From: Gemmatimonadaceae bacterium
GTDB taxonomy: Bacteria; Gemmatimonadota; Gemmatimonadetes; Gemmatimonadales; Gemmatimonadaceae
Direction of reading: 5' to 3'
Assembly (NCBI GenBank): GCA_019752115.1
Contig: JAIEMN010000004.1
Coordinates: 186,001 to 250,000 of the forward strand
DNA: 64,000 nucleotides
Under the pieces are notes generated by a model, which was not told where the DNA came from, did not search any database, and was given only the letters and a program-made list of their open reading frames with translations. Positions 1 to 64,000 of the stretch are shown here, one piece after another (within the stretch, counting starts at the first letter, position 1; every line of letters starts with the position of its first letter). Made by a program: the position numbers and the translations under genes.

Positions 1-113
1 TTGGGCGCCACGACCTGCGGGGCATTCGGATTAGTATTGACGTCCAGGAACTTGTCGCATCCTGACGTCGCCACCAGCGAGCCGGCGAGAAGCAGCGTGG
101 TGAGTTTCTTCAT
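1..113 (-). CDS. SusD/RagB-family outer-membrane lipoprotein, N-terminus only (runs off the window)
   Basis: Only the first 37 codons are in the window. They encode a lipoprotein signal (MKKLTTLLLAGSLVATSGC) followed by DKFLDVNTNPNAPQ, the typical mature N-terminus of SusD-like proteins, which cap SusC channels at the cell surface and bind the ligand. The start codon lies 3 bp past the stop of the SusC gene on the same strand, so the two form the usual susC-susD operon. The ligand cannot be judged from this fragment. Confidence 0.85.
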   Translation of the reverse strand, partial: MKKLTTLLLAGSLVATSGCDKFLDVNTNPNAPQVVAP

Positions 114-116
114 GTC

Positions 117-3100
117 TTAGTACCCCACCTTGAGACCGAACGCCAAGCCACGCGGCATCGGGAAGTTGCCGTAGTCGATACCAGCCGCGCCCGAGCCGCC
201 CACCGCTGCGGTGTTGCCGTTCACTATCGGGTCGAGGCCGGAGTAGTTCGTGAAGAGGAAGAGATCCGTGCCCGTCACGAAGATGCTCGCACTGCGCGCG
301 CCGATGATCTTGGGCGGCAGCGTGTAACGCAGAGTGATGTCCTTGAGACGCACCCAATTGATGTCCTTTTCGATAAATAGCTCTTCCGAAATATTGGTGT
401 AGAACGTCGGCTGGACCTGCGGAATCACCACGATAGTGTTCTTGGTCGGCGTGGCCGAGTTTTCCTTGCCGTCACGGAGCACGCCGGCAATGACGCGCGG
501 CTGCTCGCGATCGAGCGTCCGCTTCGAAAGTCCACGTGCGGTGAGGAACTGCTCGGTGGCGTTGAATACATCACCGCCCTTCCGGATGTCGATCAGGAAG
601 TTGAGACTGAAGCGCCTGTACTTGAACGTGTTCGTGACGCCCATCGTCCAATCGGGCTGGCGATCGTAGCCCTTGCCGGGGCCCGCGATGAACACCGACG
701 AACGAATCGGCAGACCGGTCGTCGGATCGATGAGCAGGTCACCTGCGCTGTTGCGCAGGTAGAAGAAACCGGTGAGCGAGCGCGTCGACTGACCCGGCGC
801 CGTACCGTTGCGCACGTTGCCGAAGAGCCACGTGTCGGACACATACGATTCCGGCAGCGCGTTCGGCAGCGCGATCGTCTTGCCGCGCGTCTTGTCCACG
901 TTGACCATCACGTCCCAGCTGAAGTTCGGCTTCAGCAGTGGCGTGCCGCGGAGCATGACCTCGGTGCCGTTGTTGCGCGTCTTGGCGCCGTTGAGGTTGA
1001 AGAGAATGAAGCCCGTGCCGTACGAGCCACGGATGTCGTTCACGATCTGGTCGCGCGTTTCCGACTTGTAGGTCGTGATGTCGAGGCCGAGGCGATCCTG
1101 CAGGAAGCTCATTTCGGCGCCGAACTCACGCGACACCTTGAACTCGGGCTTCAGGCCGAGGTTCGGACCGGTGAAGCCGTAGCCGTAGCCGCCGCCCGTC
1201 GTCGTCTTGGACTCGAGGCTCGGGCGATACGCGTACGGGCGCGCATCCTTACCCACCTCGGCGTAGCCACCACGCAGCTTGAGCGACGTGAAGTAGGTGC
1301 GGAGGAACGGGAGCGCGTCGGTCGCGATGAACGACGAGTTGATCGAAGGATAGAAGAACGAGTTCCGCTCCACCGGAATCGTCGACGTCCAGTCGTTGCG
1401 GCCGGTGATCGTGGCGAAGAGGTAGTCGTTGTAGCCGAACGTCGCCTGCCCGAAGGCACTTACCAGTCGGCGCTGCGAGAGCGTGGTCCGCGAGAAGCGC
1501 TTCGTGGGGTCGGTGTTGTTGATCGAAATGAAGTTGAGGTCGTAGAAGTCACGCCCGACGTCGCCCGTCGTCTGCGAGCGCGCGTCCTGCAGGCTCTGGC
1601 CCACGAGCCCTTCCACCGTCAGCCCATTCCACAGCGTGCGTCGATTGACGTTGAAGAGGTTCTGCACGTTGAAGTTGCGCACGACATCGGTCGCCAGGTC
1701 GAGGATACCGTTGTTGCTGAAACCGGCGGCCGACTCGGGATGACGCAGAATCGTATTCTCGTTCGTGTAGCTGTCGGAGCCGATGTTCGACTTGATGCTG
1801 CCCCAGCTGAACGGCGTGATCGTGAAGCCGATATTAGCGATCAGACGACCCGTCTTCGCGTTCACCTTGTTCTTGTTGACCGAGAAGTAGGGGTTGTCCG
1901 TCTCGGCACTCTGCGTGAGGGTCGTGATGCGGCGGCGGGTGCCCGCGGGCGTCAGCCAATCGCTCGCCTTGTCGGTCTGCGGCCAGAGAAGTAGGCCGAT
2001 CAGTGGACCGCCATCGCCCTTAAGCACCTGATCGTTGGTCTGATTCGAGTAGTTCATGGTCAGGTCACTCTTGAGCCACTTAGTGACCTGCGCTGTGGTC
2101 GCTCCGGTCAGATTCACGCGATCCAACCCCGCCTTTGGGACTACCGAACCTTGCTGAATGCCGCTGGCGGCGATGCGGTAGCTAACCTTGTTGTCGGCCG
2201 TGCCACCAGATAGCGCCAAATTGTGCTGCTGCGAAACCGCCGGCTTAAAGAAGCCATCGATGTTGTCGTAGAACTGCGTTCCAGCCGCGTACGGCCCGCC
2301 AAAGTACTGGAAACCGACGGTCGAATTTGGGGTCAATCCGTAGGTGTTCTGCACCTCCGGAGTCGCACGTGTTCGGTCAAGGCGGATATTGTTGCTGTAC
2401 TCGAGCGTCCCGGTGCCCGGCTTGCCGCGTTTGGTGGTGATCACGATCGCGCCATTGGCCGCGTCGATGCCGTAGAGCGCAGCGGCTTCCGGACCCTTGA
2501 GGACGACGAGCGTCTCGATGTCTTCCGGATTGATGTCGGCGCCACGGTTCGTGAAGTCCACGCCGCGGTTGCTGAACGCCGTCGCCGAACCCGGCGCGTC
2601 GGAGCCCAGCACGCCCGTGTTGAGCGTCTTGTTGTCCATCGGCAGGCCGTCGATGATCATCAGCGGCTGGTTGCTGCCGGAGATGGACGAGACACCGCGG
2701 ATGGTGATGGAGGTCGACGCGCCCGGCACACCCGAGGAGCTCGTCACTTCCACGCCGGCCACACGGCCCTGCAGCGCGTTGATGAAGTTCTCGCGGCCGG
2801 TCTGCGCGAGGTCGGGGCCGACGACCGTCTGCTGGGCGGTGCCCAGCGACCGCTTCACCGCGGTCTGGCCGAGGGCCGTGACGACGACGGCGTCGAGGTT
2901 GGTCGCCGACTTCTCGAGCGACACGCTGATGGAGTTGGCCTCGCCCACGGTGCGCTCCGCGGGCGCGTAGCCGATCAGGCGATACTGCAGCACCTGGCCG
3001 ACGGCCGCGCGGATGTTGTAGTCACCATTCTGGGCAGAGATGCTGCGCGTCTCCGTCCCCTTCACGACGATGGACACACCCGCAAGCGGCTGTCCAGCAT

Positions 3101-3203
3101 CGGACGTGACCTTCCCGGTCACGGTCTTCGGCTGCTGGGCAAACGCCTGCGCCGCGAAGAGGAGGGAGCTTATCAGCACCGGGAGGGATCTGGTCTTCAG
3201 CAT
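117..3203 (-). CDS. SusC/RagA-family TonB-dependent outer-membrane transporter
   Basis: This 1028-residue protein imports a ligand, often glycans or peptides in this family, across the outer membrane using TonB energy. After a signal peptide ending near AAQAFAQQ there is a carboxypeptidase-regulatory-like domain (about residues 25-105, VTGKVTSDAGQPLAGVSI). A plug domain follows with the SusC hallmarks ALQGRVAGV, SITIRGVSS, LMIIDGLPMDN and NGAIVITTKRGK. The rest is a beta-barrel ending in a Tyr (LKVGY), a normal terminal aromatic. An upstream in-frame ATG at 3347 is rejected because the signal peptide begins at 3203. The SusD partner follows 3 bp downstream. No sigma/anti-sigma or glycan-hydrolase gene is adjacent, so the substrate is unknown. 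Confidence 0.93.
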   Translation of the reverse strand: MLKTRSLPVLISSLLFAAQAFAQQPKTVTGKVTSDAGQPLAGVSIVVKGTETRSISAQNGDYNIRAAVGQVLQYRLIGYAPAERTVGEANSISVSLEKSATNLDAVVVTALGQTAVKRSLGTAQQTVVGPDLAQTGRENFINALQGRVAGVEVTSSSGVPGASTSITIRGVSSISGSNQPLMIIDGLPMDNKTLNTGVLGSDAPGSATAFSNRGVDFTNRGADINPEDIETLVVLKGPEAAALYGIDAANGAIVITTKRGKPGTGTLEYSNNIRLDRTRATPEVQNTYGLTPNSTVGFQYFGGPYAAGTQFYDNIDGFFKPAVSQQHNLALSGGTADNKVSYRIAASGIQQGSVVPKAGLDRVNLTGATTAQVTKWLKSDLTMNYSNQTNDQVLKGDGGPLIGLLLWPQTDKASDWLTPAGTRRRITTLTQSAETDNPYFSVNKNKVNAKTGRLIANIGFTITPFSWGSIKSNIGSDSYTNENTILRHPESAAGFSNNGILDLATDVVRNFNVQNLFNVNRRTLWNGLTVEGLVGQSLQDARSQTTGDVGRDFYDLNFISINNTDPTKRFSRTTLSQRRLVSAFGQATFGYNDYLFATITGRNDWTSTIPVERNSFFYPSINSSFIATDALPFLRTYFTSLKLRGGYAEVGKDARPYAYRPSLESKTTTGGGYGYGFTGPNLGLKPEFKVSREFGAEMSFLQDRLGLDITTYKSETRDQIVNDIRGSYGTGFILFNLNGAKTRNNGTEVMLRGTPLLKPNFSWDVMVNVDKTRGKTIALPNALPESYVSDTWLFGNVRNGTAPGQSTRSLTGFFYLRNSAGDLLIDPTTGLPIRSSVFIAGPGKGYDRQPDWTMGVTNTFKYRRFSLNFLIDIRKGGDVFNATEQFLTARGLSKRTLDREQPRVIAGVLRDGKENSATPTKNTIVVIPQVQPTFYTNISEELFIEKDINWVRLKDITLRYTLPPKIIGARSASIFVTGTDLFLFTNYSGLDPIVNGNTAAVGGSGAAGIDYGNFPMPRGLAFGLKVGY

Positions 3204-3443
3204 GAAGGGAACCGGGTGTGACGAGCGGTGGGCAATGCGTGCCGCCGGGCCGGAGCAACCGGACCTGTGGAGTCGGCCGAGGGAGGCCAGCACGGCACTG
3301 CAGGGAGGGACGTCCAGAGCCGCGCGACCGGCGAACCGGGGCATCACGGTTAGGATTGCAACAAAGAACAGCGGATCCCGCGTTTACGCCACACGGCTAC
3401 CTTCCGGTAACGTGCTGGTGTATTTCGACTTTCTCCCATCCTC

Positions 3444-4502
3444 ATGTCTGAAACACTCGCCGGTTCGTCACCCGCCGTGTCGCCGCTGCCCCTCCCGGCC
3501 GCCCCGCCGCGCCTGCCGCAGCGGGTGCTGGTCACCGGCGGCGCCGGATTCATCGGCAGCGCCCTCGTCTGGGCGCTGAACCAGCTGGGGATCGAAAAGG
3601 TCGTTCTGACCGATCGACTCGGCACCGACGAGAAGTGGCGGAATCTCGTGCCGCTCCGCTTCGAGGACTATCTCGAGGCCGACGACCTGCTCGCCCGCCT
3701 CGAATTCGACAGCCTCGGTCGTTTTGACCTGATCTTGCACCTCGGGGCCTGCTCGGCCACCACCGAGCGCGACGCGACCTTCCTCGCCAAGAACAACTTC
3801 GAGTTCACCAAGGACCTCGCGCACTGGGCCCTCGTCCGCGGCGTCCGCTTTGTGTACGCCTCGAGCGCCGCGACCTATGGCGACGGCACCGCCGGCATGG
3901 CCGATCAGGACGAGAGCACCGAGGCCCTGAGCCGCCTCCGCCCGCTCAACGCCTACGGCTACTCGAAGCACCTGTTTGATCAGTACGCCGCCCGCGCTGG
4001 CATCCTGCGCCAGCTGGTGGGCCTCAAGTACTTCAACGTCTATGGCCCCAACGAGGCGCATAAGGGCGACATGCGCTCGCTGGTGCACAAGGCGTACGGC
4101 CAGATCGAGCAGACGGGCGGGGTGCAGCTCTTCAAGAGTCATCGCCCCGACTACCGCGACGGCGAACAGCAGCGCGACTTCCTGTACATCAAGGACGCCA
4201 TCGCGATGACGCTGCACCTCGCCATGACCCCCCACGCGAACGGCCTGTTCAACATCGGCAGCGGCCAGGCGCATACGTGGCTCGACCTCACCGGCGCCCT
4301 CTTCGCCGCGATGGGGCGCACGCCGCAGGTGTCGTTCATCGACATGCCGGAGAGCATCCGCGCCAAGTACCAGTACCACACGCAGGCCGACATCGCGAAG
4401 CTGCGCGCCGCGGGCTATGCGGCGCCGGTGACACCGCTGGCGGAAGCGGTAGGCGACTACGTGCGGGGGTACCTGGTGGGAGATCGGCGACTGGGCGACT
4501 GA
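3444..4502 (+). CDS. hldD: ADP-L-glycero-D-manno-heptose-6-epimerase
   Basis: HldD (RfaD) converts ADP-D-glycero- to ADP-L-glycero-D-manno-heptose, the last step in making the heptose donor for the LPS inner core. The 352-residue protein is an extended SDR with the NAD(P)-binding glycine motif VTGGAGFIGS near residue 31, the HLGACSATTE stretch, and the catalytic pair in NAYGYSKHLFDQY. The family segments GLKYFNVYGPNEAHKGDM and QQRDFLYIKDA are also present. The N-terminus carries about 25 extra residues (Pro/Ala-rich), so GTG or ATG starts nearer residue 28 remain possible. Other heptose genes are not nearby. It implies an LPS-bearing outer membrane. Confidence 0.95.
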   Translation: MSETLAGSSPAVSPLPLPAAPPRLPQRVLVTGGAGFIGSALVWALNQLGIEKVVLTDRLGTDEKWRNLVPLRFEDYLEADDLLARLEFDSLGRFDLILHLGACSATTERDATFLAKNNFEFTKDLAHWALVRGVRFVYASSAATYGDGTAGMADQDESTEALSRLRPLNAYGYSKHLFDQYAARAGILRQLVGLKYFNVYGPNEAHKGDMRSLVHKAYGQIEQTGGVQLFKSHRPDYRDGEQQRDFLYIKDAIAMTLHLAMTPHANGLFNIGSGQAHTWLDLTGALFAAMGRTPQVSFIDMPESIRAKYQYHTQADIAKLRAAGYAAPVTPLAEAVGDYVRGYLVGDRRLGD

Positions 4503-4525
4503 GGGGATTCTGAGGTCAGAGGGAC

Positions 4526-4775
4526 TCGGAGGTCGGTCTACGGACATCTATGGACGGTGGGAGTCGGGATCGGGCTCGGAGGTGGGGGTCGGCTTGCCCG
4601 GGGCGAGCGCCTGCTGCGCTCCGTGCGCGGCGCTGTGCGCGCGTCGCTCCGTACCTCTCACACACTGCCTGATCAACGGAGCGCAGCACGCCCTCGCCCC
4701 CGGCAAGCCGACCCCGATTGTCCGACCAGCATCCCGACTCCCACGGTCCATAGTTGTCCGAACACCGAGCTCCGA
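4526..4775. repeat. Family-1 long palindrome, copy A (arms about 100 bp)
   Basis: The left arm 4526-4624 and right arm 4676-4775 are reverse complements with scattered mismatches. Shared blocks include GGGAGTCGGGAT, GGGGTCGGCTTGCC and TGCTGCGCTCCGT. The loop is about 50 bp. The outer parts of both arms match the palindrome at 30262-30503 (CTATGG, GGGAGTCGGGAT, TCGGAGGTGGGGGTCGG), which makes this a dispersed family. Transcribed, it would form a very large hairpin between hldD and the ABC importer. Confidence 0.88.
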
Positions 4776-4807
4776 TTTGAGTTGTCCGAACACCGAGCGC
4801 CGATTGG
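4752..4807. repeat. Two tandem copies of a 28-bp unit upstream of the ABC importer
   Basis: AGTTGTCCGAACACCGAGCT begins the first unit at 4752, and the second unit starts at 4780 with about two differences. The array runs from the right palindrome arm to 14 bp before the GTG start at 4822. It could affect promoter or leader function, but no promoter motif is clear. Confidence 0.75.
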
Positions 4808-4821
4808 CGATACACTGAGTA

Positions 4822-6318
4822 GTGCGCCGCTTCGTCCTCCTCCTCCTTCTCCTCACCGCCTGCGGTCGCGAGCGTCCGCCGGCGGGTCCGCCATCGCGCG
4901 TGCTGCGCTGGGGCGGCGACGCCGAGGGGGGCGCCCCGTTTGTTGAGGCCGATCCGCAGGATCCCTCCAAGCTGCGGGGCTTCGACGTCGAGATTGCGCG
5001 GTTCCTCGCGGCCGGCCTTGGCCGCACCCCGCAGTTCACGCAGGTGGCGTGGGCCTCGATCGCGCAGTCGGTGGAGCGCGGCGACTTCGACGTGGGGCTC
5101 TCGGGGCTCGAGGACACGCCGGCGCTGCGGGCGCGCTTTGCGGTGTCGCTCCCCTACTTCGAGTTCCGGCAGGTGCTCGCGGTGCGCGCGGCCGACTCGT
5201 CGCGCTATCACGCGCTCGCCGATCTGCGGGGCAAGCGGGTGGCCACCCTCGGCTCGACCGGCGCCTATCAGCTGCTGCTCGACGCCGAGCGTACGCACGG
5301 CCTGGTGCCGGTGTCGTACGACGACGACGTGCACCCCTATACCGATCTCGCCGAAGGGCGCGTGGATGCCGTGCTGCTCGATCATGTGATCGCCGAGCGT
5401 GCGCTCCGGCGCACGGGGGGCTTCGTGATTCAGCCGGTGCCGATTGCGCTCGGGCATTACGTGGCGGTGTTCGCGCGGCGCGATTCGCTGCTGCGCGACT
5501 CGGCGGATGCGGTGCTGCGGGCGGCGATGCGCGATGGCCGGTTGGAGCGGGTGTTTCGGGAGTGGCAGGTGTGGGATGCGGGGCAGGCGGCGTATGTGCG
5601 GCGGGTGGGGATGGCGGAAGCCCGTACGGCGGAAGCTGGGACGGCGGAAGCTGGAACTGCGGAAGCTCGTACGGCGGGAACGGCTTCGATTGGGACGTAC
5701 CTGCCGGCGTTGCTGCGCGGAACGGGGCTGACGCTCGTTATCTCCGTCGCGGCGATGCTGCTCGCGGTGGGATGCGGGGCGGCGATTGCGGCGGGGCGGG
5801 TCTATGGTGGGGCGCTGCCGCGGGCGGTGCTAACGACCTACGTCGAGATCGTGCGGGGGACGCCGGTGCTGCTGCAGCTGTTCGTGCTCTACTATGGGCT
5901 GAGCAGCGTCATCAAGCTGCCGGCGCTCTTGGCCGCCATCATTGGCCTGGGGCTCAATTACGCGGCGTACGAGTCGGAGATCTATCGCTCGGCGTTGCTC
6001 GCCATTCCGCGCGCGCAGCTCGAAGCGGCGCGGACGTTGGGGCTGGGGGAGTGGCAGATCTTCCGGTTGGTGCGCGGGCCGCAGGCGTTTCGCCTGGCGC
6101 TGGCGCCGATGACGAATGATTTCGTGGCGCTGCTCAAGGATTCGTCGCTGGTGAGTGTCATCACGGTGGTGGAGCTCACGAAGCAGACCGCGATCTATGC
6201 CACGAACGTCGGGTCGTGGGCCATTCCGGGGGCGTTGTGCGCGCTGTTCTACCTGGCGTTGTCGCTGCCCCTGTCGCGCCTGGCGCGCGCGCTGGAAGCG
6301 CGATGGAGTGCGGCATGA
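4822..6318 (+). CDS. Fused substrate-binding lipoprotein and permease of a polar amino-acid ABC importer
   Basis: This 498-residue protein joins two importer parts. Residues 1-15 are a lipoprotein signal with lipobox LLTAC. Residues about 25-255 form a family-3 periplasmic binding domain (LRGFDVEIARFLAAGLG, FDVGLSGLEDTP, DLRGKRVATLGSTGAYQ, AEGRVDAVLLDH). Residues about 290-495 are a HisM/GlnP-type permease with several membrane spans and an EAA loop (EAARTLGLGEWQIFRLV). The linker carries four copies of a pentapeptide encoded by a 15-bp repeat. The start is GTG, chosen because the signal peptide begins there. The ATPase gene overlaps the stop by ATGA, so the pair is coupled. The substrate is probably an amino acid, but it cannot be named. 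Confidence 0.9.
   Translation: MRRFVLLLLLLTACGRERPPAGPPSRVLRWGGDAEGGAPFVEADPQDPSKLRGFDVEIARFLAAGLGRTPQFTQVAWASIAQSVERGDFDVGLSGLEDTPALRARFAVSLPYFEFRQVLAVRAADSSRYHALADLRGKRVATLGSTGAYQLLLDAERTHGLVPVSYDDDVHPYTDLAEGRVDAVLLDHVIAERALRRTGGFVIQPVPIALGHYVAVFARRDSLLRDSADAVLRAAMRDGRLERVFREWQVWDAGQAAYVRRVGMAEARTAEAGTAEAGTAEARTAGTASIGTYLPALLRGTGLTLVISVAAMLLAVGCGAAIAAGRVYGGALPRAVLTTYVEIVRGTPVLLQLFVLYYGLSSVIKLPALLAAIIGLGLNYAAYESEIYRSALLAIPRAQLEAARTLGLGEWQIFRLVRGPQAFRLALAPMTNDFVALLKDSSLVSVITVVELTKQTAIYATNVGSWAIPGALCALFYLALSLPLSRLARALEARWSAA
5614..5673 (+). repeat. Four 15-bp tandem repeats encoding (A-E-A-R/G-T)x4 in the domain linker
   Basis: Four consecutive 15-bp units starting GCGGAAGC encode AEART-AEAGT-AEAGT-AEART between the binding-protein and permease domains. 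Copy number could vary by slippage without changing the frame, altering only linker length. Confidence 0.9.
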
Positions 6319-7064
6319 CCGTCGCCCAGGGGACCACCGTGCTGCACGTGGACGCGCTGCGCCTGCGGCGGGGGCCCCGCGAGGTGCTGCGCGGCGTGTC
6401 GCTGCGTGTGGCCGCGGGGGAGATCGTCGCGCTCATGGGTGTGTCCGGCGCCGGCAAGAGTACGATCCTGCGCGCCGCCGTCGCGCTTGAAGCGTTCCAC
6501 GAGGGGCAGATTACCGTGGGCGACGCCACCCTGCGCCCCGGGCCGGTCCCGCGTGAGTCGCAGCTGCGGGCGTTGCGGCGACAGGTGGGGATGGTGTTTC
6601 AGCAGCACGCGCTCTTCACGCACCTCTCGGTGCGCGACAACATCACGCTCGCCCCCATCCATGCCGCACGCGTCGCGCCCGAGGCCGCCGCGCGCGAAGC
6701 CATGCGCCTGCTGGAGCTGCTGGGCGTGGCCCACCGCGCCGACGCGTTTCCAAGTCAGATCTCGGGCGGCGAAGCGCAACGCGTGGCGATCGCCCGCGCG
6801 CTGGCGCTCGATCCGCCGGTGCTGCTGATGGATGAACCCACCGCGGCCCTCGACCCCGCGCGACGGGGGGCGCTCGCCGATTCCCTGCGCGCGCTGGCGC
6901 AGGCCGGGCGTGGCCTGCTCGTGACCACGCATGACCTCGCGTTCGCCAAGGACGCCGACCGCGTGGTGGTCCTTGCCGACGGCAACGTGGTGGAAGAGGG
7001 GCCGGCGCGCACCGTGCTCGAGGCGCCGCAGCATGCGGCCACGCGCGCGCTGCTCGAAGACTGA
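6315..7064 (+). CDS. Polar amino-acid ABC transporter ATP-binding protein
   Basis: This 249-residue cytoplasmic ATPase powers the fused importer encoded immediately upstream, whose stop it overlaps (ATGA). The Walker A motif is GVSGAGKST, the Q-loop lies in MVFQQHALF, and the signature is ISGGEAQRVAIARAL. Walker B is VLLMDEPTAALD and the H-loop is VTTHD. Length and motifs fit the GlnQ/HisP class. The signature has Glu-Ala in place of the usual Gln/Gln-Gln, a mild variation. An in-frame upstream ATG at 6216 would bury the start inside the permease gene and is rejected. Confidence 0.93.
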   Translation: MTVAQGTTVLHVDALRLRRGPREVLRGVSLRVAAGEIVALMGVSGAGKSTILRAAVALEAFHEGQITVGDATLRPGPVPRESQLRALRRQVGMVFQQHALFTHLSVRDNITLAPIHAARVAPEAAAREAMRLLELLGVAHRADAFPSQISGGEAQRVAIARALALDPPVLLMDEPTAALDPARRGALADSLRALAQAGRGLLVTTHDLAFAKDADRVVVLADGNVVEEGPARTVLEAPQHAATRALLED

Positions 7065-7070
7065 CGGCGC

Positions 7071-8510
7071 TCAGCCCCGCCGCAGCCGCTGCGCCCAGGC
7101 GTACACGCGGCCGTAATCGTCGGCCGCGCGCGTCCAGGAGTGATCCTCGCGCATGCCCCGTGCGCGCAGCTGCGCCCACCCGACCGGATCGCGGTATGCC
7201 TGCAGCGCGCGCCCGATCGCATCGGTGAAGTAGCGCACCTCGTAGGGGTGAAAGCGGAAGCCGTTCCCCTCGTACCCCTCCTGCACGGTGTCATTGAGCC
7301 CTCCGGTGGCTCGCACGATCGGCACCGAGCCGTAGCGCAACGCGATGAGCTGGCCGAGTCCGCACGGTTCGAAGCGTGACGGCATGAGGAACGCGTCGCT
7401 GCCGGCGTAGATACGCTGCGCGAGGGCGGCATCGAAGGTCAGCCGGGCCACAATGCGACCCGGCACGCGCGCCGCCACGTGGCGGAACGCCTCCTCGAGG
7501 TCGCGCTGCCCGGTGCCCAGCAACACCAGCTGCGCATCGGTGTGCTCCACCAGCCACGGCAGCGCGGCATGCAGCAGGTCGAGCCCCTTCTGGTTCACCA
7601 ACCGCGACACCACCCCCAGCAGCGGGCGCGTGGAATCCACCGCCAGTCCGGTTTCTCGCTGCAGCGCGCTCTTGCAGGCCGCCTTGGCATGCACCGCGTC
7701 CACCGAATAGTGCGCGGTGAGCGCGCGGTCGGTGCCGGGATCGAACGCGCGCGTATCGATGCCGTTCAGGATCCCCACGACCCGGTCGCCCCGCCAGCGC
7801 AGCAGGCCGTCGAGCCGCTCGCCGTACTCGGGCGTGCGAATTTCGTTGGCGTACGTGGGGCTCACCGTCGTGACGACGTCGGCGTACTGAATGCCGCGGG
7901 CCATGCAGTTGAAGCTGCCGGCGATCCCGGAGCCCATCCCGTTCTCGATCAGGCCAAAATCGGCGAGCCCGGCGAGCCCCAGCACCTCGGGGGCCACCTG
8001 CCCCTGATACGCCAGGTTGTGAATCGTGAACACCGTGGCGATGTGGCCGAACGTGTAGGCGTAGCGGGTGCGCAGGTAGTTCACCACCAGCGCGGCATGC
8101 CAGTCGTGGCAGTGCACCACATCGGGCTGCCACCCCTCCACCTCGCGGAGGTGTTGCATGAGGTGCAGCACACCGCGGGCGAAGAGGATGAACCGCCGGT
8201 GGTCATCGCGCTCGCCGTAGATCTGGCCGCGCTCGAAGGCGGCCGGAATGTCGAGAAAGTAGGTCGCTGCGCTTTCGCGCCCGCGCCAGACCCGCAGTTC
8301 GTGGGCCTCTTCCCCGAGCGGCAGAAAGGCGCCGGTGATGGGTCCGGTCATCGGGACCCCCTGCTCCCGAAGCGCCCGGTAGCGCGGGAGCGCCAGGCGC
8401 ACGTCGTGGCCGGCCGTCCGCAGGGCCTGGGGGAGCGCGCCCGCCACATCGGCAAGGCCGCCCGTCTTCACATACGGGGCCGCTTCGGCGGCCACGAAGA
8501 GCACGTTCAT
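7071..8510 (-). CDS. glgA: Glycogen synthase (ADP-glucose glucosyltransferase, GT5)
   Basis: GlgA extends alpha-1,4-glucan chains from ADP-glucose. The 479-residue length matches bacterial GlgA. The N-terminus has the ADP-glucose-binding signature [13 protein letters not shown]. Further family blocks are [46 protein letters not shown] and [13 protein letters not shown], where the Glu is catalytic, plus [11 protein letters not shown]. An AAGG Shine-Dalgarno sits 7 bases before the ATG. It is transcribed divergently from glgC with only 43 bp between the starts, so both probably share a control region. It converges on the ABC ATPase with a 6-bp gap. Confidence 0.97.
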
Positions 8511-8553
8511 GGGGGAACCTTACGTTGCGCGTGCCACCGACGCAAAATGCGGC

Positions 8554-9816
8554 ATGACTCCCACGCCCCGTGGCACCCTCGCCCGCAACGCCATGGCCTA
8601 TGTCCTGGCCGGCGGCCGAGGCTCGCGCCTGTACGAGCTCACCGATCGCCGCGCCAAGCCGGCGGTGTACTTCGGCGGCAAGACGCGCATCATCGATTTC
8701 GCGCTGTCGAACGCCATCAACTCCGGGATTCGGCGCATTGGCGTGGCCACGCAGTACAAGGCGCACAGCCTCATCCGGCATCTGCAGCGTGGCTGGAACT
8801 TCCTGCGCCCCGAGCGCAACGAAAGCTTCGACATCCTGCCGGCGTCGCAACGCGTGAGCGAAACGCAGTGGTACGATGGCACCGCCGACGCCGTCTACCA
8901 GAACATGGACATCATCGAGGCGTACCACCCGGAGTACATGGTCATCCTGGCCGGCGACCACGTGTACAAGATGGATTACGAGCTCATGCTGCAGCAGCAC
9001 GTCAACCAGGACGCCGACGTGACGGTGGGCGTGCTGGAGGTGCCGCGCCTCGAGGCGACGGGATTTGGCGTGATGCACGTCGATACCCACGATCGCATCG
9101 TGCACTTTCTCGAGAAGCCCAAGGATCCGCCCGGTATTCCGGGGAACGAATCGATGGCGCTCGCCAGCATGGGCATCTACGTCTTCAAGACGAGCTATCT
9201 GTTCGAACTGCTCCGGCGCGATGCGGCCGATCCCGCGTCCACGCGCGATTTCGGCAAGGACATCATCCCGTACATCGTGCAGCACGGCAAAGCGGTGGCG
9301 CACCGCTTCAGCACCTCCTGCGTCAAGGCCGACCGTGAAACCGAAGCCTACTGGCGTGACGTCGGCACCATCGATGCGTACTGGGAAGCCAACATCGATC
9401 TCACCTCGGTGCGCGCCGGTCTCGACCTGTACGATCAGGAGTGGCCGATCTGGACCTACGCCGAGCTCACGGCGCCAGCCAAGTTCGTCTACAGCGAGGA
9501 TGGCCGTCGCGGCTTTGCCCTCGATTCGCTGGTCGCGGGCGGATGCATCATCTCGGGCTCGGGCGTCTTCCGCTCCCTGCTGTTCACCGGCTGTCGGGTG
9601 CACTCCTTCGCCCATCTCGACGGCGCGGTCGTGCATCCCGACGTGGAAGTGGGCCGGAATGCGCGCCTGACGAACGTCGTGGTGGACCGCGGGGTACGTA
9701 TTCCGGCGGGGCTCGTCGTCGGCGAGGATCCGGCGCTCGACGCCCAGCGGTTCCGGCGCACCGAGAAGGGGATCGTCCTGATCACCCAACCCATGATCGA
9801 CCGGCTGTCGCTCTGA
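8554..9816 (+). CDS. glgC: Glucose-1-phosphate adenylyltransferase (ADP-glucose pyrophosphorylase)
   Basis: GlgC makes ADP-glucose from glucose-1-phosphate and ATP, the committed step of glycogen synthesis, and supplies GlgA next door. The 420-residue protein has the nucleotidyltransferase motif [14 protein letters not shown], the substrate region [19 protein letters not shown], and [12 protein letters not shown]. It also has [14 protein letters not shown] and a C-terminal left-handed beta-helix with hexapeptide character (about residues 320-410). The start at 8554 gives the expected N-terminus. An upstream in-frame ATG at 8509 would overlap the glgA start and is rejected. Allosteric control is likely by family knowledge, but effector residues were not analysed. 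Confidence 0.96.
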
Positions 9817-9847
9817 GACACCGGCTCCCTTACTGCAGGATCATCGC

Positions 9848-10258
9848 ATGCGCACGCGCATTGCCGGACTGCTGCTGGCCGCGCTGGTCGTGGCCGGATG
9901 CAAAAAGAAGGACAGTGACCTGCCCCCGACCCCGTCCGGGCCGTTCACGGTGTACGTGGCCGTCACGAATCAGGGCTACTTCGATGTGAACGTCTATCTC
10001 ATGCGCGCGAACGATGCGTTCGGACGCCGCCTGGGTACCGTCAATGGCAACAGCTCGCAGACCTTTCGCTTCCAGGACACGGAGCTGCAGGCCGGTGGGC
10101 GCCTGCAGGTCGGGGCGCGCTCCATCGGGTCGCGCAGCAGTTGGGTGAGCCCCACCCTGTCGGTGGGGCCCGGCATGGTCGCCCGTCTGCTGCTCGTCTC
10201 GAACCCCAGCGGTGATCTCTCGCGCTCGCAGTTCTTCCCCGAAACCGGGGACTTCTGA
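9848..10258 (+). CDS. Small predicted lipoprotein of unknown function
   Basis: This 136-residue protein starts with a clear lipoprotein signal (LLLAALVVAGC) followed by a Lys/Asp-rich stretch and a Pro-rich spacer. The remainder is predicted beta-rich, with alternating segments such as FTVYVAVTNQGYFDVNVYLM that look like a small Ig-like or transthyretin-like sandwich. No catalytic motif or family is recognised. It lies 31 bp after glgC but is functionally unrelated as far as can be seen, and it ends at a bidirectional terminator shared with the convergent chemoreceptor gene. Confidence 0.75.
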   Translation: MRTRIAGLLLAALVVAGCKKKDSDLPPTPSGPFTVYVAVTNQGYFDVNVYLMRANDAFGRRLGTVNGNSSQTFRFQDTELQAGGRLQVGARSIGSRSSWVSPTLSVGPGMVARLLLVSNPSGDLSRSQFFPETGDF

Positions 10259-10267
10259 CGAGCGAAC

Positions 10268-10297
10268 GCGTAGGCGCCGACGCGTTCGCGCCTACGC
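10268..10297. terminator. Bidirectional hairpin between convergent genes
   Basis: GCGTAGGCGC and GCGCCTACGC form a perfect 10-bp stem around a 10-base loop, placed between the stop of the small lipoprotein gene (10258) and the stop of the chemoreceptor gene (10292). There is no T-tract, so it may act as a Rho-independent-like or mRNA-protecting hairpin. Confidence 0.6.
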
Positions 10298-12286
10298 CGC
10301 CCAGCGTTCGCGCGGACGCGCGCGGACCGGCGCCAGACGCTCGGCGTCGCGCAGCTGGAACTGCCGCACGATCTCCTGCAGCTGCCGCGACTGACTCGCC
10401 AGCGACTGCGCGGCCGCACTCGATTCCTCCGCATTGGCCGCAGCGGCCTGCGTGCCCGCGTTCATCTGCGTCACGGCGGCATTGACCTGCTCGATGCTCC
10501 GCAGCTGATGCTCGGTGGCTTGCGCGATATCCTGCATCATCGCGCCGGCCCTGCTCACGCGGTCGCGCACCTGCGTCATCGACGTCACGACCTGCTCGGT
10601 GACCGACGCGCCTTCGCCGGCCATCGTCGCCCCCGACTCGATCAGCGCCGCCGTGGAGCGCGCTGCTTCAGCGGCGCGAATGGCGAGCGAGCGGACTTCC
10701 TCGGCGACCACCGCGAACCCACGCCCCGCATCACCGGCGCGTGCCGCTTCAACGGCGGCGTTCAGCGCCAGCAAGTTGGTCTGGAACGCAATTTCATCAA
10801 TGGTTTTCACAATGGCCGCCGTGGAGCGTGAGGATTCAAGAATGCGCGACATCGCCTGCCTGAGCGCGTCGGCGCCTTCATCGCTGACCTGCATGGCGCG
10901 CTGCGCATCGTCCGTCAGGTGTCGCACTTCCACCGTGATGCCGGTGGTCCGACGCGCCGTGGCTTCGACCTCCTGCAGCGATCCGGAGATCTCCTCGATG
11001 GCCGCCGCCTGCTCCGAGGCACCGCTCGCGAGCAACTCGCTGCCGTCGGCGATGGCATCGGAGGAGGTATGGACTTCATCGCCCGCCGCCACGATCTGTC
11101 CGAAGGCCTCCTCGAGGTGGTCGAGCGCGTGATTGATGGCCCGCGCAATCGCCGCGTGGTCTCCCGCATACCCCTCCGATACACGGGACCGCAGATCGCG
11201 CGCGGCGATGCGGGCCAACACTTCGGACGCTTCGTTGATCGGGCCGGTGACGGCGTCGAGCAACGCGTTGGTCCCCTGCACGAGCGACGCATAGGCCCCG
11301 GCATGGCGGCTCGCCTCGGCGCGTGCACTGAGCGTGCCGTTCGCGGCCGCGGTCGTCAGGGTCGTGCTGTCGTGCATCACCTGTTCGATCGCGGCCTGCG
11401 TCCGGCCGTAGTTCGCAATGGTCTCCGCTGACCGTCGAATCATTTCATCAATGCTGTGGGCAAGCGCCCCCAATTCATCACCACGGGTCAATCCCGTGGG
11501 CGTCGTGGTCGCGGTCACCGCGACCGAGAGATCGCCGCCAGCCATCGCCCGCAGGCCGCGGTTCAGGTCGGCGACGCTATGCTCAGCCAGCGCCTGCGCT
11601 CGCTCCACGACCAGCGCGAGCGGCGCCCGCAGATCACGCGTCAGTGCCACACCCAGCACGATCGCAATGAGCACGGCGAGCACACTGAACCCGACGGTGG
11701 CCCGCGTGCCGGTCGCCGCCGCCTGCGAGGCAGCGGCCACCCCCGTCTGCGCAAAGGCACTTTGCATGAGCACGAGCGAGTCGGCCTCGATCGTGGCCTG
11801 CACATACAGTTTGCGCCCTTCGTTCAGCACCGGCGCGAGATTCGCCACGTCCTTCTGATCGAGCCGGGCACGGAGCGCCTCGAGGTGCTTTTCGTACGCC
11901 TGCTCGGCGGTCACGAGATCGCCCCACGACCGATCCTCCTCAGCCTCGCGCGGGAGCGGCTCGTAGAGCTTCCAGCCGGCCTTGAGCTCGTTGGCGAGCG
12001 ACTCCTCGAGTTCCTGGCGGCTCTGCTGGTAGCCGGCCTCATCGCCTTCGACCCGAGCTTGCGCCATGGACAGCTCCAGGCGTCGCATATCGGTGAGGCC
12101 GAGGTTGATCATCATGATGCCGCGCAGCGACGGCAGGTTGTTCGTGCCGATCTGCGTGGCGGCCGCGTTCACGGTGCGCAGCGACAGGGCCCCGGTGAGA
12201 CCTACCGTGAGGACGAGTGCCGCCAGGGCCGTAAAGGCGACACCGAGCTTGGTACCTATGCGATAGCGAGCGAGCATGGATGACAT
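10292..12286 (-). CDS. Transmembrane methyl-accepting chemotaxis protein
   Basis: This 664-residue receptor has a first membrane span at about residues 12-32 ([20 protein letters not shown]). A periplasmic four-helix-bundle sensor domain follows, then a second span around residue 190 ([16 protein letters not shown]) and HAMP-like repeats. The cytoplasmic signalling domain carries the conserved tip [20 protein letters not shown]. The C-terminus lacks an NWETF-type CheR/CheB tether. In-frame starts at 12286, 12277 and 12415 exist, and 12286 or 12277 best precedes the membrane span. No cheA, cheW or cheY is in the window, so it must signal to a core encoded elsewhere. The ligand is unknown. Confidence 0.93.
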
Positions 12287-12396
12287 GGGGAATGGGGTAC
12301 GGCGAGGTGTGTCGGCTATTCCCCCGGCATATCCGGAACTGTCCAAGAATTGAACGCTTTGGGCGGACCGTCCCTGCCGGACCGAGCCTTGTTGGC

Positions 12397-12789
12397 ATGA
12401 CGGCATCTTCAGCACGCTGGATCCTGGTGGTGGATGACGAAGCGGATATCCGCGGGCTGCTGGTACGCCTGCTGGGCCGCTACGGCTTTGCGGTGCGCGA
12501 AGCCGGGGAGGGCGCGGAGGCCATCCACATCCTGGAATCGTGCGGCGACGATCGGCCCGCGTTGGTGCTCACCGACCTCTGCCTGCCAACCCTCACCGGC
12601 GCGGCGCTCGCTCGCTACGTTGCCAAGCGGTTCCCCGGGCTGCCAGTGATGCTCATGAGCGGCTACTACGCGGATCTGGTCTCCATGGATGAAGTGAGCG
12701 CCCACGGATGGATTCTTTTGCAGAAGCCGTTCACGACCAGCCAACTCGAGCTGGCCTTGGCGCGCACCTTCGGGCGCGGGCTGCCATGA
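12397..12789 (+). CDS. Stand-alone response-regulator receiver protein
   Basis: This 130-residue protein is a single CheY-like receiver domain. The acidic pair is in VVDDEAD, the phospho-acceptor Asp in VLTDLCLP, the Thr/Ser switch in LMSGYYAD, and the conserved Lys in LLQKPF. There is no output domain. The start at 12397 gives a normal N-terminus, and upstream ATGs would run into the chemoreceptor promoter region. It lies 19 bp before an NtrC-like gene on the same strand and is divergent from the chemoreceptor. A phosphorelay or chemotaxis role is possible, but no kinase is nearby. Confidence 0.9.
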
Positions 12790-12808
12790 CCGACGCCGGA
12801 CGACGCGC

Positions 12809-14137
12809 ATGACCGAGACGCCCTCCATGGGCCGGCGCCTGCTGGTGGTGGACGATGAGCCGACGCTGTTGCGCTATACGCGGCTGCAGCTCGAGTCCCG
12901 CGGCTTCACGGTGAGCACCGCCGCGAGCGGCGCCGACGCGATCCGGCTGGCCGCCGGGGATGCGTTCGATGGCATCGTGCTCGACCATCAACTCGGCGAC
13001 ACCGACAGTCTCGCGGTGCTCGAGGCGCTGAATGCGCGCGACCGGGGGATCACGGTCGTGATCCTGAGCGGCACGATCGACGTCCTCGAAACGGTGCGCG
13101 CCATCCGGGCCGGCGCCGAAGATGTGCAGATCAAGCCGGCGAATCTCGATCATCTGGTGGCTGCGCTGGAGCGCGGGCTCGCGCGCACCGCGCTCGCGCG
13201 GTCGCGGGCGCTCCTTGCCACGCAGGTACTCGATCCGTACGGCGTGCTCGATGAATCGCCGGCGATGCAGCGCGTACGACAGCTCGTGCAGGCCTCGGCC
13301 GGCAATGACCTGCCGCTACTCCTTCGGGGCGAACCGGGGACCGGCAAGCGCGCGCTCGCCGAGATGGCGCATCAGCTCTCCCCGCGCGCCGGTGAACCGC
13401 TGGTGTGCGTCACCATTCCGGATGGGCCCGAGGCCACGCAGCTGCGCGCGCTGCAGTCGGCGCTGGCGCACTTTCCCGCGACGAACGGGCGCCCTCAGCT
13501 GCGCGGGACGCTGCTGCTGGCGGATGTGGCCTCGCTCGCGCCGGCCGTGCAGGCGGCGCTGTTGGGGCTCGTGGACCCACGCCAGGCGGAGCGACAGGGG
13601 CAACCGCCCAGTGACCTGCGGGTGATCACCACGACGAGCGTGACCGAGCTGCATCCGTTCGGCACGGGAGCGGGGAGCGCCAGCCTGTGGCAGCGCCTCT
13701 CCACGATTCCCATCGCCGTGCCGGCGCTCGCCGAGCGCGGGCCGCAGGCGATCATGGCGCTGGCGACGCGCCATCTGCAACGATTGCGTCTCGACGGCGG
13801 CGACGGCCCGTCGCGCTTCACCACGCCAGCCGCCGAATGGCTCGGGAGTCTCCCCTGGCCCGGCAACGTTCCGCAATTGCGGCATGTGGTGGATGAAGCG
13901 TTCCTGCGTGCCTGGTCGGATGCGCAGGTGGACGTGTCCCACCTCGAGCCGGTGCTGCTCGAGGCAGGGCTGCATGCGGGGAGTGAACGGCAGGAGGCCG
14001 ACTGGTCGCTGCGGACACTCGAGCGTCGGCATATTCGGACCGTGCTCGCGATGACCGGCGACAACCGCACCCGCGCCGCCAAACTCCTCGGCATCACGCG
14101 GGCGACGTTGTACAACAAGCTGGCGGAAGACGCCTGA
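12809..14137 (+). CDS. NtrC-like response regulator with degenerate AAA+ domain and Fis-type HTH
   Basis: This 442-residue protein has the NtrC domain order. The receiver (residues 1-125) has acidic pair VVDDEP, phospho-Asp in IVLDHQLGD and Lys in VQIKPA. An AAA+ region (about 145-370) has Walker A GEPGTGK. The C-terminal Fis-type helix-turn-helix is RAAKLLGITRATLYNKL. The GAFTGA loop that contacts sigma-54 is absent. The Walker B segment reads GTLLLADVASL where the family has GTLFLDE, so the catalytic Asp-Glu pair is lost. It may bind DNA without sigma-54 activation or ATP hydrolysis. It probably forms an operon with the receiver protein upstream. Confidence 0.88.
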   Translation: MTETPSMGRRLLVVDDEPTLLRYTRLQLESRGFTVSTAASGADAIRLAAGDAFDGIVLDHQLGDTDSLAVLEALNARDRGITVVILSGTIDVLETVRAIRAGAEDVQIKPANLDHLVAALERGLARTALARSRALLATQVLDPYGVLDESPAMQRVRQLVQASAGNDLPLLLRGEPGTGKRALAEMAHQLSPRAGEPLVCVTIPDGPEATQLRALQSALAHFPATNGRPQLRGTLLLADVASLAPAVQAALLGLVDPRQAERQGQPPSDLRVITTTSVTELHPFGTGAGSASLWQRLSTIPIAVPALAERGPQAIMALATRHLQRLRLDGGDGPSRFTTPAAEWLGSLPWPGNVPQLRHVVDEAFLRAWSDAQVDVSHLEPVLLEAGLHAGSERQEADWSLRTLERRHIRTVLAMTGDNRTRAAKLLGITRATLYNKLAEDA

Positions 14138-14152
14138 TTCGCGCGGCGCGCG

Positions 14153-15055
14153 CTATTTCGTGCGCCAGGTCTTCACGACCGCTTCACCGATCCGCGCGAT
14201 CACGGTGTTCCCCTCGCTCTCCCCCCAGTAGCGCGTATCCGCGTTCTCCTTCGTCAGCACGCACGCCACCACCTTGGCCGGCAGCGTGAAGACGCCGCAG
14301 TCGGCGCGGGCCTGATCGACATCGCCGGTTTTGTGCGCGAGCGGCACGCCGTACGCAAACCGGGCCAGCTTCATGTCGTCGCGATTGTTGGCCAGGATGT
14401 CCAGCATGGTGCTGTCGGCGGTGGCGCTCACCGCCTTCCCCTCGGCCAACAGCGTGAACAGCTGGGCCATCTCGTTCGGCGTGGTAACCCCGAGCCCGTA
14501 CTTCGCGCTGCTGTCGGGGGCGACGCTGCCGATGCGCGTCATGGAGCCCGAGTGGACCTTGGTGTGCGGCAGCCCCAGCGCCTCCATCTTCTGCCAGACG
14601 CGCCGGATCTTGATGCGATCGAGAATGAGATTCGTGCCGGTGTTGTCGCTCAGCGTGCTCATGAACCACGCGATGTCCCAGAGCCGGAAGGTCGCCGGGG
14701 TCCGCAGGAATTGCAGTTCGCCGGCGCCGCCGACCTTATCGATGGGCGTGAGCACCACCGGATCGTCGAGGGAGAGCTGCTTCTGCTCGGCGAGGTCGAA
14801 CAGTGTCACCAGAATGGGGACCTTGATCAGCGACGCGGTGGGAAAGGTTTCGTCGCCTTTGCGTTCGAGGTGTTCGCCGGTGGCGAGATTGGTGATGCTG
14901 TAGCCCACGACCCCGCGATGGGCGGCGGCGAGACTGTCGAGCGTGCGGCGGAGTGCGGCGGGGGCATCACGGCGCGGCGTCGACTGCGCGGCGGCCGGGC
15001 AGACGGGCGTCGCCGTGGCGAGCCCCAGCAACGCGAGAACGGGGAGGAGTCGCAT
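14153..15055 (-). CDS. Secreted class A beta-lactamase-fold serine hydrolase
   Basis: This 300-residue exported protein (signal peptide ending PAAAQS) has the penicillin-recognising fold. The nucleophile Ser and Lys are in TASLIKVP, the SDN motif is in LSDNTGTN, and the KTG motif is in AHKTGDVD. It resembles class A enzymes in length and motif spacing. The omega-loop Glu166-x-x-Leu-Asn deacylating motif is not evident between SDN and the TTP segment. Beta-lactam hydrolysis is therefore uncertain, and it may be an acyl-enzyme-forming hydrolase or peptidoglycan-related enzyme. It converges on the NtrC-like gene with a 15-bp gap. Confidence 0.85.
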   Translation of the reverse strand: MRLLPVLALLGLATATPVCPAAAQSTPRRDAPAALRRTLDSLAAAHRGVVGYSITNLATGEHLERKGDETFPTASLIKVPILVTLFDLAEQKQLSLDDPVVLTPIDKVGGAGELQFLRTPATFRLWDIAWFMSTLSDNTGTNLILDRIKIRRVWQKMEALGLPHTKVHSGSMTRIGSVAPDSSAKYGLGVTTPNEMAQLFTLLAEGKAVSATADSTMLDILANNRDDMKLARFAYGVPLAHKTGDVDQARADCGVFTLPAKVVACVLTKENADTRYWGESEGNTVIARIGEAVVKTWRTK

Positions 15056-15703
15056 AACCGGAACTTAGCATTCCGTTAGCGCCTCGCTCCCCGTCTCGAT
15101 GTTCCTCACCGCCCCTCAGCGGCGGAACGTCCCTCCGGCTTTCGGTCCCCTCAGACCTCAACCGGTATGGCAGTCACGCGGCTCCCTCAAGCCTGCGTGC
15201 TGCGCGGTCACGGAGCTCCCTCAAGCCGCCGTGCCGCCCCGCTCGCGCTCGGCCCTCTCAGACCGGAGCGCGCCCTGCATCGGTGTCTCTTTCTACAAGA
15301 CACCCCAGGAGAAAGATCCCCTAGGTGCCGTTTCACAGAATTGGACGAGCCAACCCCGCTCTCGTTAACGAGTCTGGCGGCGCCGGCGGCCGCCAACCGT
15401 CCCACGCCGGGAGCGCTCTGTCACCCCGTCACAGCCACGGTCCGTGACGCAACGAATCCGTTACGCACGTTGCCGGTCATGGTGGCGAACTGCAGGTGAG
15501 CGCGATGGCCGAAGATGTTGTCGGTGGCGAGCGAGTGCTGACCGAGCAGCGCGTTGAACACTTCGAAAGGGGATATGCGGCCACCGGCGCCGCTATTCGC
15601 GAATGTCGAGATTCCCTGACAGCGGTGTCGGGGAGGTTGCGAATGGTCGGGGCCTCGTCCGTGGGCGCACATTGGGATGTTGACCTCCCCTCTCCGGATT
15701 TCG
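15056..15703. other. 648-bp gap with a possible gene remnant and short repeats
   Basis: The left half holds low-order repeats (GGCTCCCTCAAGCC-like blocks near 15180 and 15220) and a 12-bp perfect palindrome CTCGTTAACGAG near 15361. The right half holds a minus-strand coding-like remnant (15421-15594). No intact gene or RNA is recognised. The region also contains the promoter areas of both flanking divergent genes. Confidence 0.6.
15421..15594 (-). pseudogene. Possible 3' gene remnant of unknown family
   Basis: On the minus strand this stretch reads as about 57 codons with strong G/C at third positions and a protein-like composition (FEVFNALLGQHSLATDNIFG, then HLQFATMTGNVRNGFVASRT) before a TGA. 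The coding-like character fades upstream, and no start with a ribosome site is visible. It looks like the C-terminus of a lost gene. The family is not recognised. Confidence 0.3.
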
Positions 15704-17188
15704 ATGGACACCTCGCCCATGACGTCTGCCCCGCCGCTGCCCACCGCCGCCCCGGAGGCTCCGGGCCTCGACGCCACTGCGCTGCCTGCCATCATCCAGG
15801 GCGGCATGGGGATCGGCGTCTCAAATTGGCGACTGGCCAATGCCGTCGCGCGCGCCGGCCAACTCGGTGTGGTCTCCGGCACCGTCATCGACACGTTGCT
15901 GGTGCGCCGCCTGCAGGACGGCGACATCGGCGGGCACATGCGCCGCGCGCTCGCGGCGCTCCCGATCCCGCAGCTGGGCGATGAACTGCTGCGCCGTTAC
16001 TTCCGCCCCGACGGGCGCGAGGCGGGTGCCCCGTATCGTCTGCTGCCGATGTACAAGCAGACGGTGAGCGCCGCACGTCAGCGCGTCACCGTGGCCGCGG
16101 CCTTCGTGGAGACGTGGCTCGCGCGCGAAGGGCACGACGCGCCCGTGGGGATGAACCTGCTGACCAAGGTGCAGATGCCCAACCTCGCCACGCTCTACGG
16201 CGCGATGCTCGCGGGCGTCTCGTGCGTAATCATGGGTGCCGGCATTCCGCGCGAGATTCCGGGGGCACTCGATGCACTGGCGCAGCATCAGCCGGCGCGC
16301 ATCCGCTTCGATGTGGAAGGGCTCGCGAAGGACGAGGCCGAATGGCTGGCGTTCGATCCGGTCGAGGTGTGGCCGGACGGCGCGGTCCCGAGCACACCAC
16401 TCACACGACCAGCGTTTCTGCCGGTGGTCTCGGCCGTTTCGCTCGCGGCCACGCTTGCACGCAAGAGCACGGGGCGCGTGGATGGCTTCGTCGTGGAAGG
16501 GCCCACGGCGGGTGGCCACAACGCGCCGCCCCGTGGCGCGATGACGCTCGATGCGCTCGGGCAGCCGATCTACGGCGAACGGGACGCCGTCGACCTGGAG
16601 AAGCTGCGGGAGCTCGGGCTGCCCTTCTGGGTCGCCGGTGGTGCCGGCACCCCCGACGGCCTCACGGCCAGCCGGGCCGTAGGCGCCCGCGGCATTCAGG
16701 TTGGTACGCTCTTCGCCTTCTGTGAAGAATCGGGGCTCGACGAGCCGGTGAAGCGCGAGGTGCTGGACGCGGTGTGCCGTGGCACGGCCCGGGTGCACAC
16801 CGATCCGCGCGCTTCGCCGACGGGCTATCCGTTCAAGGTGGTGCACGTGGATGACCGTGCCAACGGGAGCGATGCGCGCGAGCGCATCTGCGATCTGGGG
16901 TATCTGCGCATCGCCATCAAGCGCGCCGACGGGCGGCTCGACTATCGCTGCGCCGCCGAGCCGATCTCGGCCTACGTGCAGAAGGGTGGCGCAGCGGAAG
17001 ACACCGAAGGCCGTCGCTGTCTCTGCAACGGCCTCCTGGCCGATGTCGGTTACGCCCAGGAACGCGAGGGCACCATCGAACCGTCACTGGTGACGAGTGG
17101 CGATGACCTCGTGTCGCTCAAGCACTTCGCCGAGCACGGGAGTTATCGGGCGGCGGATGTGATTGCCTGGCTGGTCTCGGCGACGTAG
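15704..17188 (+). CDS. Nitronate monooxygenase-like FMN-dependent TIM-barrel enzyme
   Basis: This protein of about 494 residues belongs to the 2-nitropropane dioxygenase/nitronate monooxygenase superfamily. The N-terminal barrel strand IIQGGMGIGVSNWRLANAVA is characteristic. GVSCVIMGAGIP, EGPTAGGHNAPPRG and PFWVAGGAGTPDGL with GIQVGTLFAF cover the phosphate- and flavin-binding regions. It is longer than most nitronate monooxygenases (about 320-360 residues). The C-terminal 130 residues carry four Cys (ICDLGYLR, YRCAAEP, RRCLCNG) that could bind metal. Starts at 15677, 15704 and 15719 are all possible with no clear ribosome site. The true substrate is unknown. Confidence 0.82.
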   Translation: MDTSPMTSAPPLPTAAPEAPGLDATALPAIIQGGMGIGVSNWRLANAVARAGQLGVVSGTVIDTLLVRRLQDGDIGGHMRRALAALPIPQLGDELLRRYFRPDGREAGAPYRLLPMYKQTVSAARQRVTVAAAFVETWLAREGHDAPVGMNLLTKVQMPNLATLYGAMLAGVSCVIMGAGIPREIPGALDALAQHQPARIRFDVEGLAKDEAEWLAFDPVEVWPDGAVPSTPLTRPAFLPVVSAVSLAATLARKSTGRVDGFVVEGPTAGGHNAPPRGAMTLDALGQPIYGERDAVDLEKLRELGLPFWVAGGAGTPDGLTASRAVGARGIQVGTLFAFCEESGLDEPVKREVLDAVCRGTARVHTDPRASPTGYPFKVVHVDDRANGSDARERICDLGYLRIAIKRADGRLDYRCAAEPISAYVQKGGAAEDTEGRRCLCNGLLADVGYAQEREGTIEPSLVTSGDDLVSLKHFAEHGSYRAADVIAWLVSAT

Positions 17189-17205
17189 CGCGCGGGCGAT
17201 CGCTC

Positions 17206-17262
17206 GGATGGGTTGGGATTGCGCGGATGGGTTGGGATTGCGCGGATGCGTTGGGATTGCGG
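17206..17262. repeat. Three tandem 19-bp repeats beside a long hairpin
   Basis: GGATGGGTTGGGATTGCGC occurs at 17206 and 17225, and a third copy with two changes follows at 17244. The array abuts the long inverted repeat that starts at 17261 and begins 18 bp after the stop of the flavoprotein gene. Confidence 0.9.
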
Positions 17263-17405
17263 GGATAACGGAAACAGCACATGGGGATGCCACGGATGAC
17301 GCGGATTACACGGATACAGCTCGCGTGAGGTTGCTCACGCCACGTTACTCATCCGCGTAATCCGCGTAATCCGTGGCATCCCTGTCTGCTGTTTCAGTTA
17401 TCCCC
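17261..17405. repeat. Long intergenic hairpin (55-bp arms) between convergent genes
   Basis: Arms 17261-17315 and 17351-17405 pair at about 49 of 55 positions. They are built from words such as GGGGATAAC, GAAACAGCA, GGGATGCCACGGAT and ACGCGGATTAC. The tip carries a second perfect stem, GCGTGAG-GTTG-CTCACGC. It lies between the 3' ends of the flavoprotein and fasciclin genes and could end transcription in both directions. Its sequence is unrelated to the other long palindromes in the window. Confidence 0.92.
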
Positions 17406-17467
17406 AAGATCCTCTCCAGAAATCCACACAATCCCGTTCACCTATCACGCTGACGCGCGTGAACGCC

Positions 17468-18004
17468 TTACCAGCCGCGGCGTGACTCGGTATTGCACGG
17501 CTGCGGCGTCGGCATCAGGACGCGATCGATGACGTGCACCAGCCCGTTGCTCGCCGGAATGTCGGCGATGCGCACGACGGCGTCATTGATGCGGAGCTCA
17601 CCGTCGCTGGTGCGAATACGCACGTCCTGATTGGCCACCGTCTTTGCGCTCGAGAGCTGTCGGGCCTCGGCGGCCGTCACGCGACCCGCCACGACGTGAT
17701 ACGAGAGCAGCGTGCGCAGCTGCTCGCGGTTCTCCGGCTTGAGCAGGTCGCTCACCGTGCCATTGGGCAGGCGACGGAACGCCTCGTCGGTGGGGGCGAA
17801 CACGGTGATGGGGCCGCGCCCGCTCAGGAATTCTCCCAGACCGGCCGCTTCGACCGCGGCGAGCAGCGTGGTGAACTGCCCGGCCGTCTTGGCGACCTGC
17901 GGGATGCTCGGCCCCCGCGGATGCTGGGCCTGGGCGGTGGTCGCGGTGGAGGCGGTGAGGGCGAACGCGAGGACGCTGAGTGCGGTGAAGAAGCGGCGGG
18001 ACAT
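17468..18004 (-). CDS. Secreted fasciclin (FAS1) domain protein
   Basis: This 178-residue exported protein has a signal peptide (about residues 1-27, ending TTAQAQ) and one FAS1 domain. It carries the H1-type motif ITVFAPTDEAFRRLP and the H2-type segment LLSYHVVAGRVT, ending with NGLVHVIDRVLMP. FAS1 domains mediate adhesion or surface interactions. The start at 18004 gives the signal peptide, and an in-frame ATG at 18037 is less likely. It is divergent from an ECF sigma/RskA-type anti-sigma pair. That layout resembles mycobacterial mpt70/mpt83 and sigK/rskA, so it may be a target of that sigma factor. Confidence 0.9.
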   Translation of the reverse strand: MSRRFFTALSVLAFALTASTATTAQAQHPRGPSIPQVAKTAGQFTTLLAAVEAAGLGEFLSGRGPITVFAPTDEAFRRLPNGTVSDLLKPENREQLRTLLSYHVVAGRVTAAEARQLSSAKTVANQDVRIRTSDGELRINDAVVRIADIPASNGLVHVIDRVLMPTPQPCNTESRRGW

Positions 18005-18174
18005 GACGACTCCGGGGTGAATGCGTGGACGATGCAATGGCGGGATCCCCCCGCCGTGCCTCCCTGTTCGTCCGCCAGGACCGTTCCGGATGCACCCCGC
18101 GCCAATTTCCGGCTGGGTGCATCCAAGCGGACGCCGCGAGCGAATGCTCGGGGGTGCTTCCTTTCTCTCGCGTC

Positions 18175-18855
18175 ATGCCCGCTTCCGATCCCGCGCCGCC
18201 AGCCCCGTTGCCCGTGACGCGCCCCCATCTCAGTCTCGTGTCGTCCGACCGCCTCCCCGAAAGCGTTCCGCTCGAGGACGGTGCGCCGTTGCTGCTGCGC
18301 ATCGCGGCCGGCGACGAACTCGCCGTGCGTGAATGCGTGCAGCGCTTCGGCCCCCTCGTGTGGGCGCTCGCGCGGCGCTGGTCGCCCGATCCGCGCGATG
18401 TGGAAGACGCCGTGCAGGAGGTGTTCGTGGACCTCTGGCGCAGCGCCGGCCGCTACGATCCCACCAAGGCGACGCAGGCGGGGTGGGTGGCCATGGTCAC
18501 GCGGCGGCGGCTCATCGACCGGCTGCGGCGGCGACAGCGGGCGGTGGAGCTCGAGCCGCTCCCCGACGACTACGATCAGGCCGATGATCGCGAGGCCGAC
18601 GTCGATCAGCAGGATCGCGTCGAGCAGGCCCACGCCGTCCTCGCCGCGCTGCCCGCGCCCCAACGCACCATGCTGGAACTGTCGCTGCTCCATGGCCGCA
18701 CCCACGACGAAATCGCGCGCGAGACCGGTACGCCGCTCGGCACCGTGAAGTCGCACATCCGCCGTGGGCTGCAGCGCGCCCGCCGCTTGCTCACGACCAG
18801 CGACGCCGTATCATCCGAGCGCCGCCCGAACCCTTCGGCGGAATCCGACGAATGA
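18175..18855 (+). CDS. ECF-type RNA polymerase sigma factor (SigK-like arrangement)
   Basis: This 226-residue sigma-70 family protein has region 2 (LVWALARRWSPDPRDVEDAV, then QEVFVDLWR) and region 4 with its helix-turn-helix (ARETGTPLGTVKSHIRRG). The start at 18175 avoids an unlikely extension from 18025. The anti-sigma gene overlaps the stop by ATGA, so the two are made together. The Leu-rich SLLHGRTHDEIA segment is typical of region 4.2. Its targets probably include its own operon and perhaps the divergent fasciclin gene, though no promoter consensus can be confirmed here. Confidence 0.92.
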   Translation: MPASDPAPPAPLPVTRPHLSLVSSDRLPESVPLEDGAPLLLRIAAGDELAVRECVQRFGPLVWALARRWSPDPRDVEDAVQEVFVDLWRSAGRYDPTKATQAGWVAMVTRRRLIDRLRRRQRAVELEPLPDDYDQADDREADVDQQDRVEQAHAVLAALPAPQRTMLELSLLHGRTHDEIARETGTPLGTVKSHIRRGLQRARRLLTTSDAVSSERRPNPSAESDE

Positions 18856-19607
18856 CCACGCCCCGCCCTTCTCACCCCACCCCGCTCCCCGACGATCTCT
18901 CGGCGCTCTCGGCTGATGAACTCGTCGTGGGCGAACTGACGGCCGCCCTGGTCGACGCCGAACGCAGCGAGCAGGACGCCCTGCCGCCGGCGCTCGCCGA
19001 ACGGCTCGTCTTCACCGGCGAGGCGCTGGTTCGTGCCACCCGTGCGCCTGTCATGCCTGCTCCCGTTTCCCCGTCCCGCCGCCCCTCGGTCCTCGCCTGG
19101 ACCGGATGGCTCGCGGCCGCGGCGCTGCTGGCCATCACCGTGGTCCGCACCCGTGCGCCCAAGCCGGCCGCGCCCACGGCGCCGGCCGTCAACACCGCCG
19201 CGCTCGATGGCGATGTGCGCCTGCTCCGCGCGACCATCGCCACCGATACCCGCACCCTCGCGCTCAAGTGGACGCCCGGCAATGACTCCACCGGCCGCTT
19301 CATCGAAGACGGCGAAGTGCTCTGGAGCCCCACCCTGCAGAAGGGGGTCATGCGCCTGATCGGGCTCATGCCGAACGATTCGACGCAGTGGCAGTATCAG
19401 CTGTGGATCTTCGACAAGACCCGCGACGAGCGCTATCCGGTGGACGGGGGCGTCTTCAACATCGCCAAGGGGCAGGCCGACCGGCTGGTGCCGATCCGGG
19501 CCCGCGTCCCGGTCGGCGACGCGATAATGTTCGCGATCACCGTGGAGAAGCCGGGTGGTGTGGTCGTCTCCACCCGGGAACGCCTGGCGATGCTGGCCAA
19601 GCTCTAG
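18852..19607 (+). CDS. RskA-type transmembrane anti-sigma factor
   Basis: This 251-residue protein should hold the upstream ECF sigma factor at the membrane. It has an N-terminal cytoplasmic part of about 85 residues and one membrane span (about residues 84-100, VLAWTGWLAAAALLAITV). The periplasmic RskA-type C-terminal domain contains LKWTPGNDSTGRF, YQLWIFDKTRDERYPVDG and ITVEKPGGVVVSTRE. The Trp and GG-V-S elements match RskA. No HxxxCxxC zinc motif is seen, as expected for the RskA class. ATGA overlap with the sigma gene supports co-translation. Confidence 0.9.
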   Translation: MTTPRPSHPTPLPDDLSALSADELVVGELTAALVDAERSEQDALPPALAERLVFTGEALVRATRAPVMPAPVSPSRRPSVLAWTGWLAAAALLAITVVRTRAPKPAAPTAPAVNTAALDGDVRLLRATIATDTRTLALKWTPGNDSTGRFIEDGEVLWSPTLQKGVMRLIGLMPNDSTQWQYQLWIFDKTRDERYPVDGGVFNIAKGQADRLVPIRARVPVGDAIMFAITVEKPGGVVVSTRERLAMLAKL

Positions 19608-19647
19608 CCGCCCGTCGGGGGGAGGACGGGGGCGGGCGCCACGCGAT

Positions 19648-20247
19648 GTGACGATCCCGCCGGAACCCGAGTTGCTGGATGTGACCCTGCCCCACCCTGC
19701 CCCCCAACCGCTGGCCGACGCCGCCCTGGTGCGACGCGTGCTGACCGGCGACGTCGAGGCCTTCAGCCTCCTCGTCGACCGGCATCATGCGCGCTGCCTG
19801 CGCGTCGCCACGCACCTGCTGGGGAGTCCCGACGACGCCGAAGACGTGGTGCAGGACGCCTTCCTGCGCGCCTATCGGCATCTGGGCTCGTATCGGGAGC
19901 AGGAGCGCTTTGGGGCGTGGGTCGTACGGATTGTAGTCAATCAGTGTCGTACCCGTGTCGCGAAAGAGTCGCGATACGAACCGCTCGACGTGCTGCCGGC
20001 GGACCTCGATGCAGGGCTGCCGTCCGCCGAGGAAACGACCGATGCCGCGCTGCAGCGACGCCTGCTGGCGGCGGCGTTGGCCAAGCTCCCCTTCGAGCAG
20101 CGCGAGGCCCTCGTGCTCCGCTTTGCCGACGCGCTGAGCTACGACGACATGGCCGTCGTCACCGGCGCTGGGGTGTCGGCGCTCAAGATGCGCGTCCAGC
20201 GGGCCTGCGCGCGGCTGCGGGCGCTCCTCGCCGAACAGTTCTCGTAA
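19648..20247 (+). CDS. Second ECF-type RNA polymerase sigma factor
   Basis: This protein of about 199 residues has sigma region 2 (EDVVQDAFLRAYRHLGSYRE, then FGAWVVRIVVNQCRTRV) and region 4 (LPFEQREALVLRFADALSYD, then SALKMRVQRACARLR). GTG at 19648 is the most reasonable start because the frame has no ATG there, and GTG at 19681 is an alternative. It is followed 12 bp later by its own candidate anti-sigma gene. Two ECF modules in tandem suggest duplicated envelope-stress control, although the two sigma proteins are not close copies. Confidence 0.88.
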   Translation: MTIPPEPELLDVTLPHPAPQPLADAALVRRVLTGDVEAFSLLVDRHHARCLRVATHLLGSPDDAEDVVQDAFLRAYRHLGSYREQERFGAWVVRIVVNQCRTRVAKESRYEPLDVLPADLDAGLPSAEETTDAALQRRLLAAALAKLPFEQREALVLRFADALSYDDMAVVTGAGVSALKMRVQRACARLRALLAEQFS

Positions 20248-20259
20248 CCGGCTTCGATC

Positions 20260-20862
20260 ATGACTTTCCGGCCCGATTCCGATTCCCTCCCCGACTGGAT
20301 GTGCGATGCGCTGGGCGCCCCGGTGGCCAGTCGCGCCGATGCGCGCGCCGCCATCATGGCGGCGGTTCGGGCGATGCCTGCCCGCCGGGTCGCCGCGCCG
20401 CGGATGGCGCACGGCGTGTCACGGTGGCGTCGCCGCGGCGCGCTCACCGGGATGGGTGGGGCGCTCGTCACGGCCGTGCTCGCGCTCATGCTCACTGTGC
20501 GCCATGGCGAGGAGCTGACGTGGCGCGCCGCTGTGCAAGCCGAAGCGTTGGTGCGCGGCGACAGCGTCATCCCGGTGGCCGGGAGCGTGCATGGCGATTC
20601 GCTCGTGGCCCGGGTGGGCGCCCGCCTGCTCGACACCCTGCGCATCGTGGACCTCGCGCTGCGGGGGCCGCACATCGGGCAGGCCATCATCACGGTCGCC
20701 GACGCACGGGTGCAGGCGTCGCTGGTGCGCACCAGCGCCGGCGCCGAGGAGTGGCATGCGCGGGCGCTGGTGCCGCGCGACATGGTCGCGCTGCGGGTGG
20801 TGGTGGATGGCGCGTCGCGCGCCGTCCCTCTTGATTCCGTTTCCCCGCCTTCTTCGTTCTGA
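20260..20862 (+). CDS. Putative transmembrane anti-sigma factor of the second ECF module
   Basis: This 200-residue protein has a short N-terminal cytoplasmic part with a PDWMCDALGAP segment and a single membrane span at about residues 62-80 (LTGMGGALVTAVLALMLTV). A periplasmic domain of about 110 residues is beta-rich. It does not match a named anti-sigma family, but its position 12 bp after an ECF gene and its one-span topology fit the role. One Cys near the N-terminus is not enough for a ZAS zinc motif. Confidence 0.65.
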   Translation: MTFRPDSDSLPDWMCDALGAPVASRADARAAIMAAVRAMPARRVAAPRMAHGVSRWRRRGALTGMGGALVTAVLALMLTVRHGEELTWRAAVQAEALVRGDSVIPVAGSVHGDSLVARVGARLLDTLRIVDLALRGPHIGQAIITVADARVQASLVRTSAGAEEWHARALVPRDMVALRVVVDGASRAVPLDSVSPPSSF

Positions 20863-20873
20863 CTCGGGATTCC

Positions 20874-23087
20874 ATGACTGATCGTTTGCGTTCCGCGCCC
20901 ATGCTGGTGGGCGCGGCGAGCCTGCTTGCGGTACTGACCGGCTACACCCTGCTCTGGAACGGCGGGACGTCGCTCGCCGCGGCCCTGCTCACCCTGGGCT
21001 ATGCGGTGGGCATCCCCAGCGCCCTGCTGCTCGCGACGCGCGATGGCGCGACCGAGGCCGAGACACCGCCGTACAAAGTGGCCGCCGCGCTTTTTGCCGT
21101 GGTGCTCGCGCTCTACGTCGCGACGCTGGCGCCCACCACCGCGATGTGGGACACGAGCGAGTACATCGCCGCCGCCAAGATCCTGGGCATCCCGCACCCC
21201 CCGGGGAATCCCGGGTTCGTGCTGCTCGCGCACACCTTTGCGCTGCTGCCCATTCCCGTGTCGTATGCGGCGCGCGTGAACCTGCTCGCGGCCACCACCA
21301 GCGCCGCCAGTGCCGCGCTCTGGTTCCTCGTGGCGTGGCGCTCGCTTCGTGGCTGGGGGATGCCGGCGTGGGTGCGCACGACCACCGCGATTGCCGCGAG
21401 CTGGCTCGGGGCCACCTGCTTCACGGTGTGGAACCAGAGCGTGGTGAACGAGAAGGTCTACACGGTGGCGATGCTCGGCCTCGCGCTGGTGGCGTGGCTT
21501 GCGTTGCGCTGGCGCGATGCGGAAGCGAGCGACAGCCGCGCCACGCGCGCGACGGTCTTCCTCTGGTGCATCGCGTATCTCTGCGGGCTGGGCTACACCA
21601 ACCATCCGGCGGGCTTCCTGCCGCTGCCGGCGCTCGGCGTGTTCATCCTGTGGCAGCGGCCACTGGTGCTGCTGCGCTGGAAGACGCTGCTTGGTGCCGC
21701 CGGCTTTCTGTTCCTTGGGCTCACGCCGTTTCTGTTCGAGCCCATTCGCGCGGCGTATCACCCGGCGATCAACGTGGGCGAACCCACGGCCTGCGCCGGG
21801 AAGCCGGAGATCGGCTGTACGTTCAGCAGCGAGACCTACGCGAAGCTGATGAGCAACATCAGCCGCGAGCAGTATGGCGGACACGCCGTGGCCGAACGCA
21901 TGGCGCCACTGGGCGCGCAGTTCGGCATGTGGTGGCTCTACTTCTCGTGGCAGACGATGCGCGATGCGGCGCAGGCGTACCCCGGGCTGCAGGCCGCGCT
22001 CGCCGTGATCTTCCTGGCGCTCGGGCTCATCGGCGGCGTGACGCACTGGAAGCGCGACCGGAGTTCGTTCGCGTTCGTGGGGCCGCTGATCTTCACACTG
22101 ACGCCCGCGCTCATTGTGTATCTCAACTTCAAGTACGGTGCCTCACAGGCGCCGGAGTTGGGGGACACGGTCAACCGCGAAGTGCGCGATCGTGACTACT
22201 TCTATCTGTGGAGCTTTGCCACCTGGGGGCTCTGGGCCGGCCTCGGGCTCGGTACGGTGTGGCAGGCCATCGCGAAGCGCGTCAGCGACGGCGTGAAGGG
22301 CTGGCAGCTCTCGAGCGCGCTGATGGCCTTCGCGCTGGTGCCGCTCCTGCTCAATCGCGATGCGGCGCCACGCAATGGCCAGACGTTCACCCGCGAGTGG
22401 GCCGCGGATCTGCTCAACAGCGTGGAGCCGAACGGGATCCTGATCACCAACGGCGACAACGATTCGTTCCCGGTGTGGTACGCCCAGCTGGTCGAAGGCG
22501 TCCGCCCCGATGTCACCATTGCCATCGTGCCGTATCTCACGATGGACTGGTTCGCCAAGACGGTGGTGAAGGACCCGAGCACCGTGCCGCCGTACGTGGA
22601 GCTGCAGCAGCCGGCCACCTTCGAGCATGCCGGCATCCGGGCCACCGTGCCCGCCGGGGCGTACTCCCGCGATCAGCTGATGGTCTTCCAGATGATCAAG
22701 GAACACTACCCCGCGCGACCCATCCATTTCTCGATTGGCGGCTACGCGAACTCGCTGGGGCTCGGCGACTACACCGTCACCAACGGCCTCACCTCCAAGC
22801 TGGTGAACGCGCCGGCGTCGCAGAATCCGGCGTATCTGCCGTCGCCACAGGGCGCGATCGACCCGGTGGCCGCCGACTCGTTGTGGCGCCGCTATCGTGC
22901 CCCCGCGGCCCTGCTGCAGCAGTCGCGATGGGTGGACGGCCCCAGTGTGATGATTCCGTTTGCGTACGTCGCCACCGGGCAGATGGTCGGGCAGATCCGC
23001 GTGGCCCGGAAGGAGCTCGCGGCGGCCGATTCCATCGGCAAGCAGATCCAGGCGATGGCGAAGGTGACGGGGATCTCGTTGCGCTGA
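20874..23087 (+). CDS. DUF2723 multi-span membrane protein (protein O-mannosyltransferase-like)
   Basis: This 737-residue protein has many membrane spans and the DUF2723 signature: APTTAMWDTSEYIAAAKIL and GIPHPPGNPGFVLLAHTFAL. The Asp and Glu in WDTSEY match the acidic pair used by GT-C-fold glycosyltransferases. A soluble C-terminal part includes DNDSFPVWYAQLVEGVRPDV and HYPARPIHFSIGG. The family is common in Bacteroidota and Gemmatimonadota, and its donor and acceptor are not established. It follows the second anti-sigma gene by 11 bp and may be in the same operon, but the stop and start do not overlap. Confidence 0.85.
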   Translation: MTDRLRSAPMLVGAASLLAVLTGYTLLWNGGTSLAAALLTLGYAVGIPSALLLATRDGATEAETPPYKVAAALFAVVLALYVATLAPTTAMWDTSEYIAAAKILGIPHPPGNPGFVLLAHTFALLPIPVSYAARVNLLAATTSAASAALWFLVAWRSLRGWGMPAWVRTTTAIAASWLGATCFTVWNQSVVNEKVYTVAMLGLALVAWLALRWRDAEASDSRATRATVFLWCIAYLCGLGYTNHPAGFLPLPALGVFILWQRPLVLLRWKTLLGAAGFLFLGLTPFLFEPIRAAYHPAINVGEPTACAGKPEIGCTFSSETYAKLMSNISREQYGGHAVAERMAPLGAQFGMWWLYFSWQTMRDAAQAYPGLQAALAVIFLALGLIGGVTHWKRDRSSFAFVGPLIFTLTPALIVYLNFKYGASQAPELGDTVNREVRDRDYFYLWSFATWGLWAGLGLGTVWQAIAKRVSDGVKGWQLSSALMAFALVPLLLNRDAAPRNGQTFTREWAADLLNSVEPNGILITNGDNDSFPVWYAQLVEGVRPDVTIAIVPYLTMDWFAKTVVKDPSTVPPYVELQQPATFEHAGIRATVPAGAYSRDQLMVFQMIKEHYPARPIHFSIGGYANSLGLGDYTVTNGLTSKLVNAPASQNPAYLPSPQGAIDPVAADSLWRRYRAPAALLQQSRWVDGPSVMIPFAYVATGQMVGQIRVARKELAAADSIGKQIQAMAKVTGISLR

Positions 23088-23111
23088 TCGGCCGATCGTT
23101 CGCGCGGTGGT

Positions 23112-23693
23112 CTAGCGGCGCATGGGGAACGGCGCTGACGGACTGCCGCGCGGAATGAGCTGCTCCATCGGATGGGTCACGGTGAGCAGCACCGGCCCGA
23201 GGAGTGCAGGCACAAGCAAACGCGCCTGCGCGGCCGGCGCGGTGGGGCGCACGCTGGCCGTGGCGGCCAGACGCGACGCATGGCGGAACGCCGCCCCGTC
23301 GGCGAGTCGAGACATCAGCTCCTCGCGCAACGCCGCCTGAATGACGGCGGGGGTGGGCCACTGCCAGCGCGCGAACGGCAATCCTCGCCCCGCATCGGCG
23401 AGCCGGAGCTCACGCGCCATCTCCGCTTCAAGCGTCTCCACCGTGCGCGCGAACGACGCGGCCGGCTGATTGACGAGCTGCGTGAGCAACGCGATCGGAT
23501 CGAGCCGCGGGGCCAGGCGCTGCTGAAGCACCGTCGCCCACGGCACCATCAGCCGCGCCTCGACGAGTCCATCGGGGCGTACGACCAGCGCGACACTGGC
23601 TTCCTCGAGCTCGTGCGCGCGCAGCGGCACCACGCTGGGCGCCAGCAGCCCGAGCAGCAGCAGCCCGCCGCGCACGATACGGCGTGTGCTCAT
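23112..23693 (-). CDS. HupE-like secreted protein, last gene of a four-gene operon
   Basis: This 193-residue protein has an N-terminal signal peptide ending near VPLRA and then HELEEASVALVVRPDGLVEA, which resembles the extracytoplasmic N-terminal part of HupE/UreJ-2-type proteins. A Pro-rich, mostly helical remainder ends in a membrane-like segment (LLVPALLGPVLLTVTHPM). It lacks the metal-transport spans of full HupE. Its ATG overlaps the stop of the PEBP-YHYH gene by ATGA, so it is translationally coupled. Its function is unknown. Confidence 0.7.
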   Translation of the reverse strand: MSTRRIVRGGLLLLGLLAPSVVPLRAHELEEASVALVVRPDGLVEARLMVPWATVLQQRLAPRLDPIALLTQLVNQPAASFARTVETLEAEMARELRLADAGRGLPFARWQWPTPAVIQAALREELMSRLADGAAFRHASRLAATASVRPTAPAAQARLLVPALLGPVLLTVTHPMEQLIPRGSPSAPFPMRR

Positions 23694-25150
23694 CGCCGGC
23701 AGTAGTCGGCGGTGGACGTCGTCACGCCATCGGTGAGGAACGTGAAGGTCCAGCAGGCCGTAGCCGTACGCGTATACCGGACCTGATGCGTTTTGCCGGC
23801 ATTCTGCCACTGCATGGTAGAGGTCCCTCCAACCGCCAACGAGGTCGCGTTGGCCTGCAGCGTCATGTTCGTGGCCGCCATGGGCGTCCCCGGTGGGCGG
23901 ATCGGCGAGTACTTGGCCGCCTGTCCCGCGAGATCGGGGCTCGGTACGCCATGAAAGCAGCTCAGCACGTACGGGCTCACGTCGGTCACGTGATACGCGT
24001 AGCCGGTGGGCGCGTTGGCGTGCGTGACGGTGTTCCCCCCGCACACGCCATCGCGCGTGGCCGTCGTCCCATCGGGATTGCGATAGCCGAAGATTGCGTA
24101 GCCATCGAGCGCCCAGCCGACCGGATGCGAATCCCAGTACGCGGTGCCCTGATCGCTCATCAGACACACCGGGGCCGCGTGGTAGTGGTAGTCATCCGCG
24201 CGGCCCGCGTGTCCGTTGCAGAGATCCAGCTCGCCCAGGACCTTGGTGTCGCCGCCCCCAGGTCCGGAGCAGCCGCCCTGCTTGCACGGGTTGAAGATCG
24301 GCACCCCATTGATCGCGATGCCGATCGGTCCGTCGAGCGCCGCCGTCTTGGTAGTCGCGACCACCGGGACGAGCGGAATGCGCCACGCGTTCGTGCCGGT
24401 GAAGTTCTGCGGAATCGGCACCTGCTGATTGGTGGCCGTGATGCCGTTCATCATCGCGTGCTTTGCCTGAATGCCAAAGGTCGCGATGCTCGCGTACGTG
24501 GCATCACACGTCACGGCGAGACTGTTGGCCACGCGATAGGGTTCGAGCGAGGCGCGCACATAGCCGCAGTTGATCATCGCGGCGGTCCGCGTCACGCCCA
24601 CCGAGAGCGAGGCCTTGGCCAGCGTGACGCTGGCCAACGCGGCTTCGAGCACGGCACCGCTGACCTGACTGGGCGTGGCCGCCCCCAGCGACGGTGCCGC
24701 CGAGAGCGCGTAGATGGTGAAGGTGTACTGCTTGAGCCCAGGGCCCTGCGAACAGGGCGGCGCGTAATTCGTGCCCGCGCCATCGTCCGCCTGGCCCACC
24801 GTACCGGCGCTCGTGCCGGCCGCGATCTGCGTGACCGTGGCGGGGATGTTGTAGAGCACCCAGTTGTACTTCGTGGTGCCCGCCGTGGGGATGGTGGTCA
24901 TCAACAGCGCGTACTGCACCGTGCCCGTGGGGGCGCCAGACCAGCTGATCGGCGGCGATGTGGCCGCGCCGTCGCAGGTGTAGGTCACCGGCAGCGTGGC
25001 GTTGGCCATGTCACTGCTCGCCAGCGCCAATGACGACGGCGTCGTGGGCGTGGTCGGGGTCGTGGGTGTCGTCGGCGTCGATGGTGTGGTCTTGGCGGAC
25101 GAGCCGCCACACGCGCCCAGGACAGACAGGGTCAGGAGTGCGCGACGCAT
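23690..25150 (-). CDS. PEBP-YHYH fusion lipoprotein
   Basis: This 486-residue lipoprotein (lipobox SVLGAC) starts with a Thr-Pro repeat linker (TPTTPTTPTTP). A PEBP/YbhB-like domain follows (about residues 45-195, YTCDGAATSPPISWSGAPTG and VLYNIPATV), then a YHYH domain (about 215-400) with the name motif DDYHYHAAP and WALDGYAIFGYR. A C-terminal segment of about 70 residues is beta-rich. GGAGG lies 7 bases upstream of the ATG at 25150, which decides this start over 25180. It sits between a phosphoesterase gene and the HupE-like gene in one operon. YHYH domains have no assigned reaction. Confidence 0.88.
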   Translation of the reverse strand: MRRALLTLSVLGACGGSSAKTTPSTPTTPTTPTTPTTPSSLALASSDMANATLPVTYTCDGAATSPPISWSGAPTGTVQYALLMTTIPTAGTTKYNWVLYNIPATVTQIAAGTSAGTVGQADDGAGTNYAPPCSQGPGLKQYTFTIYALSAAPSLGAATPSQVSGAVLEAALASVTLAKASLSVGVTRTAAMINCGYVRASLEPYRVANSLAVTCDATYASIATFGIQAKHAMMNGITATNQQVPIPQNFTGTNAWRIPLVPVVATTKTAALDGPIGIAINGVPIFNPCKQGGCSGPGGGDTKVLGELDLCNGHAGRADDYHYHAAPVCLMSDQGTAYWDSHPVGWALDGYAIFGYRNPDGTTATRDGVCGGNTVTHANAPTGYAYHVTDVSPYVLSCFHGVPSPDLAGQAAKYSPIRPPGTPMAATNMTLQANATSLAVGGTSTMQWQNAGKTHQVRYTRTATACWTFTFLTDGVTTSTADYCRR

Positions 25151-25176
25151 AGGCGGACCTCCGTGCAGAGCGCGGC

Positions 25177-26601
25177 TCATGGCCGGCGCGGGGAAATATC
25201 GTAGGCATCGACGACAGCGCCGTTGCCGGTACTCAGTCGCGATCGGATGTATTCGACCGTGGCCTTGGCGGGGGTCACCGTAACTCGCAGGTGCCCCGAA
25301 CTGCCAAACAGCACGCCGGACAGATAGCCGTAGTCCACCGCGCTAGCGATCGAGTTTTCGCGCGCAAAGCTAGGCTGCGGCACTTCCTGATACCGGATGC
25401 CGTCGCGCTGCTGATTCACATAGAGGTGATCGTGTCCGTGAAAGACGGCCGAGACCTGATACTGCACCAACAGATCATGGATCGGCATCGACCACCCCGG
25501 ACGCTGCGCGGCAAAACCGCTGCTGCCATCGAGATTGCGGCCGCCCCACTCGAAGAACACACTCGCTTCGCTGCCGCCGCGCGCCTCGGCGCCGTTCCCA
25601 CCGACGAGATGGTGCAGGAACACGAACGTGTAGGGCGCCGTGTTGCTGCGCAGGACGCCCTGCAGCCAGTCGTACTGCTCCTTGCCCAGCGTCCAGGCCC
25701 ACGGGCTGGTGTTGCCGCTGGGCTTGGTCATGGTGAACTGGTAGGGATCGAGCGCGATGAGCAGCGCGTCGCCCCACCGGAACGCGTAGTAGTTGCGCGG
25801 GGTGGGGAGCGATGGCGCAGAACTGTAAAACGTGTTCGCGACCACCGGGGCGAAGTACTTGAGCCGTTGCCCGGCCGCCCACGTGGCGTTCGCCGGAAGC
25901 CATCCCAGTTCCGCATCGTGATTGCCCTGCACCAGATAGAGCGGCAGCTGCGTCCCGGTCAGACCGAAGTAGTGGCGCTGCGCGTAGTACTGGCCGTCGG
26001 CGTTTTGAAAGTTGGCGTACTTGTCCGACATGAACGTGTCGCCAAGATCCATCAGGAAGTCGGCGCTGTCGGCCAGCATGTTGCGCAACGTATTGGTATA
26101 GACGTTGGGATCGCTGTTGTTGTCGAGGTGCGAGTCGGCCTGCATGACGAACCGGAAGCTCGTGCCCGCTGGCTTGGCGGTGCGGAACTGGCCGCGATAC
26201 GTGAGCGACGGCCCGTCGATGCGATAGGCATACGTGCGCCCGGCCGACAAGCCCGTCAGCTCCACGAGACTCGTCGTCCCCGCCGTGAGCGCCTGCGACA
26301 GCGTCCGATTCACATCGGGGACGGTGATGGTCACCGTGCGATCGATGCCGGAGTACAGGCTCAACGTGATGGTCGTACTCGTCGGGCGTGCCGGTACCAC
26401 GTTGAAGTCCATGACCGGCACGGCGGTGAGAAACCCATCGGACGGCGCGGGCTGCGGCACGGGCGTGGCCGGCGTCGTGGGCGTCGTCGGTGTCGTTGGG
26501 GTCGTGGGCGCGGTCGGCCCGGTGGTGGTCGGGGGCGCGCTACCGCCACACGCGACGAGGCAGAGCAGCGCCGCCAGCGAGGGGAGCCGGGTGGGCATCA
26601 T
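25177..26601 (-). CDS. Secreted calcineurin-type metallophosphoesterase lipoprotein (second of a tandem pair)
   Basis: This 474-residue lipoprotein (lipobox ALLCLVAC) has a Thr-Pro-rich linker (TAPTTPTTPTTP) and a fibronectin-like N-terminal domain as in purple acid phosphatases (TITLSLYSGIDRTVTI to YAYRIDG). The catalytic calcineurin-like domain has metal ligands in MQADSHLDNNSD, DLGDTFMSD, VQGNHDAELG, FLHHLVGGNG and FHGHDHLYVN. It is paralogous to the gene upstream, and its ATG overlaps that gene's stop (ATGATGA). It is likely a periplasmic or surface phosphomonoesterase or diesterase with unknown substrate. Confidence 0.9.
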   Translation of the reverse strand: MMPTRLPSLAALLCLVACGGSAPPTTTGPTAPTTPTTPTTPTTPATPVPQPAPSDGFLTAVPVMDFNVVPARPTSTTITLSLYSGIDRTVTITVPDVNRTLSQALTAGTTSLVELTGLSAGRTYAYRIDGPSLTYRGQFRTAKPAGTSFRFVMQADSHLDNNSDPNVYTNTLRNMLADSADFLMDLGDTFMSDKYANFQNADGQYYAQRHYFGLTGTQLPLYLVQGNHDAELGWLPANATWAAGQRLKYFAPVVANTFYSSAPSLPTPRNYYAFRWGDALLIALDPYQFTMTKPSGNTSPWAWTLGKEQYDWLQGVLRSNTAPYTFVFLHHLVGGNGAEARGGSEASVFFEWGGRNLDGSSGFAAQRPGWSMPIHDLLVQYQVSAVFHGHDHLYVNQQRDGIRYQEVPQPSFARENSIASAVDYGYLSGVLFGSSGHLRVTVTPAKATVEYIRSRLSTGNGAVVDAYDISPRRP

Positions 26602-28061
26602 GGGATCGTGTACCGGTACGCGACGGTGCCACTGGTGCGCCCGGCCCCTTCGTCCGCGGCGCGATACATGCGGATGTACTCCACGGTGACGCCGGTGGGC
26701 GCGACACTCACGCGCGTGTACCCGGAATTGGGGAACTTCACGCCCGTATCGTACGCATCGGCGTTGAACAGCGAGTAGTTCGGGTCGGCCGGCTCCGAGA
26801 GCGACTGGTAGATCACGCCGTCGAGCTGCTGCTGCACCCAGATGTGATCGTGTCCCTGAAAGAAAGCAGTCACCTTGTTGGTGACGAAGAGCTGGTGAAT
26901 GGGCGCCGCCCACGTCGGGCGTTTTGCGGCGAAGTCCGTCGCGCCATTCGGGCTGCGCCCGCCCCATTCGTACAGGCGTGCCACTTCAATGCCCCCGCGC
27001 CCGGTGCCCATCACATGGTGCGCGAACACGAATTTGTACTTCGCGGTGCTGCGCTCGAGGGTCGTCTTGAGCCATTGATACTGCGCGTCCCCATGCGTGA
27101 CCGTCCACAAATCGCTGCGCTTGTCGCCGCCAAAGAACGGGTTGTCCACGCAGACGGGTGAGCCCCAGTAGGGATCGATCATCACGAAGAGCGCATCGCC
27201 CCACGTGAACGCGTAGTAGTTGCGCAGCAGGCCGATGTTCGGCACCACCTCGCTATTGCCGCTGTAGAACGCATCCGGCGCCGGCTGACTGTACAAGCTG
27301 TTCCGCGCGGTCTGTGCCCAGACGGCGGGATTGTTCGGCGTGCCATCCAGCAGATACTGCGCCGCCTGTTCGTGATTGCCGTTCACCAGGAAGACCGGCG
27401 ACATCGCGCCAATCACCCCGAGATACGGTCGTTGCAGGGTGTACCGCTCGCGGACCTGCGCCGCGGTGATCGTCGCCGGGTTCAGGTTATCGATGCTGAA
27501 GTCGTCGCCGAGCATGACGTAGAAGTCGAGACTGTCGGCGGCAGCGGCGGTCAGCGTGCGGGTATAGAGCCCCGCATCGAACTGCGAGCGCTCGCGCTCG
27601 GGGTGGGAGTCGCCCTGGATGCCGAAGCGAAAGGCTTGCCCCGCGCGCGCGGCCGTACGGAACGACGCCTCGGCGGTGTAGCCCGTGGTCGCCCCACTCA
27701 GCTGCAGGCGATAGAAGTAGCGGGTGCCCGGCTGGAGGTTGTCGAGCGCGAGTTCGACCGGGCGGTCGGCGATGAGAGGCGTGGCGGCCGACCGCACCGT
27801 ATACAAGTTCGGGGCGGTCCCCACCAGCAGTTCAACGGTCCCGCCCTGGGTCGGGGCGTAGACGTTCGCCCGGATGCTCGTGGCTGTGGGTGAGCCGAGG
27901 ACTACTGAGCCGGTAAAGCCGCCGGCGCTGCCGGTCGGGGGCACCGGTGCGGGAGCAGGCTGGGTCGGGGAGGGGGTCGCGTCGGCAGCGCCGCCGCACC
28001 CCTGAACTGAGAGAAGGGCGGCGGCGAGGAGGAGGGCGCGCCCAATGGCTGGGACCGTCAT
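26598..28061 (-). CDS. Secreted calcineurin-type metallophosphoesterase lipoprotein (first of a tandem pair)
   Basis: This 487-residue lipoprotein (lipobox LLSVQGC) has a fibronectin-like N-terminal domain (about residues 45-145, YFYRLQLSGATTGYTAEASF). Its calcineurin-like domain has ligands in GIQGDSHPERERS, MLGDDFSID, VNGNHEQAAQ, FAHHVMGTGRGG and FQGHDHIWVQ. It is first in the four-gene operon reaching 23112 and resembles the next gene throughout, so the pair arose by tandem duplication. The start at 28061 is the first ATG before the signal peptide, and no strong ribosome site is seen. It faces away from the M24 peptidase gene at 28151. Confidence 0.9.
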   Translation of the reverse strand: MTVPAIGRALLLAAALLSVQGCGGAADATPSPTQPAPAPVPPTGSAGGFTGSVVLGSPTATSIRANVYAPTQGGTVELLVGTAPNLYTVRSAATPLIADRPVELALDNLQPGTRYFYRLQLSGATTGYTAEASFRTAARAGQAFRFGIQGDSHPERERSQFDAGLYTRTLTAAAADSLDFYVMLGDDFSIDNLNPATITAAQVRERYTLQRPYLGVIGAMSPVFLVNGNHEQAAQYLLDGTPNNPAVWAQTARNSLYSQPAPDAFYSGNSEVVPNIGLLRNYYAFTWGDALFVMIDPYWGSPVCVDNPFFGGDKRSDLWTVTHGDAQYQWLKTTLERSTAKYKFVFAHHVMGTGRGGIEVARLYEWGGRSPNGATDFAAKRPTWAAPIHQLFVTNKVTAFFQGHDHIWVQQQLDGVIYQSLSEPADPNYSLFNADAYDTGVKFPNSGYTRVSVAPTGVTVEYIRMYRAADEGAGRTSGTVAYRYTIP

Positions 28062-28150
28062 GCCGTTTTAGACGACGGGGACGAGCCGCTGTTAAGAGGG
28101 ACGGATGCCACCGGTTTACGGAGTGAAGCCGGGCGCGCTACCGTTCGCCC

Positions 28151-29620
28151 ATGCCCCCCTTCCCTCGATTCCTTGCCGGCGGCGCCCTGGCCGCGGCCGC
28201 GTGGGCCGCGCCGACCATGGCCCAGCCCACCGCCTTCGCCCCGACCGAACTCGCCGCCCGCCGCGCTGCCTTGGCCGAGCGGATTGGCGATGGCGTCGTG
28301 CTGGCCTTCGGTGGCCGCGCGCTCGTGCACGATTTCTCGACCTTCTATCAGCTCTCGGCGTTCCGCTATCTCACCGAGTGCAACGAGCCCGACGCGGCGT
28401 TCGTGATGGTGGTGCGCAACAAGACGGGCGAGGCCACGCTCTTTCACGATGCGCTCGATCCGCGCCGAGCCTTCTACTACGGCCAGCGCACCGATTCGGC
28501 CACGAGCCTGGCGCGCTACGGCATCCCGGGGCGCCCGTACGCGTCGCTGGCGCGCGTGCTGGACTCGCTCGCCGCGACCGGCCTCCCCTTCTACCACATC
28601 CCCGATGTGGAGACGATGGACTTTGCCGCCAACGACACGCTCACGCGTGGGCAGGAAGCGGTGAAGACGCTGGCGAAGAAGTATCCGCAGCTGGCCATCC
28701 GCAACGGGATGCCGCAGGTGCTGGCACTGCGTGCCAAGAAGAGTGCGGCGGAGCTGGCGCTGATCCGGCGCGCGGCGGAGATCAGCGCCGAAGGGCACAA
28801 GGCGGCGATGCTCACCGCCAACCCGAGCCACGAATACGAGCTGCGCGCGGCCCTGGAGTACGAGTTCACGCGCCGCGGCGCCGAGCGGCCGGCCTACGGG
28901 TCCATTGTGGGCGCCGCACAGAACGGCACCACGCTGCACTACATGCGCGACAGCGACCCGGTGCGCGCGGGAGATCTCGTCGTGATGGACGCCGCCGCGG
29001 AGTTCCGTGGCTACGCGGCCGACATCACGCGCACCATCCCCGTGAGCGGCACCTTCACCAAGGAGCAGCGGCAGGTCTATCAGCTCGTGCGCGATGCGCA
29101 GAACGTGGCCGAGCAGATGTCCAAGCCCGGGATCAGCGTGCGCGCCGCGGCCGATTCCAGCGTGGCGGTGCGCACGCGGGGCCTCGCGGCGCTTGGGCTG
29201 ATCGAGAGCGATACCGCGAGCTTCGATCCGCCCTGGCGCGTGGACTGCGCCCAGCAGCCAATGCAGTGCCGCCAGGCGAATCTGTGGATGATCCACGGCA
29301 TCACGCACGGCATCGGGCTCGCCGTGCACGACCCCATGCAGGGCACCGGCGCGAACGCGACGTTCATGGTGGGCGACGCGTTCACGATCGAACCCGGCAT
29401 CTACATCTCGACGCGGGCGCTCGATGTGCTGCCGGATACGCCCAAGAACCGCGCGTTCATCGCCAAGGTGCGCGGCACGGTGCAGCGCTATCAGAACACC
29501 GGCGTGCGCATCGAAGACGATTACGTGATCACCGAGCGCGGGCTGGAGCGGATCTCGCTGGTGCCGCGGGAGATCGACGAAATCGAAGCGCTCATGCGGA
29601 AACGGAAGATCACGCCGTAG
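28151..29620 (+). CDS. Secreted M24-family Xaa-Pro aminopeptidase
   Basis: This 489-residue exported enzyme (signal peptide ending PTMAQPT) has an N-terminal creatinase-like domain and a C-terminal pita-bread domain. The dinuclear metal ligands are present: Asp in VMDAAAEFRGYAADITRTIP (two Asp), His in ITHGIGLAVHD, Glu in TIEPGIYI, and Glu in RIEDDYVITE. It likely removes N-terminal residues before Pro from peptides in the periplasm. A second, less similar M24 protein lies at 44267. It is monocistronic and ends at a long hairpin. Confidence 0.93.
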   Translation: MPPFPRFLAGGALAAAAWAAPTMAQPTAFAPTELAARRAALAERIGDGVVLAFGGRALVHDFSTFYQLSAFRYLTECNEPDAAFVMVVRNKTGEATLFHDALDPRRAFYYGQRTDSATSLARYGIPGRPYASLARVLDSLAATGLPFYHIPDVETMDFAANDTLTRGQEAVKTLAKKYPQLAIRNGMPQVLALRAKKSAAELALIRRAAEISAEGHKAAMLTANPSHEYELRAALEYEFTRRGAERPAYGSIVGAAQNGTTLHYMRDSDPVRAGDLVVMDAAAEFRGYAADITRTIPVSGTFTKEQRQVYQLVRDAQNVAEQMSKPGISVRAAADSSVAVRTRGLAALGLIESDTASFDPPWRVDCAQQPMQCRQANLWMIHGITHGIGLAVHDPMQGTGANATFMVGDAFTIEPGIYISTRALDVLPDTPKNRAFIAKVRGTVQRYQNTGVRIEDDYVITERGLERISLVPREIDEIEALMRKRKITP

Positions 29621-29641
29621 GCCAGGGTGGTGCGGGCGGAC

Positions 29642-29751
29642 GGCAACCCCTGAGAGTTCAGGGGGCAGATGATCAGGGGGAGGAGCTCAGGACCACCGCA
29701 GTCCTGAGCTCCTTCCCCTGACGTTCTCCCCCCTGAGCTCTCGGGGGTTCC
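29642..29751. repeat. Long intergenic hairpin (about 51-bp arms, 7-base loop) between convergent genes
   Basis: The left arm 29642-29693 and right arm 29701-29751 pair along nearly their whole length, with blocks GGAGCTCAGGAC and CCCCTGA-type words and one single-base offset. The loop is only CACCGCA. It lies between the M24 peptidase stop (29620) and the stop of the Cys-rich gene (29786). It would be a strong bidirectional transcription end, but it lacks a clean T-tract. Confidence 0.92.
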
Positions 29752-29785
29752 GCTGTTCAAGCGCCCTCCTCGGTCAGTTCGCCTG

Positions 29786-30127
29786 CTACAACGCCACGTC
29801 CCACGCCCTCGTCGTCCCGCACACCAGACAACTCGCCCTGTTCTCCCCCACCAGCGCGAACTCGACCTCGAAGTCGCAGCTCTCGCAGTGCCCGGTGACG
29901 CGCGTCAGCTGATCGGTGGGGAGGCCGTGGCGGATCAGCCGGTGCACCATGGCACTGGGCTCCGCCGCGCCCAGCGGGCAGAGCGAGCCGGAACAGTTGG
30001 TCCCGACCTCCAGGCAGGCCACCTCGCTACCGGTCACATTGGCCTGCGCGTCGTCCGGGGCGCCATCGGTCACGACGACCGCGACATCGCGATCGCAGCC
30101 GCTGCAGTACATCGCCGTGATGTTCAT
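29786..30127 (-). CDS. Small Cys-rich (zinc-ribbon-like) protein of unknown function
   Basis: This 113-residue cytoplasmic protein has four Cys pairs: YCSGCD, CLEVGTNCSGSLCPLG, CESCD and CLVCGTTR, suggesting two zinc knuckles. A central helical part follows (HRLIRHGLPTDQL). GGAG lies 7 bases before the ATG, which decides this start over an upstream ATG inside the repeat. No family is recognised. Its promoter area is occupied by the family-1 palindrome at 30262-30503. Confidence 0.8.
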   Translation of the reverse strand: MNITAMYCSGCDRDVAVVVTDGAPDDAQANVTGSEVACLEVGTNCSGSLCPLGAAEPSAMVHRLIRHGLPTDQLTRVTGHCESCDFEVEFALVGENRASCLVCGTTRAWDVAL

Positions 30128-30577
30128 CTGGGCACTCCGGGAGGACGGTGGGGGTGGGAAGACCGGGGGTCTCTGGGTCGAATTTCGGATGGAGGGATGC
30201 GGGAGGGTGTCGGGGAATTGGCTACGGGGAGGGGGAAGTCGTCGGACAGGCTTGCCGTTCCGGAGTCGGATGTCGGAGGTCGGTTTCGGACCACTATGGA
30301 ATCGGGAGTCGGGATTGGTGTCGGAGGTGGGGGTCGGAGTGCCCTCGGCGGGAGCGTGCTGCGCCACGGGCCACGCTGAACCGCGGTCCAGCGGCACCGG
30401 CGTCGCCAGCAGGTAGATCGGCCCCGGCACTCCGACCCCCACTTCCGACCAGAATCCCGACTCCCAACTCCATAGTGGTCCGAAATCGACATCCGACGTC
30501 CACAGGCGGAGACCTAAAGCATGCGACGCCGAACCGCGCAGTACCTTCCCCTATCCGTCCCCCTCTCGCGCCCAATC
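30128..30577. other. 450-bp divergent gap dominated by a family-1 palindrome
   Basis: The gap separates the Cys-rich gene (minus) from the S9 peptidase gene (plus). More than half of it is the palindrome 30262-30503. The rest is GC-rich with no recognisable promoter or RNA. Reading frames crossing the palindrome on both strands mirror its symmetry and are not counted as genes. Confidence 0.75.
30262..30503. repeat. Family-1 long palindrome, copy G (arms about 80 bp)
   Basis: Left arm 30262-30343 and right arm 30427-30503 are reverse complements with few mismatches, sharing TTTCGGACCACTATGGA, GGGAGTCGGGATT and GTGGGGGTCGGAGTGCC. Outer blocks and some inner blocks (GGAGCG-TGCTGCGC) match copy A at 4526-4775. 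The central 80 bp differs between copies. It lies between two divergent genes, unlike the locus-specific hairpins that sit at 3' ends. Confidence 0.9.
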
Positions 30578-33307
30578 ATGCGTCGACTCCCTCTCGCGCT
30601 CCTCCTCCTTGCGCCGGCGCTGCTGCCGGCGCAGTCGAAGCCCACCCTGACGCCGGCTGACTACGGCCAGTGGCAGACCCTTGGCGCGGTGCGCCTCTCC
30701 CCCAAGGGCGACTGGCTCGCCTCCGGCATCAGCCGGGTGAACGAGGAGAATGAGCTGCAGCTCCGCGGTGGCCCGCGCGACACCACGATCGTGGTGCCCT
30801 TCGCCACCCAGCCGTCCTTCAGCGCCACCAACGCGTGGGTGGGCTACCTCGTGGGGGTCTCGCCCAAGGAGCGGGATCGCCTCACCGCCGCCAAGAAGCC
30901 GGTGCGCACGAGCGCCGTGCTCCGCAACCTCGCGACCGGCACGCTGCTGCAGGAGAGCGACATTCAGGCGTTCTCGTTCAGCCCGAATGGCCGCTTCGCC
31001 ACCATGACGCGTTACCCCGCCGAGGGGAAGCGCGTGAGCGACGTGCTGGTGTGGGATCTCGCCAGGGGGACGCGACTCACCTTCAGCAACGCGAGTGAGC
31101 AGCTGTGGGCCGACGGCCAGGTGGGTGGGGGCGCGCTGCTCGCGCTCACCATCGAAGGCGATGGTCCGACAGGACAGAGCGTTCAGCTCTACGATGCGTC
31201 GACCAACACGCTCAAGGTGCTGGCGACCGGCGGCACGCCCTTCCGCGCGCTCGCGTGGCGCAAGGGTGCGGCGGAGCTCGCCGTGATGCAGAGCAAGCCC
31301 GACAAGGCGTTCCGCGACACCACCTACGCGGTGCAGCTCTTCACCAACGTGAGCACCGCCTGCACGTGCACACCGGCCGTACTCGACGGCAAGGCCGTGG
31401 CCTACCCCGCCGACATGCGCATCACCGACTACCGTCGCCCGACCTGGTCGGCCGACGGACGCACGCTCTTCGTGGGGCTGCGCCAGCGCGAACCCGCCGA
31501 CAAGGCGCTCAAGAAGAGCGACGAGAAGCCGAGCGATGTGGAAGTGTGGCACACGAACGATGTGCGCATGTTCCGCCAGCAGATGGCGTCGGAAGCAGCC
31601 GACCTGCGCCGCACGGTCATCGCGGCGTGGCACATCGCCCCCAATCATCTCCTGCCGCTGACCAAGGAGCTGAACGAGGCGAGCGCGCTGCTCGAGGGTG
31701 GCCGCTTCGTCACCGAGCAGGACACGAAGAGCTACGCCTGGGAAATGAAGTTCGGCCGCAACGTGACCGATGTGTACGCCATCAACACCGGCAGTGGCGA
31801 GCGCACCAAGATCGTGACGCGCACGGGGCACTGGTTCGGGGGAGATCCGTCGGGGACGCGCGTGGCATGGGGCGATGGCCGCGATTACTGGGTTCGCGAC
31901 CTGACTACGGGCACGGCGGTGAATATCACGGCGTCGCTCACCAAGACCGGCAAGGCCGACTTTGTGGATCACGACGACGATCATCCGAACCCCATTCCGC
32001 ATCAGTTTGCGCCGGGGGCGTGGTCCAAGGATGGGCGCTTCCTCTTCCTCAACACCATGCACGATGTCTGGCAGGTGGCGAGTGACGGCAGCAGCGCCAC
32101 GCGCCTGACCGACGGCGCGAAGGAGGACCTCACCTATCGCGTGGTGACCTTCGCCGGCTTTGGCGCCAGCGCCGCCGAGCGGGCCATCGATGCCGGCGCA
32201 CCGATCACGCTCTCGCTGTTCAACAACCACACCAAGGCCAGCGGCTGGGCGCGTGTCGCCAACGGGACGGTGGAGCGTCTCGTGTACGGCGACGCCTCGT
32301 ATCGCGCGTTGGTCAAGGCGGACAGCGCGCCGATCTACGCGTACGTCCGCGGGTCCTACACCGAGTCGCCGAACGCCTACGTGGGTACGTCGCTGGCGCA
32401 GGCGAAGGCCATGACCGCCACCAATCCGTTCCAGGGGAACTACGCCTGGGGGAAGGTGGAGCTGGTCAACTTCACCAGCACGATCGGGCAGAAGCTGCAG
32501 GGGATTCTCTACTACCCGGCCAACTACGACGCCAGCAAGAAGTATCCGCTCATCGTGTACACGTACGAGCGGCTGAGCGACGGGCTCCACAACTACGTCG
32601 CGCCGAATCAGACGAACTACTACAACACGACGCTGTTCACCCAGGCCGGCTACTTCGTCCTCTATCCCGATATCGTCTTCCGCCCGCGCGAGCCCGGACT
32701 GGGCACGCAGTACGCGGTGGAGGGAGCGGTGAAGGCCGTCCTCGCGCAGGGCCACGTCGATCCGGCCCGCATTGGCCACGTCGGCCATTCACAGGGCGGC
32801 TACGAAGCCGCCTTCCTCGGCACCCACTCCAAGCTCTTCGCCACCACCGTTGTGGGCTCCGGCATCACCGATATGGTGAGCTTCGCGGGCCAGCTCCACT
32901 GGCAGGGTGGGAGCGCCGAGTTCGACCACTGGGAGACGGGGCAGTTCCGCATGGAAGTCGCGCCGTGGGAAGATGAGCGCGCCATGCGCGCGAATTCGCC
33001 ACTCGCGACCGTGCAGAACATGCCCGCCAAGGCGATGCTGCTCATGGTCGGCCTCGACGACGGCACCGTGGACCCGCGCCAGGGATCGCTCTTCTACAAC
33101 TACGCACGTCGCGCCGGCAAGCAGGTCGTGCTGCTCCAGTACCCGGGCGAAGGGCTCGGCCTCACCAAGAAGGAGAACCAGCGCGATTACCAGGCGCGCA
33201 TTCTCCAGTGGTTCGGCCACTACCTCAAGGGGGATCCGGCGCCGAGCTGGATCACGCGCGGCATGACCGCGCTGGAGCGGCGGGCGCTGCTCGAGGCGAA
33301 CAAGTAA
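30578..33307 (+). CDS. Secreted S9-family prolyl-oligopeptidase-like protein lacking the catalytic His
   Basis: This 909-residue protein has a signal peptide (ending ALLPAQS), a long beta-propeller region (about residues 25-640) and a C-terminal alpha/beta-hydrolase domain. The nucleophile Ser is in GHVGHSQGGYEAAF, and the acid Asp is in MVGLDDGTVDPRQG. Where the family has E-x-H-G-L, this protein reads YPGEGLGLTKKENQ, with Leu (CTC) in place of His. It may be catalytically dead or use another base. The upstream ATG at 30521 is rejected because the signal peptide starts at 30578. It is flanked by palindromes on both sides. Confidence 0.9.
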   Translation: MRRLPLALLLLAPALLPAQSKPTLTPADYGQWQTLGAVRLSPKGDWLASGISRVNEENELQLRGGPRDTTIVVPFATQPSFSATNAWVGYLVGVSPKERDRLTAAKKPVRTSAVLRNLATGTLLQESDIQAFSFSPNGRFATMTRYPAEGKRVSDVLVWDLARGTRLTFSNASEQLWADGQVGGGALLALTIEGDGPTGQSVQLYDASTNTLKVLATGGTPFRALAWRKGAAELAVMQSKPDKAFRDTTYAVQLFTNVSTACTCTPAVLDGKAVAYPADMRITDYRRPTWSADGRTLFVGLRQREPADKALKKSDEKPSDVEVWHTNDVRMFRQQMASEAADLRRTVIAAWHIAPNHLLPLTKELNEASALLEGGRFVTEQDTKSYAWEMKFGRNVTDVYAINTGSGERTKIVTRTGHWFGGDPSGTRVAWGDGRDYWVRDLTTGTAVNITASLTKTGKADFVDHDDDHPNPIPHQFAPGAWSKDGRFLFLNTMHDVWQVASDGSSATRLTDGAKEDLTYRVVTFAGFGASAAERAIDAGAPITLSLFNNHTKASGWARVANGTVERLVYGDASYRALVKADSAPIYAYVRGSYTESPNAYVGTSLAQAKAMTATNPFQGNYAWGKVELVNFTSTIGQKLQGILYYPANYDASKKYPLIVYTYERLSDGLHNYVAPNQTNYYNTTLFTQAGYFVLYPDIVFRPREPGLGTQYAVEGAVKAVLAQGHVDPARIGHVGHSQGGYEAAFLGTHSKLFATTVVGSGITDMVSFAGQLHWQGGSAEFDHWETGQFRMEVAPWEDERAMRANSPLATVQNMPAKAMLLMVGLDDGTVDPRQGSLFYNYARRAGKQVVLLQYPGEGLGLTKKENQRDYQARILQWFGHYLKGDPAPSWITRGMTALERRALLEANK

Positions 33308-33330
33308 GTCCGCGCTGCCGTCGCAAGCTT

Positions 33331-33446
33331 GAACGGCTCGCACAGAGCACGCAGGGGGCCACAGCGCACACAGGGAACAGCTTCAAAAAGTGAATGCGGT
33401 TCCCTGTGTGCGCTGTGGCCCCCTGTGCCCTCTGTGCGAGCCGTTC
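33331..33446. repeat. Long intergenic hairpin (48-bp arms, 45 of 48 paired) between convergent genes
   Basis: Arms 33331-33378 and 33399-33446 match at 45 of 48 positions (GAACGGCTCGCACAGAG, GGGGGCCACAGCGCACACAG). The 20-base loop is AT-richer than its surroundings. It sits between the stop codons of the S9 protein and the CxxCH protein. CACAGAG-like words are typical of such dispersed palindromes in environmental genomes, as far as I recall. Confidence 0.94.
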
Positions 33447-33471
33447 CGGCAATCGAGCCCCCGCGACGCCA

Positions 33472-34794
33472 TCAGCGCGGCCGCGCCGCCGCAAAATCGG
33501 GTTTGGTCGCCGACAGAATCTCCACGATCGCCGCGCGGTCCGCCGCCACGATCTGTACATCCGGCAGCGGATCTCGCCCGAGCAGCAGTGTCCAGAGGCG
33601 CGCGTACACTTCGCGCTTGGCGTTCGCCGGCAGGGCGTCGAACGCCTCCGAGTACACCAGAAAACTCATCGGATAGCGGAAGAGCCGCTTCTCGAGGTCG
33701 AACGCACGGAGCGTGCGCCCCTGCCGGTCGAAGGGGCCGCGCGTGGCAAAGTCGGCCGCGAAGGTCGTGCTGCCCTGCACCCGCGCGGTGAGCGGCGCCT
33801 CGCCGATGAACAGCATGGCCCGCGCGAGATTCTCCACGGCGCCACGCAGCCGGGGCGTGACCGTGTCCGCCGATCCGCCCGTGGAGACGGCGCTCATCGC
33901 CGCTTCCCGCGCGGCTTCGTGCACGGCGGTAATGCGGTTGTGCACGACCGTCTGGTGCGTGAGCACCATGAGCGCCACCACGTCACTCTGCCCCGTGAGA
34001 TAGGCGGCGGTGTCAAAGACCTGCGCGAACGTCTGCTTCTCCGCGGTGGGCAGCGCGGCGAACGCGGTGCGATAGGCCGCCTTGTCGGACACCTCGTGGT
34101 TCAGCTTGTCCGCGTAGCGGTTCCCCGCGTGACCGTTCGCCCCCACCTGACCGGTGACATACCAGCCGCCGTAGCGCTCGCGGTGCGGCGTCGCGTCGGT
34201 GGTGGTGCCATCGTGCACCCCAGTCATGGGGTAACCCATGCGATCGGCAAGCGTGGAGAGCACCATGAAGCCGGGCACGCCACCGGTCGCGCTGCGCGAC
34301 TGATGGCACATGAGGCACGTCATCGACTCGCGATTGGCCGTGGCGCGATCGCGCTGGGTTTGGGTGAGCGTGTAGAAGACGCCGCCGGTGGTGGGGTTCA
34401 CCGCGGCGATCTCGAGAATGGGGCTCTCCTGCACGAACCCCACGTACACATCGTCGTTGAAGTACAGCGCCCGCGGCGTCCAGGGCGCGATGCGATCGGT
34501 CTGCAGGCTCGTGCGCGAGAACACCAGCACCTGGCTCGACACCGGCACGTTGAGCGCCGACAGCAGCGCCGGCAGGTAGCCGCGCGCCGTGTCCCAGGCG
34601 AGCGTCCGGCGGCCAGTCATCAGGTCGGCCTGCAGGCGGGCCATGGGGTCGCGGGAGCTGTCCGCCGCCGCGACGGCGGGCGCGCTCGCGGGCGCGCCCG
34701 GGGCCACCGGCGCCGACTCACTGCGGCGGCTCACGGAGAGCACGGCCACGGCGGCCAGGGCGCCCCCGGCGAGAAGGAGGGTTGATCGTCGCAT
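33472..34794 (-). CDS. Exported protein with one CxxCH haem-c motif
   Basis: This 440-residue protein has an N-terminal membrane or signal segment and an Ala/Pro-rich spacer. Around residue 160 is a single haem-c attachment motif, TCLMCHQSRSATGG, and the domain has a VQESPILEIAAVNPTTGGVF block before it. It resembles uncharacterised periplasmic cytochrome c-like proteins of soil bacteria. No redox partner is adjacent. If haem is attached, the axial Met or His could lie in the GYPMTGVHDG region downstream, but this was not verified. The start at 34794 is the first Met before the signal segment. Confidence 0.75.
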   Translation of the reverse strand: MRRSTLLLAGGALAAVAVLSVSRRSESAPVAPGAPASAPAVAAADSSRDPMARLQADLMTGRRTLAWDTARGYLPALLSALNVPVSSQVLVFSRTSLQTDRIAPWTPRALYFNDDVYVGFVQESPILEIAAVNPTTGGVFYTLTQTQRDRATANRESMTCLMCHQSRSATGGVPGFMVLSTLADRMGYPMTGVHDGTTTDATPHRERYGGWYVTGQVGANGHAGNRYADKLNHEVSDKAAYRTAFAALPTAEKQTFAQVFDTAAYLTGQSDVVALMVLTHQTVVHNRITAVHEAAREAAMSAVSTGGSADTVTPRLRGAVENLARAMLFIGEAPLTARVQGSTTFAADFATRGPFDRQGRTLRAFDLEKRLFRYPMSFLVYSEAFDALPANAKREVYARLWTLLLGRDPLPDVQIVAADRAAIVEILSATKPDFAAARPR

Positions 34795-34903
34795 CAGGGC
34801 TCCAGGGAGAACTGGAGTGTTACGTGCCAGATTCTGGGACGTTCGAAGATCGCCGTTCCAGCGACTGAGACAATGAGGAGATGCCTGACACTGGGCCTTC
34901 CGC

Positions 34904-34939
34904 GGGGCGCATATGAACTAAGTTTCACATATGCGTCCC
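34904..34939. promoter_or_regulatory. Operator-like dyad overlapping a start codon
   Basis: GGGGCGCATATG at 34904 and CATATGCGTCCC ending at 34939 form an inverted repeat with AAC/GTTT extending the inner stem. The right arm contains the ATG (34931) of the DUF1648 gene. Such placement suggests a repressor site or a start-codon-sequestering hairpin. No SD precedes this ATG. The regulator is unknown. Confidence 0.5.
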
Positions 34940-35467
34940 ACGCGTGTGCTCGTCTGGCTGTCCGTCTGCATCCTGGTCTTCGCCAGCGCGCTGGCCTATC
35001 CGGGGCTCCCCGCCGAGATCCCCCAGCATATCTCCAGCGCCGGGAAGTCCACCGGGTTTGTCCCCCGCTCGCCGCTCGCCTGGGGCTTTCCCCTGGTGAT
35101 TGCGGTGATCGGCATCGCGTTCGTGGACCTGCTCACCGCCCGCATTCCCCGCCGCGTCGAACTGTTCAACTTCCCGGGCAAGGAGCAGCTCCTGAAGCTG
35201 CCCGAGGAGTACCGCACGGAGACTGTACGGCTCATGCAGCGGTTCATGGATTATGTGAACCTGCAGCTGGTGCTCACGTTTGCCGTCGTGCAGTGGATGC
35301 TCTGGCGCGGGGCGCATGGCGCTCGCACGCAGACCGAGACCATCGCCCTCCTCGTTCTGTCGCCAGCACTGGTGGTGTTTGCCGGGCTCTACATCCAGAA
35401 GATCCAGAACGCCGTGGACGACGCGCAACGGCGGTACGACAGCCGTCGCAACCCGCTCAAGAGCTGA
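34931..35467 (+). CDS. DUF1648-type small membrane protein
   Basis: This 178-residue protein has four membrane spans (for example LVWLSVCILVFASALAY and FPLVIAVIGIAFVDLL). The first loop carries the DUF1648 pattern, Pro-x-x-I-P-x-H followed by a Gly-rich turn (LPAEIPQHISSAGKSTGFVP). Members often sit beside autorepressor or immunity genes such as SdpI/SdpR, but none is adjacent here. The start codon lies inside an inverted repeat (34904-34939), and there is no ribosome site, so initiation may be leaderless or controlled. It converges on the PP-loop gene with a 9-bp gap. Confidence 0.8.
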   Translation: MRPTRVLVWLSVCILVFASALAYPGLPAEIPQHISSAGKSTGFVPRSPLAWGFPLVIAVIGIAFVDLLTARIPRRVELFNFPGKEQLLKLPEEYRTETVRLMQRFMDYVNLQLVLTFAVVQWMLWRGAHGARTQTETIALLVLSPALVVFAGLYIQKIQNAVDDAQRRYDSRRNPLKS

Positions 35468-35476
35468 CCGCGGCGA

Positions 35477-36175
35477 TTACGGCGTCGGCAGCTCGACCAG
35501 ATCGCAGTACGCGAAGCGCTGCTCCCGCAGGACGCGCTCGCCGGTGACCACCGGGATGCGCGCGCGGTAGATGGGGCCATCCACCACACACGTGTGGAAC
35601 TCGCCCTGCTCCCCGCACGGATCGCATGACGCGGGCAGCTCCGCGAGCAGGTCGGCGTCGTAGCGCCGCCCGACGAATCGTTCGGCGAGCTGCTGCGTGT
35701 CCACGCAGCTCAGATACGCCTCGTAGCCACGCCCCACGAAGTACTGGGCCAGCACGTCGGTCGGACGGCCCCAGAGGGGATACACCCCCTGCCAGCCATG
35801 GCGCGTCAGCAGCTGCTCCCGATACGCGCGCACATCCTCCAGAAACAGATCGCCGAACGCCATCGTGCGGAGCCCCGCATACGCGTGTGCGAGCTCGCGC
35901 AGGCCAGCGGCAAAGGCGGCTTCGTAGTCGTCGTTCGATGACGTGGCGCCGAGCGTCACCTCGTGCAGCGGCAGACCGAGCGAGGCCGCTTGCCGATGGA
36001 GAATGGTGCGCCGCACCCCGTGAATGCTGATGCGATCGTACACGCTCGACACGGTGGTCAGCAGCGCCACGACCTCGAAGGCCGGGTCGTCGAGCAGCGC
36101 TTCGAGCATGAGCGTGCTGTCTTTGCCGCCCGACCAGGAGACGGCAAGCGGTGTGCGGGCGTGCGGCGCGTTCAT
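35477..36175 (-). CDS. Dph6-like PP-loop ATPase (diphthine-ammonia ligase family)
   Basis: This 232-residue protein has the N-terminal PP-loop SWSGGKDST. The Dph6/MJ0570 family segments are MAFGDLFLEDVRAYREQLL, GVYPLWGRPTDVLAQYFVGR, and a Cys-rich DPCGEQGEFHTCVVDGP. In eukaryotes and archaea the family amidates diphthine. Bacteria do not make diphthamide, so the bacterial substrate is unknown. Its ATG overlaps the stop of the MFS gene upstream by ATGA, so it is translationally coupled to a transporter. Confidence 0.85.
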   Translation of the reverse strand: MNAPHARTPLAVSWSGGKDSTLMLEALLDDPAFEVVALLTTVSSVYDRISIHGVRRTILHRQAASLGLPLHEVTLGATSSNDDYEAAFAAGLRELAHAYAGLRTMAFGDLFLEDVRAYREQLLTRHGWQGVYPLWGRPTDVLAQYFVGRGYEAYLSCVDTQQLAERFVGRRYDADLLAELPASCDPCGEQGEFHTCVVDGPIYRARIPVVTGERVLREQRFAYCDLVELPTP

Positions 36176-37344
36176 CCCCGAATCCTAGCGGGGCGCGGCG
36201 CGAGCGGCACCGTGCCCGACCCGAGCACCAGCACGGCGCACGCCACCACCAGCACGCCCATCGCCACGCGCAGACTGAGCGCGTGCGCAAGACTGCCCAC
36301 GAGCGGTGGCCCCAGCAGGAATCCCACGTAGCCGATCGAGCTTGCGCTCGCGAGCGCGGCGGCGCGACTCACGCCGGGCACACGGGTCGTCGCGTTGTAG
36401 AGAATGGGCACCACGGTGGCGAGACCGGCGCCCACCAGCGCGAAGCCCACGAACGCCGCGCTCTGGTTCGCCGCGAGCAGCACGCCGATCATTGCCACCG
36501 ACGCCAGTACGGCACCAGCAATCAGCACCGTACGCTCGGCCACACGTGAGCGTACGGCATCACCGGCGAATCGCATCGCGGCAGTAGCCGCCGAAAAGGC
36601 GACATACGCGAGCGCCGCCCGATCGGCCGGAGCCCCGAGCGATTCGCGCACGTAGAGCACGCTCCAGTTGTACATCACGCCCTCGGCGAGCATGCCCGCA
36701 AGAATGAGCAGGCCGATCATGAGCAGGACGCCGCGCGGCCACGCGAAGTGGGCACCGTCGTCGGCGGGGTGCGCCGGGAGCATGCCGCGCGACGCGCCCA
36801 CAAGCAGCGCCGCCAGCACGAGTGCCAGCCCGAGCAGTTGCGCCACCGGTGCCGCCTCGAGGCGAAAGAGCAGCGCGATGATGGCCGATCCGATCATCGC
36901 GCCCACGCTGAACATGGCGTGAAAGCCGCTCATGATGGCGCGGCCGCCCAGCTGCTCGAGCATGGTGCCTTCGGCATTGATGGCAATGTCGAAGAGATTT
37001 TCGCCGGCGCCGAGCAGCATCATGACCGGCAGCAGCGCCCACACCGACGGCATGCGCAGGAGCGCGGCGATGGCCACACAGAACGCGAGCCCTCCCACGA
37101 CGCTGGCCCGCCGCGCCCCGAGGTGCCCGATGAGGCGCCCGGCGGCCACCAGCATGGTGAGCGAGCCGAGCGTCGCACAGAGCATCGTGCCGGCCAGTGC
37201 GCGCGCATCGAGGGCGTAGACCTGCGCGATGGAGGGGACGTGCGCGCCGTAGGCGCCCGCCACCAATCCCAAATTGAGGAACTGCACCCGTGTGGACCAC
37301 GCCGCGCGGCGCTGGGCATCAGACGTGGTCGTGACTTCGGCCAT
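36172..37344 (-). CDS. MFS transporter (exporter-like)
   Basis: This 390-residue protein has about 12 membrane spans with the MFS loop segment GRLIGHLGARRASVVGG between spans 2 and 3 and a GAGENLFDIAINAEG stretch in span 4. It resembles MFS proteins related to FucP/YbjJ-type exporters. The start at 37344 is chosen because an upstream in-frame ATG at 37437 adds a soluble extension. The PP-loop gene follows with ATGA overlap, which suggests that the two act on one pathway. The substrate is unknown. Confidence 0.85.
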   Translation of the reverse strand: MAEVTTTSDAQRRAAWSTRVQFLNLGLVAGAYGAHVPSIAQVYALDARALAGTMLCATLGSLTMLVAAGRLIGHLGARRASVVGGLAFCVAIAALLRMPSVWALLPVMMLLGAGENLFDIAINAEGTMLEQLGGRAIMSGFHAMFSVGAMIGSAIIALLFRLEAAPVAQLLGLALVLAALLVGASRGMLPAHPADDGAHFAWPRGVLLMIGLLILAGMLAEGVMYNWSVLYVRESLGAPADRAALAYVAFSAATAAMRFAGDAVRSRVAERTVLIAGAVLASVAMIGVLLAANQSAAFVGFALVGAGLATVVPILYNATTRVPGVSRAAALASASSIGYVGFLLGPPLVGSLAHALSLRVAMGVLVVACAVLVLGSGTVPLAPRPARIRG

Positions 37345-37446
37345 AGGCCAACGCTCTCGTGCCGCACCACGTGGGTCAACTGGTGTGCACCGCACGTCGC
37401 GTTGTAACCGCTTACACCGCGCCGGATCGTACAACAAATTCCGCCC

Positions 37447-38451
37447 ATGCTGCTCATTCCTCGCTTCGCCTGGCTCGCCGGACTGGCCGCGGTACTGTCA
37501 CTGGTGCCCCAGCCCGCCGGATTTGCGCCGGGGCGCCGCGTGCTGCTCGATGCCCACAATGCGTATCCCGAGCGCGGCCAGTACGCCGATCGTATCGACC
37601 GCGCGCTGCGCACGGGGCTCCCGCTCGCCATCGAGCAGGATCTGTACTGGTCCACCAGTGGCGCGGTGCCGCAGGTCGTCGTGGCGCATGACGACGACGC
37701 GCTCGACGGGGCTCCCACCTTCGCGGCCCACTTCTTTGCGCGGGTGGCCCCGATCATGGCAGCGGCACTCCGCGAGAATCGGCGAGACACGTGGCCGCTG
37801 CTCGTGCTCAATCTCGACTTCAAGGATAACCAGCCGGCCATCCTCGATGCCGTGTGGGAGCAGCTGCGCGCGCATGAGGCGTGGCTCACCACCGCGCCGC
37901 GCAGCGCCGATCCGTCGTACGTGGCGCCGCTGCGCGTGGGGCCAATGCTCGTGCTCTGCGGATCGGATACCGCGCAGCGTCGCCGCTTTCACGACGACAT
38001 CGCGCCTGGAGAAGCACTCCTCGCCTTCGGGGCCATGGCGCCAGCTAAGGTTGACGGGCTGACGCGCGGCGCGCGGCTGCATCAGGCCGTGGTCATGGAT
38101 GCCGCCGCGCATATCCCGCGCGGGGCCGACAACTTTGCGCGCTGGGTGAACTTCCCCTGGAGTGTGATTGAAGAGGGCGGTCAGGCGCAGGCGGGGGCAT
38201 GGACGGCGGCGGACAGCGCGCGCCTGACCAGCTTCGTGCAACGCGCGCACACGCAGGGCTACTGGATTCGGTTCTACACGCTGGATGGCTTTACCGCGGC
38301 CGACGATCGCGGGTGGACGGCGAGCTACAATTTTGGATCGCTCACGTCGGCCCAGACACGCTGGCGGGCTGCGCGCCGCGCCGGTGTGGATTTCATCGCG
38401 ACCGATCATTACGAGGCGTTTGCGGACGCGCGCTCCGCCGATCGCCGCTGA
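37447..38451 (+). CDS. Secreted PLC-like phosphodiesterase-fold protein
   Basis: This 334-residue exported protein (signal peptide of about 25 residues) has PLC/GDPD-type TIM-barrel signatures. These include LLDAHNAYPERGQYADRID, LAIEQDLYWSTSG (Glu-Gln-Asp), and a repeated His-Asp pair (VVAHDDDA), with C-terminal VDFIATDHYEAF. It could cleave glycerophosphodiesters or related phosphodiesters, but the calcium site residues were not traced fully. It is divergent from the MFS gene and convergent with the Nramp-like gene. Confidence 0.75.
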   Translation: MLLIPRFAWLAGLAAVLSLVPQPAGFAPGRRVLLDAHNAYPERGQYADRIDRALRTGLPLAIEQDLYWSTSGAVPQVVVAHDDDALDGAPTFAAHFFARVAPIMAAALRENRRDTWPLLVLNLDFKDNQPAILDAVWEQLRAHEAWLTTAPRSADPSYVAPLRVGPMLVLCGSDTAQRRRFHDDIAPGEALLAFGAMAPAKVDGLTRGARLHQAVVMDAAAHIPRGADNFARWVNFPWSVIEEGGQAQAGAWTAADSARLTSFVQRAHTQGYWIRFYTLDGFTAADDRGWTASYNFGSLTSAQTRWRAARRAGVDFIATDHYEAFADARSADRR

Positions 38452-38457
38452 CGCCCG

Positions 38458-39744
38458 TCATCCCCAGGCCAACATCGCGGCGACACACGCCAGCACGAGC
38501 GCGACACCGAGCCAGCCGCGCTGTGCGGTCCCGCGACTGAGCCGCGCGTCGCCCATGCGGGTGGCATCGCGGCCGAGCACCAGCAGCAGCACCAGATGCA
38601 GCGGCAGCAGCACCGCGTTCACGACCTGACTGCCCACGATCAGCGGAATGAGCGGCAGCCCCGGAATCGCCACGACCACCACGGCGACGATGGTGAGCAC
38701 GACGAACGCGGCGTAAAACCACTGAAAGTGATGTGCATCGAGACTGAGCGACGCGGGGCGCGCCGCCGCTTCGGCGATGCTGTACGACGTGGCCAGCGGC
38801 ACGATGGCGGCCGCGAGGAGCGACGCCCCCAGCAGCCCCACGCCAAAGAGCGCCGTCGCGCCCCGTCCGGCGAGTGGCCGCAGCGCGGCCGCCGCATCAC
38901 CGGCACTGTCGATGTGGACGCCGGCCTTGTGCAGCGTGGCCGCGCAGGCAATCGCGACAGCGAGTCCGATGATGCCGGTGAGGAGCGACCCGATCAGCAC
39001 ATCCCAGCGCTCGAGCGGGATATCCTTGGTCGTGAGCCGCTTGTCCACGACGTACGATTGAATGAACGCGAGCCCCCACGGCGCGAGCGTGGTCCCCAGC
39101 GTCGCCGACACGATGAGCCATCCGCTTCGCGAGGTGGGCAGCAGCGGCACGAGCGTCCCGCGCGTCACCGCCGACCAGTCGGGCGCGGCGAGCACGCCAT
39201 CGATCACGTAGAGCACGAGTGTCCCCGAGAGCAGTAGCAGCACGTGCTCCACGCGATGAAACGAGCCGAACACCACCACACCGGCGATGAGCAGACCGGC
39301 CAGCGGGGCACTCACCCACGGCGGAATGCCAATGAGCGATCCGGCGGCAGCCACGCCGGCGTACTCGGCGCAAATCGTCCCGAGGTTGGCGAGCAGGAGC
39401 CCGATCAGCGCCGCATAGCCGGCACCGATGCCCCACCGTTCGCGCACCAGCGTGACCAGCCCTTTGCCGGTCGCCGCGCCGAGCCGCACGGCGATGAGTT
39501 GAAACTGAATCAGCAGGACGACCGAGGCGGGAATGACCCACAGCAGTCGATAGCCATGATCGGTGCCGAGCACCGAGTAGGTCGTCAGTCCAGCCGGATC
39601 GTCGTCGGAGAGCCCCGCGAGCAGCCCCGGCCCCAGCACGGCCAGAAACGTCGCCAGCGCCGAGGCACGAGCAGCCCGCACCTTCTCCAGTCGAACGGAA
39701 ACGGGGCGACGGTGACGCGGGATTGGCGATGCGGATCGGGGCAT
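38458..39744 (-). CDS. Nramp-related divalent metal transporter
   Basis: This 428-residue protein has about 11 membrane spans of the Nramp/LeuT fold. The span-1 metal motif, normally DPGN, reads DDDPAGLTTYS. The span-6 motif, normally MPH, reads TTLAPWGLAFIQS. The protein therefore belongs to the Nramp-related group with altered ion selectivity (Mg or Al relatives are known). Other segments fit the family (GLLLANLGTICAEYAG). The start at 39744 is chosen over 39804, which would add a soluble tail. It ends close to the convergent PLC-like gene with a 6-bp gap. Confidence 0.85.
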   Translation of the reverse strand: MPRSASPIPRHRRPVSVRLEKVRAARASALATFLAVLGPGLLAGLSDDDPAGLTTYSVLGTDHGYRLLWVIPASVVLLIQFQLIAVRLGAATGKGLVTLVRERWGIGAGYAALIGLLLANLGTICAEYAGVAAAGSLIGIPPWVSAPLAGLLIAGVVVFGSFHRVEHVLLLLSGTLVLYVIDGVLAAPDWSAVTRGTLVPLLPTSRSGWLIVSATLGTTLAPWGLAFIQSYVVDKRLTTKDIPLERWDVLIGSLLTGIIGLAVAIACAATLHKAGVHIDSAGDAAAALRPLAGRGATALFGVGLLGASLLAAAIVPLATSYSIAEAAARPASLSLDAHHFQWFYAAFVVLTIVAVVVVAIPGLPLIPLIVGSQVVNAVLLPLHLVLLLVLGRDATRMGDARLSRGTAQRGWLGVALVLACVAAMLAWG

Positions 39745-40000
39745 GATCGCAATATGGGCCCGAACACACACCCCTGTCGGCGGCGGCGGCGCCATGCCGG
39801 TCACGGTCGAGGCAGGCGAGCGTGCAGCTGAGGTCGACGTCCGGCGCGATTGCGCACCTGAAGATGTGCAATGCAGCCTCGGTTTTTTCGCGCGACGTCA
39901 GGGAGTCCCTGATCAAGTGCCGCACGCCGACCGCCGATACCGTACAGATGCCTCTGGTGCGCGACGCGGTGCGCCGGTTCTCCCGCTATCCCTCCCGCAG

Positions 40001-40528
40001 ATGCTCACCCATACGCGCGCCGTACCCACCGGCCAGGAACGTTTCTTCGACACCGAAGAGATCATCGTGTCGAAGACCGACTGCACGGGCAAGATCCTGT
40101 ACGCCAACGACGTCTTCCTGCGTGTCTCCGGATACGACGAAGCCGAACTCCTTGGTGCGCCGCACAGCATCATCCGCCATCCGGATATGCCGCGGGCGGT
40201 CTTCAAGCTGCTCTGGGATACCGTGGAATCCGGCCACGAGATCTTTGCCTACGTCAACAACATGGCGCGCTCAGGCGATTACTACTGGGTGCTGGCGCAT
40301 GTGACGCCGTCGTTCGACCGGGATGGTCGCATCGTCGGCTATCACTCGAATCGCCGCTGCCCCGATCGCTCGGCCATTGCCAAGGTCGCGCCGCTCTACG
40401 ACCAGCTGCGCGACATCGAGCGGTCGTTCCCCGATCGGAAGGATGGACTCGTCGCCTCGGTGGCGCGTCTGGAAGGGATACTGGCGTCCGCCGGTGTCTC
40501 CTATCACGAGTGGGTGTGGTCTCTCTGA
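40001..40528 (+). CDS. Aer-like PAS-domain protein
   Basis: This 175-residue soluble protein is mainly one PAS domain of the Aer type. The landmarks are IIVSKTDCTGKILYANDVFL, VSGYDEAELLGAPHSIIRHP and DMPRAVFKLLWDTVESG, followed by GDYYWVLAHVTP. In Aer the domain binds FAD to sense redox state. It has no membrane span and no signalling domain of its own. The methyl-accepting protein encoded 12 bp downstream probably supplies that output. The start at 40001 is the first ATG giving a compact PAS protein. Confidence 0.88.
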   Translation: MLTHTRAVPTGQERFFDTEEIIVSKTDCTGKILYANDVFLRVSGYDEAELLGAPHSIIRHPDMPRAVFKLLWDTVESGHEIFAYVNNMARSGDYYWVLAHVTPSFDRDGRIVGYHSNRRCPDRSAIAKVAPLYDQLRDIERSFPDRKDGLVASVARLEGILASAGVSYHEWVWSL

Positions 40529-40539
40529 GGAATGACGCC

Positions 40540-41814
40540 ATGCGCCTAGCCACGCCCCCGCGAACGGTTGATGCCTCCCCTGAACTCAGCGCGCTGCGCA
40601 CCGAGCGTGATGCCCTGCGCACCGAGCGTGACGCGCTGCATGCCGAGCTCGAATCCCTCCGGCAGGGCATCGGCGTCGTCATCGCCGTCTGTGAGCAGAC
40701 GGCCAATGGCGATCTCGAGCCTCGCGTCCTCGGCATTCCGCGCGAGAGCGCCCTCGGGCCGCTCGCACGAGCCGTGAATCACCTGCTGGACCTCACGGAT
40801 GCCTTCGTGCGGGAGTCACGTGCATCGCTGCAGCATGCCAGTCAGGAGCTGTACTGGCGGCGCGTGCTCGAACGCGGCTTGCCCGGGAGCTATCGAAACG
40901 CCGCGCGCCTGATCAATGGCGCGACCGAGCAGATGGCGGCCAAGACGCAGCAATTACGTGATGCCCGAACGCATCGCTTGCGCCTGGCTGACGATTTCGA
41001 AGCCGCCATCAAGGGTGTGGCCGACAGTGTTGCTGCGGCGGCCACCGAAGCTAGTGCCACGGCCGCGACGCTCACCAACACCGCGAACCACACCACCGAT
41101 CGTTCCACCATGGTGGCCGCGGCCGCCGAGGAAACGAGCCGGAGTATGGAAGTGGTGTCGGCGGCGTCCGAGGAGATCTCGATCACGGTGAATCAGATTT
41201 CCCAGCAGTCGCACGACAGCCGCACCATTGCCGAACAGACGGTGCAGGCGGCGAGCACGGCGCGCGAAGTGATGCACGGACTCTCCACGGCGTCGGAGCA
41301 GATCTCCCGCGTGGTGAAGCTGATCACGGAGATTGCGAGTCAGACACGACTGCTGGCGCTCAATGCCAACATCGAGGCCGCGCGCGCGGGAGAACTCGGG
41401 CGAGGTTTTGCCGTGGTCGCGAGCGAGGTGAAGACGCTGGCCACGCGGACCCGTGATGCGACGGGCGAGATCGAACAGCGCGTCAACGATATTCAAAGTG
41501 CCACGCGGAACGCCGTGGCGAGTATTGAAGGAATCGCCGAGGCGATTATGCGCGTCCGCGATACGTCAGCGGCGGTGAACGAGTCGGTGCAGCATCAGCG
41601 CGTCGCCACCGAAGAGATCACCCGCAATATTCACGAGGCCGCCGTGGGCACGCGCGAGGTCACGGTGAGCATTACCGCCGTCTCGCAGAGCGCCACCGAC
41701 ACCAGCCTCGCCGCGGGCGATCTGGCGAGCGCGTCGGGCGAGCTGTCGCACATGGCGGAAGTGCTGCAGCTCGAGGTCGTGAAGTTCCTGACCGCCGTGC
41801 GCAGCGATCAGTAG
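40540..41814 (+). CDS. Soluble methyl-accepting signalling protein paired with the PAS protein
   Basis: This 424-residue cytoplasmic protein begins with heptad repeats (LRTERDALRTERDALHAELE) that form a coiled coil. It continues through a linker and ends in a methyl-accepting signalling domain with the tip ITEIASQTRLLALNANIEAA. There are no membrane spans. AGGA lies 8 bases before the ATG, deciding this start over a GTG at 40510. The PAS gene stop is 11 bp upstream, so both form an operon that splits an Aer-like receptor into sensor and transducer. The repeated TERDALR unit hints at internal duplication. Confidence 0.92.
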   Translation: MRLATPPRTVDASPELSALRTERDALRTERDALHAELESLRQGIGVVIAVCEQTANGDLEPRVLGIPRESALGPLARAVNHLLDLTDAFVRESRASLQHASQELYWRRVLERGLPGSYRNAARLINGATEQMAAKTQQLRDARTHRLRLADDFEAAIKGVADSVAAAATEASATAATLTNTANHTTDRSTMVAAAAEETSRSMEVVSAASEEISITVNQISQQSHDSRTIAEQTVQAASTAREVMHGLSTASEQISRVVKLITEIASQTRLLALNANIEAARAGELGRGFAVVASEVKTLATRTRDATGEIEQRVNDIQSATRNAVASIEGIAEAIMRVRDTSAAVNESVQHQRVATEEITRNIHEAAVGTREVTVSITAVSQSATDTSLAAGDLASASGELSHMAEVLQLEVVKFLTAVRSDQ

Positions 41815-41824
41815 CGCACGGTGG

Positions 41825-42733
41825 TCAGGCGGGAAAGATCCCCGTGGACAGATAGCGGTCGCCACGATCGCAGACGACGAAAACGATCGTGGCCTCGCTG
41901 AGCATCTGTGCAATGCGCAGCGCGATCACGCACGCACCGGCTGCACTGGGGCCGCAGAAGATGCCTTCTTCGGCGGCCAGCCGTCGCGCCATGTCCTCGG
42001 CGTCGGTCTGTGACACCAGTTCGATGCGATCGACACGCGCCGGATCGTAGATGCGAGGCTGGTAGGCCTCGCTCCATTTGCGGATACCGGCGATCTGCGA
42101 GCCTTCGCTGGGCTGCGCGCCCACGATGACGATGTCCGGGTTCTGCTCGCGCAGGTAGCGCGCCGTACCCATGATCGTGCCGGTGGTCCCCATGGCGCTC
42201 ACGAAGTGCGTGATGCGGCCGTCCGTATCGCGCCAGATTTCGGGGCCAGTGGTTTCGTAGTGCGCGCGTGGATTATCGGGGTTGGCGAACTGGTCGAGTA
42301 CGCGCCCTTCGCCGCGAGCCTCCATCTGCTGCGCCACATCGCGGGCGTACTCCATGCCCCCCGCGCTCGCCGGCGTGAGGATGAGCTCCGCGCCGTACGC
42401 GCGCATGGAGGCCCGTCGCTCGGCGCTCAGGTTGTCGGGCATGATGAGCGTCATGCGATAGCCCGTCATGGCCGCGATCATCGCCATCGCGATCCCGGTG
42501 TTGCCACTCGTGGCCTCGATGAGCCGGTCACCTGGGCGGATCTCCCCGCGCTCCTCGGCGCGACGAATCATGCTCAGCACCGGGCGATCCTTCACCGAGC
42601 CGCCGGGGTTGTTGCCTTCGAGCTTGCCGAGGATCGTGACGCCCCGGGCCTCGAGCGCGGCGCCGGGTAGGCGCTGCAGCCGCACGAGCGGCGTGTTGCC
42701 GATGGTCTGGTCGATGGTGTGGAAGCGATCCAT
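41825..42733 (-). CDS. cysM: Cysteine synthase B (O-acetylserine sulfhydrylase)
   Basis: CysM makes cysteine from O-acetylserine and sulfide, or S-sulfocysteine from thiosulfate. The 302-residue protein has the PLP-lysine motif GSVKDRP, the substrate-binding ATSGNTGIAMAMIAA, NLSAERRASMRAYGAEL, and the phosphate-loop segment MGTTGTIMGT. The SAERRASMRAYGAEL stretch is nearer to CysM than to CysK. It lies 3 bp after the second half-YeeE gene, so thiosulfate uptake and use are encoded together. Confidence 0.92.
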   Translation of the reverse strand: MDRFHTIDQTIGNTPLVRLQRLPGAALEARGVTILGKLEGNNPGGSVKDRPVLSMIRRAEERGEIRPGDRLIEATSGNTGIAMAMIAAMTGYRMTLIMPDNLSAERRASMRAYGAELILTPASAGGMEYARDVAQQMEARGEGRVLDQFANPDNPRAHYETTGPEIWRDTDGRITHFVSAMGTTGTIMGTARYLREQNPDIVIVGAQPSEGSQIAGIRKWSEAYQPRIYDPARVDRIELVSQTDAEDMARRLAAEEGIFCGPSAAGACVIALRIAQMLSEATIVFVVCDRGDRYLSTGIFPA

Positions 42734-42736
42734 GGC

Positions 42737-43210
42737 TCAGCGAGAAGCGGAACGTTGCGTGGCGCCGTGCACGAAGGCACCCACCGCGATACCGGCGATG
42801 GCGTACGCCAGTTCCCAGCTGCCGGCGCCAAGGCCGGCGATGCTGGGACCGGGGCAGACGCCACAGAGCCCCCAGCCAATGCCGAAGATCGCCGCCCCCA
42901 CGATGGTATCCCGATCCATCACGCTCTCGTGCCTGCCGAATGCGCCGCCGAAGAGCGGCTGGGTCATGAGTCGCGGGGCGAATTGATAGGCCACGAGCGT
43001 GACCGACAGGGCGCCGCCCATGACGAGCAGCAGGCCGAAGTCGGTGAGCTGCAGGAAACTCAGCACCACGCCCGGCTGGATCATGGTGGACCACGCGAGC
43101 CCAAAGCCAAAGAGCGCGCCGGCCGCGAGCGCCGCACCGAGCTGGGTGAGCGAGCGCACGGGGACCCGCGACGTGGTGGTTTCGGCCGGCAGTACGGTCG
43201 CGGGGGTCAT
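42737..43210 (-). CDS. YeeE/YedE-family half-transporter (C-terminal half; DUF6691-like)
   Basis: This 157-residue membrane protein carries four to five spans and the family motif WGLCGVCPGPSIAG, whose two Cys correspond to part of the thiosulfate path in TsuA/YeeE. Full-length YeeE has both halves in one polypeptide. Here the partner half is encoded immediately upstream, and the two genes overlap by ATGA. The cysM gene follows 3 bp later. The role in thiosulfate uptake is inferred from the YeeE family and the operon. Confidence 0.85.
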   Translation of the reverse strand: MTPATVLPAETTTSRVPVRSLTQLGAALAAGALFGFGLAWSTMIQPGVVLSFLQLTDFGLLLVMGGALSVTLVAYQFAPRLMTQPLFGGAFGRHESVMDRDTIVGAAIFGIGWGLCGVCPGPSIAGLGAGSWELAYAIAGIAVGAFVHGATQRSASR

Positions 43211-43671
43211 GCGCCCACCCGGAGCATCAGCTGCGCGGTGAGGATGGCGGTAGCCATGAAGGTGAGGACCGCGGCGAGCGATGGCCGGCCGAGCGACGCC
43301 AGCCCGCAGATGCCGTGCCCCGACGTGCAACCGCGGCCCAGTCGCGCGCCGTACCCCACGAGCAGACCGCCCACGAAGAGCTGCAGCGGGGGCACCGTGA
43401 CCGCGACGCGCGTGGCCGGACCCACGGTACGCCACCACACGAAGGCGCCCACGATCAGCCCCACGGCATACGCCACCCGCCAGCGGCGGCTGTTCACCAG
43501 CCTGGGCTGCTGAAAGAACGGGCGGCGCGAGAACCACGACCACGTGGACGAATACACGGTACTCATGCCGCCCACGAGGCCCGTGAGCACAAAGAGCAAC
43601 GCGACGCCGGTCCCGATCAGCAGACCGCCGGCGAGATAGTGCTGCCAGCCGTGAGGAAAGAGTTGGGGCAT
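43207..43671 (-). CDS. YeeE/YedE-family half-transporter (N-terminal half)
   Basis: This 154-residue membrane protein carries four to five spans and the family motif GRGCTSGHGICGLASLGR, which holds the conserved Cys residues of the thiosulfate transporter YeeE/TsuA. It is first in a three-gene operon with the second half and cysM. The start at 43671 gives a compact N-terminus, and 43722 is an alternative. Two separate halves suggest a heterodimeric channel. Confidence 0.87.
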   Translation of the reverse strand: MPQLFPHGWQHYLAGGLLIGTGVALLFVLTGLVGGMSTVYSSTWSWFSRRPFFQQPRLVNSRRWRVAYAVGLIVGAFVWWRTVGPATRVAVTVPPLQLFVGGLLVGYGARLGRGCTSGHGICGLASLGRPSLAAVLTFMATAILTAQLMLRVGA

Positions 43672-43791
43672 GGAGGGAATCTGGTGGGGGCGTCCAGTGG
43701 TGGGGGCAACCTTTCGTCCCATTGCGTCGATTCGGCACCGTGTGCGTTGAAATGGTGAGACTCGCGCCCGGCGTCGGCGCTAGGGTAGCGC

Positions 43792-44346
43792 ATGGCACAC
43801 AATCCCCAACGTCTCCTCGTGGTCCAGCGCGCCGATGCGCTGGTCATTGAGGTCCATCGCCTGGCCAGCCGCCGTGCTCGGCAGCTGAGCCAGCTGTCGC
43901 CTGGCTTGCGAAACCAGCTGCTCCGCGCTGTCGTGTCGGTGAGTGCGAATCTGGGCGAGGCGTGCGGCCCCCACTCGCCGCAGAAGGCGGCCTCGCAGAT
44001 TGATATTGCGATCGGCTCGCTGAATGAGGTGGAGCGTATGCTCACCCTCATGCAGCAGCTAGGCGCACTCGGCGAGGACGCCGGCGAACGTATTCGGGAC
44101 ACGCAGCAGGTGCGGGCGTTGGCCTACGGCTTCCGGCGACGTGTCCTGGGCACCCTCCGCCCCCAAGATCCAGATCGGACATCCGACCTCAGCGCCCGAG
44201 ACCGACTTCGGAGGCCCGATGGCTTTCGAGTTCTGATGTCCGATGATCTGGGGCTACTTTTGTCGCATGCGCCGAATCCTGCCCCTCCTCCTTCTCGTGG
44301 CTGCACCGCTCGTGGCGCAGCCGCGGGCCTCCGTGCGTGTGCCTGA
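43792..44346 (+). CDS. Four-helix-bundle protein (23S rRNA IVS/Avd-like) with a repeat-derived C-terminal extension
   Basis: The first 120 or so residues match the four-helix-bundle family: [40 protein letters not shown] and [19 protein letters not shown]. The family includes proteins encoded in 23S rRNA intervening sequences and the Avd protein of diversity-generating retroelements. It binds nucleic acid and forms oligomers. Members usually end soon after the fourth helix. Here the frame runs on through a repeat fragment (44170-44256) and past the start of the M24 gene (44267), giving an 80-bp overlap and a 184-residue product. No reverse transcriptase, variable gene or rRNA is present. Confidence 0.85.
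44170..44256. repeat. Family-2 repeat fragment at the 3' end of the four-helix-bundle gene
   Basis: The segment GCCCGAGACCGACTTCGGAG continuing into GCCCGA matches the right-hand part of the 135-bp palindromes at 49398 and 51471 (CCGAGACCGAGTTCCGAGGC, then CCGA) with about two differences. The flanking parts form their own inverted repeat: CCAGATCGGACATC on the left and GATGTCCGATGATCTGG on the right. The fragment overlaps the end of the four-helix-bundle reading frame and lies just upstream of the M24 gene. Confidence 0.8.
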
Positions 44347-45616
44347 GGCCGACGCCCTGCTCTCCTGGTCGCAGCAGATCGCCATGCGCGAGTCGTGGCT
44401 CGCCAAGCGGCACGCGCTGCTGCTGCCCATGATGCGCCGCCACCGCATCGGCATGTGGATCGTGGTCAACGAAGAGTTCCACGATGATCCGCTGACACCC
44501 TTCATCGCACCGCCGCGGCCGTACACCGGCAACCGCGACCTCTTCGTGTTCATCGACGCAGGCGACGCCGGCCTCAAGAAGTTCGCCGTCACCGGCTATA
44601 CCGAGGAGAATCTCGCGCGCTTCTTCGACGCGCCCTTCACGGAACCGCGGCCGCCCGCCGCGACGCTGCGCGATCTTTATCAGCAGTACAAGCCGGCCAC
44701 GGTGGGGCTCGCCATCAGGGGCACGCGCGGGCAGACGCGCTCGCTCGGCTTCGACGCCTATCGGTTCATCGCCGAGACGCTGGGACCAGACGCCGAAAAG
44801 ACCTTCGTGAGCGCCGCTGACCTGACGCAGGAGTACCTCGACACCCGGCTGCCCGAAGAGCTCGAGCACTTCCGTACGGCGGTGGCGGTCACGGAAGCCA
44901 TCACGAAGCGCGCGCTGTCGAACGCCGTGATCACGCCGGGCAAGACCACGGTGGGCGATGTGCGCCGCGCGCTCTATGACATGCTCTGGGCGGCCGGCGT
45001 GCGCACCTGGTTCCAGCCGGATCTGCGCGTGCAGCGCGCCGGCGAAGAGAACGCCACGTCACGCGGCTTTCTGGCGATTGCACCCGAGTCGATGGTGCTC
45101 AAGCCCGGCGATGCCGTGCACGTGGATTTCGGTATCAGCTACATGGGCTTCGATACCGACTGGCAGAAGATGGCCTACATCCTCAAGCCGGGCGAAAAGG
45201 ATGCGCCGACCGGGCTCAAGCAGGCGATGGCCAACGCGAGCGCGCTCCAGGACGCGCTCACCCAGAAGGTTGCCCGCCCCGGCATGACGGGTGGCTCGGT
45301 GTTCAACGGCGTCATGGCCGAGATGAAGCAGAAAGGCATCGAGGCCATGATCTACTCGCACCCCATCGGCAATCAGGGGCATGGGCTCGGCACGAGCATC
45401 GACTTTCGGAGCCCCCTGCGCAGCGACACTACGGCGCAGAACGCGCGCCTGCGGCTCGGCTCGTATCTCTCGGTGGAGCTCAACGCCGCCACGCCCGTGC
45501 CCGAGTGGGGCGGCAAGAAGCTGTTTGTGATGATGGAAGACGACGCGTATCTGACGGAGACGGGCTACAAGTTCTTCCGGCCGCGTCAGGAGGCGTGGTA
45601 CCTGATCAAGCCGTAG
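44267..45616 (+). CDS. Secreted M24-family peptidase-like protein
   Basis: This 449-residue exported protein (signal peptide ending APLVAQPR) has an N-terminal domain with [20 protein letters not shown] and a C-terminal pita-bread domain. Metal ligands are visible as Asp in [16 protein letters not shown] (two Asp), His in IGNQGHGLG, Glu in [10 protein letters not shown] and Glu in [10 protein letters not shown]. It is more diverged from canonical Xaa-Pro aminopeptidases than the M24 gene at 28151. The start overlaps the upstream four-helix-bundle frame, and no SD is obvious. Confidence 0.85.
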
Positions 45617-45620
45617 GCGA

Positions 45621-46552
45621 TCACTTCGCGGCGCCGTCGAAGTAGGCGACGACCGTGCGGGCCATCTCGCCGATGCGATCTTCAGCTTCGCCGTAGTTCC
45701 CCTTGATGTCGTTCGTGCACACCACGATCACGATCGGCCCCGACTTGGCGAAGATTACGCCCACGTCGTTGGCGAGATAGGGCGGCCAGTCGCCGGTCTT
45801 GTGGGCGACGGGGACCTCGAGGTAGTGCGGGAGGCGGCGGTCGCCCGAGAGCTGATTGCGCATCATGCGCATCATCTCCTCACAGCGCGCTTTGCTGGCC
45901 AACGGCGTCCTCTTGGCCGAGCCGTCGGCGCAGCGTTGCATGCGTTCGAGCAGGGCGCCCACGGCGCGCGGCGTGATCGCGCCCAGCCAGTAGGCGCGCT
46001 TGTTGGCGACGGCGTCGCGCGGATTGGTGGTGTAGCCAGGCGTGCGCACCGCAGCGAACACGTCAGCCACCGTGAAGAGCAGTTCCATCCCGCCGCCGTT
46101 GGACGCGATCCATTCGTTGACCTTGGCAACGCCGCCCACCTGACCGATCGCGAGATCGGTCGCGGTGTTGTCGCTGGTGATGACCATCTGCGCCAGCACA
46201 TCGCGCAGCGTGGGCTGCAGCCCCGGATCGAAGCGCTGCAGGATCCCACTCCCGCCGCGCTTGTTCTCGGCGGTGATGGTGAGGCGGCTGTCGAGCGAGA
46301 GCATGCCCTTGTCCACCATCTGCATGGCGAGCGCGAGCACCGGCAGCTTGATCACACTGGCCGAGTTGAAGCTGACATCGGCGCGGACCTCGGCTTCTTC
46401 GCCGGTGGTCAGGTGCTTGACGTAGACGCCGGCGGAGCCGGGAAAGCGGGCGACCTGTTCAGCAAGCACGCGGGAGAGTGCACTGGACGCCTGCGCGTGC
46501 GCCGCGTGCGTGCTGATCGCGCCGGCAAGGATCAGCGTGGTGACGCGACGGA

Positions 46553-46556
<4 letters not shown>
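45621..46556 (-). CDS. Secreted class A beta-lactamase-fold serine hydrolase
   Basis: This 311-residue exported protein (signal peptide ending HAAHAQ) has the serine/lysine pair in SASVIKLPV, the SDN motif in TSDNTATD, and the KTG motif in AHKTGDWP. The Glu166-x-x-Leu-Asn motif is again not evident, as in the paralog at 14153. The start overlaps the stop of the upstream kinase gene by ATGA, so it is translated with that kinase. Its physiological substrate is unknown, and an envelope-monitoring or peptidoglycan role is possible. Confidence 0.85.
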
Positions 46557-49198
<2,642 letters not shown>

Positions 49199-49801
49199 CG
49201 GGGGAACGTATCCCCCGCCCTCAGACCTGCCAGCCGCAGCTTCCTCGCGTTGCGGCGAGGTCCATCCCGCGACGTCTATTACGGATCTCGGAAATCGCGC
49301 GCGTTGCCGTGATCGCTGGCGAATACGCGGCGCCGCGCAATCGCGCCGACAGCGCGTTTGGGTACGCAGTTGATCGGACCCTCTGAGTTCGGGCCCGGTC
49401 GGGCCTCAGAACTCGGTCTCGGCCACGGGAGTCAGACAACAGACTTCGGGATTCAGCCATCGACGCCGATGTCCGAGTCCCGAGGTCTGCGTACCGACAT
49501 CGGCGTCCGAGACCGAGTTCCGAGGCCCGACTAGGGCCTGAAGTCCGATATCCGACCTCTCCCCTTCGCAAACGGGGTTAGCGGGCTCGGCAACGCCCCG
49601 GGCGACGTGCCTGCTCGCAGTGATGAGGTCGGCACTCATCGATGAACGAAGGTTCACGCGCCGAACGCTTACGCGGCACGCCACGACGCCGACTATTCAA
49701 GGACGCAGCGACGGCCGTGTCGACCGCCTGCCCAAGTTCGTCGCAGCTGGAGGCCTGAGCCGACGACGTGGTCGGCGCGTACCGCTTACGCTGGAGTCGT
49801 G
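49199..49801. other. 603-bp divergent gap containing a family-2 palindrome
   Basis: The gap separates the kinase gene (minus) from a lipoprotein gene (plus). Its centre holds the 135-bp palindrome 49398-49532. The rest includes GC-rich sequence with no clear promoter, RNA or gene. The short frames here have no codon bias. Confidence 0.7.
49398..49532. repeat. Family-2 palindrome, copy J (135 bp)
   Basis: The 135-bp element starts GTCGGGCCTC and ends GAGGCCCGACT, with arms that pair as inverted repeats (AACTCGGTCTCGG with CCGAGACCGAGTT). It matches copy K (51471-51605) at 123 of 135 positions without gaps, in the same orientation. The right part recurs as a fragment at 44170-44256. No coding content or insertion-sequence gene is associated. 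Confidence 0.94.
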
Positions 49802-50617
49802 ATGCGTCGTGCCAGCTCCATCTCATTCGGACCGCTCGTGCTCGCCCTGTGTGCCGCGTGCACGTCCGCGGCCGACCGTTCGACCGGCCCTGACGTCCCC
49901 TCGCCGCCGGTGTTGAACGCCAAGCGAGACAGCGTTGTGTCGTTCACCGTGCTCGAAGGTGCGCTCGCCGCCACATGGTATCGCTGGACCACGATGCCAA
50001 CCCTTCGCATTGCGGCCAAGGCGGACAGCAATCGGGCCGCCGTGGGGGCAACGGTCTCGGTCAGCGTCCTGCGCGGCGGCGGCTCGGTCAGCGCCACACG
50101 CTTCGTGCTCGGCGCGGACGGAGAGATTCGCGACCTGCAATGGACACTGGGGCCGGACATCGGCCTGCAGCAGATCGTGCTGTCCGCCGCGAAGGGCCGC
50201 ACCGACACTCTCTCGGTAGTGGCGCGCTCCACGAGTCCCGAGCATCCAGGCGATGGCATCTACGTCCTGTTTGAGCAGTCCGGGCTGATGCTGCCGAGCC
50301 GCGCCAGCGGCATGGTCAGTGGTCAGTGGATGACCAACGCGATGCTTACGGGAGCGATCATCGATATTGTCGATCACCGCTTCACCGTCCGGCATCAGTT
50401 CGCGAATACCCAGCCGGCAGCCATGAGCGGTGAGGTGATCGAACAGGCCGACCGATCGTTGACGTTTGTGGCGATTGACGCCTCAGGCATGCGCGCGACG
50501 GTGGCCACCGGACGACGCGAAGTGAACGACGTGCTGACCTTGCTCGGGTCGTCGTCGACGGGGCCGTGGTTCGCGTATGGCCTGCAGAAGTTTGTTCGGG
50601 CGCAGGATCCGTTCTAA
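49802..50617 (+). CDS. Predicted lipoprotein of unknown function
   Basis: This 271-residue protein has a lipoprotein signal (LVLALCAAC) and a mature part rich in beta-strand patterns (VGATVSVSVLRGGGSVSATR). It resembles Ig-like surface lipoproteins but carries no known active site. GGAG lies 5 bases before the ATG. It is bracketed on the left by palindrome J. A 12-bp-stem terminator (50643-50680) follows the stop. It could be a surface or adhesion component, and the family is not recognised. Confidence 0.75.
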   Translation: MRRASSISFGPLVLALCAACTSAADRSTGPDVPSPPVLNAKRDSVVSFTVLEGALAATWYRWTTMPTLRIAAKADSNRAAVGATVSVSVLRGGGSVSATRFVLGADGEIRDLQWTLGPDIGLQQIVLSAAKGRTDTLSVVARSTSPEHPGDGIYVLFEQSGLMLPSRASGMVSGQWMTNAMLTGAIIDIVDHRFTVRHQFANTQPAAMSGEVIEQADRSLTFVAIDASGMRATVATGRREVNDVLTLLGSSSTGPWFAYGLQKFVRAQDPF

Positions 50618-50642
50618 CCGATCGACGGGCTCGGCGCGCCAC

Positions 50643-50680
50643 ACGCCCCGCTGACGGCCTCCGCGCCTTCAGCGGGGCGT
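50643..50680. terminator. Rho-independent-like terminator
   Basis: ACGCCCCGCTGA pairs perfectly with TCAGCGGGGCGT over 12 bp around a 14-base loop, 26 bp after the stop of the lipoprotein gene, and is followed by TTTG. It probably ends that transcript. Confidence 0.75.
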
Positions 50681-50904
50681 TTGCCGTTCAGCCGAACCGC
50701 GTGTGCATGTCACGTTGCGATACAGTGGAATTCACCCTGTTACGTCTGTTTCGAATTCAGGAAGACACGACCCGCATTGCAAGTTCTTGTCATTCAACGC
50801 TTTGCTTGAAATGGGGCGCTCGAGTACGCGAGGCGCGGCTTATGCCTGATGTGATGGCACGGCGGACGACCCGCCACACTCTTTCCTCGCTCACGGAACC
50901 GACC

Positions 50905-51438
50905 ATGCGCCTCCGCTCACTCCTCGGCCTCTTCGCCGTCGCGACGCTTGCTGCCTGCAGCAATGCCGACGTCACGGCGCCCACGGTTGCTGCCCTCCCC
51001 CGCCTCCAGGGCGGTTCGGGCGGCGGCATCGACACCTCGACGACCAGCGGCGGTGGTGGTGGCGGCGGTGGTGGCGGCGGTGGCGGCGGCAGCACGTCGG
51101 GCTCGTGCGGCACGCTCTCGGCCACCATCTCCACGTACAACATCGTGGTCTACACGACGCGCACCGGCATCGGCTTCAGCGGCAGCGCCTACAACTGCGG
51201 CACGCGCAACGAAGCGTTCGAAGTGGATGTGGTGGATACGGAAACGGATCCGGCCTGCGTCGTGAACGTCCCGCACTTCATCGCCGCGAAGAACACCGCG
51301 CCGGGCGGCACGCAGTTTTGGTCGGCCAACTCCACGCTCGTGCCCTGCCAGAACCGCACGCACACGTTCAACCTGCGCCTGTGGGATACCAAGAACGGGC
51401 AGACGCTGGATACCAAGACCGTCAGCGCCTTCCTGTAG
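50905..51438 (+). CDS. Predicted lipoprotein with a long poly-glycine tract
   Basis: This 177-residue protein starts with a lipoprotein signal (FAVATLAAC) and a flexible Ser/Thr/Gly linker that contains an uninterrupted run of 14 Gly. A C-terminal beta-rich domain of about 100 residues has six Cys that may form disulphides (GSCGTL, YNCGTRN, DPACVVN, VPCQNRT). The fold looks Ig-like. The start at 50905 gives the lipobox, and 50566 would add a soluble extension. It ends just before palindrome K and converges on the amidohydrolase gene. The family is not recognised. Confidence 0.78.
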   Translation: MRLRSLLGLFAVATLAACSNADVTAPTVAALPRLQGGSGGGIDTSTTSGGGGGGGGGGGGGGSTSGSCGTLSATISTYNIVVYTTRTGIGFSGSAYNCGTRNEAFEVDVVDTETDPACVVNVPHFIAAKNTAPGGTQFWSANSTLVPCQNRTHTFNLRLWDTKNGQTLDTKTVSAFL

Positions 51439-51470
51439 GCCATTCGTCGGACGTCCGACGTCAGGTCAAA

Positions 51471-51605
51471 GTCGGGCCTCCGAACTCGGTCTCGGCCACA
51501 GGAGTCGGAAAACAGACCTCGGGATTCAGACATCGCCACCGATGTCCGAATCCCGAGGTCTGCGTGCTGACATCGGCGTCTGAGACCGAGTTCCGAGGCC
51601 CGACT
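51471..51605. repeat. Family-2 palindrome, copy K (135 bp)
   Basis: It matches copy J (49398-49532) at 123 of 135 positions without gaps and in the same orientation. It sits between the convergent 3' ends of the poly-Gly lipoprotein and the amidohydrolase. Short flanking words (GTCGGACGTCCGACGTCAGG on the left, GAGGTCCGAGGTCCGAC on the right) look like further partial repeats of TCGGA/TCCGA. Confidence 0.94.
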
Positions 51606-51636
51606 CAGGCTGAGGTCCGAGGTCCGACTTTTCGCT

Positions 51637-53616
51637 CTAGAAGTCGGGGTCGCCGGGCTCGGCGATACCCCACGCGCCGAGTCCGCTCGCACCGCCGGCG
51701 CTCCCGGCGGCCTTCTCGAGTTCACTCACCGTGTACATCCGTCGCCCGCGAATGACCGTCTCGAGCTTGCTCAGGTCTGCCATGCGCTCCAGCGGATTGC
51801 CGTTCACGATGAGCACATCGCTCACCTTCCCCACCGCAACACTGCCGTAGTCACGCTCCTCGCGCATGATGCGGGCGGATTCGATGGTGGCGACCTGCAG
51901 AATCTTGGCCCGCGGAATACCGGCCAGCTCCATCATCGTGAGCTCGCGGCGATACGTCGTGCTCGCCGCGTTGTCGGTGCCCGCCGTGAGCGGGACGCCA
52001 GCGGCGTACAAGCGCCGCAGCAGGGTCATGTACGCCGAATCCGCGCGCAGCTGATCGCGGGAGCCGCCCGCCCCCACCGACGCGCCGCCGCCACCGATCC
52101 ACAGATTGAAGGTGCCGTCCACCACCGTGTTGTGCGCCTTGAGGTACTCGATGAGCCGCGTCATCGGGGCGCCGTTCACATCGATCGTGGGCGCCACCGC
52201 CGTCGCGACCTGCGAATACGCGCGCATCTGCGGCAGATAGAGCGAGTCCTGATAGAAGTTCGAGAAGAAGAACGCCGCGTGCTGGATCTCGTCGTAGCCA
52301 AGTCCCACCGCGGCCTCGATCGACAGGCCGCGCGGGATGTGTCCGCTCAAGCGCATGCCGCGCTTCTTGGCCTCGGCGGCAATCACCGGTACGAGATCGG
52401 GGTGCAGCACGTTGTACAGCTTGATCTGCTTGTAGCCGAGCGAGTCGTAGCGCGCGACCCAGCGCCGGGCTTCGGCTTCGGTGCTGACGACGGTGGCCGT
52501 CGGACCGGCCCACGCGAGCGGGCCTTCCATGAAACCGGCGAGGATGTAGCGCGGCGCCGCGAGTTTGCCGGCGCGTACGCGATCGCGCAATGACACGGCG
52601 ACATCCACATCGGCGGCCAGATCGCGCGCGGTGGTGATCCCCTGCGCGAGCTGCGTCATGCCGAAGACGTACTGCGTGGCCACCTGCGCGTGCGCATGCA
52701 TCTCCCACATGCCGGGCATCACCGTCTTGCCGGTGACATCCACCACGGTGGCGCCAGCGGGTACGGTGACGCTCGAGGCGGCTCCCACCTCGACGATGCG
52801 CCCGTCACGGATCACGACCGACTGCTGGGGCACGAGCACGCCGCGCTCGCTGTCGAACACGTTCCCGTTACGCAGGACCAGCGTGCCGACGTCCTTGCCC
52901 ACGGTCTTCGCTGCCGCTTCCGCGCGGGCATCACGCCAGCGCAGTTCGATGGCGCGCAGCGCCGGCATCAGCGGCACCACGTCCGGACGCACCGTGATGA
53001 ACCAGGCGATTTCGGTGGCCAAGAGCCCACCGCGTTCGTCGATCCACACGCCATACGGATTGGGGGTCGTGCCGCGATAGATCATCACCAGCCGGGCGCG
53101 CTGTCGCGCGGCGCCGCGGCGCAGCACCGTATCGGCAATGAGCTCGGCGCGCAGCGTCGGCCCACCGGCGATGCGCGCCGGGCGACGCTTCGCGCTGAGC
53201 AGCGCCTGCGCGAGCTCCGCTTGCGCCCACGGCGTGTCGCCGCGCAGCGCGAGCCAATCGGTCGCGCCGCGCGCACTCGCCCGTACGCCGCCAGGTCCGC
53301 TGGGCACCCCTTGGCGCACCGAGTCACGCGTGCTGCTGAACGCCTCGGTGGGTTCGCCGGCGGAGCCATCGGCCAGCACCGGGCGGGATTCTCCGCTGAC
53401 CACGCGACCGTCCGGACCGACGCGATAGCGGGTCTCGAGCCGTGTGCCGCGATTGCGGTCGGTAAAGACCCACCGCGCGATCACCGAATCGCCGCGATGC
53501 GTCACCACGAGGTCACCGGCCTCGCGACCGTGGTTGCTCACGATCCAGCGCGCGCTGTCGGCGGCGGATCCGTGCAGAACGGCCGCCATCGCGACCGAAA
53601 GCAGAAGAGTCGTCAT
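51637..53616 (-). CDS. Secreted metal-dependent amidohydrolase
   Basis: This 659-residue exported enzyme has a C-terminal amidohydrolase TIM barrel. The first metal motif is MHAHAQVATQ (HxH), followed by RLSGHIPRGL, EIQHAAFFFS and LTAGTDNAAS, which carries the metal-binding Asp. The flanking beta-sandwich strands include VLRNGNVFDSERGVLVPQQ and VGKVSDVLIVNG. About 230 residues precede the family core and hold a signal peptide plus an uncharacterised domain. The start at 53616 is chosen over 53742. The substrate is unknown; imidazolonepropionase-like members act on cyclic amides. Confidence 0.88.
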   Translation of the reverse strand: MTTLLLSVAMAAVLHGSAADSARWIVSNHGREAGDLVVTHRGDSVIARWVFTDRNRGTRLETRYRVGPDGRVVSGESRPVLADGSAGEPTEAFSSTRDSVRQGVPSGPGGVRASARGATDWLALRGDTPWAQAELAQALLSAKRRPARIAGGPTLRAELIADTVLRRGAARQRARLVMIYRGTTPNPYGVWIDERGGLLATEIAWFITVRPDVVPLMPALRAIELRWRDARAEAAAKTVGKDVGTLVLRNGNVFDSERGVLVPQQSVVIRDGRIVEVGAASSVTVPAGATVVDVTGKTVMPGMWEMHAHAQVATQYVFGMTQLAQGITTARDLAADVDVAVSLRDRVRAGKLAAPRYILAGFMEGPLAWAGPTATVVSTEAEARRWVARYDSLGYKQIKLYNVLHPDLVPVIAAEAKKRGMRLSGHIPRGLSIEAAVGLGYDEIQHAAFFFSNFYQDSLYLPQMRAYSQVATAVAPTIDVNGAPMTRLIEYLKAHNTVVDGTFNLWIGGGGASVGAGGSRDQLRADSAYMTLLRRLYAAGVPLTAGTDNAASTTYRRELTMMELAGIPRAKILQVATIESARIMREERDYGSVAVGKVSDVLIVNGNPLERMADLSKLETVIRGRRMYTVSELEKAAGSAGGASGLGAWGIAEPGDPDF

Positions 53617-53693
53617 GCCCGAAAGTGTGGCGCGGCGCCGGGATTCGGCTAGTCTCAAGGCATCGTTGCTTCCACCTCTTTCGGACTCCGTGC

Positions 53694-55115
53694 ATGTTCG
53701 CGCTCGATCGGCGTTGCCTCGCTCTGGTGACGTGCGCAGCACTCGCTGCCGTCACCCCCTCGCTCTCCGCTCAGCCCCGCGCGTTTCCCTCCGATTCGGC
53801 CATCCGTGCCGTGCTGGTGGCACGCGTGAACGGTGGCATTGCCCCGGGATACGCGGTCGGGCTCATCGACTCGACGGGCGCAACGCGCATCATCACCGTG
53901 GGGACCGGCGCAGGCTCAGCGCCAGTGGACGCGCACACGCTCTTCGAGATTGGCTCGATCACGAAGACGTTTACGGGCACCATCCTCGCGAGCATGGTCG
54001 CCGACCGGTCTGTCCGGCTGGACCAACCCGTCGCCGAGCTGCTTCCGCCGGGCACGCGCATTCCCGCTCGCGGTGCGCGGCAGATCACGCTGCTCGATCT
54101 GGCCACGCAGAGCTCCGGGCTGCCGCGCATGCCCGGCAACTTCGCGCCGAAGGATCCCACGAATCCGTACGCCGATTACGACGGCGCCCGCATGCTGAGC
54201 TTTCTCGCCAGCTACGAACTCACCCGCGATCCGGGCGCGGCGTACGACTACTCCAATCTCGGCGTCGGCCTCCTGGGCTATGCACTGGCGGCCCGCGCAA
54301 AGCAGAGCTACGAGCAGCTCGTGACCAAGCGCGTCCTGGCGCCACTCGGCATGCGCGAATCGGCCGTCGCGCTCACGCCGGCGCTGCGGGCCCGTATGTC
54401 CACCGGCCATGATGCCAGCGGGGCGGCCGTTCCCCTCTGGGATCTCGATGCCATCGCGGGCGCCGGCGCCCTACGCAGCAGCATCACCGACATGCTGCGC
54501 TATCTCGAGGCCAATCTCGCGGCCGATGTGGATCCGACCAGCGCGAAGACGCATGGCCTGGGCGCCGTCCTCGCCGACGCTCACGCGGCGCGCTATACCA
54601 AGGGGCCATCCGGCATGTCGTTGGGGCTCGCCTGGCATCGGCTGCCAGGCCCCGGCGGCGACACGATCGTGTGGCACAACGGTGGAACCGGCGGCTTCAC
54701 GTCGTTCCTGGGCTACAGCGCGAAGCGCAAGATGGGCGTGGTCATTCTGGCCAACTCCACGTCGGGCCCCGATGGCATCGCGATGCACTGGCTGGCCGGT
54801 GCACCCCTGCCGGCGGCGACCAAACCGCGGAATGCCACGCGGGCGGCCATCACCTTGCCCCCCGAGACGCTCGACCGCTACGTCGGGCGATTCGAGATCA
54901 CGCCGGCGTTTTCGCTCACCGTGGCCCGCACCGGCAACTCGCTCACGCTCACGGCCACGGCGCAGCCCACGTTGGCGCTGCTCGCCGAGTCTCCCACGCG
55001 CTTCTTCGTGCGCGAAGTCGAAGCCGACCTCGAGTACGAATTCGATGCCGCCGGCAACGCCGTGTCGCTGACGCTGCTGCAGCAGGGCGCCAAGATGCGC
55101 GGCGTCCGGAAGTAA
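53694..55115 (+). CDS. Secreted class C beta-lactamase-type serine hydrolase (AmpC/esterase family)
   Basis: This 473-residue exported protein has a signal peptide ending SLSAQPR and the beta-lactamase-C domain. Its nucleophile Ser-x-x-Lys is FEIGSITKTF, its Tyr-x-Asn is in YDYSNLGVG, and the C-terminal His-x-Gly is in WHNGGTGGF. It has the family lid segment LDQPVAELLPPGTRIPA. Residues 370-470 form a C-terminal lipocalin-like or jelly-roll addition seen in EstB/DUF3471-type enzymes. It may be an esterase, a peptidase or a weak beta-lactamase. The start at 53694 gives the signal peptide. Confidence 0.9.
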   Translation: MFALDRRCLALVTCAALAAVTPSLSAQPRAFPSDSAIRAVLVARVNGGIAPGYAVGLIDSTGATRIITVGTGAGSAPVDAHTLFEIGSITKTFTGTILASMVADRSVRLDQPVAELLPPGTRIPARGARQITLLDLATQSSGLPRMPGNFAPKDPTNPYADYDGARMLSFLASYELTRDPGAAYDYSNLGVGLLGYALAARAKQSYEQLVTKRVLAPLGMRESAVALTPALRARMSTGHDASGAAVPLWDLDAIAGAGALRSSITDMLRYLEANLAADVDPTSAKTHGLGAVLADAHAARYTKGPSGMSLGLAWHRLPGPGGDTIVWHNGGTGGFTSFLGYSAKRKMGVVILANSTSGPDGIAMHWLAGAPLPAATKPRNATRAAITLPPETLDRYVGRFEITPAFSLTVARTGNSLTLTATAQPTLALLAESPTRFFVREVEADLEYEFDAAGNAVSLTLLQQGAKMRGVRK

Positions 55116-55118
55116 CGC

Positions 55119-55589
55119 CTACAACAGCGCGGGATCGAGCGACGGCCGCTGATACGCCGGCACGTCTCTCAGCAGCGTGAAGTCGGCAAAGTCGAACCCG
55201 GGCCCCACCGTGCAGCCGCTCAGCGTATAGCTGCCGGTGGGACGCGCGGCTTGCCACCACCCGGCGGGGACGACGTACTGCGGCGTCCCGCCGGTCGCGA
55301 GCGGTCCCAGAAGAATGCGCGTGGTCGGCCCGCCCTCAGGCGGCGAGACGAACAGTTCGAGCGGTTCCCCTTCGTACCAGTGCCACGATTCATCGCTTTC
55401 GACGCGATGCCAGGCGCTGTACGTCCCATTGACGAGCAGGAACCAGATCGCCGTCAGTGCGGCCCGATCGCCACGACGATCAGCGGGCTGAACCACATGC
55501 GGCGAACGAAACGTCTCGGCGTACCAGCCCCCCTCCGGGTGGGCGCGCAGGCCGAGTTGCGAGATGAGGACGGCAACACGTGTGAGCAT
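55119..55589 (-). CDS. Cupin-fold DUF985 protein
   Basis: This 156-residue cytoplasmic protein matches the DUF985 cupin family: LRAHPEGGWYAETFRS, AIWFLLVNGTYSAWHRV, SDESWHWYEGEPLELFV and the C-terminal TVGPGFDFADFTLL. The cupin His and Glu residues are visible, so a metal site is likely. The catalytic role of the family is not defined. It is divergent from the Tat protein gene with 32 bp between the starts and converges on the serine hydrolase gene with a 3-bp gap. Confidence 0.9.
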   Translation of the reverse strand: MLTRVAVLISQLGLRAHPEGGWYAETFRSPHVVQPADRRGDRAALTAIWFLLVNGTYSAWHRVESDESWHWYEGEPLELFVSPPEGGPTTRILLGPLATGGTPQYVVPAGWWQAARPTGSYTLSGCTVGPGFDFADFTLLRDVPAYQRPSLDPALL

Positions 55590-55621
55590 GCTGTATTCTA
55601 CTTCCCGTCCCCAACAACGAG

Positions 55622-56350
55622 ATGCTGATGTCCGCTGATGTGCATCCACACCGGACCACTGAGTCCGAAGCGACCCGCCGCGCCTTTCTGCAGCAGCTTG
55701 GACTGACGCTCACCGCGAGTGGACTCGCCGTGGCCGGTGCGCCGTCACTGCTGTCGGCGGCCCCCTTCGCCGACGTGACCTCGGCGGGCGCGGCCGACGA
55801 CTTTGATATGACCTGGACGGCGCGCGTTACCGGGAAGCACAAGGCCGTCTTTGACTCGCCGGATATTGCCGGCGGCCTGGGCGTGATTCGCGGAGCCGTG
55901 GTCAAGAAGCAGTACATGGATGCCTTCAAGATTGCGGCAGCGGACTTCACGACCGTGATCGTGCTGCGCCATGACGGGATCGCGCTCGCCATGAATCAGC
56001 AATTCTGGGACACGTACGGCATCGCCAAAAGCAACAATGTCAAGCACCCCTGGACGGGCGAGCCGATCACCAAGAACCCGGCCACGCTGACGCCCGCCGA
56101 TGGCCTCCCCGCCACGCTGGCGGGCGCGGACCTCGCCTCGCAGCTCAAGAACGGCGCCATCGCACTCGCCTGCAACCTGGCCTTCGGTGACATGGTCGAT
56201 CTGGTGGCCAAGACGGACAAGCTGTCCGACGCCGACGCGCGCAAGAAGGCGCTCGGCATGATGATGCCGGGGGTGATCATGCAGCCGAGTGGCGTGTTTG
56301 CCACGACCGTCGCGCAGGAGAAGGGCTGCGTGTACGTCCGTGCCACCTGA
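55622..56350 (+). CDS. Tat-exported DsrE-like protein of unknown function
   Basis: This 242-residue protein starts with a twin-Arg segment (ATRRAFLQQLGLTL) and a hydrophobic stretch ending in LLSAAPFA. The mature part (about residues 60-240) has alternating strands and helices such as FTTVIVLRHDGIALAMNQ and ALACNLAFGDMVDLVAK that resemble a DsrE fold, but the similarity is only by pattern. Two in-frame starts (55622, 55628) are equally possible. It lies 15 bp before a phosphoesterase gene and could be in an operon with it. Confidence 0.75.
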   Translation: MLMSADVHPHRTTESEATRRAFLQQLGLTLTASGLAVAGAPSLLSAAPFADVTSAGAADDFDMTWTARVTGKHKAVFDSPDIAGGLGVIRGAVVKKQYMDAFKIAAADFTTVIVLRHDGIALAMNQQFWDTYGIAKSNNVKHPWTGEPITKNPATLTPADGLPATLAGADLASQLKNGAIALACNLAFGDMVDLVAKTDKLSDADARKKALGMMMPGVIMQPSGVFATTVAQEKGCVYVRAT

Positions 56351-56365
56351 ACGCGGATTCGGGCG

Positions 56366-57526
56366 ATGATGGGATGGTGTGTGGCGGCGCTCGTCGCGCT
56401 GGCGTCCAAGGCGGTCGCCCCGGTCTCGGGGGTCGTCTATACCGATCGCAACGCGAACGGCGTTCGCGATGCTGGCGAGGTGGGTATGGCGGGCGTCGCG
56501 GTGTCCAATCAGGACACCGTCGTACTGACCGACGCGAGTGGCCGCTACACACTGCCCGGCGCGGGGCTGGGCAATGTGTTTGTGTCGGTGCCCCGCGGTT
56601 CCCGCGCGGTCGGCGCCTGGTGGAAGCCGGCCGACGCGCCCACGCTGGATTTTGCCCTGACGCCCTGGAAGGAGCCGGTGCCCTTCCGGTTCGTGCAGGC
56701 GTCGGATACGCACATTGCGGCGCCGGTGGTGCCACGCACGCGGCGCATGATCGCCATGGTGGATTCGATCGCGCCGGCGCTGCTGCTGGTGACCGGCGAT
56801 CTGGTGAAGGACGCGCTGCGCGTGAGTGAAGCCGAGGCGACGGGCTACTACGAACTGTTCGCGAACGAGATGCGTGCGCTGCGCACCCCGTTCCGTACGG
56901 TGCCGGGGAATCACGAGATCTTCGGTATCGAGCGCGAGTTGTCGAAGGTGCCGGCGACGAACCCGCTCGTGGGCAAGGCGATGTATCGCGGTCGCTTGGG
57001 ACCCGAGTACTACTCGTTCAATGCCGGCGGCATGCACTTCGTCGCCCTGAATACGGTGGATATCGACGATCAGTGGTACTACGGACACGTCGATTCGCTG
57101 CAGCTCGCGTGGCTGCGCCGCGATCTCGCGGTGCTCCCGGACAGCGTGCCGGTGGTGACGTTCAGTCACATCCCGCTCGTCTCCGCCTCCGAAGGCGTGG
57201 GCGGCTACACCGAAGCCCCGCCGGCGCCCACGATCATCACCGTGAAAGGCAAGAAGCAGTTCCGGCACACGGCGTCCAATCTGGCCGACGTGCTCGCGGC
57301 CATTCGCCCGCATCGCTTTGAGATTGCCCTCGCCGGGCACATTCACGCCCGCGAGATGGTCACGATGCAGACCACGAGCGGCCCGCTGCGGTTCTTTCAG
57401 ACGGCGGCGGTTGTGGGCGACACGCCGAAGGCCGGCACGGTGCTCCCGAGCGGCATCACGGTGTATACCGTGCGCAACGGGCGTGTGGACGACGGCGTGT
57501 TCGTCCCGCTGGGCGCAGTGCGCTAG
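56366..57526 (+). CDS. Secreted calcineurin-type metallophosphoesterase with an SdrD-like N-terminal domain
   Basis: This 386-residue protein has an N-terminal SdrD-type beta-sandwich (VSGVVYTDRNANGVRDAGE and TDASGRYTLPGAGLGNV), found in carbohydrate-binding or cell-wall proteins. A metallophosphoesterase domain follows with ligands in QASDTHIAAP, VTGDLVKD, VPGNHEIFG, TFSHIPLVS and LAGHIHAREM. The signal segment is short (MMGWCVAALVALASKAVA). It differs from the twin enzymes at 25177-28061. Its 3' end overlaps the convergent secreted PNPOx-like gene by 4 bp. The substrate is unknown. Confidence 0.9.
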   Translation: MMGWCVAALVALASKAVAPVSGVVYTDRNANGVRDAGEVGMAGVAVSNQDTVVLTDASGRYTLPGAGLGNVFVSVPRGSRAVGAWWKPADAPTLDFALTPWKEPVPFRFVQASDTHIAAPVVPRTRRMIAMVDSIAPALLLVTGDLVKDALRVSEAEATGYYELFANEMRALRTPFRTVPGNHEIFGIERELSKVPATNPLVGKAMYRGRLGPEYYSFNAGGMHFVALNTVDIDDQWYYGHVDSLQLAWLRRDLAVLPDSVPVVTFSHIPLVSASEGVGGYTEAPPAPTIITVKGKKQFRHTASNLADVLAAIRPHRFEIALAGHIHAREMVTMQTTSGPLRFFQTAAVVGDTPKAGTVLPSGITVYTVRNGRVDDGVFVPLGAVR

Positions 57527-58038
57527 CGGTTCTTCGCGCCGGTAGGCTTCCAGACCGGCGGGCGCCAGGTCGCGTTGTCGCCCGTGATGTGATCCTTGTC
57601 GCTCACGATCTCCAGGTGATCGGGCGTGACACCAATCAGGACCACACCGTTCTCGCGATCCTTGTAGAAGGCATCCCACGCCGGATCCCAATGCGCGTCC
57701 TTGGTGGCCTTGTCGCGGGCTACTGTGGCGGTACCCACGATCGAGACATATCCCTGGCGTACGGGATCGAAGTAGTGCAGGACGACGCGCCCATCGCGCG
57801 TGATGTCCTGCACCTTTCGCGTCCGCGGGTTCGTCGCGAACCACACCGTGAAGTCCCGCTCGGGCGGCTTGGGCTGGACCATGCGGCTGCGTGGGGCGCC
57901 CCGTTCATCGAGGGTCACAAAGGTCGCGTATTTGGCGCCCGCAATCAGTCGGCGCACGATGGCCGCCGTATCCTTCGGGGCGACCTGCGCGCCAACGGCG
58001 GCCGGTAACAGGAGGAGGAGAGCGGCGAGCTTGTGCAT
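57523..58038 (-). CDS. Secreted pyridoxamine-5'-phosphate-oxidase-fold protein
   Basis: This 171-residue protein has a signal peptide (LAALLLLLPAAVGAQ) in front of a flavin-binding split-barrel domain with PNPOx-type segments: ATFVTLDERGAPRSRMVQPK, WFATNPRTRKVQDI and DGRVVLHYFDP. Most relatives are cytoplasmic and use FMN or F420, so the export signal is unusual. It overlaps the convergent phosphoesterase gene by 4 bp and is divergent from the OFA transporter. Cofactor and substrate are unknown. Confidence 0.85.
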   Translation of the reverse strand: MHKLAALLLLLPAAVGAQVAPKDTAAIVRRLIAGAKYATFVTLDERGAPRSRMVQPKPPERDFTVWFATNPRTRKVQDITRDGRVVLHYFDPVRQGYVSIVGTATVARDKATKDAHWDPAWDAFYKDRENGVVLIGVTPDHLEIVSDKDHITGDNATWRPPVWKPTGAKNR

Positions 58039-58056
58039 GGTAGTAGGTTAGCGGCT

Positions 58057-59340
58057 ATGACCGAGAAACGCTGGCCCATCCCGCTGGGTGCCATCCTCGT
58101 TCACCTGGGCATCGGCTCGGTGTACGCGTGGAGCACGCTCAACCGTCCGATCACCGCGGCGTTTCCGGCGCTCCCGTGGTGGCTTACGCCGCCCTATCCC
58201 ACGTTCACGACGGCGCTCGTGCTGCTGGGGCTGAGTGCCGCGACGTTGGGGCCCTGGGTCGAGATGCGCGGCGCGAAGGTGGCCGCGCGCACGTCGGCGG
58301 CCTTCTTCGCGAGTGGGCTGCTGGTGGGCGCGCTGGCGCTCGTGCTCGTGCAGCCGCTGCTGCTCTTCCTGGGCATGGGGATCCTCTGCGGTATCGGCTG
58401 CGGCATCGGCTACATCGCCCCGGTGAGCACGCTGGTGAAGTGGTTCCCCGACCGGCGTGGCATGGCCACGGGGCTGGCCATCATGGGCTTTGGCGGCGGC
58501 GCGTTTCTGGGCGGGTATGCCAACGCGTTTCTCATCGAGCGCGTCGGCGTTGCCGGGGCGCTGGCGGTGCTGGGCGTCTCGTACCTCGTCATCATGCTGG
58601 GTGGCGCGCAGCTGTTACGCCACGCGCCGGGCCATCCGCCGCGCGGCCGTATGACGGTCACGCTCGAGCAGCGCATCGTGGCCGCCGGACTCACGCGGCG
58701 CGAAGCGGTCAAGACGCCGCAGTTCGCGCTGCTCTGGGCCATGCTGTGCATCAACGTCACCGCGGGGATCGGCATTCTCGCGCAGGCATCGCCGATGATG
58801 CAGGACCTCTTCGGACGCACGCCCAAGGCCGCTGCGGCAGTGGTGGCGGTGATCTCGGTGTTCAATGCTGGTGGGCGCCTGCTCTGGTCGAGCATCTCCG
58901 ATCACATCGGGCGGCGCACCACGTATCTGGTGTTCTTCGGCGCGCAGGTGGTGCTGTTCCTGCTGATCCCGCGCCTCGCCGAACAGGGGGCGTGGTGGCC
59001 CTTCCTGGCGTGCCTGCTGGCGGTGTTCACCATGTACGGCGGCGGCTTCGCCACGATTCCCGCGTTTCTCGCCGATCTCTTCGGCGTCGCGAATGTCGGC
59101 GCCATCCACGGCGCCCTCCTGACGGCGTGGAGCGTGGCCGCGGTGGTGGGGCCGGTCATCATCACCGAGCTGTCGTCGCGGGCCAAGGCGGCGCTTCCGC
59201 CCGGCGGCAGCAAGGTCCACATCTACGATCAACCGCTGATGCTGTTGGCCAGTCTGCTGGCGATCGGCTTCGTGCTGACGCTGCTCGTCAGGCCTCTTCG
59301 CGATACGTCTCCGACGCAATCATCCAGCCCACGTCCGTAA
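58057..59340 (+). CDS. OFA-family MFS antiporter (oxalate/formate-type)
   Basis: This 427-residue protein has 12 predicted spans and OFA-family features: GIGSVYAWSTLNRPI at the N-terminus, CGIGCGIGYIAPVSTLVKWF and PDRRGMATGLAIMGFGGGAF in spans 4-5, and NAGGRLLWSSISDHIGRR before span 9. The family exchanges oxalate/formate or related monocarboxylates. The start at 58057 matches the usual N-terminus, and a Met at 58033 is less likely. Its last 53 bp overlap the convergent SnoaL-like gene. Confidence 0.93.
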   Translation: MTEKRWPIPLGAILVHLGIGSVYAWSTLNRPITAAFPALPWWLTPPYPTFTTALVLLGLSAATLGPWVEMRGAKVAARTSAAFFASGLLVGALALVLVQPLLLFLGMGILCGIGCGIGYIAPVSTLVKWFPDRRGMATGLAIMGFGGGAFLGGYANAFLIERVGVAGALAVLGVSYLVIMLGGAQLLRHAPGHPPRGRMTVTLEQRIVAAGLTRREAVKTPQFALLWAMLCINVTAGIGILAQASPMMQDLFGRTPKAAAAVVAVISVFNAGGRLLWSSISDHIGRRTTYLVFFGAQVVLFLLIPRLAEQGAWWPFLACLLAVFTMYGGGFATIPAFLADLFGVANVGAIHGALLTAWSVAAVVGPVIITELSSRAKAALPPGGSKVHIYDQPLMLLASLLAIGFVLTLLVRPLRDTSPTQSSSPRP

Positions 59341-59674
59341 GCCGCCACGTGGCGCTGTAGCTGCCATGCTGCTCGTGCGCGCGCCCACCCATGCGCCAGC
59401 GGCCGACCCAGGTGCCGTTCTCGGTGGCGCTGGTGCCATCGGGCGCCACCACGACGAGCACGGGTGAGCGGCGGTAGCCGCCAAAACCCTTCTCGTCCAT
59501 CTGCACGGCAAAGGCGTCGCGGTTGGCGACACGCCCGGTGAGCGTCGGCCCGCCGGCGACGGCCACGACGACATCCGCCGTCATGAAGGACACCACGTAG
59601 TCCGGATCGCGCGCATCAATAGCGGCGTTGGATTGCTTGCGCAGAGCGCGAATATCGGCGGCATGGTCTCGCAT
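59288..59674 (-). CDS. SnoaL/DUF4440-like NTF2-fold protein
   Basis: This 128-residue cytoplasmic protein has the NTF2-like pattern IRALRKQSNAAIDARDPDYV, TADVVVAVAGGPTLTGRVA and GTWVGRWRMGGRA before HGSYSATWRLTDVGWMIAS. Such proteins have a small binding pocket used for hydrolase, isomerase or ligand-binding roles, and the exact one is unknown. GTG at 59680 is an alternative start. It overlaps the 3' end of the convergent OFA gene by 53 bp. Confidence 0.85.
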   Translation of the reverse strand: MRDHAADIRALRKQSNAAIDARDPDYVVSFMTADVVVAVAGGPTLTGRVANRDAFAVQMDEKGFGGYRRSPVLVVVAPDGTSATENGTWVGRWRMGGRAHEQHGSYSATWRLTDVGWMIASETYREEA

Positions 59675-59729
59675 GCGCACAATTCTAGCAGCTGCGCCTG
59701 AAAAAGCCGCAGCCGGCGCACCTCAACAC

Positions 59730-59764
59730 GAAACGCGCCGAGCAGTGCACGCTCGGCGCGTTTC
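59730..59764. terminator. Hairpin terminator with a 14-bp perfect stem
   Basis: GAAACGCGCCGAGC pairs exactly with GCTCGGCGCGTTTC around a 7-base loop. It lies downstream of the possible minus-strand ORF at 59785-59943. With GAAAC/GTTTC ends and no T-run on either side, it could end transcription on the minus strand. Confidence 0.7.
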
Positions 59765-59784
59765 TGTGTCGTCCCCGGAGGGTC

Positions 59785-59943
59785 TTAGCGACGCATGCGG
59801 TCGCGGGAGAATCCAGCGGCTCCCTGAGTCCGGGTCGGCACCCGCTTGGGCGAAGCTCGAGCCTCGGCCAACGGTGCAAGCCACTCGGTGGTGGCATGTT
59901 GCAGCGGGTCGGCGCACGCGACACCTTCGCGCTTCGCCCTCAT
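59785..59943 (-). CDS. Doubtful small basic protein
   Basis: A 52-codon frame (MRAKREGVACADPLQHATTE) has an Arg-rich C-terminal half (SPKRVPTRTQGAAGFSRDRM) and ends 20 bp before the hairpin at 59730-59764. That position is typical of a real short gene. No family, ribosome site or promoter supports it strongly, and the frame could be chance in GC-rich sequence. Confidence 0.25.
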   Translation of the reverse strand: MRAKREGVACADPLQHATTEWLAPLAEARASPKRVPTRTQGAAGFSRDRMRR

Positions 59944-60068
59944 CCCACCTCGGGGGAACCGGGATCGATGCCCAGTCCGCTTGGGGCGTCGTGGAGGCGC
60001 TGCCCTCACTCTGCGAGAGTACAGTGGGATGATTCGGAGGATTTCGCCATACGGAAAAACCCTACACC

Positions 60069-60183
60069 ACCCGAAACCCGCAACAACCCACAACCGACAA
60101 CCCACAACCAGGAGCCCGAAACCCATAACGGATCAGTTTGGGGTTTCGGGCTTTTGGTTGTGGGTTGTGGGTGGATTTCGGGT
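60069..60183. repeat. Long intergenic hairpin at the 3' end of the CBM9 gene
   Basis: The left arm 60069-60124 and right arm 60140-60183 pair in blocks (ACCCGAAA, CCCACAACC and GCCCGAAACCC against their complements) with an extra 11 bp on the left. Words like CAACCCACAACC are repeated inside the arm. The right arm reaches the stop codon of the CBM9 gene, so it should form at the end of that mRNA. Confidence 0.9.
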
Positions 60184-62471
60184 TATCCCCCCGTCCCGAA
60201 CTGCCGCGTGTACTTCAGGAACACACTCCGCTGCAGCGGCTGCTCCCAGTTGAAGAACCCGCTCGCGGTGCGCCCTTCGTTGAACACGAGAAACAGTCCC
60301 GTGCCGGCCGTATTGAGCCAGCCGAACCGGACGTTCGCGCCCCACACCTTCTGCTGATTGTTGTACTGCGTGAGCGTCTGCACGAAGATGCGCGGCGTGA
60401 AGAAGTAGTTCACGCGCAGCGCCTGCAGCGAGCTCGTGAAATTCCCCTGCGGCAGGTGCACATCGTTCAGTTCGGCGGTAAGCGAGCCGGAGATCGTGGC
60501 GCCACGACGCACGGTGAGCGTGGTGCTGCCGCCGTTGCGCGTCCCATTGTAGAAGCCACCGAAGTCAAAGCGGCCGGCGATGCTCACGTTCTCGCTGGGA
60601 TCGCTGTTGTAGTCGAACCCGAGCGTGCCCCAGTCGTACGCGCCCACCGGCAGCACGACGCCCTTGGCGATCGTGAAGGGCTGCTGCAGCCCTTCATGCG
60701 AGATGTTGTACTCCGGACCGAATCGGGCGCCGTTGGCCAATTCGATCTCGGTCATGTCGATGTGCCAGTAGCCCGTCTGGAAAAAGCCGTCGCGGCCCAC
60801 GAAGCGCCGATAGCTCGTGTGCGGGTTCCACTGCTTGAACCACGTCCACTCCGGCTTGCGCACCAGGCGCATCAAGGAGAAGTCGTACGCGCGGTAGCCC
60901 CCCGGGCGGCTCATGAAACCCACTTCCGGATTGAAGTCGTCGCCCACCTGCGCCACGCGCGCGTTGTGGTTCCACACGCTCGTCTGATAGGCGATACGGC
61001 CGCTGTAGCTGTAGCTGTCGCCGGTGAGACGCGGCGTTTCCGTCTTGGCGGCCCACAGATCACTCGTCCATGCCTGCCCCAGCCCGATGCGGCCATCGAC
61101 CGCGTAGGTGCGGTTCACATCGGCCGTGCTGTCGGTATTGAGCCGCTGCACGACCATTGCGCCGAAGCGGGAGCGATTGCCGAGCTCACGCACCACGCGG
61201 CCGACCGAGTAGCTCTGACCATCGGAGGCGCCGGTCTTGTCGGTGAGCATCTGCAGCACCCCGATCGTCGTACTCCCCACACGCCCCGTCAGACGGCCGC
61301 CGCCCAGGATGGGCTGCGCATTGCCGTTGGCATCGATGCCGATGCGGCGCGTGAAGAACAGATCCACCGCCTGCGGCGTCCCCGCCGAGAAGACGCCGGC
61401 GTTCTCGAGGAAGAACGGTCGCTTCTCGGGAAAGAAGACCGGGAAGCGCGTCAGGTTGAGGCGCTGGTCGTCGACTTCGACCTGCGCAAAGTCGGTGTTG
61501 TACGTGAGGTCGAGCGTGAGCGACGGCGTGAGACCGTATTTGATCTCACCGCCCACCTCGGTGGGCGACCGCGTTCCCCGCACGCCGTTGGTCCAGGCGG
61601 ACTGGCTCGACGACAGGAAATACGGCGTCACCGTGCGAATGCGGCGCACCGGGACCTGCAGGCTCGCCAGATTGCCGGCGAGCGACAGGCGATAGAGGTT
61701 GAACGCGCGCGGGATGAACGACCAGTACAGCTCCTCGTTCTTGCGACGGATGCTGCGCGTGACGTTGAGCCCCCACGTCTGCACATCGCTGCCGCTCTGG
61801 TAGCGCAGCGTCGAGAACGGAATGCGGAACTCCGCCGTCCAGCCGAGCGAATCGATGGTGGTAGCCACCGTCCAGCTGGCGTCCCAGTTCACGTTGAAGC
61901 CGCCGAGCGCGCCGGCCTGGGTGCGATTCTGTCCGGCGATCTGGGCGCCACCGCCTTCGCCTTCGCGGATCACCTGGCCGTCGTACTCCACGCCGGCCGG
62001 CGTCGTCCCGAAGACGAAGCCGTTCTGATGGTCGTGATAGGTATCGAAGATGAAGGCGATGTGATCGCTGTTGGTGAGCGTCACGTCGCGGATCTTCTCG
62101 CCCGGCACGATGAGGTGCGGCTCGCGGTCGTACATGCGCGCGCCGATGTAGAGGTTCACCCCATCGGTGGCAAAGCGGACTTCGGTGCGCTCCGAGGCCG
62201 GCACCCCTTCATTCAGCTCCCGCTGTACGAAATCGGTGACCGCCTTGCCGCGGCTCCAGACCGCCTCATCGAGCTTGCCGTCGATCGTGGGCGTTTCCGT
62301 AATGCGAATGGCGTCGATCGTGGGGCGCGAACGCTGCCGCGCGAGCTTCGCGAAGGAGTCGGCCACGGCCGCGTCCATGCGGGTCGGCGTGACCATGCCC
62401 GGTTGTGCGGCGGCCGACACGGAGAGGACGGCCAACAGCGCGAGGGAACGCCAGGGGCGGAAGAGAGACAC
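60183..62471 (-). CDS. Secreted CBM9/DUF5916-type outer-membrane protein
   Basis: This 762-residue protein has a signal peptide (ending LSVSAAAQ) followed by a carbohydrate-binding family 9-like N-terminal domain (about residues 40-240, KLDEAVWSRGKAVTDFVQRE, VRFATDGVNLYIGARMYDRE). The DUF5916 C-terminal part looks like an outer-membrane beta-barrel (FPEKRPFFLENAGVF, YSGRIAYQTSVWNHNARV) ending in an aromatic-poor RQFGTGG. The GTG at 62471 is the best start because the signal peptide begins there. Upstream ATGs such as 63161 would run through the neighbouring gene. DUF5916 proteins are common in Gemmatimonadota, and their function is unknown. Confidence 0.85.
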   Translation of the reverse strand: MSLFRPWRSLALLAVLSVSAAAQPGMVTPTRMDAAVADSFAKLARQRSRPTIDAIRITETPTIDGKLDEAVWSRGKAVTDFVQRELNEGVPASERTEVRFATDGVNLYIGARMYDREPHLIVPGEKIRDVTLTNSDHIAFIFDTYHDHQNGFVFGTTPAGVEYDGQVIREGEGGGAQIAGQNRTQAGALGGFNVNWDASWTVATTIDSLGWTAEFRIPFSTLRYQSGSDVQTWGLNVTRSIRRKNEELYWSFIPRAFNLYRLSLAGNLASLQVPVRRIRTVTPYFLSSSQSAWTNGVRGTRSPTEVGGEIKYGLTPSLTLDLTYNTDFAQVEVDDQRLNLTRFPVFFPEKRPFFLENAGVFSAGTPQAVDLFFTRRIGIDANGNAQPILGGGRLTGRVGSTTIGVLQMLTDKTGASDGQSYSVGRVVRELGNRSRFGAMVVQRLNTDSTADVNRTYAVDGRIGLGQAWTSDLWAAKTETPRLTGDSYSYSGRIAYQTSVWNHNARVAQVGDDFNPEVGFMSRPGGYRAYDFSLMRLVRKPEWTWFKQWNPHTSYRRFVGRDGFFQTGYWHIDMTEIELANGARFGPEYNISHEGLQQPFTIAKGVVLPVGAYDWGTLGFDYNSDPSENVSIAGRFDFGGFYNGTRNGGSTTLTVRRGATISGSLTAELNDVHLPQGNFTSSLQALRVNYFFTPRIFVQTLTQYNNQQKVWGANVRFGWLNTAGTGLFLVFNEGRTASGFFNWEQPLQRSVFLKYTRQFGTGG

Positions 62472-62757
62472 GAGGAGTGGGCTTGGAACGGAGGGAGGCA
62501 AGACTGGACCGGAATGTAGCGCTGGTGATGCCGCGCACACGTTCGCGTCGGTCGCTGTAATAGCGCGTGACAGCGGCGAAGCGTTGTATGCCACCCCACC
62601 GAGACCGGACCGGGCTGCCGGCCGTGCGCTAAGTCGTTGTGGGGCAACGCGCGGGCACGCATGCCCCCGCGTGGAGCGCGCGCGGCATTGTCCCTGCACT
62701 CCCCGGGGTCGTGGCCACGAGGGCCCACATCCCCCCTTTGCTCGAGGAGTCCCGCCC

Positions 62758-63210
62758 ATGTTCCGTTCCATCCGCCGCATCACCTCTATCGCCTCCGTCG
62801 CCGCAGTCGCCACCCTGGCCGCCTGCGCCGACTCGTCGCCGACGGGCCTGACCAACGACGCCGCGTTCGCGTCGGGCAGCGGCACCACCAGCAGCAGCAC
62901 GGCCACGAAGATCGAGATCGCGTTGACCCGCCCGGCGGATGGCGTGTATCGCAACGCCAAGGGCAAGGCCAAGTACGCGACGTCGGCCAACGAGCGCGAA
63001 CTGCAGATCGAAGTCGAGAACGTGCCCGCCGGCACGATGCTCACCTTCACCGTGGGCGGCAGCGCAGCCGGCACCGCCACGGCCGATGCCTTCGGCAAGG
63101 CGCGCCTGAATCTCAACACGAAGCTGGGCCAGACGGTCCCGATGGTCAGCACCGGCACCACGGTCCGCGTGTCGTCGCCCGCCGGCGTCGTGGTGACCGG
63201 CAGCTTCTAA
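62758..63210 (+). CDS. Predicted lipoprotein of unknown function
   Basis: This 150-residue protein has a lipoprotein signal (ASVAAVATLAAC), a Ser/Thr/Gly linker and a beta-rich domain of about 100 residues (IEIALTRPADGVYRNAKGKA to TTVRVSSPAGVVVTG). GAGGAG lies 8 bases before the ATG, which decides the start. It is divergent from the CBM9 gene. The short Ig-like fold and linker resemble other lipoproteins in the window, but no family name is supported. Confidence 0.8.
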   Translation: MFRSIRRITSIASVAAVATLAACADSSPTGLTNDAAFASGSGTTSSSTATKIEIALTRPADGVYRNAKGKAKYATSANERELQIEVENVPAGTMLTFTVGGSAAGTATADAFGKARLNLNTKLGQTVPMVSTGTTVRVSSPAGVVVTGSF

Positions 63211-63254
63211 GCGCAGCACTGGACAACGGCGGCGGGAGGGCACCTCTTGATGGC

Positions 63255-64000
63255 ATGTCCATTGAGCCCTCCCGTCGCCAGTTCGTTGCTCTCCTCGCCG
63301 GCAGTCCGCTGCTGGCCGCCCTTGGCTTTGACCGCGCCGAGTTGACGCGCTTCCTTGCCGGTCAGCGCGACCCGCACCGCGCCGCCCTCGATCTCGCCCA
63401 ACGTGCGAGCGAAAGCGCGCAACCGCCGGTGCTCATCACCAAGGCGGCCGACGCGCTCGACGTCATGGACTTCATGCCGGTCGCCAAGGAGAAGATCCCG
63501 GTCGCTCACTGGGGCTATCTCATGACCGGCACCGACGACGATCGCACCATCCAGGCAAACATCGACGGCTACGACCGCTGGGCGCTCAAGCCGCGGCGGC
63601 TGGTCGATGTGAGCACGATCGATATGGCCACCACGTTCTACGGCCAGACGTACGGCTCTCCCATCGTCATCAACCCGCTCGGATCGCAGAAGGGCTTCCA
63701 CCCGCAGGGCGAAGTCGCCGTGGCGCGCGCCGCGAAGGCCAAGAATCACCTGATGGTCCTCTCCACGGTGGCCACCACGAGCATCGAAGAAGCCATTCAG
63801 GAGCGCGGCGGCCCGGTGTGGTTCCAGCTCTATCATCAGGCCGACTGGGCGATCACCAAGCAGATGATCAAGCGCGCCGAGAAGGCGGGGGCCACGGCGA
63901 TCGTGTTCACCGTGGACCTGCTCGGCGGCAGCAATCGCGAAACGATGATCCGCTACGCGCGGCAGGACACGCGCGAGTGCATCAAGTGCCATCTGGGCGG
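63255..64000 (+). CDS. FMN-dependent alpha-hydroxyacid dehydrogenase family, N-terminal part only
   Basis: The 248 visible codons begin with a twin-Arg-like segment (SRRQFVALLAGSPLLAALG), then the FMN alpha-hydroxyacid oxidase barrel: AHWGYLMTGTDDDRTIQANI, SPIVINPLGSQKGFHPQGE, LMVLSTVATTSIEEA and VWFQLYHQADW. It then reaches FTVDLLGGSNRETMIRYAR. The last visible residues, RECIKCHLGG, hold a CxxCH motif like a haem-c site. Relatives include lactate and glycolate oxidases. The protein continues beyond the window, so catalytic His and Arg residues cannot be checked. Confidence 0.85.
   Translation, partial: MSIEPSRRQFVALLAGSPLLAALGFDRAELTRFLAGQRDPHRAALDLAQRASESAQPPVLITKAADALDVMDFMPVAKEKIPVAHWGYLMTGTDDDRTIQANIDGYDRWALKPRRLVDVSTIDMATTFYGQTYGSPIVINPLGSQKGFHPQGEVAVARAAKAKNHLMVLSTVATTSIEEAIQERGGPVWFQLYHQADWAITKQMIKRAEKAGATAIVFTVDLLGGSNRETMIRYARQDTRECIKCHLG

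What the first reader, a model, noticed from the sequence alone, without database searches (positions are those of the whole stretch)
49398..51605. Family-2 palindromes: two 135-bp copies, 91% identical, in direct orientation
Copies J (49398-49532) and K (51471-51605) align without gaps at 123 of 135 positions. Each is internally an inverted repeat, so it can fold into a large hairpin. Mismatches are spread out, as if the copies are drifting while keeping structure. No insertion-sequence gene is present, which fits a non-autonomous REP/MITE-type element. A fragment also occurs at 44170-44256.
Basis: seen in the sequence. Interest (0 to 1): 0.72.

Follow-up and report, generated by a model that had tools for sequence, protein, structure and literature searches.

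The report
Gene-less palindromes of four-helix-bundle elements
The two repeats are worn, gene-less copies of a palindromic element whose gene-bearing form holds a small protein gene (four-helix-bundle, '23S rRNA intervening sequence' family) between arms built of seven-base words, a layout seen here in many bacterial phyla that may link two old puzzles: what those proteins do, and why seven-base repeats are common in bacteria.

Summary
In detail: J and K match at 123/135 positions and fold into hairpins. They are two of 16 family-2 sites in this genome. Of 12 full copies, 19 base pairs show changes on both sides (11.3 in shuffles). J and K themselves look like a small local duplication, because their right flanks are also homologous. 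The nearest parent candidate is 5 kb away: a PF05635 gene (23S rRNA intervening-sequence four-helix bundle, 'IVP') at 43792-44346, beside a family-2 fragment. In this genus 73 of 87 such genes lie between long inverted repeats; 0 of 75 other genes do. Across many phyla it is 50 of 78 against 5 of 269 shifted windows. The arms are tandem heptamers: lag 7 is the best period in 41/48 arms against 8/173 controls. Arm families sampled have gene-less palindromes dispersed in the genome, usually with one gene-bearing copy. One orthologous site is empty in a relative. RAYT transposases and reverse transcriptases are absent from a complete genome carrying 12 gene-less sites. Mobility in trans by the IVP protein is inferred, not shown.

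The parts
49370..49556 (.).
   Evidence: best autocorrelation lag 7, shuffle p 0.007
51447..51628 (.). Copy K, full family-2 unit (core 51471-51605), at the 3' end of the gene on the minus strand
   Evidence: best lag 7, shuffle p 0.038
49538..49619 (.). Right flank of J, homologous (71%) to the right flank of K at 51610-51691; remnant of a gene 3' end
43792..44346 (+). PF05635 (23S rRNA intervening-sequence protein, four-helix bundle) ORF; parent candidate of family 2. The Pfam match covers residues 7-103; the ORF end runs into the family-2 fragment
   Evidence: Pfam E 1.8e-15; of 87 IVP genes its flank is the best match to J/K, score 49 against a median of 20
43720..43791 (+). Leader of the IVP gene with the motif GCGTNNGAATGGTGA (two spaced copies in many relatives) and a -10-like TAGGGT just before the ATG
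   Evidence: seen in the upstream sequences listed; by eye, not scored statistically
44170..44256 (.). Family-2 arm fragment/hairpin immediately 3' of the IVP gene (no matching left arm remains)
   Evidence: best lag 7, shuffle p 0.003
4526..4775 (.). Family-1 palindrome, gene-less; same arms as the IVP gene at G000:C11:5283-5971
30268..30501 (.). Family-1 palindrome, gene-less, second copy
29645..29749 (.). Gene-less palindrome with the arms of the IVP gene at G000:C32:138501 (L027)
   Evidence: E about 1e-12
60074..60177 (.). Gene-less palindrome of heptamers (ACAACCC) related to the arms of the IVP gene at G000:C62:23336 (L025)
   Evidence: E 1e-9; lag 7 value 0.65

Best explanation
J and K are gene-less, decaying members of a class of palindromic elements. 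The complete form is: 5' arm, short leader with promoter, PF05635 four-helix-bundle (IVP) gene, 3' arm. The arms are inverted repeats made of tandem seven-base words. Shown here: the gene-in-hairpin layout, the seven-base period, the gene-less dispersed derivatives of the same arms, an occupied/empty site, covariation in the arms, and purifying selection on the protein. Inferred: the IVP protein binds the arms, probably as a single-stranded DNA hairpin read in seven-base register, and so helps the arms, with or without the gene, to be copied into new intergenic places using host enzymes, since the family has no recognised nuclease. The IVP gene would be the master and the palindromes its followers, as RAYT is thought to be for REPINs but with an unrelated protein. 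J and K probably then doubled by a small local duplication.
For: Layout: 73 of 87 IVP genes in the genus lie between inverted repeats scoring above 34 (median arm 99 bp, 82% identity); 0 of 297 shifted windows and 0 of 75 other genes exceed 34. Across phyla 50 of 78 against 5 of 269. None of the 80 loci shows a convincing 23S context in a crude motif scan. Period: lag 7 best in 41/48 arms of diverse phyla (mean value 0.73 at lags 7, 14 and 21) and 39/73 in the genus, against 8/173 and 8/281 in controls. Gene-less derivatives: family 1, 11 places with one gene; family 2, 16 sites with no gene within reach; group D, 12 gene-less sites plus one gene-bearing in the single-contig genome G002; a planctomycete MAG, over 40 places, gene in only one of those inspected. 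J/K's best match among the flanks of 87 IVP genes is the IVP gene of this window, second an IVP of the same protein clade. Arm pairs: 19 changed on both sides. Empty site in G028 between convergent genes that carry the palindrome in G002 and relatives. dN/dS 0.05-0.19. No Y1/RAYT and no RT in G001-G003.
Against: No transposition event, intermediate or target-site duplication was seen. Most group-D sites are shared between species, so movement is rare or old. The window's IVP gene has only a fragment of one arm left, so its role as parent of family 2 rests on partial similarity (37-70 bp). Arm similarity between non-orthologous elements tracks protein similarity only weakly (rho 0.05, Mantel-like p 0.10). 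The protein has no known catalytic site. Some sites (rpoC 3' end) hold different families in different species, which may reflect a local role of hairpins there.
Confidence: 0.62

Rival explanations
1. The palindromes are functional intergenic hairpins (bidirectional terminators or mRNA-end stabilisers) kept by selection at gene 3' ends; the IVP protein is a regulator that binds them, and no mobility is involved.
For: All 10 classifiable group-D sites abut a gene 3' end (6 convergent, 4 codirectional, 0 divergent), and IVP elements are convergent 36, codirectional 27, divergent 3. Sites are conserved between species; stems covary.
Against: Family 2 has 4 of 12 sites in divergent gaps. Arm mismatches on the gene's sense strand are A.C 373 against G.U 270, with no sign of selection for an RNA hairpin. 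Unrelated palindrome families replace each other at one site, and one site is empty in a relative.
Confidence: 0.2
2. Ordinary REP/REPIN elements moved by a RAYT (Y1) transposase, or MITEs of an insertion sequence.
For: Dispersed intergenic palindromes without their own gene.
Against: No PF01797 match in G000 or in the single-contig genomes G001-G003, and matches in only 8 of 30 genomes. The arms instead match IVP flanks. Other IS transposases were not searched one by one.
Confidence: 0.05
3. Heptamer arrays grow by replication slippage and quasi-palindrome correction; the IVP genes merely sit in them, and copies spread only by recombination and duplication.
For: Outer arms of orthologous elements vary as tandem words; J and K share a duplicated flank; arm-to-arm correction could also produce covariation.
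Against: The same layout around one protein family in many phyla, G-rich 5' arm in 44 of 49 phylum-wide and 63 of 71 genus arms with non-zero skew, other genes never so flanked, and strong purifying selection on the protein.
Confidence: 0.13

Closest known systems
Intervening sequences (IVS) of 23S rRNA genes with the S23/IVP ORF (Leptospira, Coxiella; PMC4990558)
   Same: Same protein family; ORF in the loop of a long stem made by terminal inverted repeats (28 bp in Coxiella); mobility long suspected there.
   Different: IVSs sit inside 23S rRNA and are cut out by RNase III. These are free-standing between genes, with heptamer arms, an own leader and promoter, and dispersed gene-less derivatives.
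REPIN/RAYT system (PMC3116915)
   Same: One single-copy gene per genome with many dispersed gene-less hairpins of related sequence; gene flanked by the repeats; the gene does not itself multiply much.
   Different: RAYT is a Y1 (HuH) transposase; here the gene is a four-helix bundle without a known nuclease, and the arms are heptamer arrays.
Bacterial heptanucleotide repeats: GGGAATC in Xanthomonas and GGGGA(C/T)T in Nostoc (PMC4692102), TAACTGA arrays (PMC4679880); cyanobacterial STRRs from own memory
   Same: Seven-base tandem words, intergenic, often as inverted pairs (70 in X. campestris), origin and mover unknown. Rhodanobacter and Phormidium IVP arms here are GGGATTC and GGGAGTC arrays.
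   Different: A search of those two papers' text for the IVP/four-helix family found no mention; not tested here in Xanthomonas or Nostoc.
Avd of diversity-generating retroelements (PMC10053308)
   Same: Related four-helix-bundle fold and family.
   Different: Avd acts with a reverse transcriptase; most genomes of this genus have none.

Membership tests
PF05635 23S rRNA intervening-sequence protein family | Profile match above the curated cut-off | tested here: met
   Window ORF 57.5 bits against 33.8; 7 genes in G000; PDB relatives 2gsc and 2rld
23S rRNA IVS | Lies inside a 23S rRNA gene | tested here: not met
   No Rfam match in the window; no rRNA context at the 80 loci by a crude motif scan
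23S rRNA IVS | ORF in the loop of terminal inverted repeats | tested here: met
   73/87 in the genus, 50/78 across phyla; the window's own IVP gene keeps only a right-arm fragment
REP/REPIN with RAYT | Cognate Y1 transposase in the genome | tested here: not met
   none in G000-G003
MITE of a DNA transposon | Terminal inverted repeats shared with an autonomous element that encodes a transposase | tested here: not met
   Arms are shared with IVP-bearing elements, but these encode no recognised transposase; a transposon with these ends was not found, though IS families were not searched one by one
MITE of a DNA transposon | Target-site duplication | tested here: inconclusive
   The relative with the empty site is 76-84% identical in the flank, too diverged to read a duplication; GATC occurs at both ends of many family-2 copies
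Diversity-generating retroelement | Reverse transcriptase | tested here: not met
   None in G001-G003; one RT in G000 on another contig
Heptanucleotide repeats / STRR | Tandem seven-base period | tested here: met

The most novel reading that the evidence does not exclude
Many heptanucleotide tandem repeats and long intergenic palindromes of bacteria (GGGAATC arrays, STRRs and the like) are the arms and gene-less footprints of one ancient, phylum-spanning class of selfish element whose only gene is an IVP four-helix bundle that reads DNA in seven-base steps; 23S rRNA IVSs are members that landed in rRNA.
Probability: 0.4. Interest if true: 0.95.

Novelty: categorically new. Interest (0 to 1): 0.85.

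Why it matters
It gives a testable role to a very common protein family of unknown function, a candidate mover for bacterial heptanucleotide repeats whose abundance has had no accepted cause, and a possible route by which intervening sequences reached 23S rRNA genes. It would be a repeat-dispersal system in the style of REPIN/RAYT but built on a protein with no known nuclease, so its chemistry would be new.

Tried and rejected
Sense-strand RNA hairpin as the selected form: rejected, A.C mismatches exceed G.U. RAYT and reverse transcriptase as movers: not present in complete genomes with the repeats. Arm-protein co-diversification: only weak, so not used as support; detectable mainly above 45% protein identity. 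Rfam scan of the window: no match. Segmental duplication as the whole explanation: fits J/K only. Local clustering of family-2 copies as evidence for local hopping: dropped, because some clusters of group D recur at the same 2.5 kb spacing in several species and so may follow gene duplications. Palindromes 17254-17412 and 33331-33446 do not match any IVP arm found in this genome and do not show lag 7 as best period; left unassigned. No structure prediction was run; solved relatives exist.

Full report
Check of the observation. J and K agree at 123/135 positions and each folds into a single long hairpin. Genome-wide, family 2 has 16 sites, 12 full length. Aligned with flanks, the unit is about 180 bp with ends TTGATCGGAC and GTCCGATCAA, beyond which sequences are unrelated. 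On the 12-copy alignment 90.5% of cells pair; 19 pairs have changes on both sides against a shuffled mean of 11.3 (0/500), and sliding the partners by one column drops pairing to 54% or less. The structure came from the same alignment, so the slide control is biased in its favour; arm-to-arm correction could also give such changes.

J/K pair. Their right flanks are 71% identical over 82 bp. K abuts the 3' end of the gene at 51637-53742, and J carries a decayed piece of the same kind. So this pair is best read as a local duplication of palindrome plus gene end. The other sites are independent.

The gene. The fragment at 44170-44256 overlaps the end of a PF05635 ORF (43792-44346, 57.5 bits). G000 has seven PF05635 genes, and by eye all but the window's own stand between inverted arms of different sequence. 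This was tested on 87 genes from the genus, G000 included: 73 score above 34, the maximum of 297 shifted windows. Of 75 other genes in the same loci none exceeds 34. The layout is constant: left arm ending some 75-115 bases before the matched domain, a leader with GCGTNNGAATGGTGA-like motifs, the ORF, right arm at or just after the stop. Proteins are under purifying selection, dN/dS 0.05-0.19 for 18 pairs. Against J and K the best of the 87 flanks is the window's own IVP gene.

Gene-less derivatives. Family 1 (window 4526-4775, 30268-30501) has the arms of the IVP gene at C11; eleven places, one with the gene. Window palindromes at 29645 and 60074 match arms of two further IVP genes. Group D arms occur in 9-10 genomes; G002, one contig, has 12 gene-less sites in unrelated contexts and one gene-bearing copy downstream of rpoC. 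Thirteen genomes carry an IVP element at the rpoC 3' end, in both orientations; G022 keeps only about 40 codons of the gene there, G000 has a gene-less palindrome with the arms of L028, and G001 is nearly empty. At the L268 site relatives carry the palindrome between convergent genes and G028 does not. At the L270 site three species carry an unrelated palindrome instead.

Other phyla. 80 IVP loci from many phyla: 50 of 78 have arms above 34, against 5 of 269 shifted windows, usually about 30 bp. These arms are arrays of seven-base words, for example GGGATTC in Rhodanobacter, GGGAGTC in Phormidium, GTGGTTA in Thiohalocapsa and Ruminococcus. Lag 7 is best in 41/48 arms against 8/173 equal-length controls; in the genus 39/73 against 8/281. 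Without selecting for inverted repeats the excess at lags 7 and 14 remains. The 5' arm is G-rich in 44 of 49 arms with non-zero skew. J and K also have lag 7 as best period. In a planctomycete MAG the arm occurs at over 40 places with the gene in one of those inspected.

Mechanism. The strand test speaks against a sense RNA hairpin. RAYT transposases and reverse transcriptases are lacking in G001-G003. The best remaining model is a DNA element whose IVP protein binds arms in seven-base register and lets host enzymes copy them in trans. Binding, register and movement are inference.

Known work. The Coxiella IVS paper describes the ORF-in-stem layout within 23S rRNA and older suggestions of mobility (PMC4990558). 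Heptamer repeats in Xanthomonas and Nostoc, with many inverted pairs and no known cause, are described in PMC4692102, and TAACTGA arrays in PMC4679880. REPINs and RAYTs are in PMC3116915. A review notes PF05635 resembles Avd (PMC10053308). Nine searches of the open library found no paper joining IVP genes to heptamer palindromes. Most subscription papers were not searched, so novelty is provisional. The host's taxonomy was not named by the tools; a Gemmatimonadota relative is my guess.

Noticed in passing
17254-17412 and 33331-33446: Two further long palindromes (85% and 92% complementary arms) not matched to any IVP arm of this genome; perhaps footprints of lost elements. The second has CACAGAG/CACGCAG words like the palindrome that replaces group D at the L270 site in three species.
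   Followed up: partly
L240 (G000:C7, downstream of rpoC): The rpoC 3' end is a recurrent site: IVP elements in both orientations, a deletion derivative, a gene-less palindrome, or nearly nothing, depending on the species.
   Followed up: partly
L025 (G000:C62), right side of the IVP gene: C-rich arm, CTGATCAG, then a G-rich arm again, as if two element ends were joined. GATC also ends most family-2 units; possible terminal signature or target.
   Followed up: no
L080, L082, L083: IVP genes embedded in arrays of 120 bp repeats on both sides; in G015 two loci have identical IVP domains.
   Followed up: no
L061 (G061:C176): A MAG placed in another genus holds 171 bases identical to copy J; probably binning contamination.
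   Followed up: no
L196: Some arms look like plant telomere words (GGGATTA, GGGGTTA); likely coincidence of G-rich heptamers.
   Followed up: no
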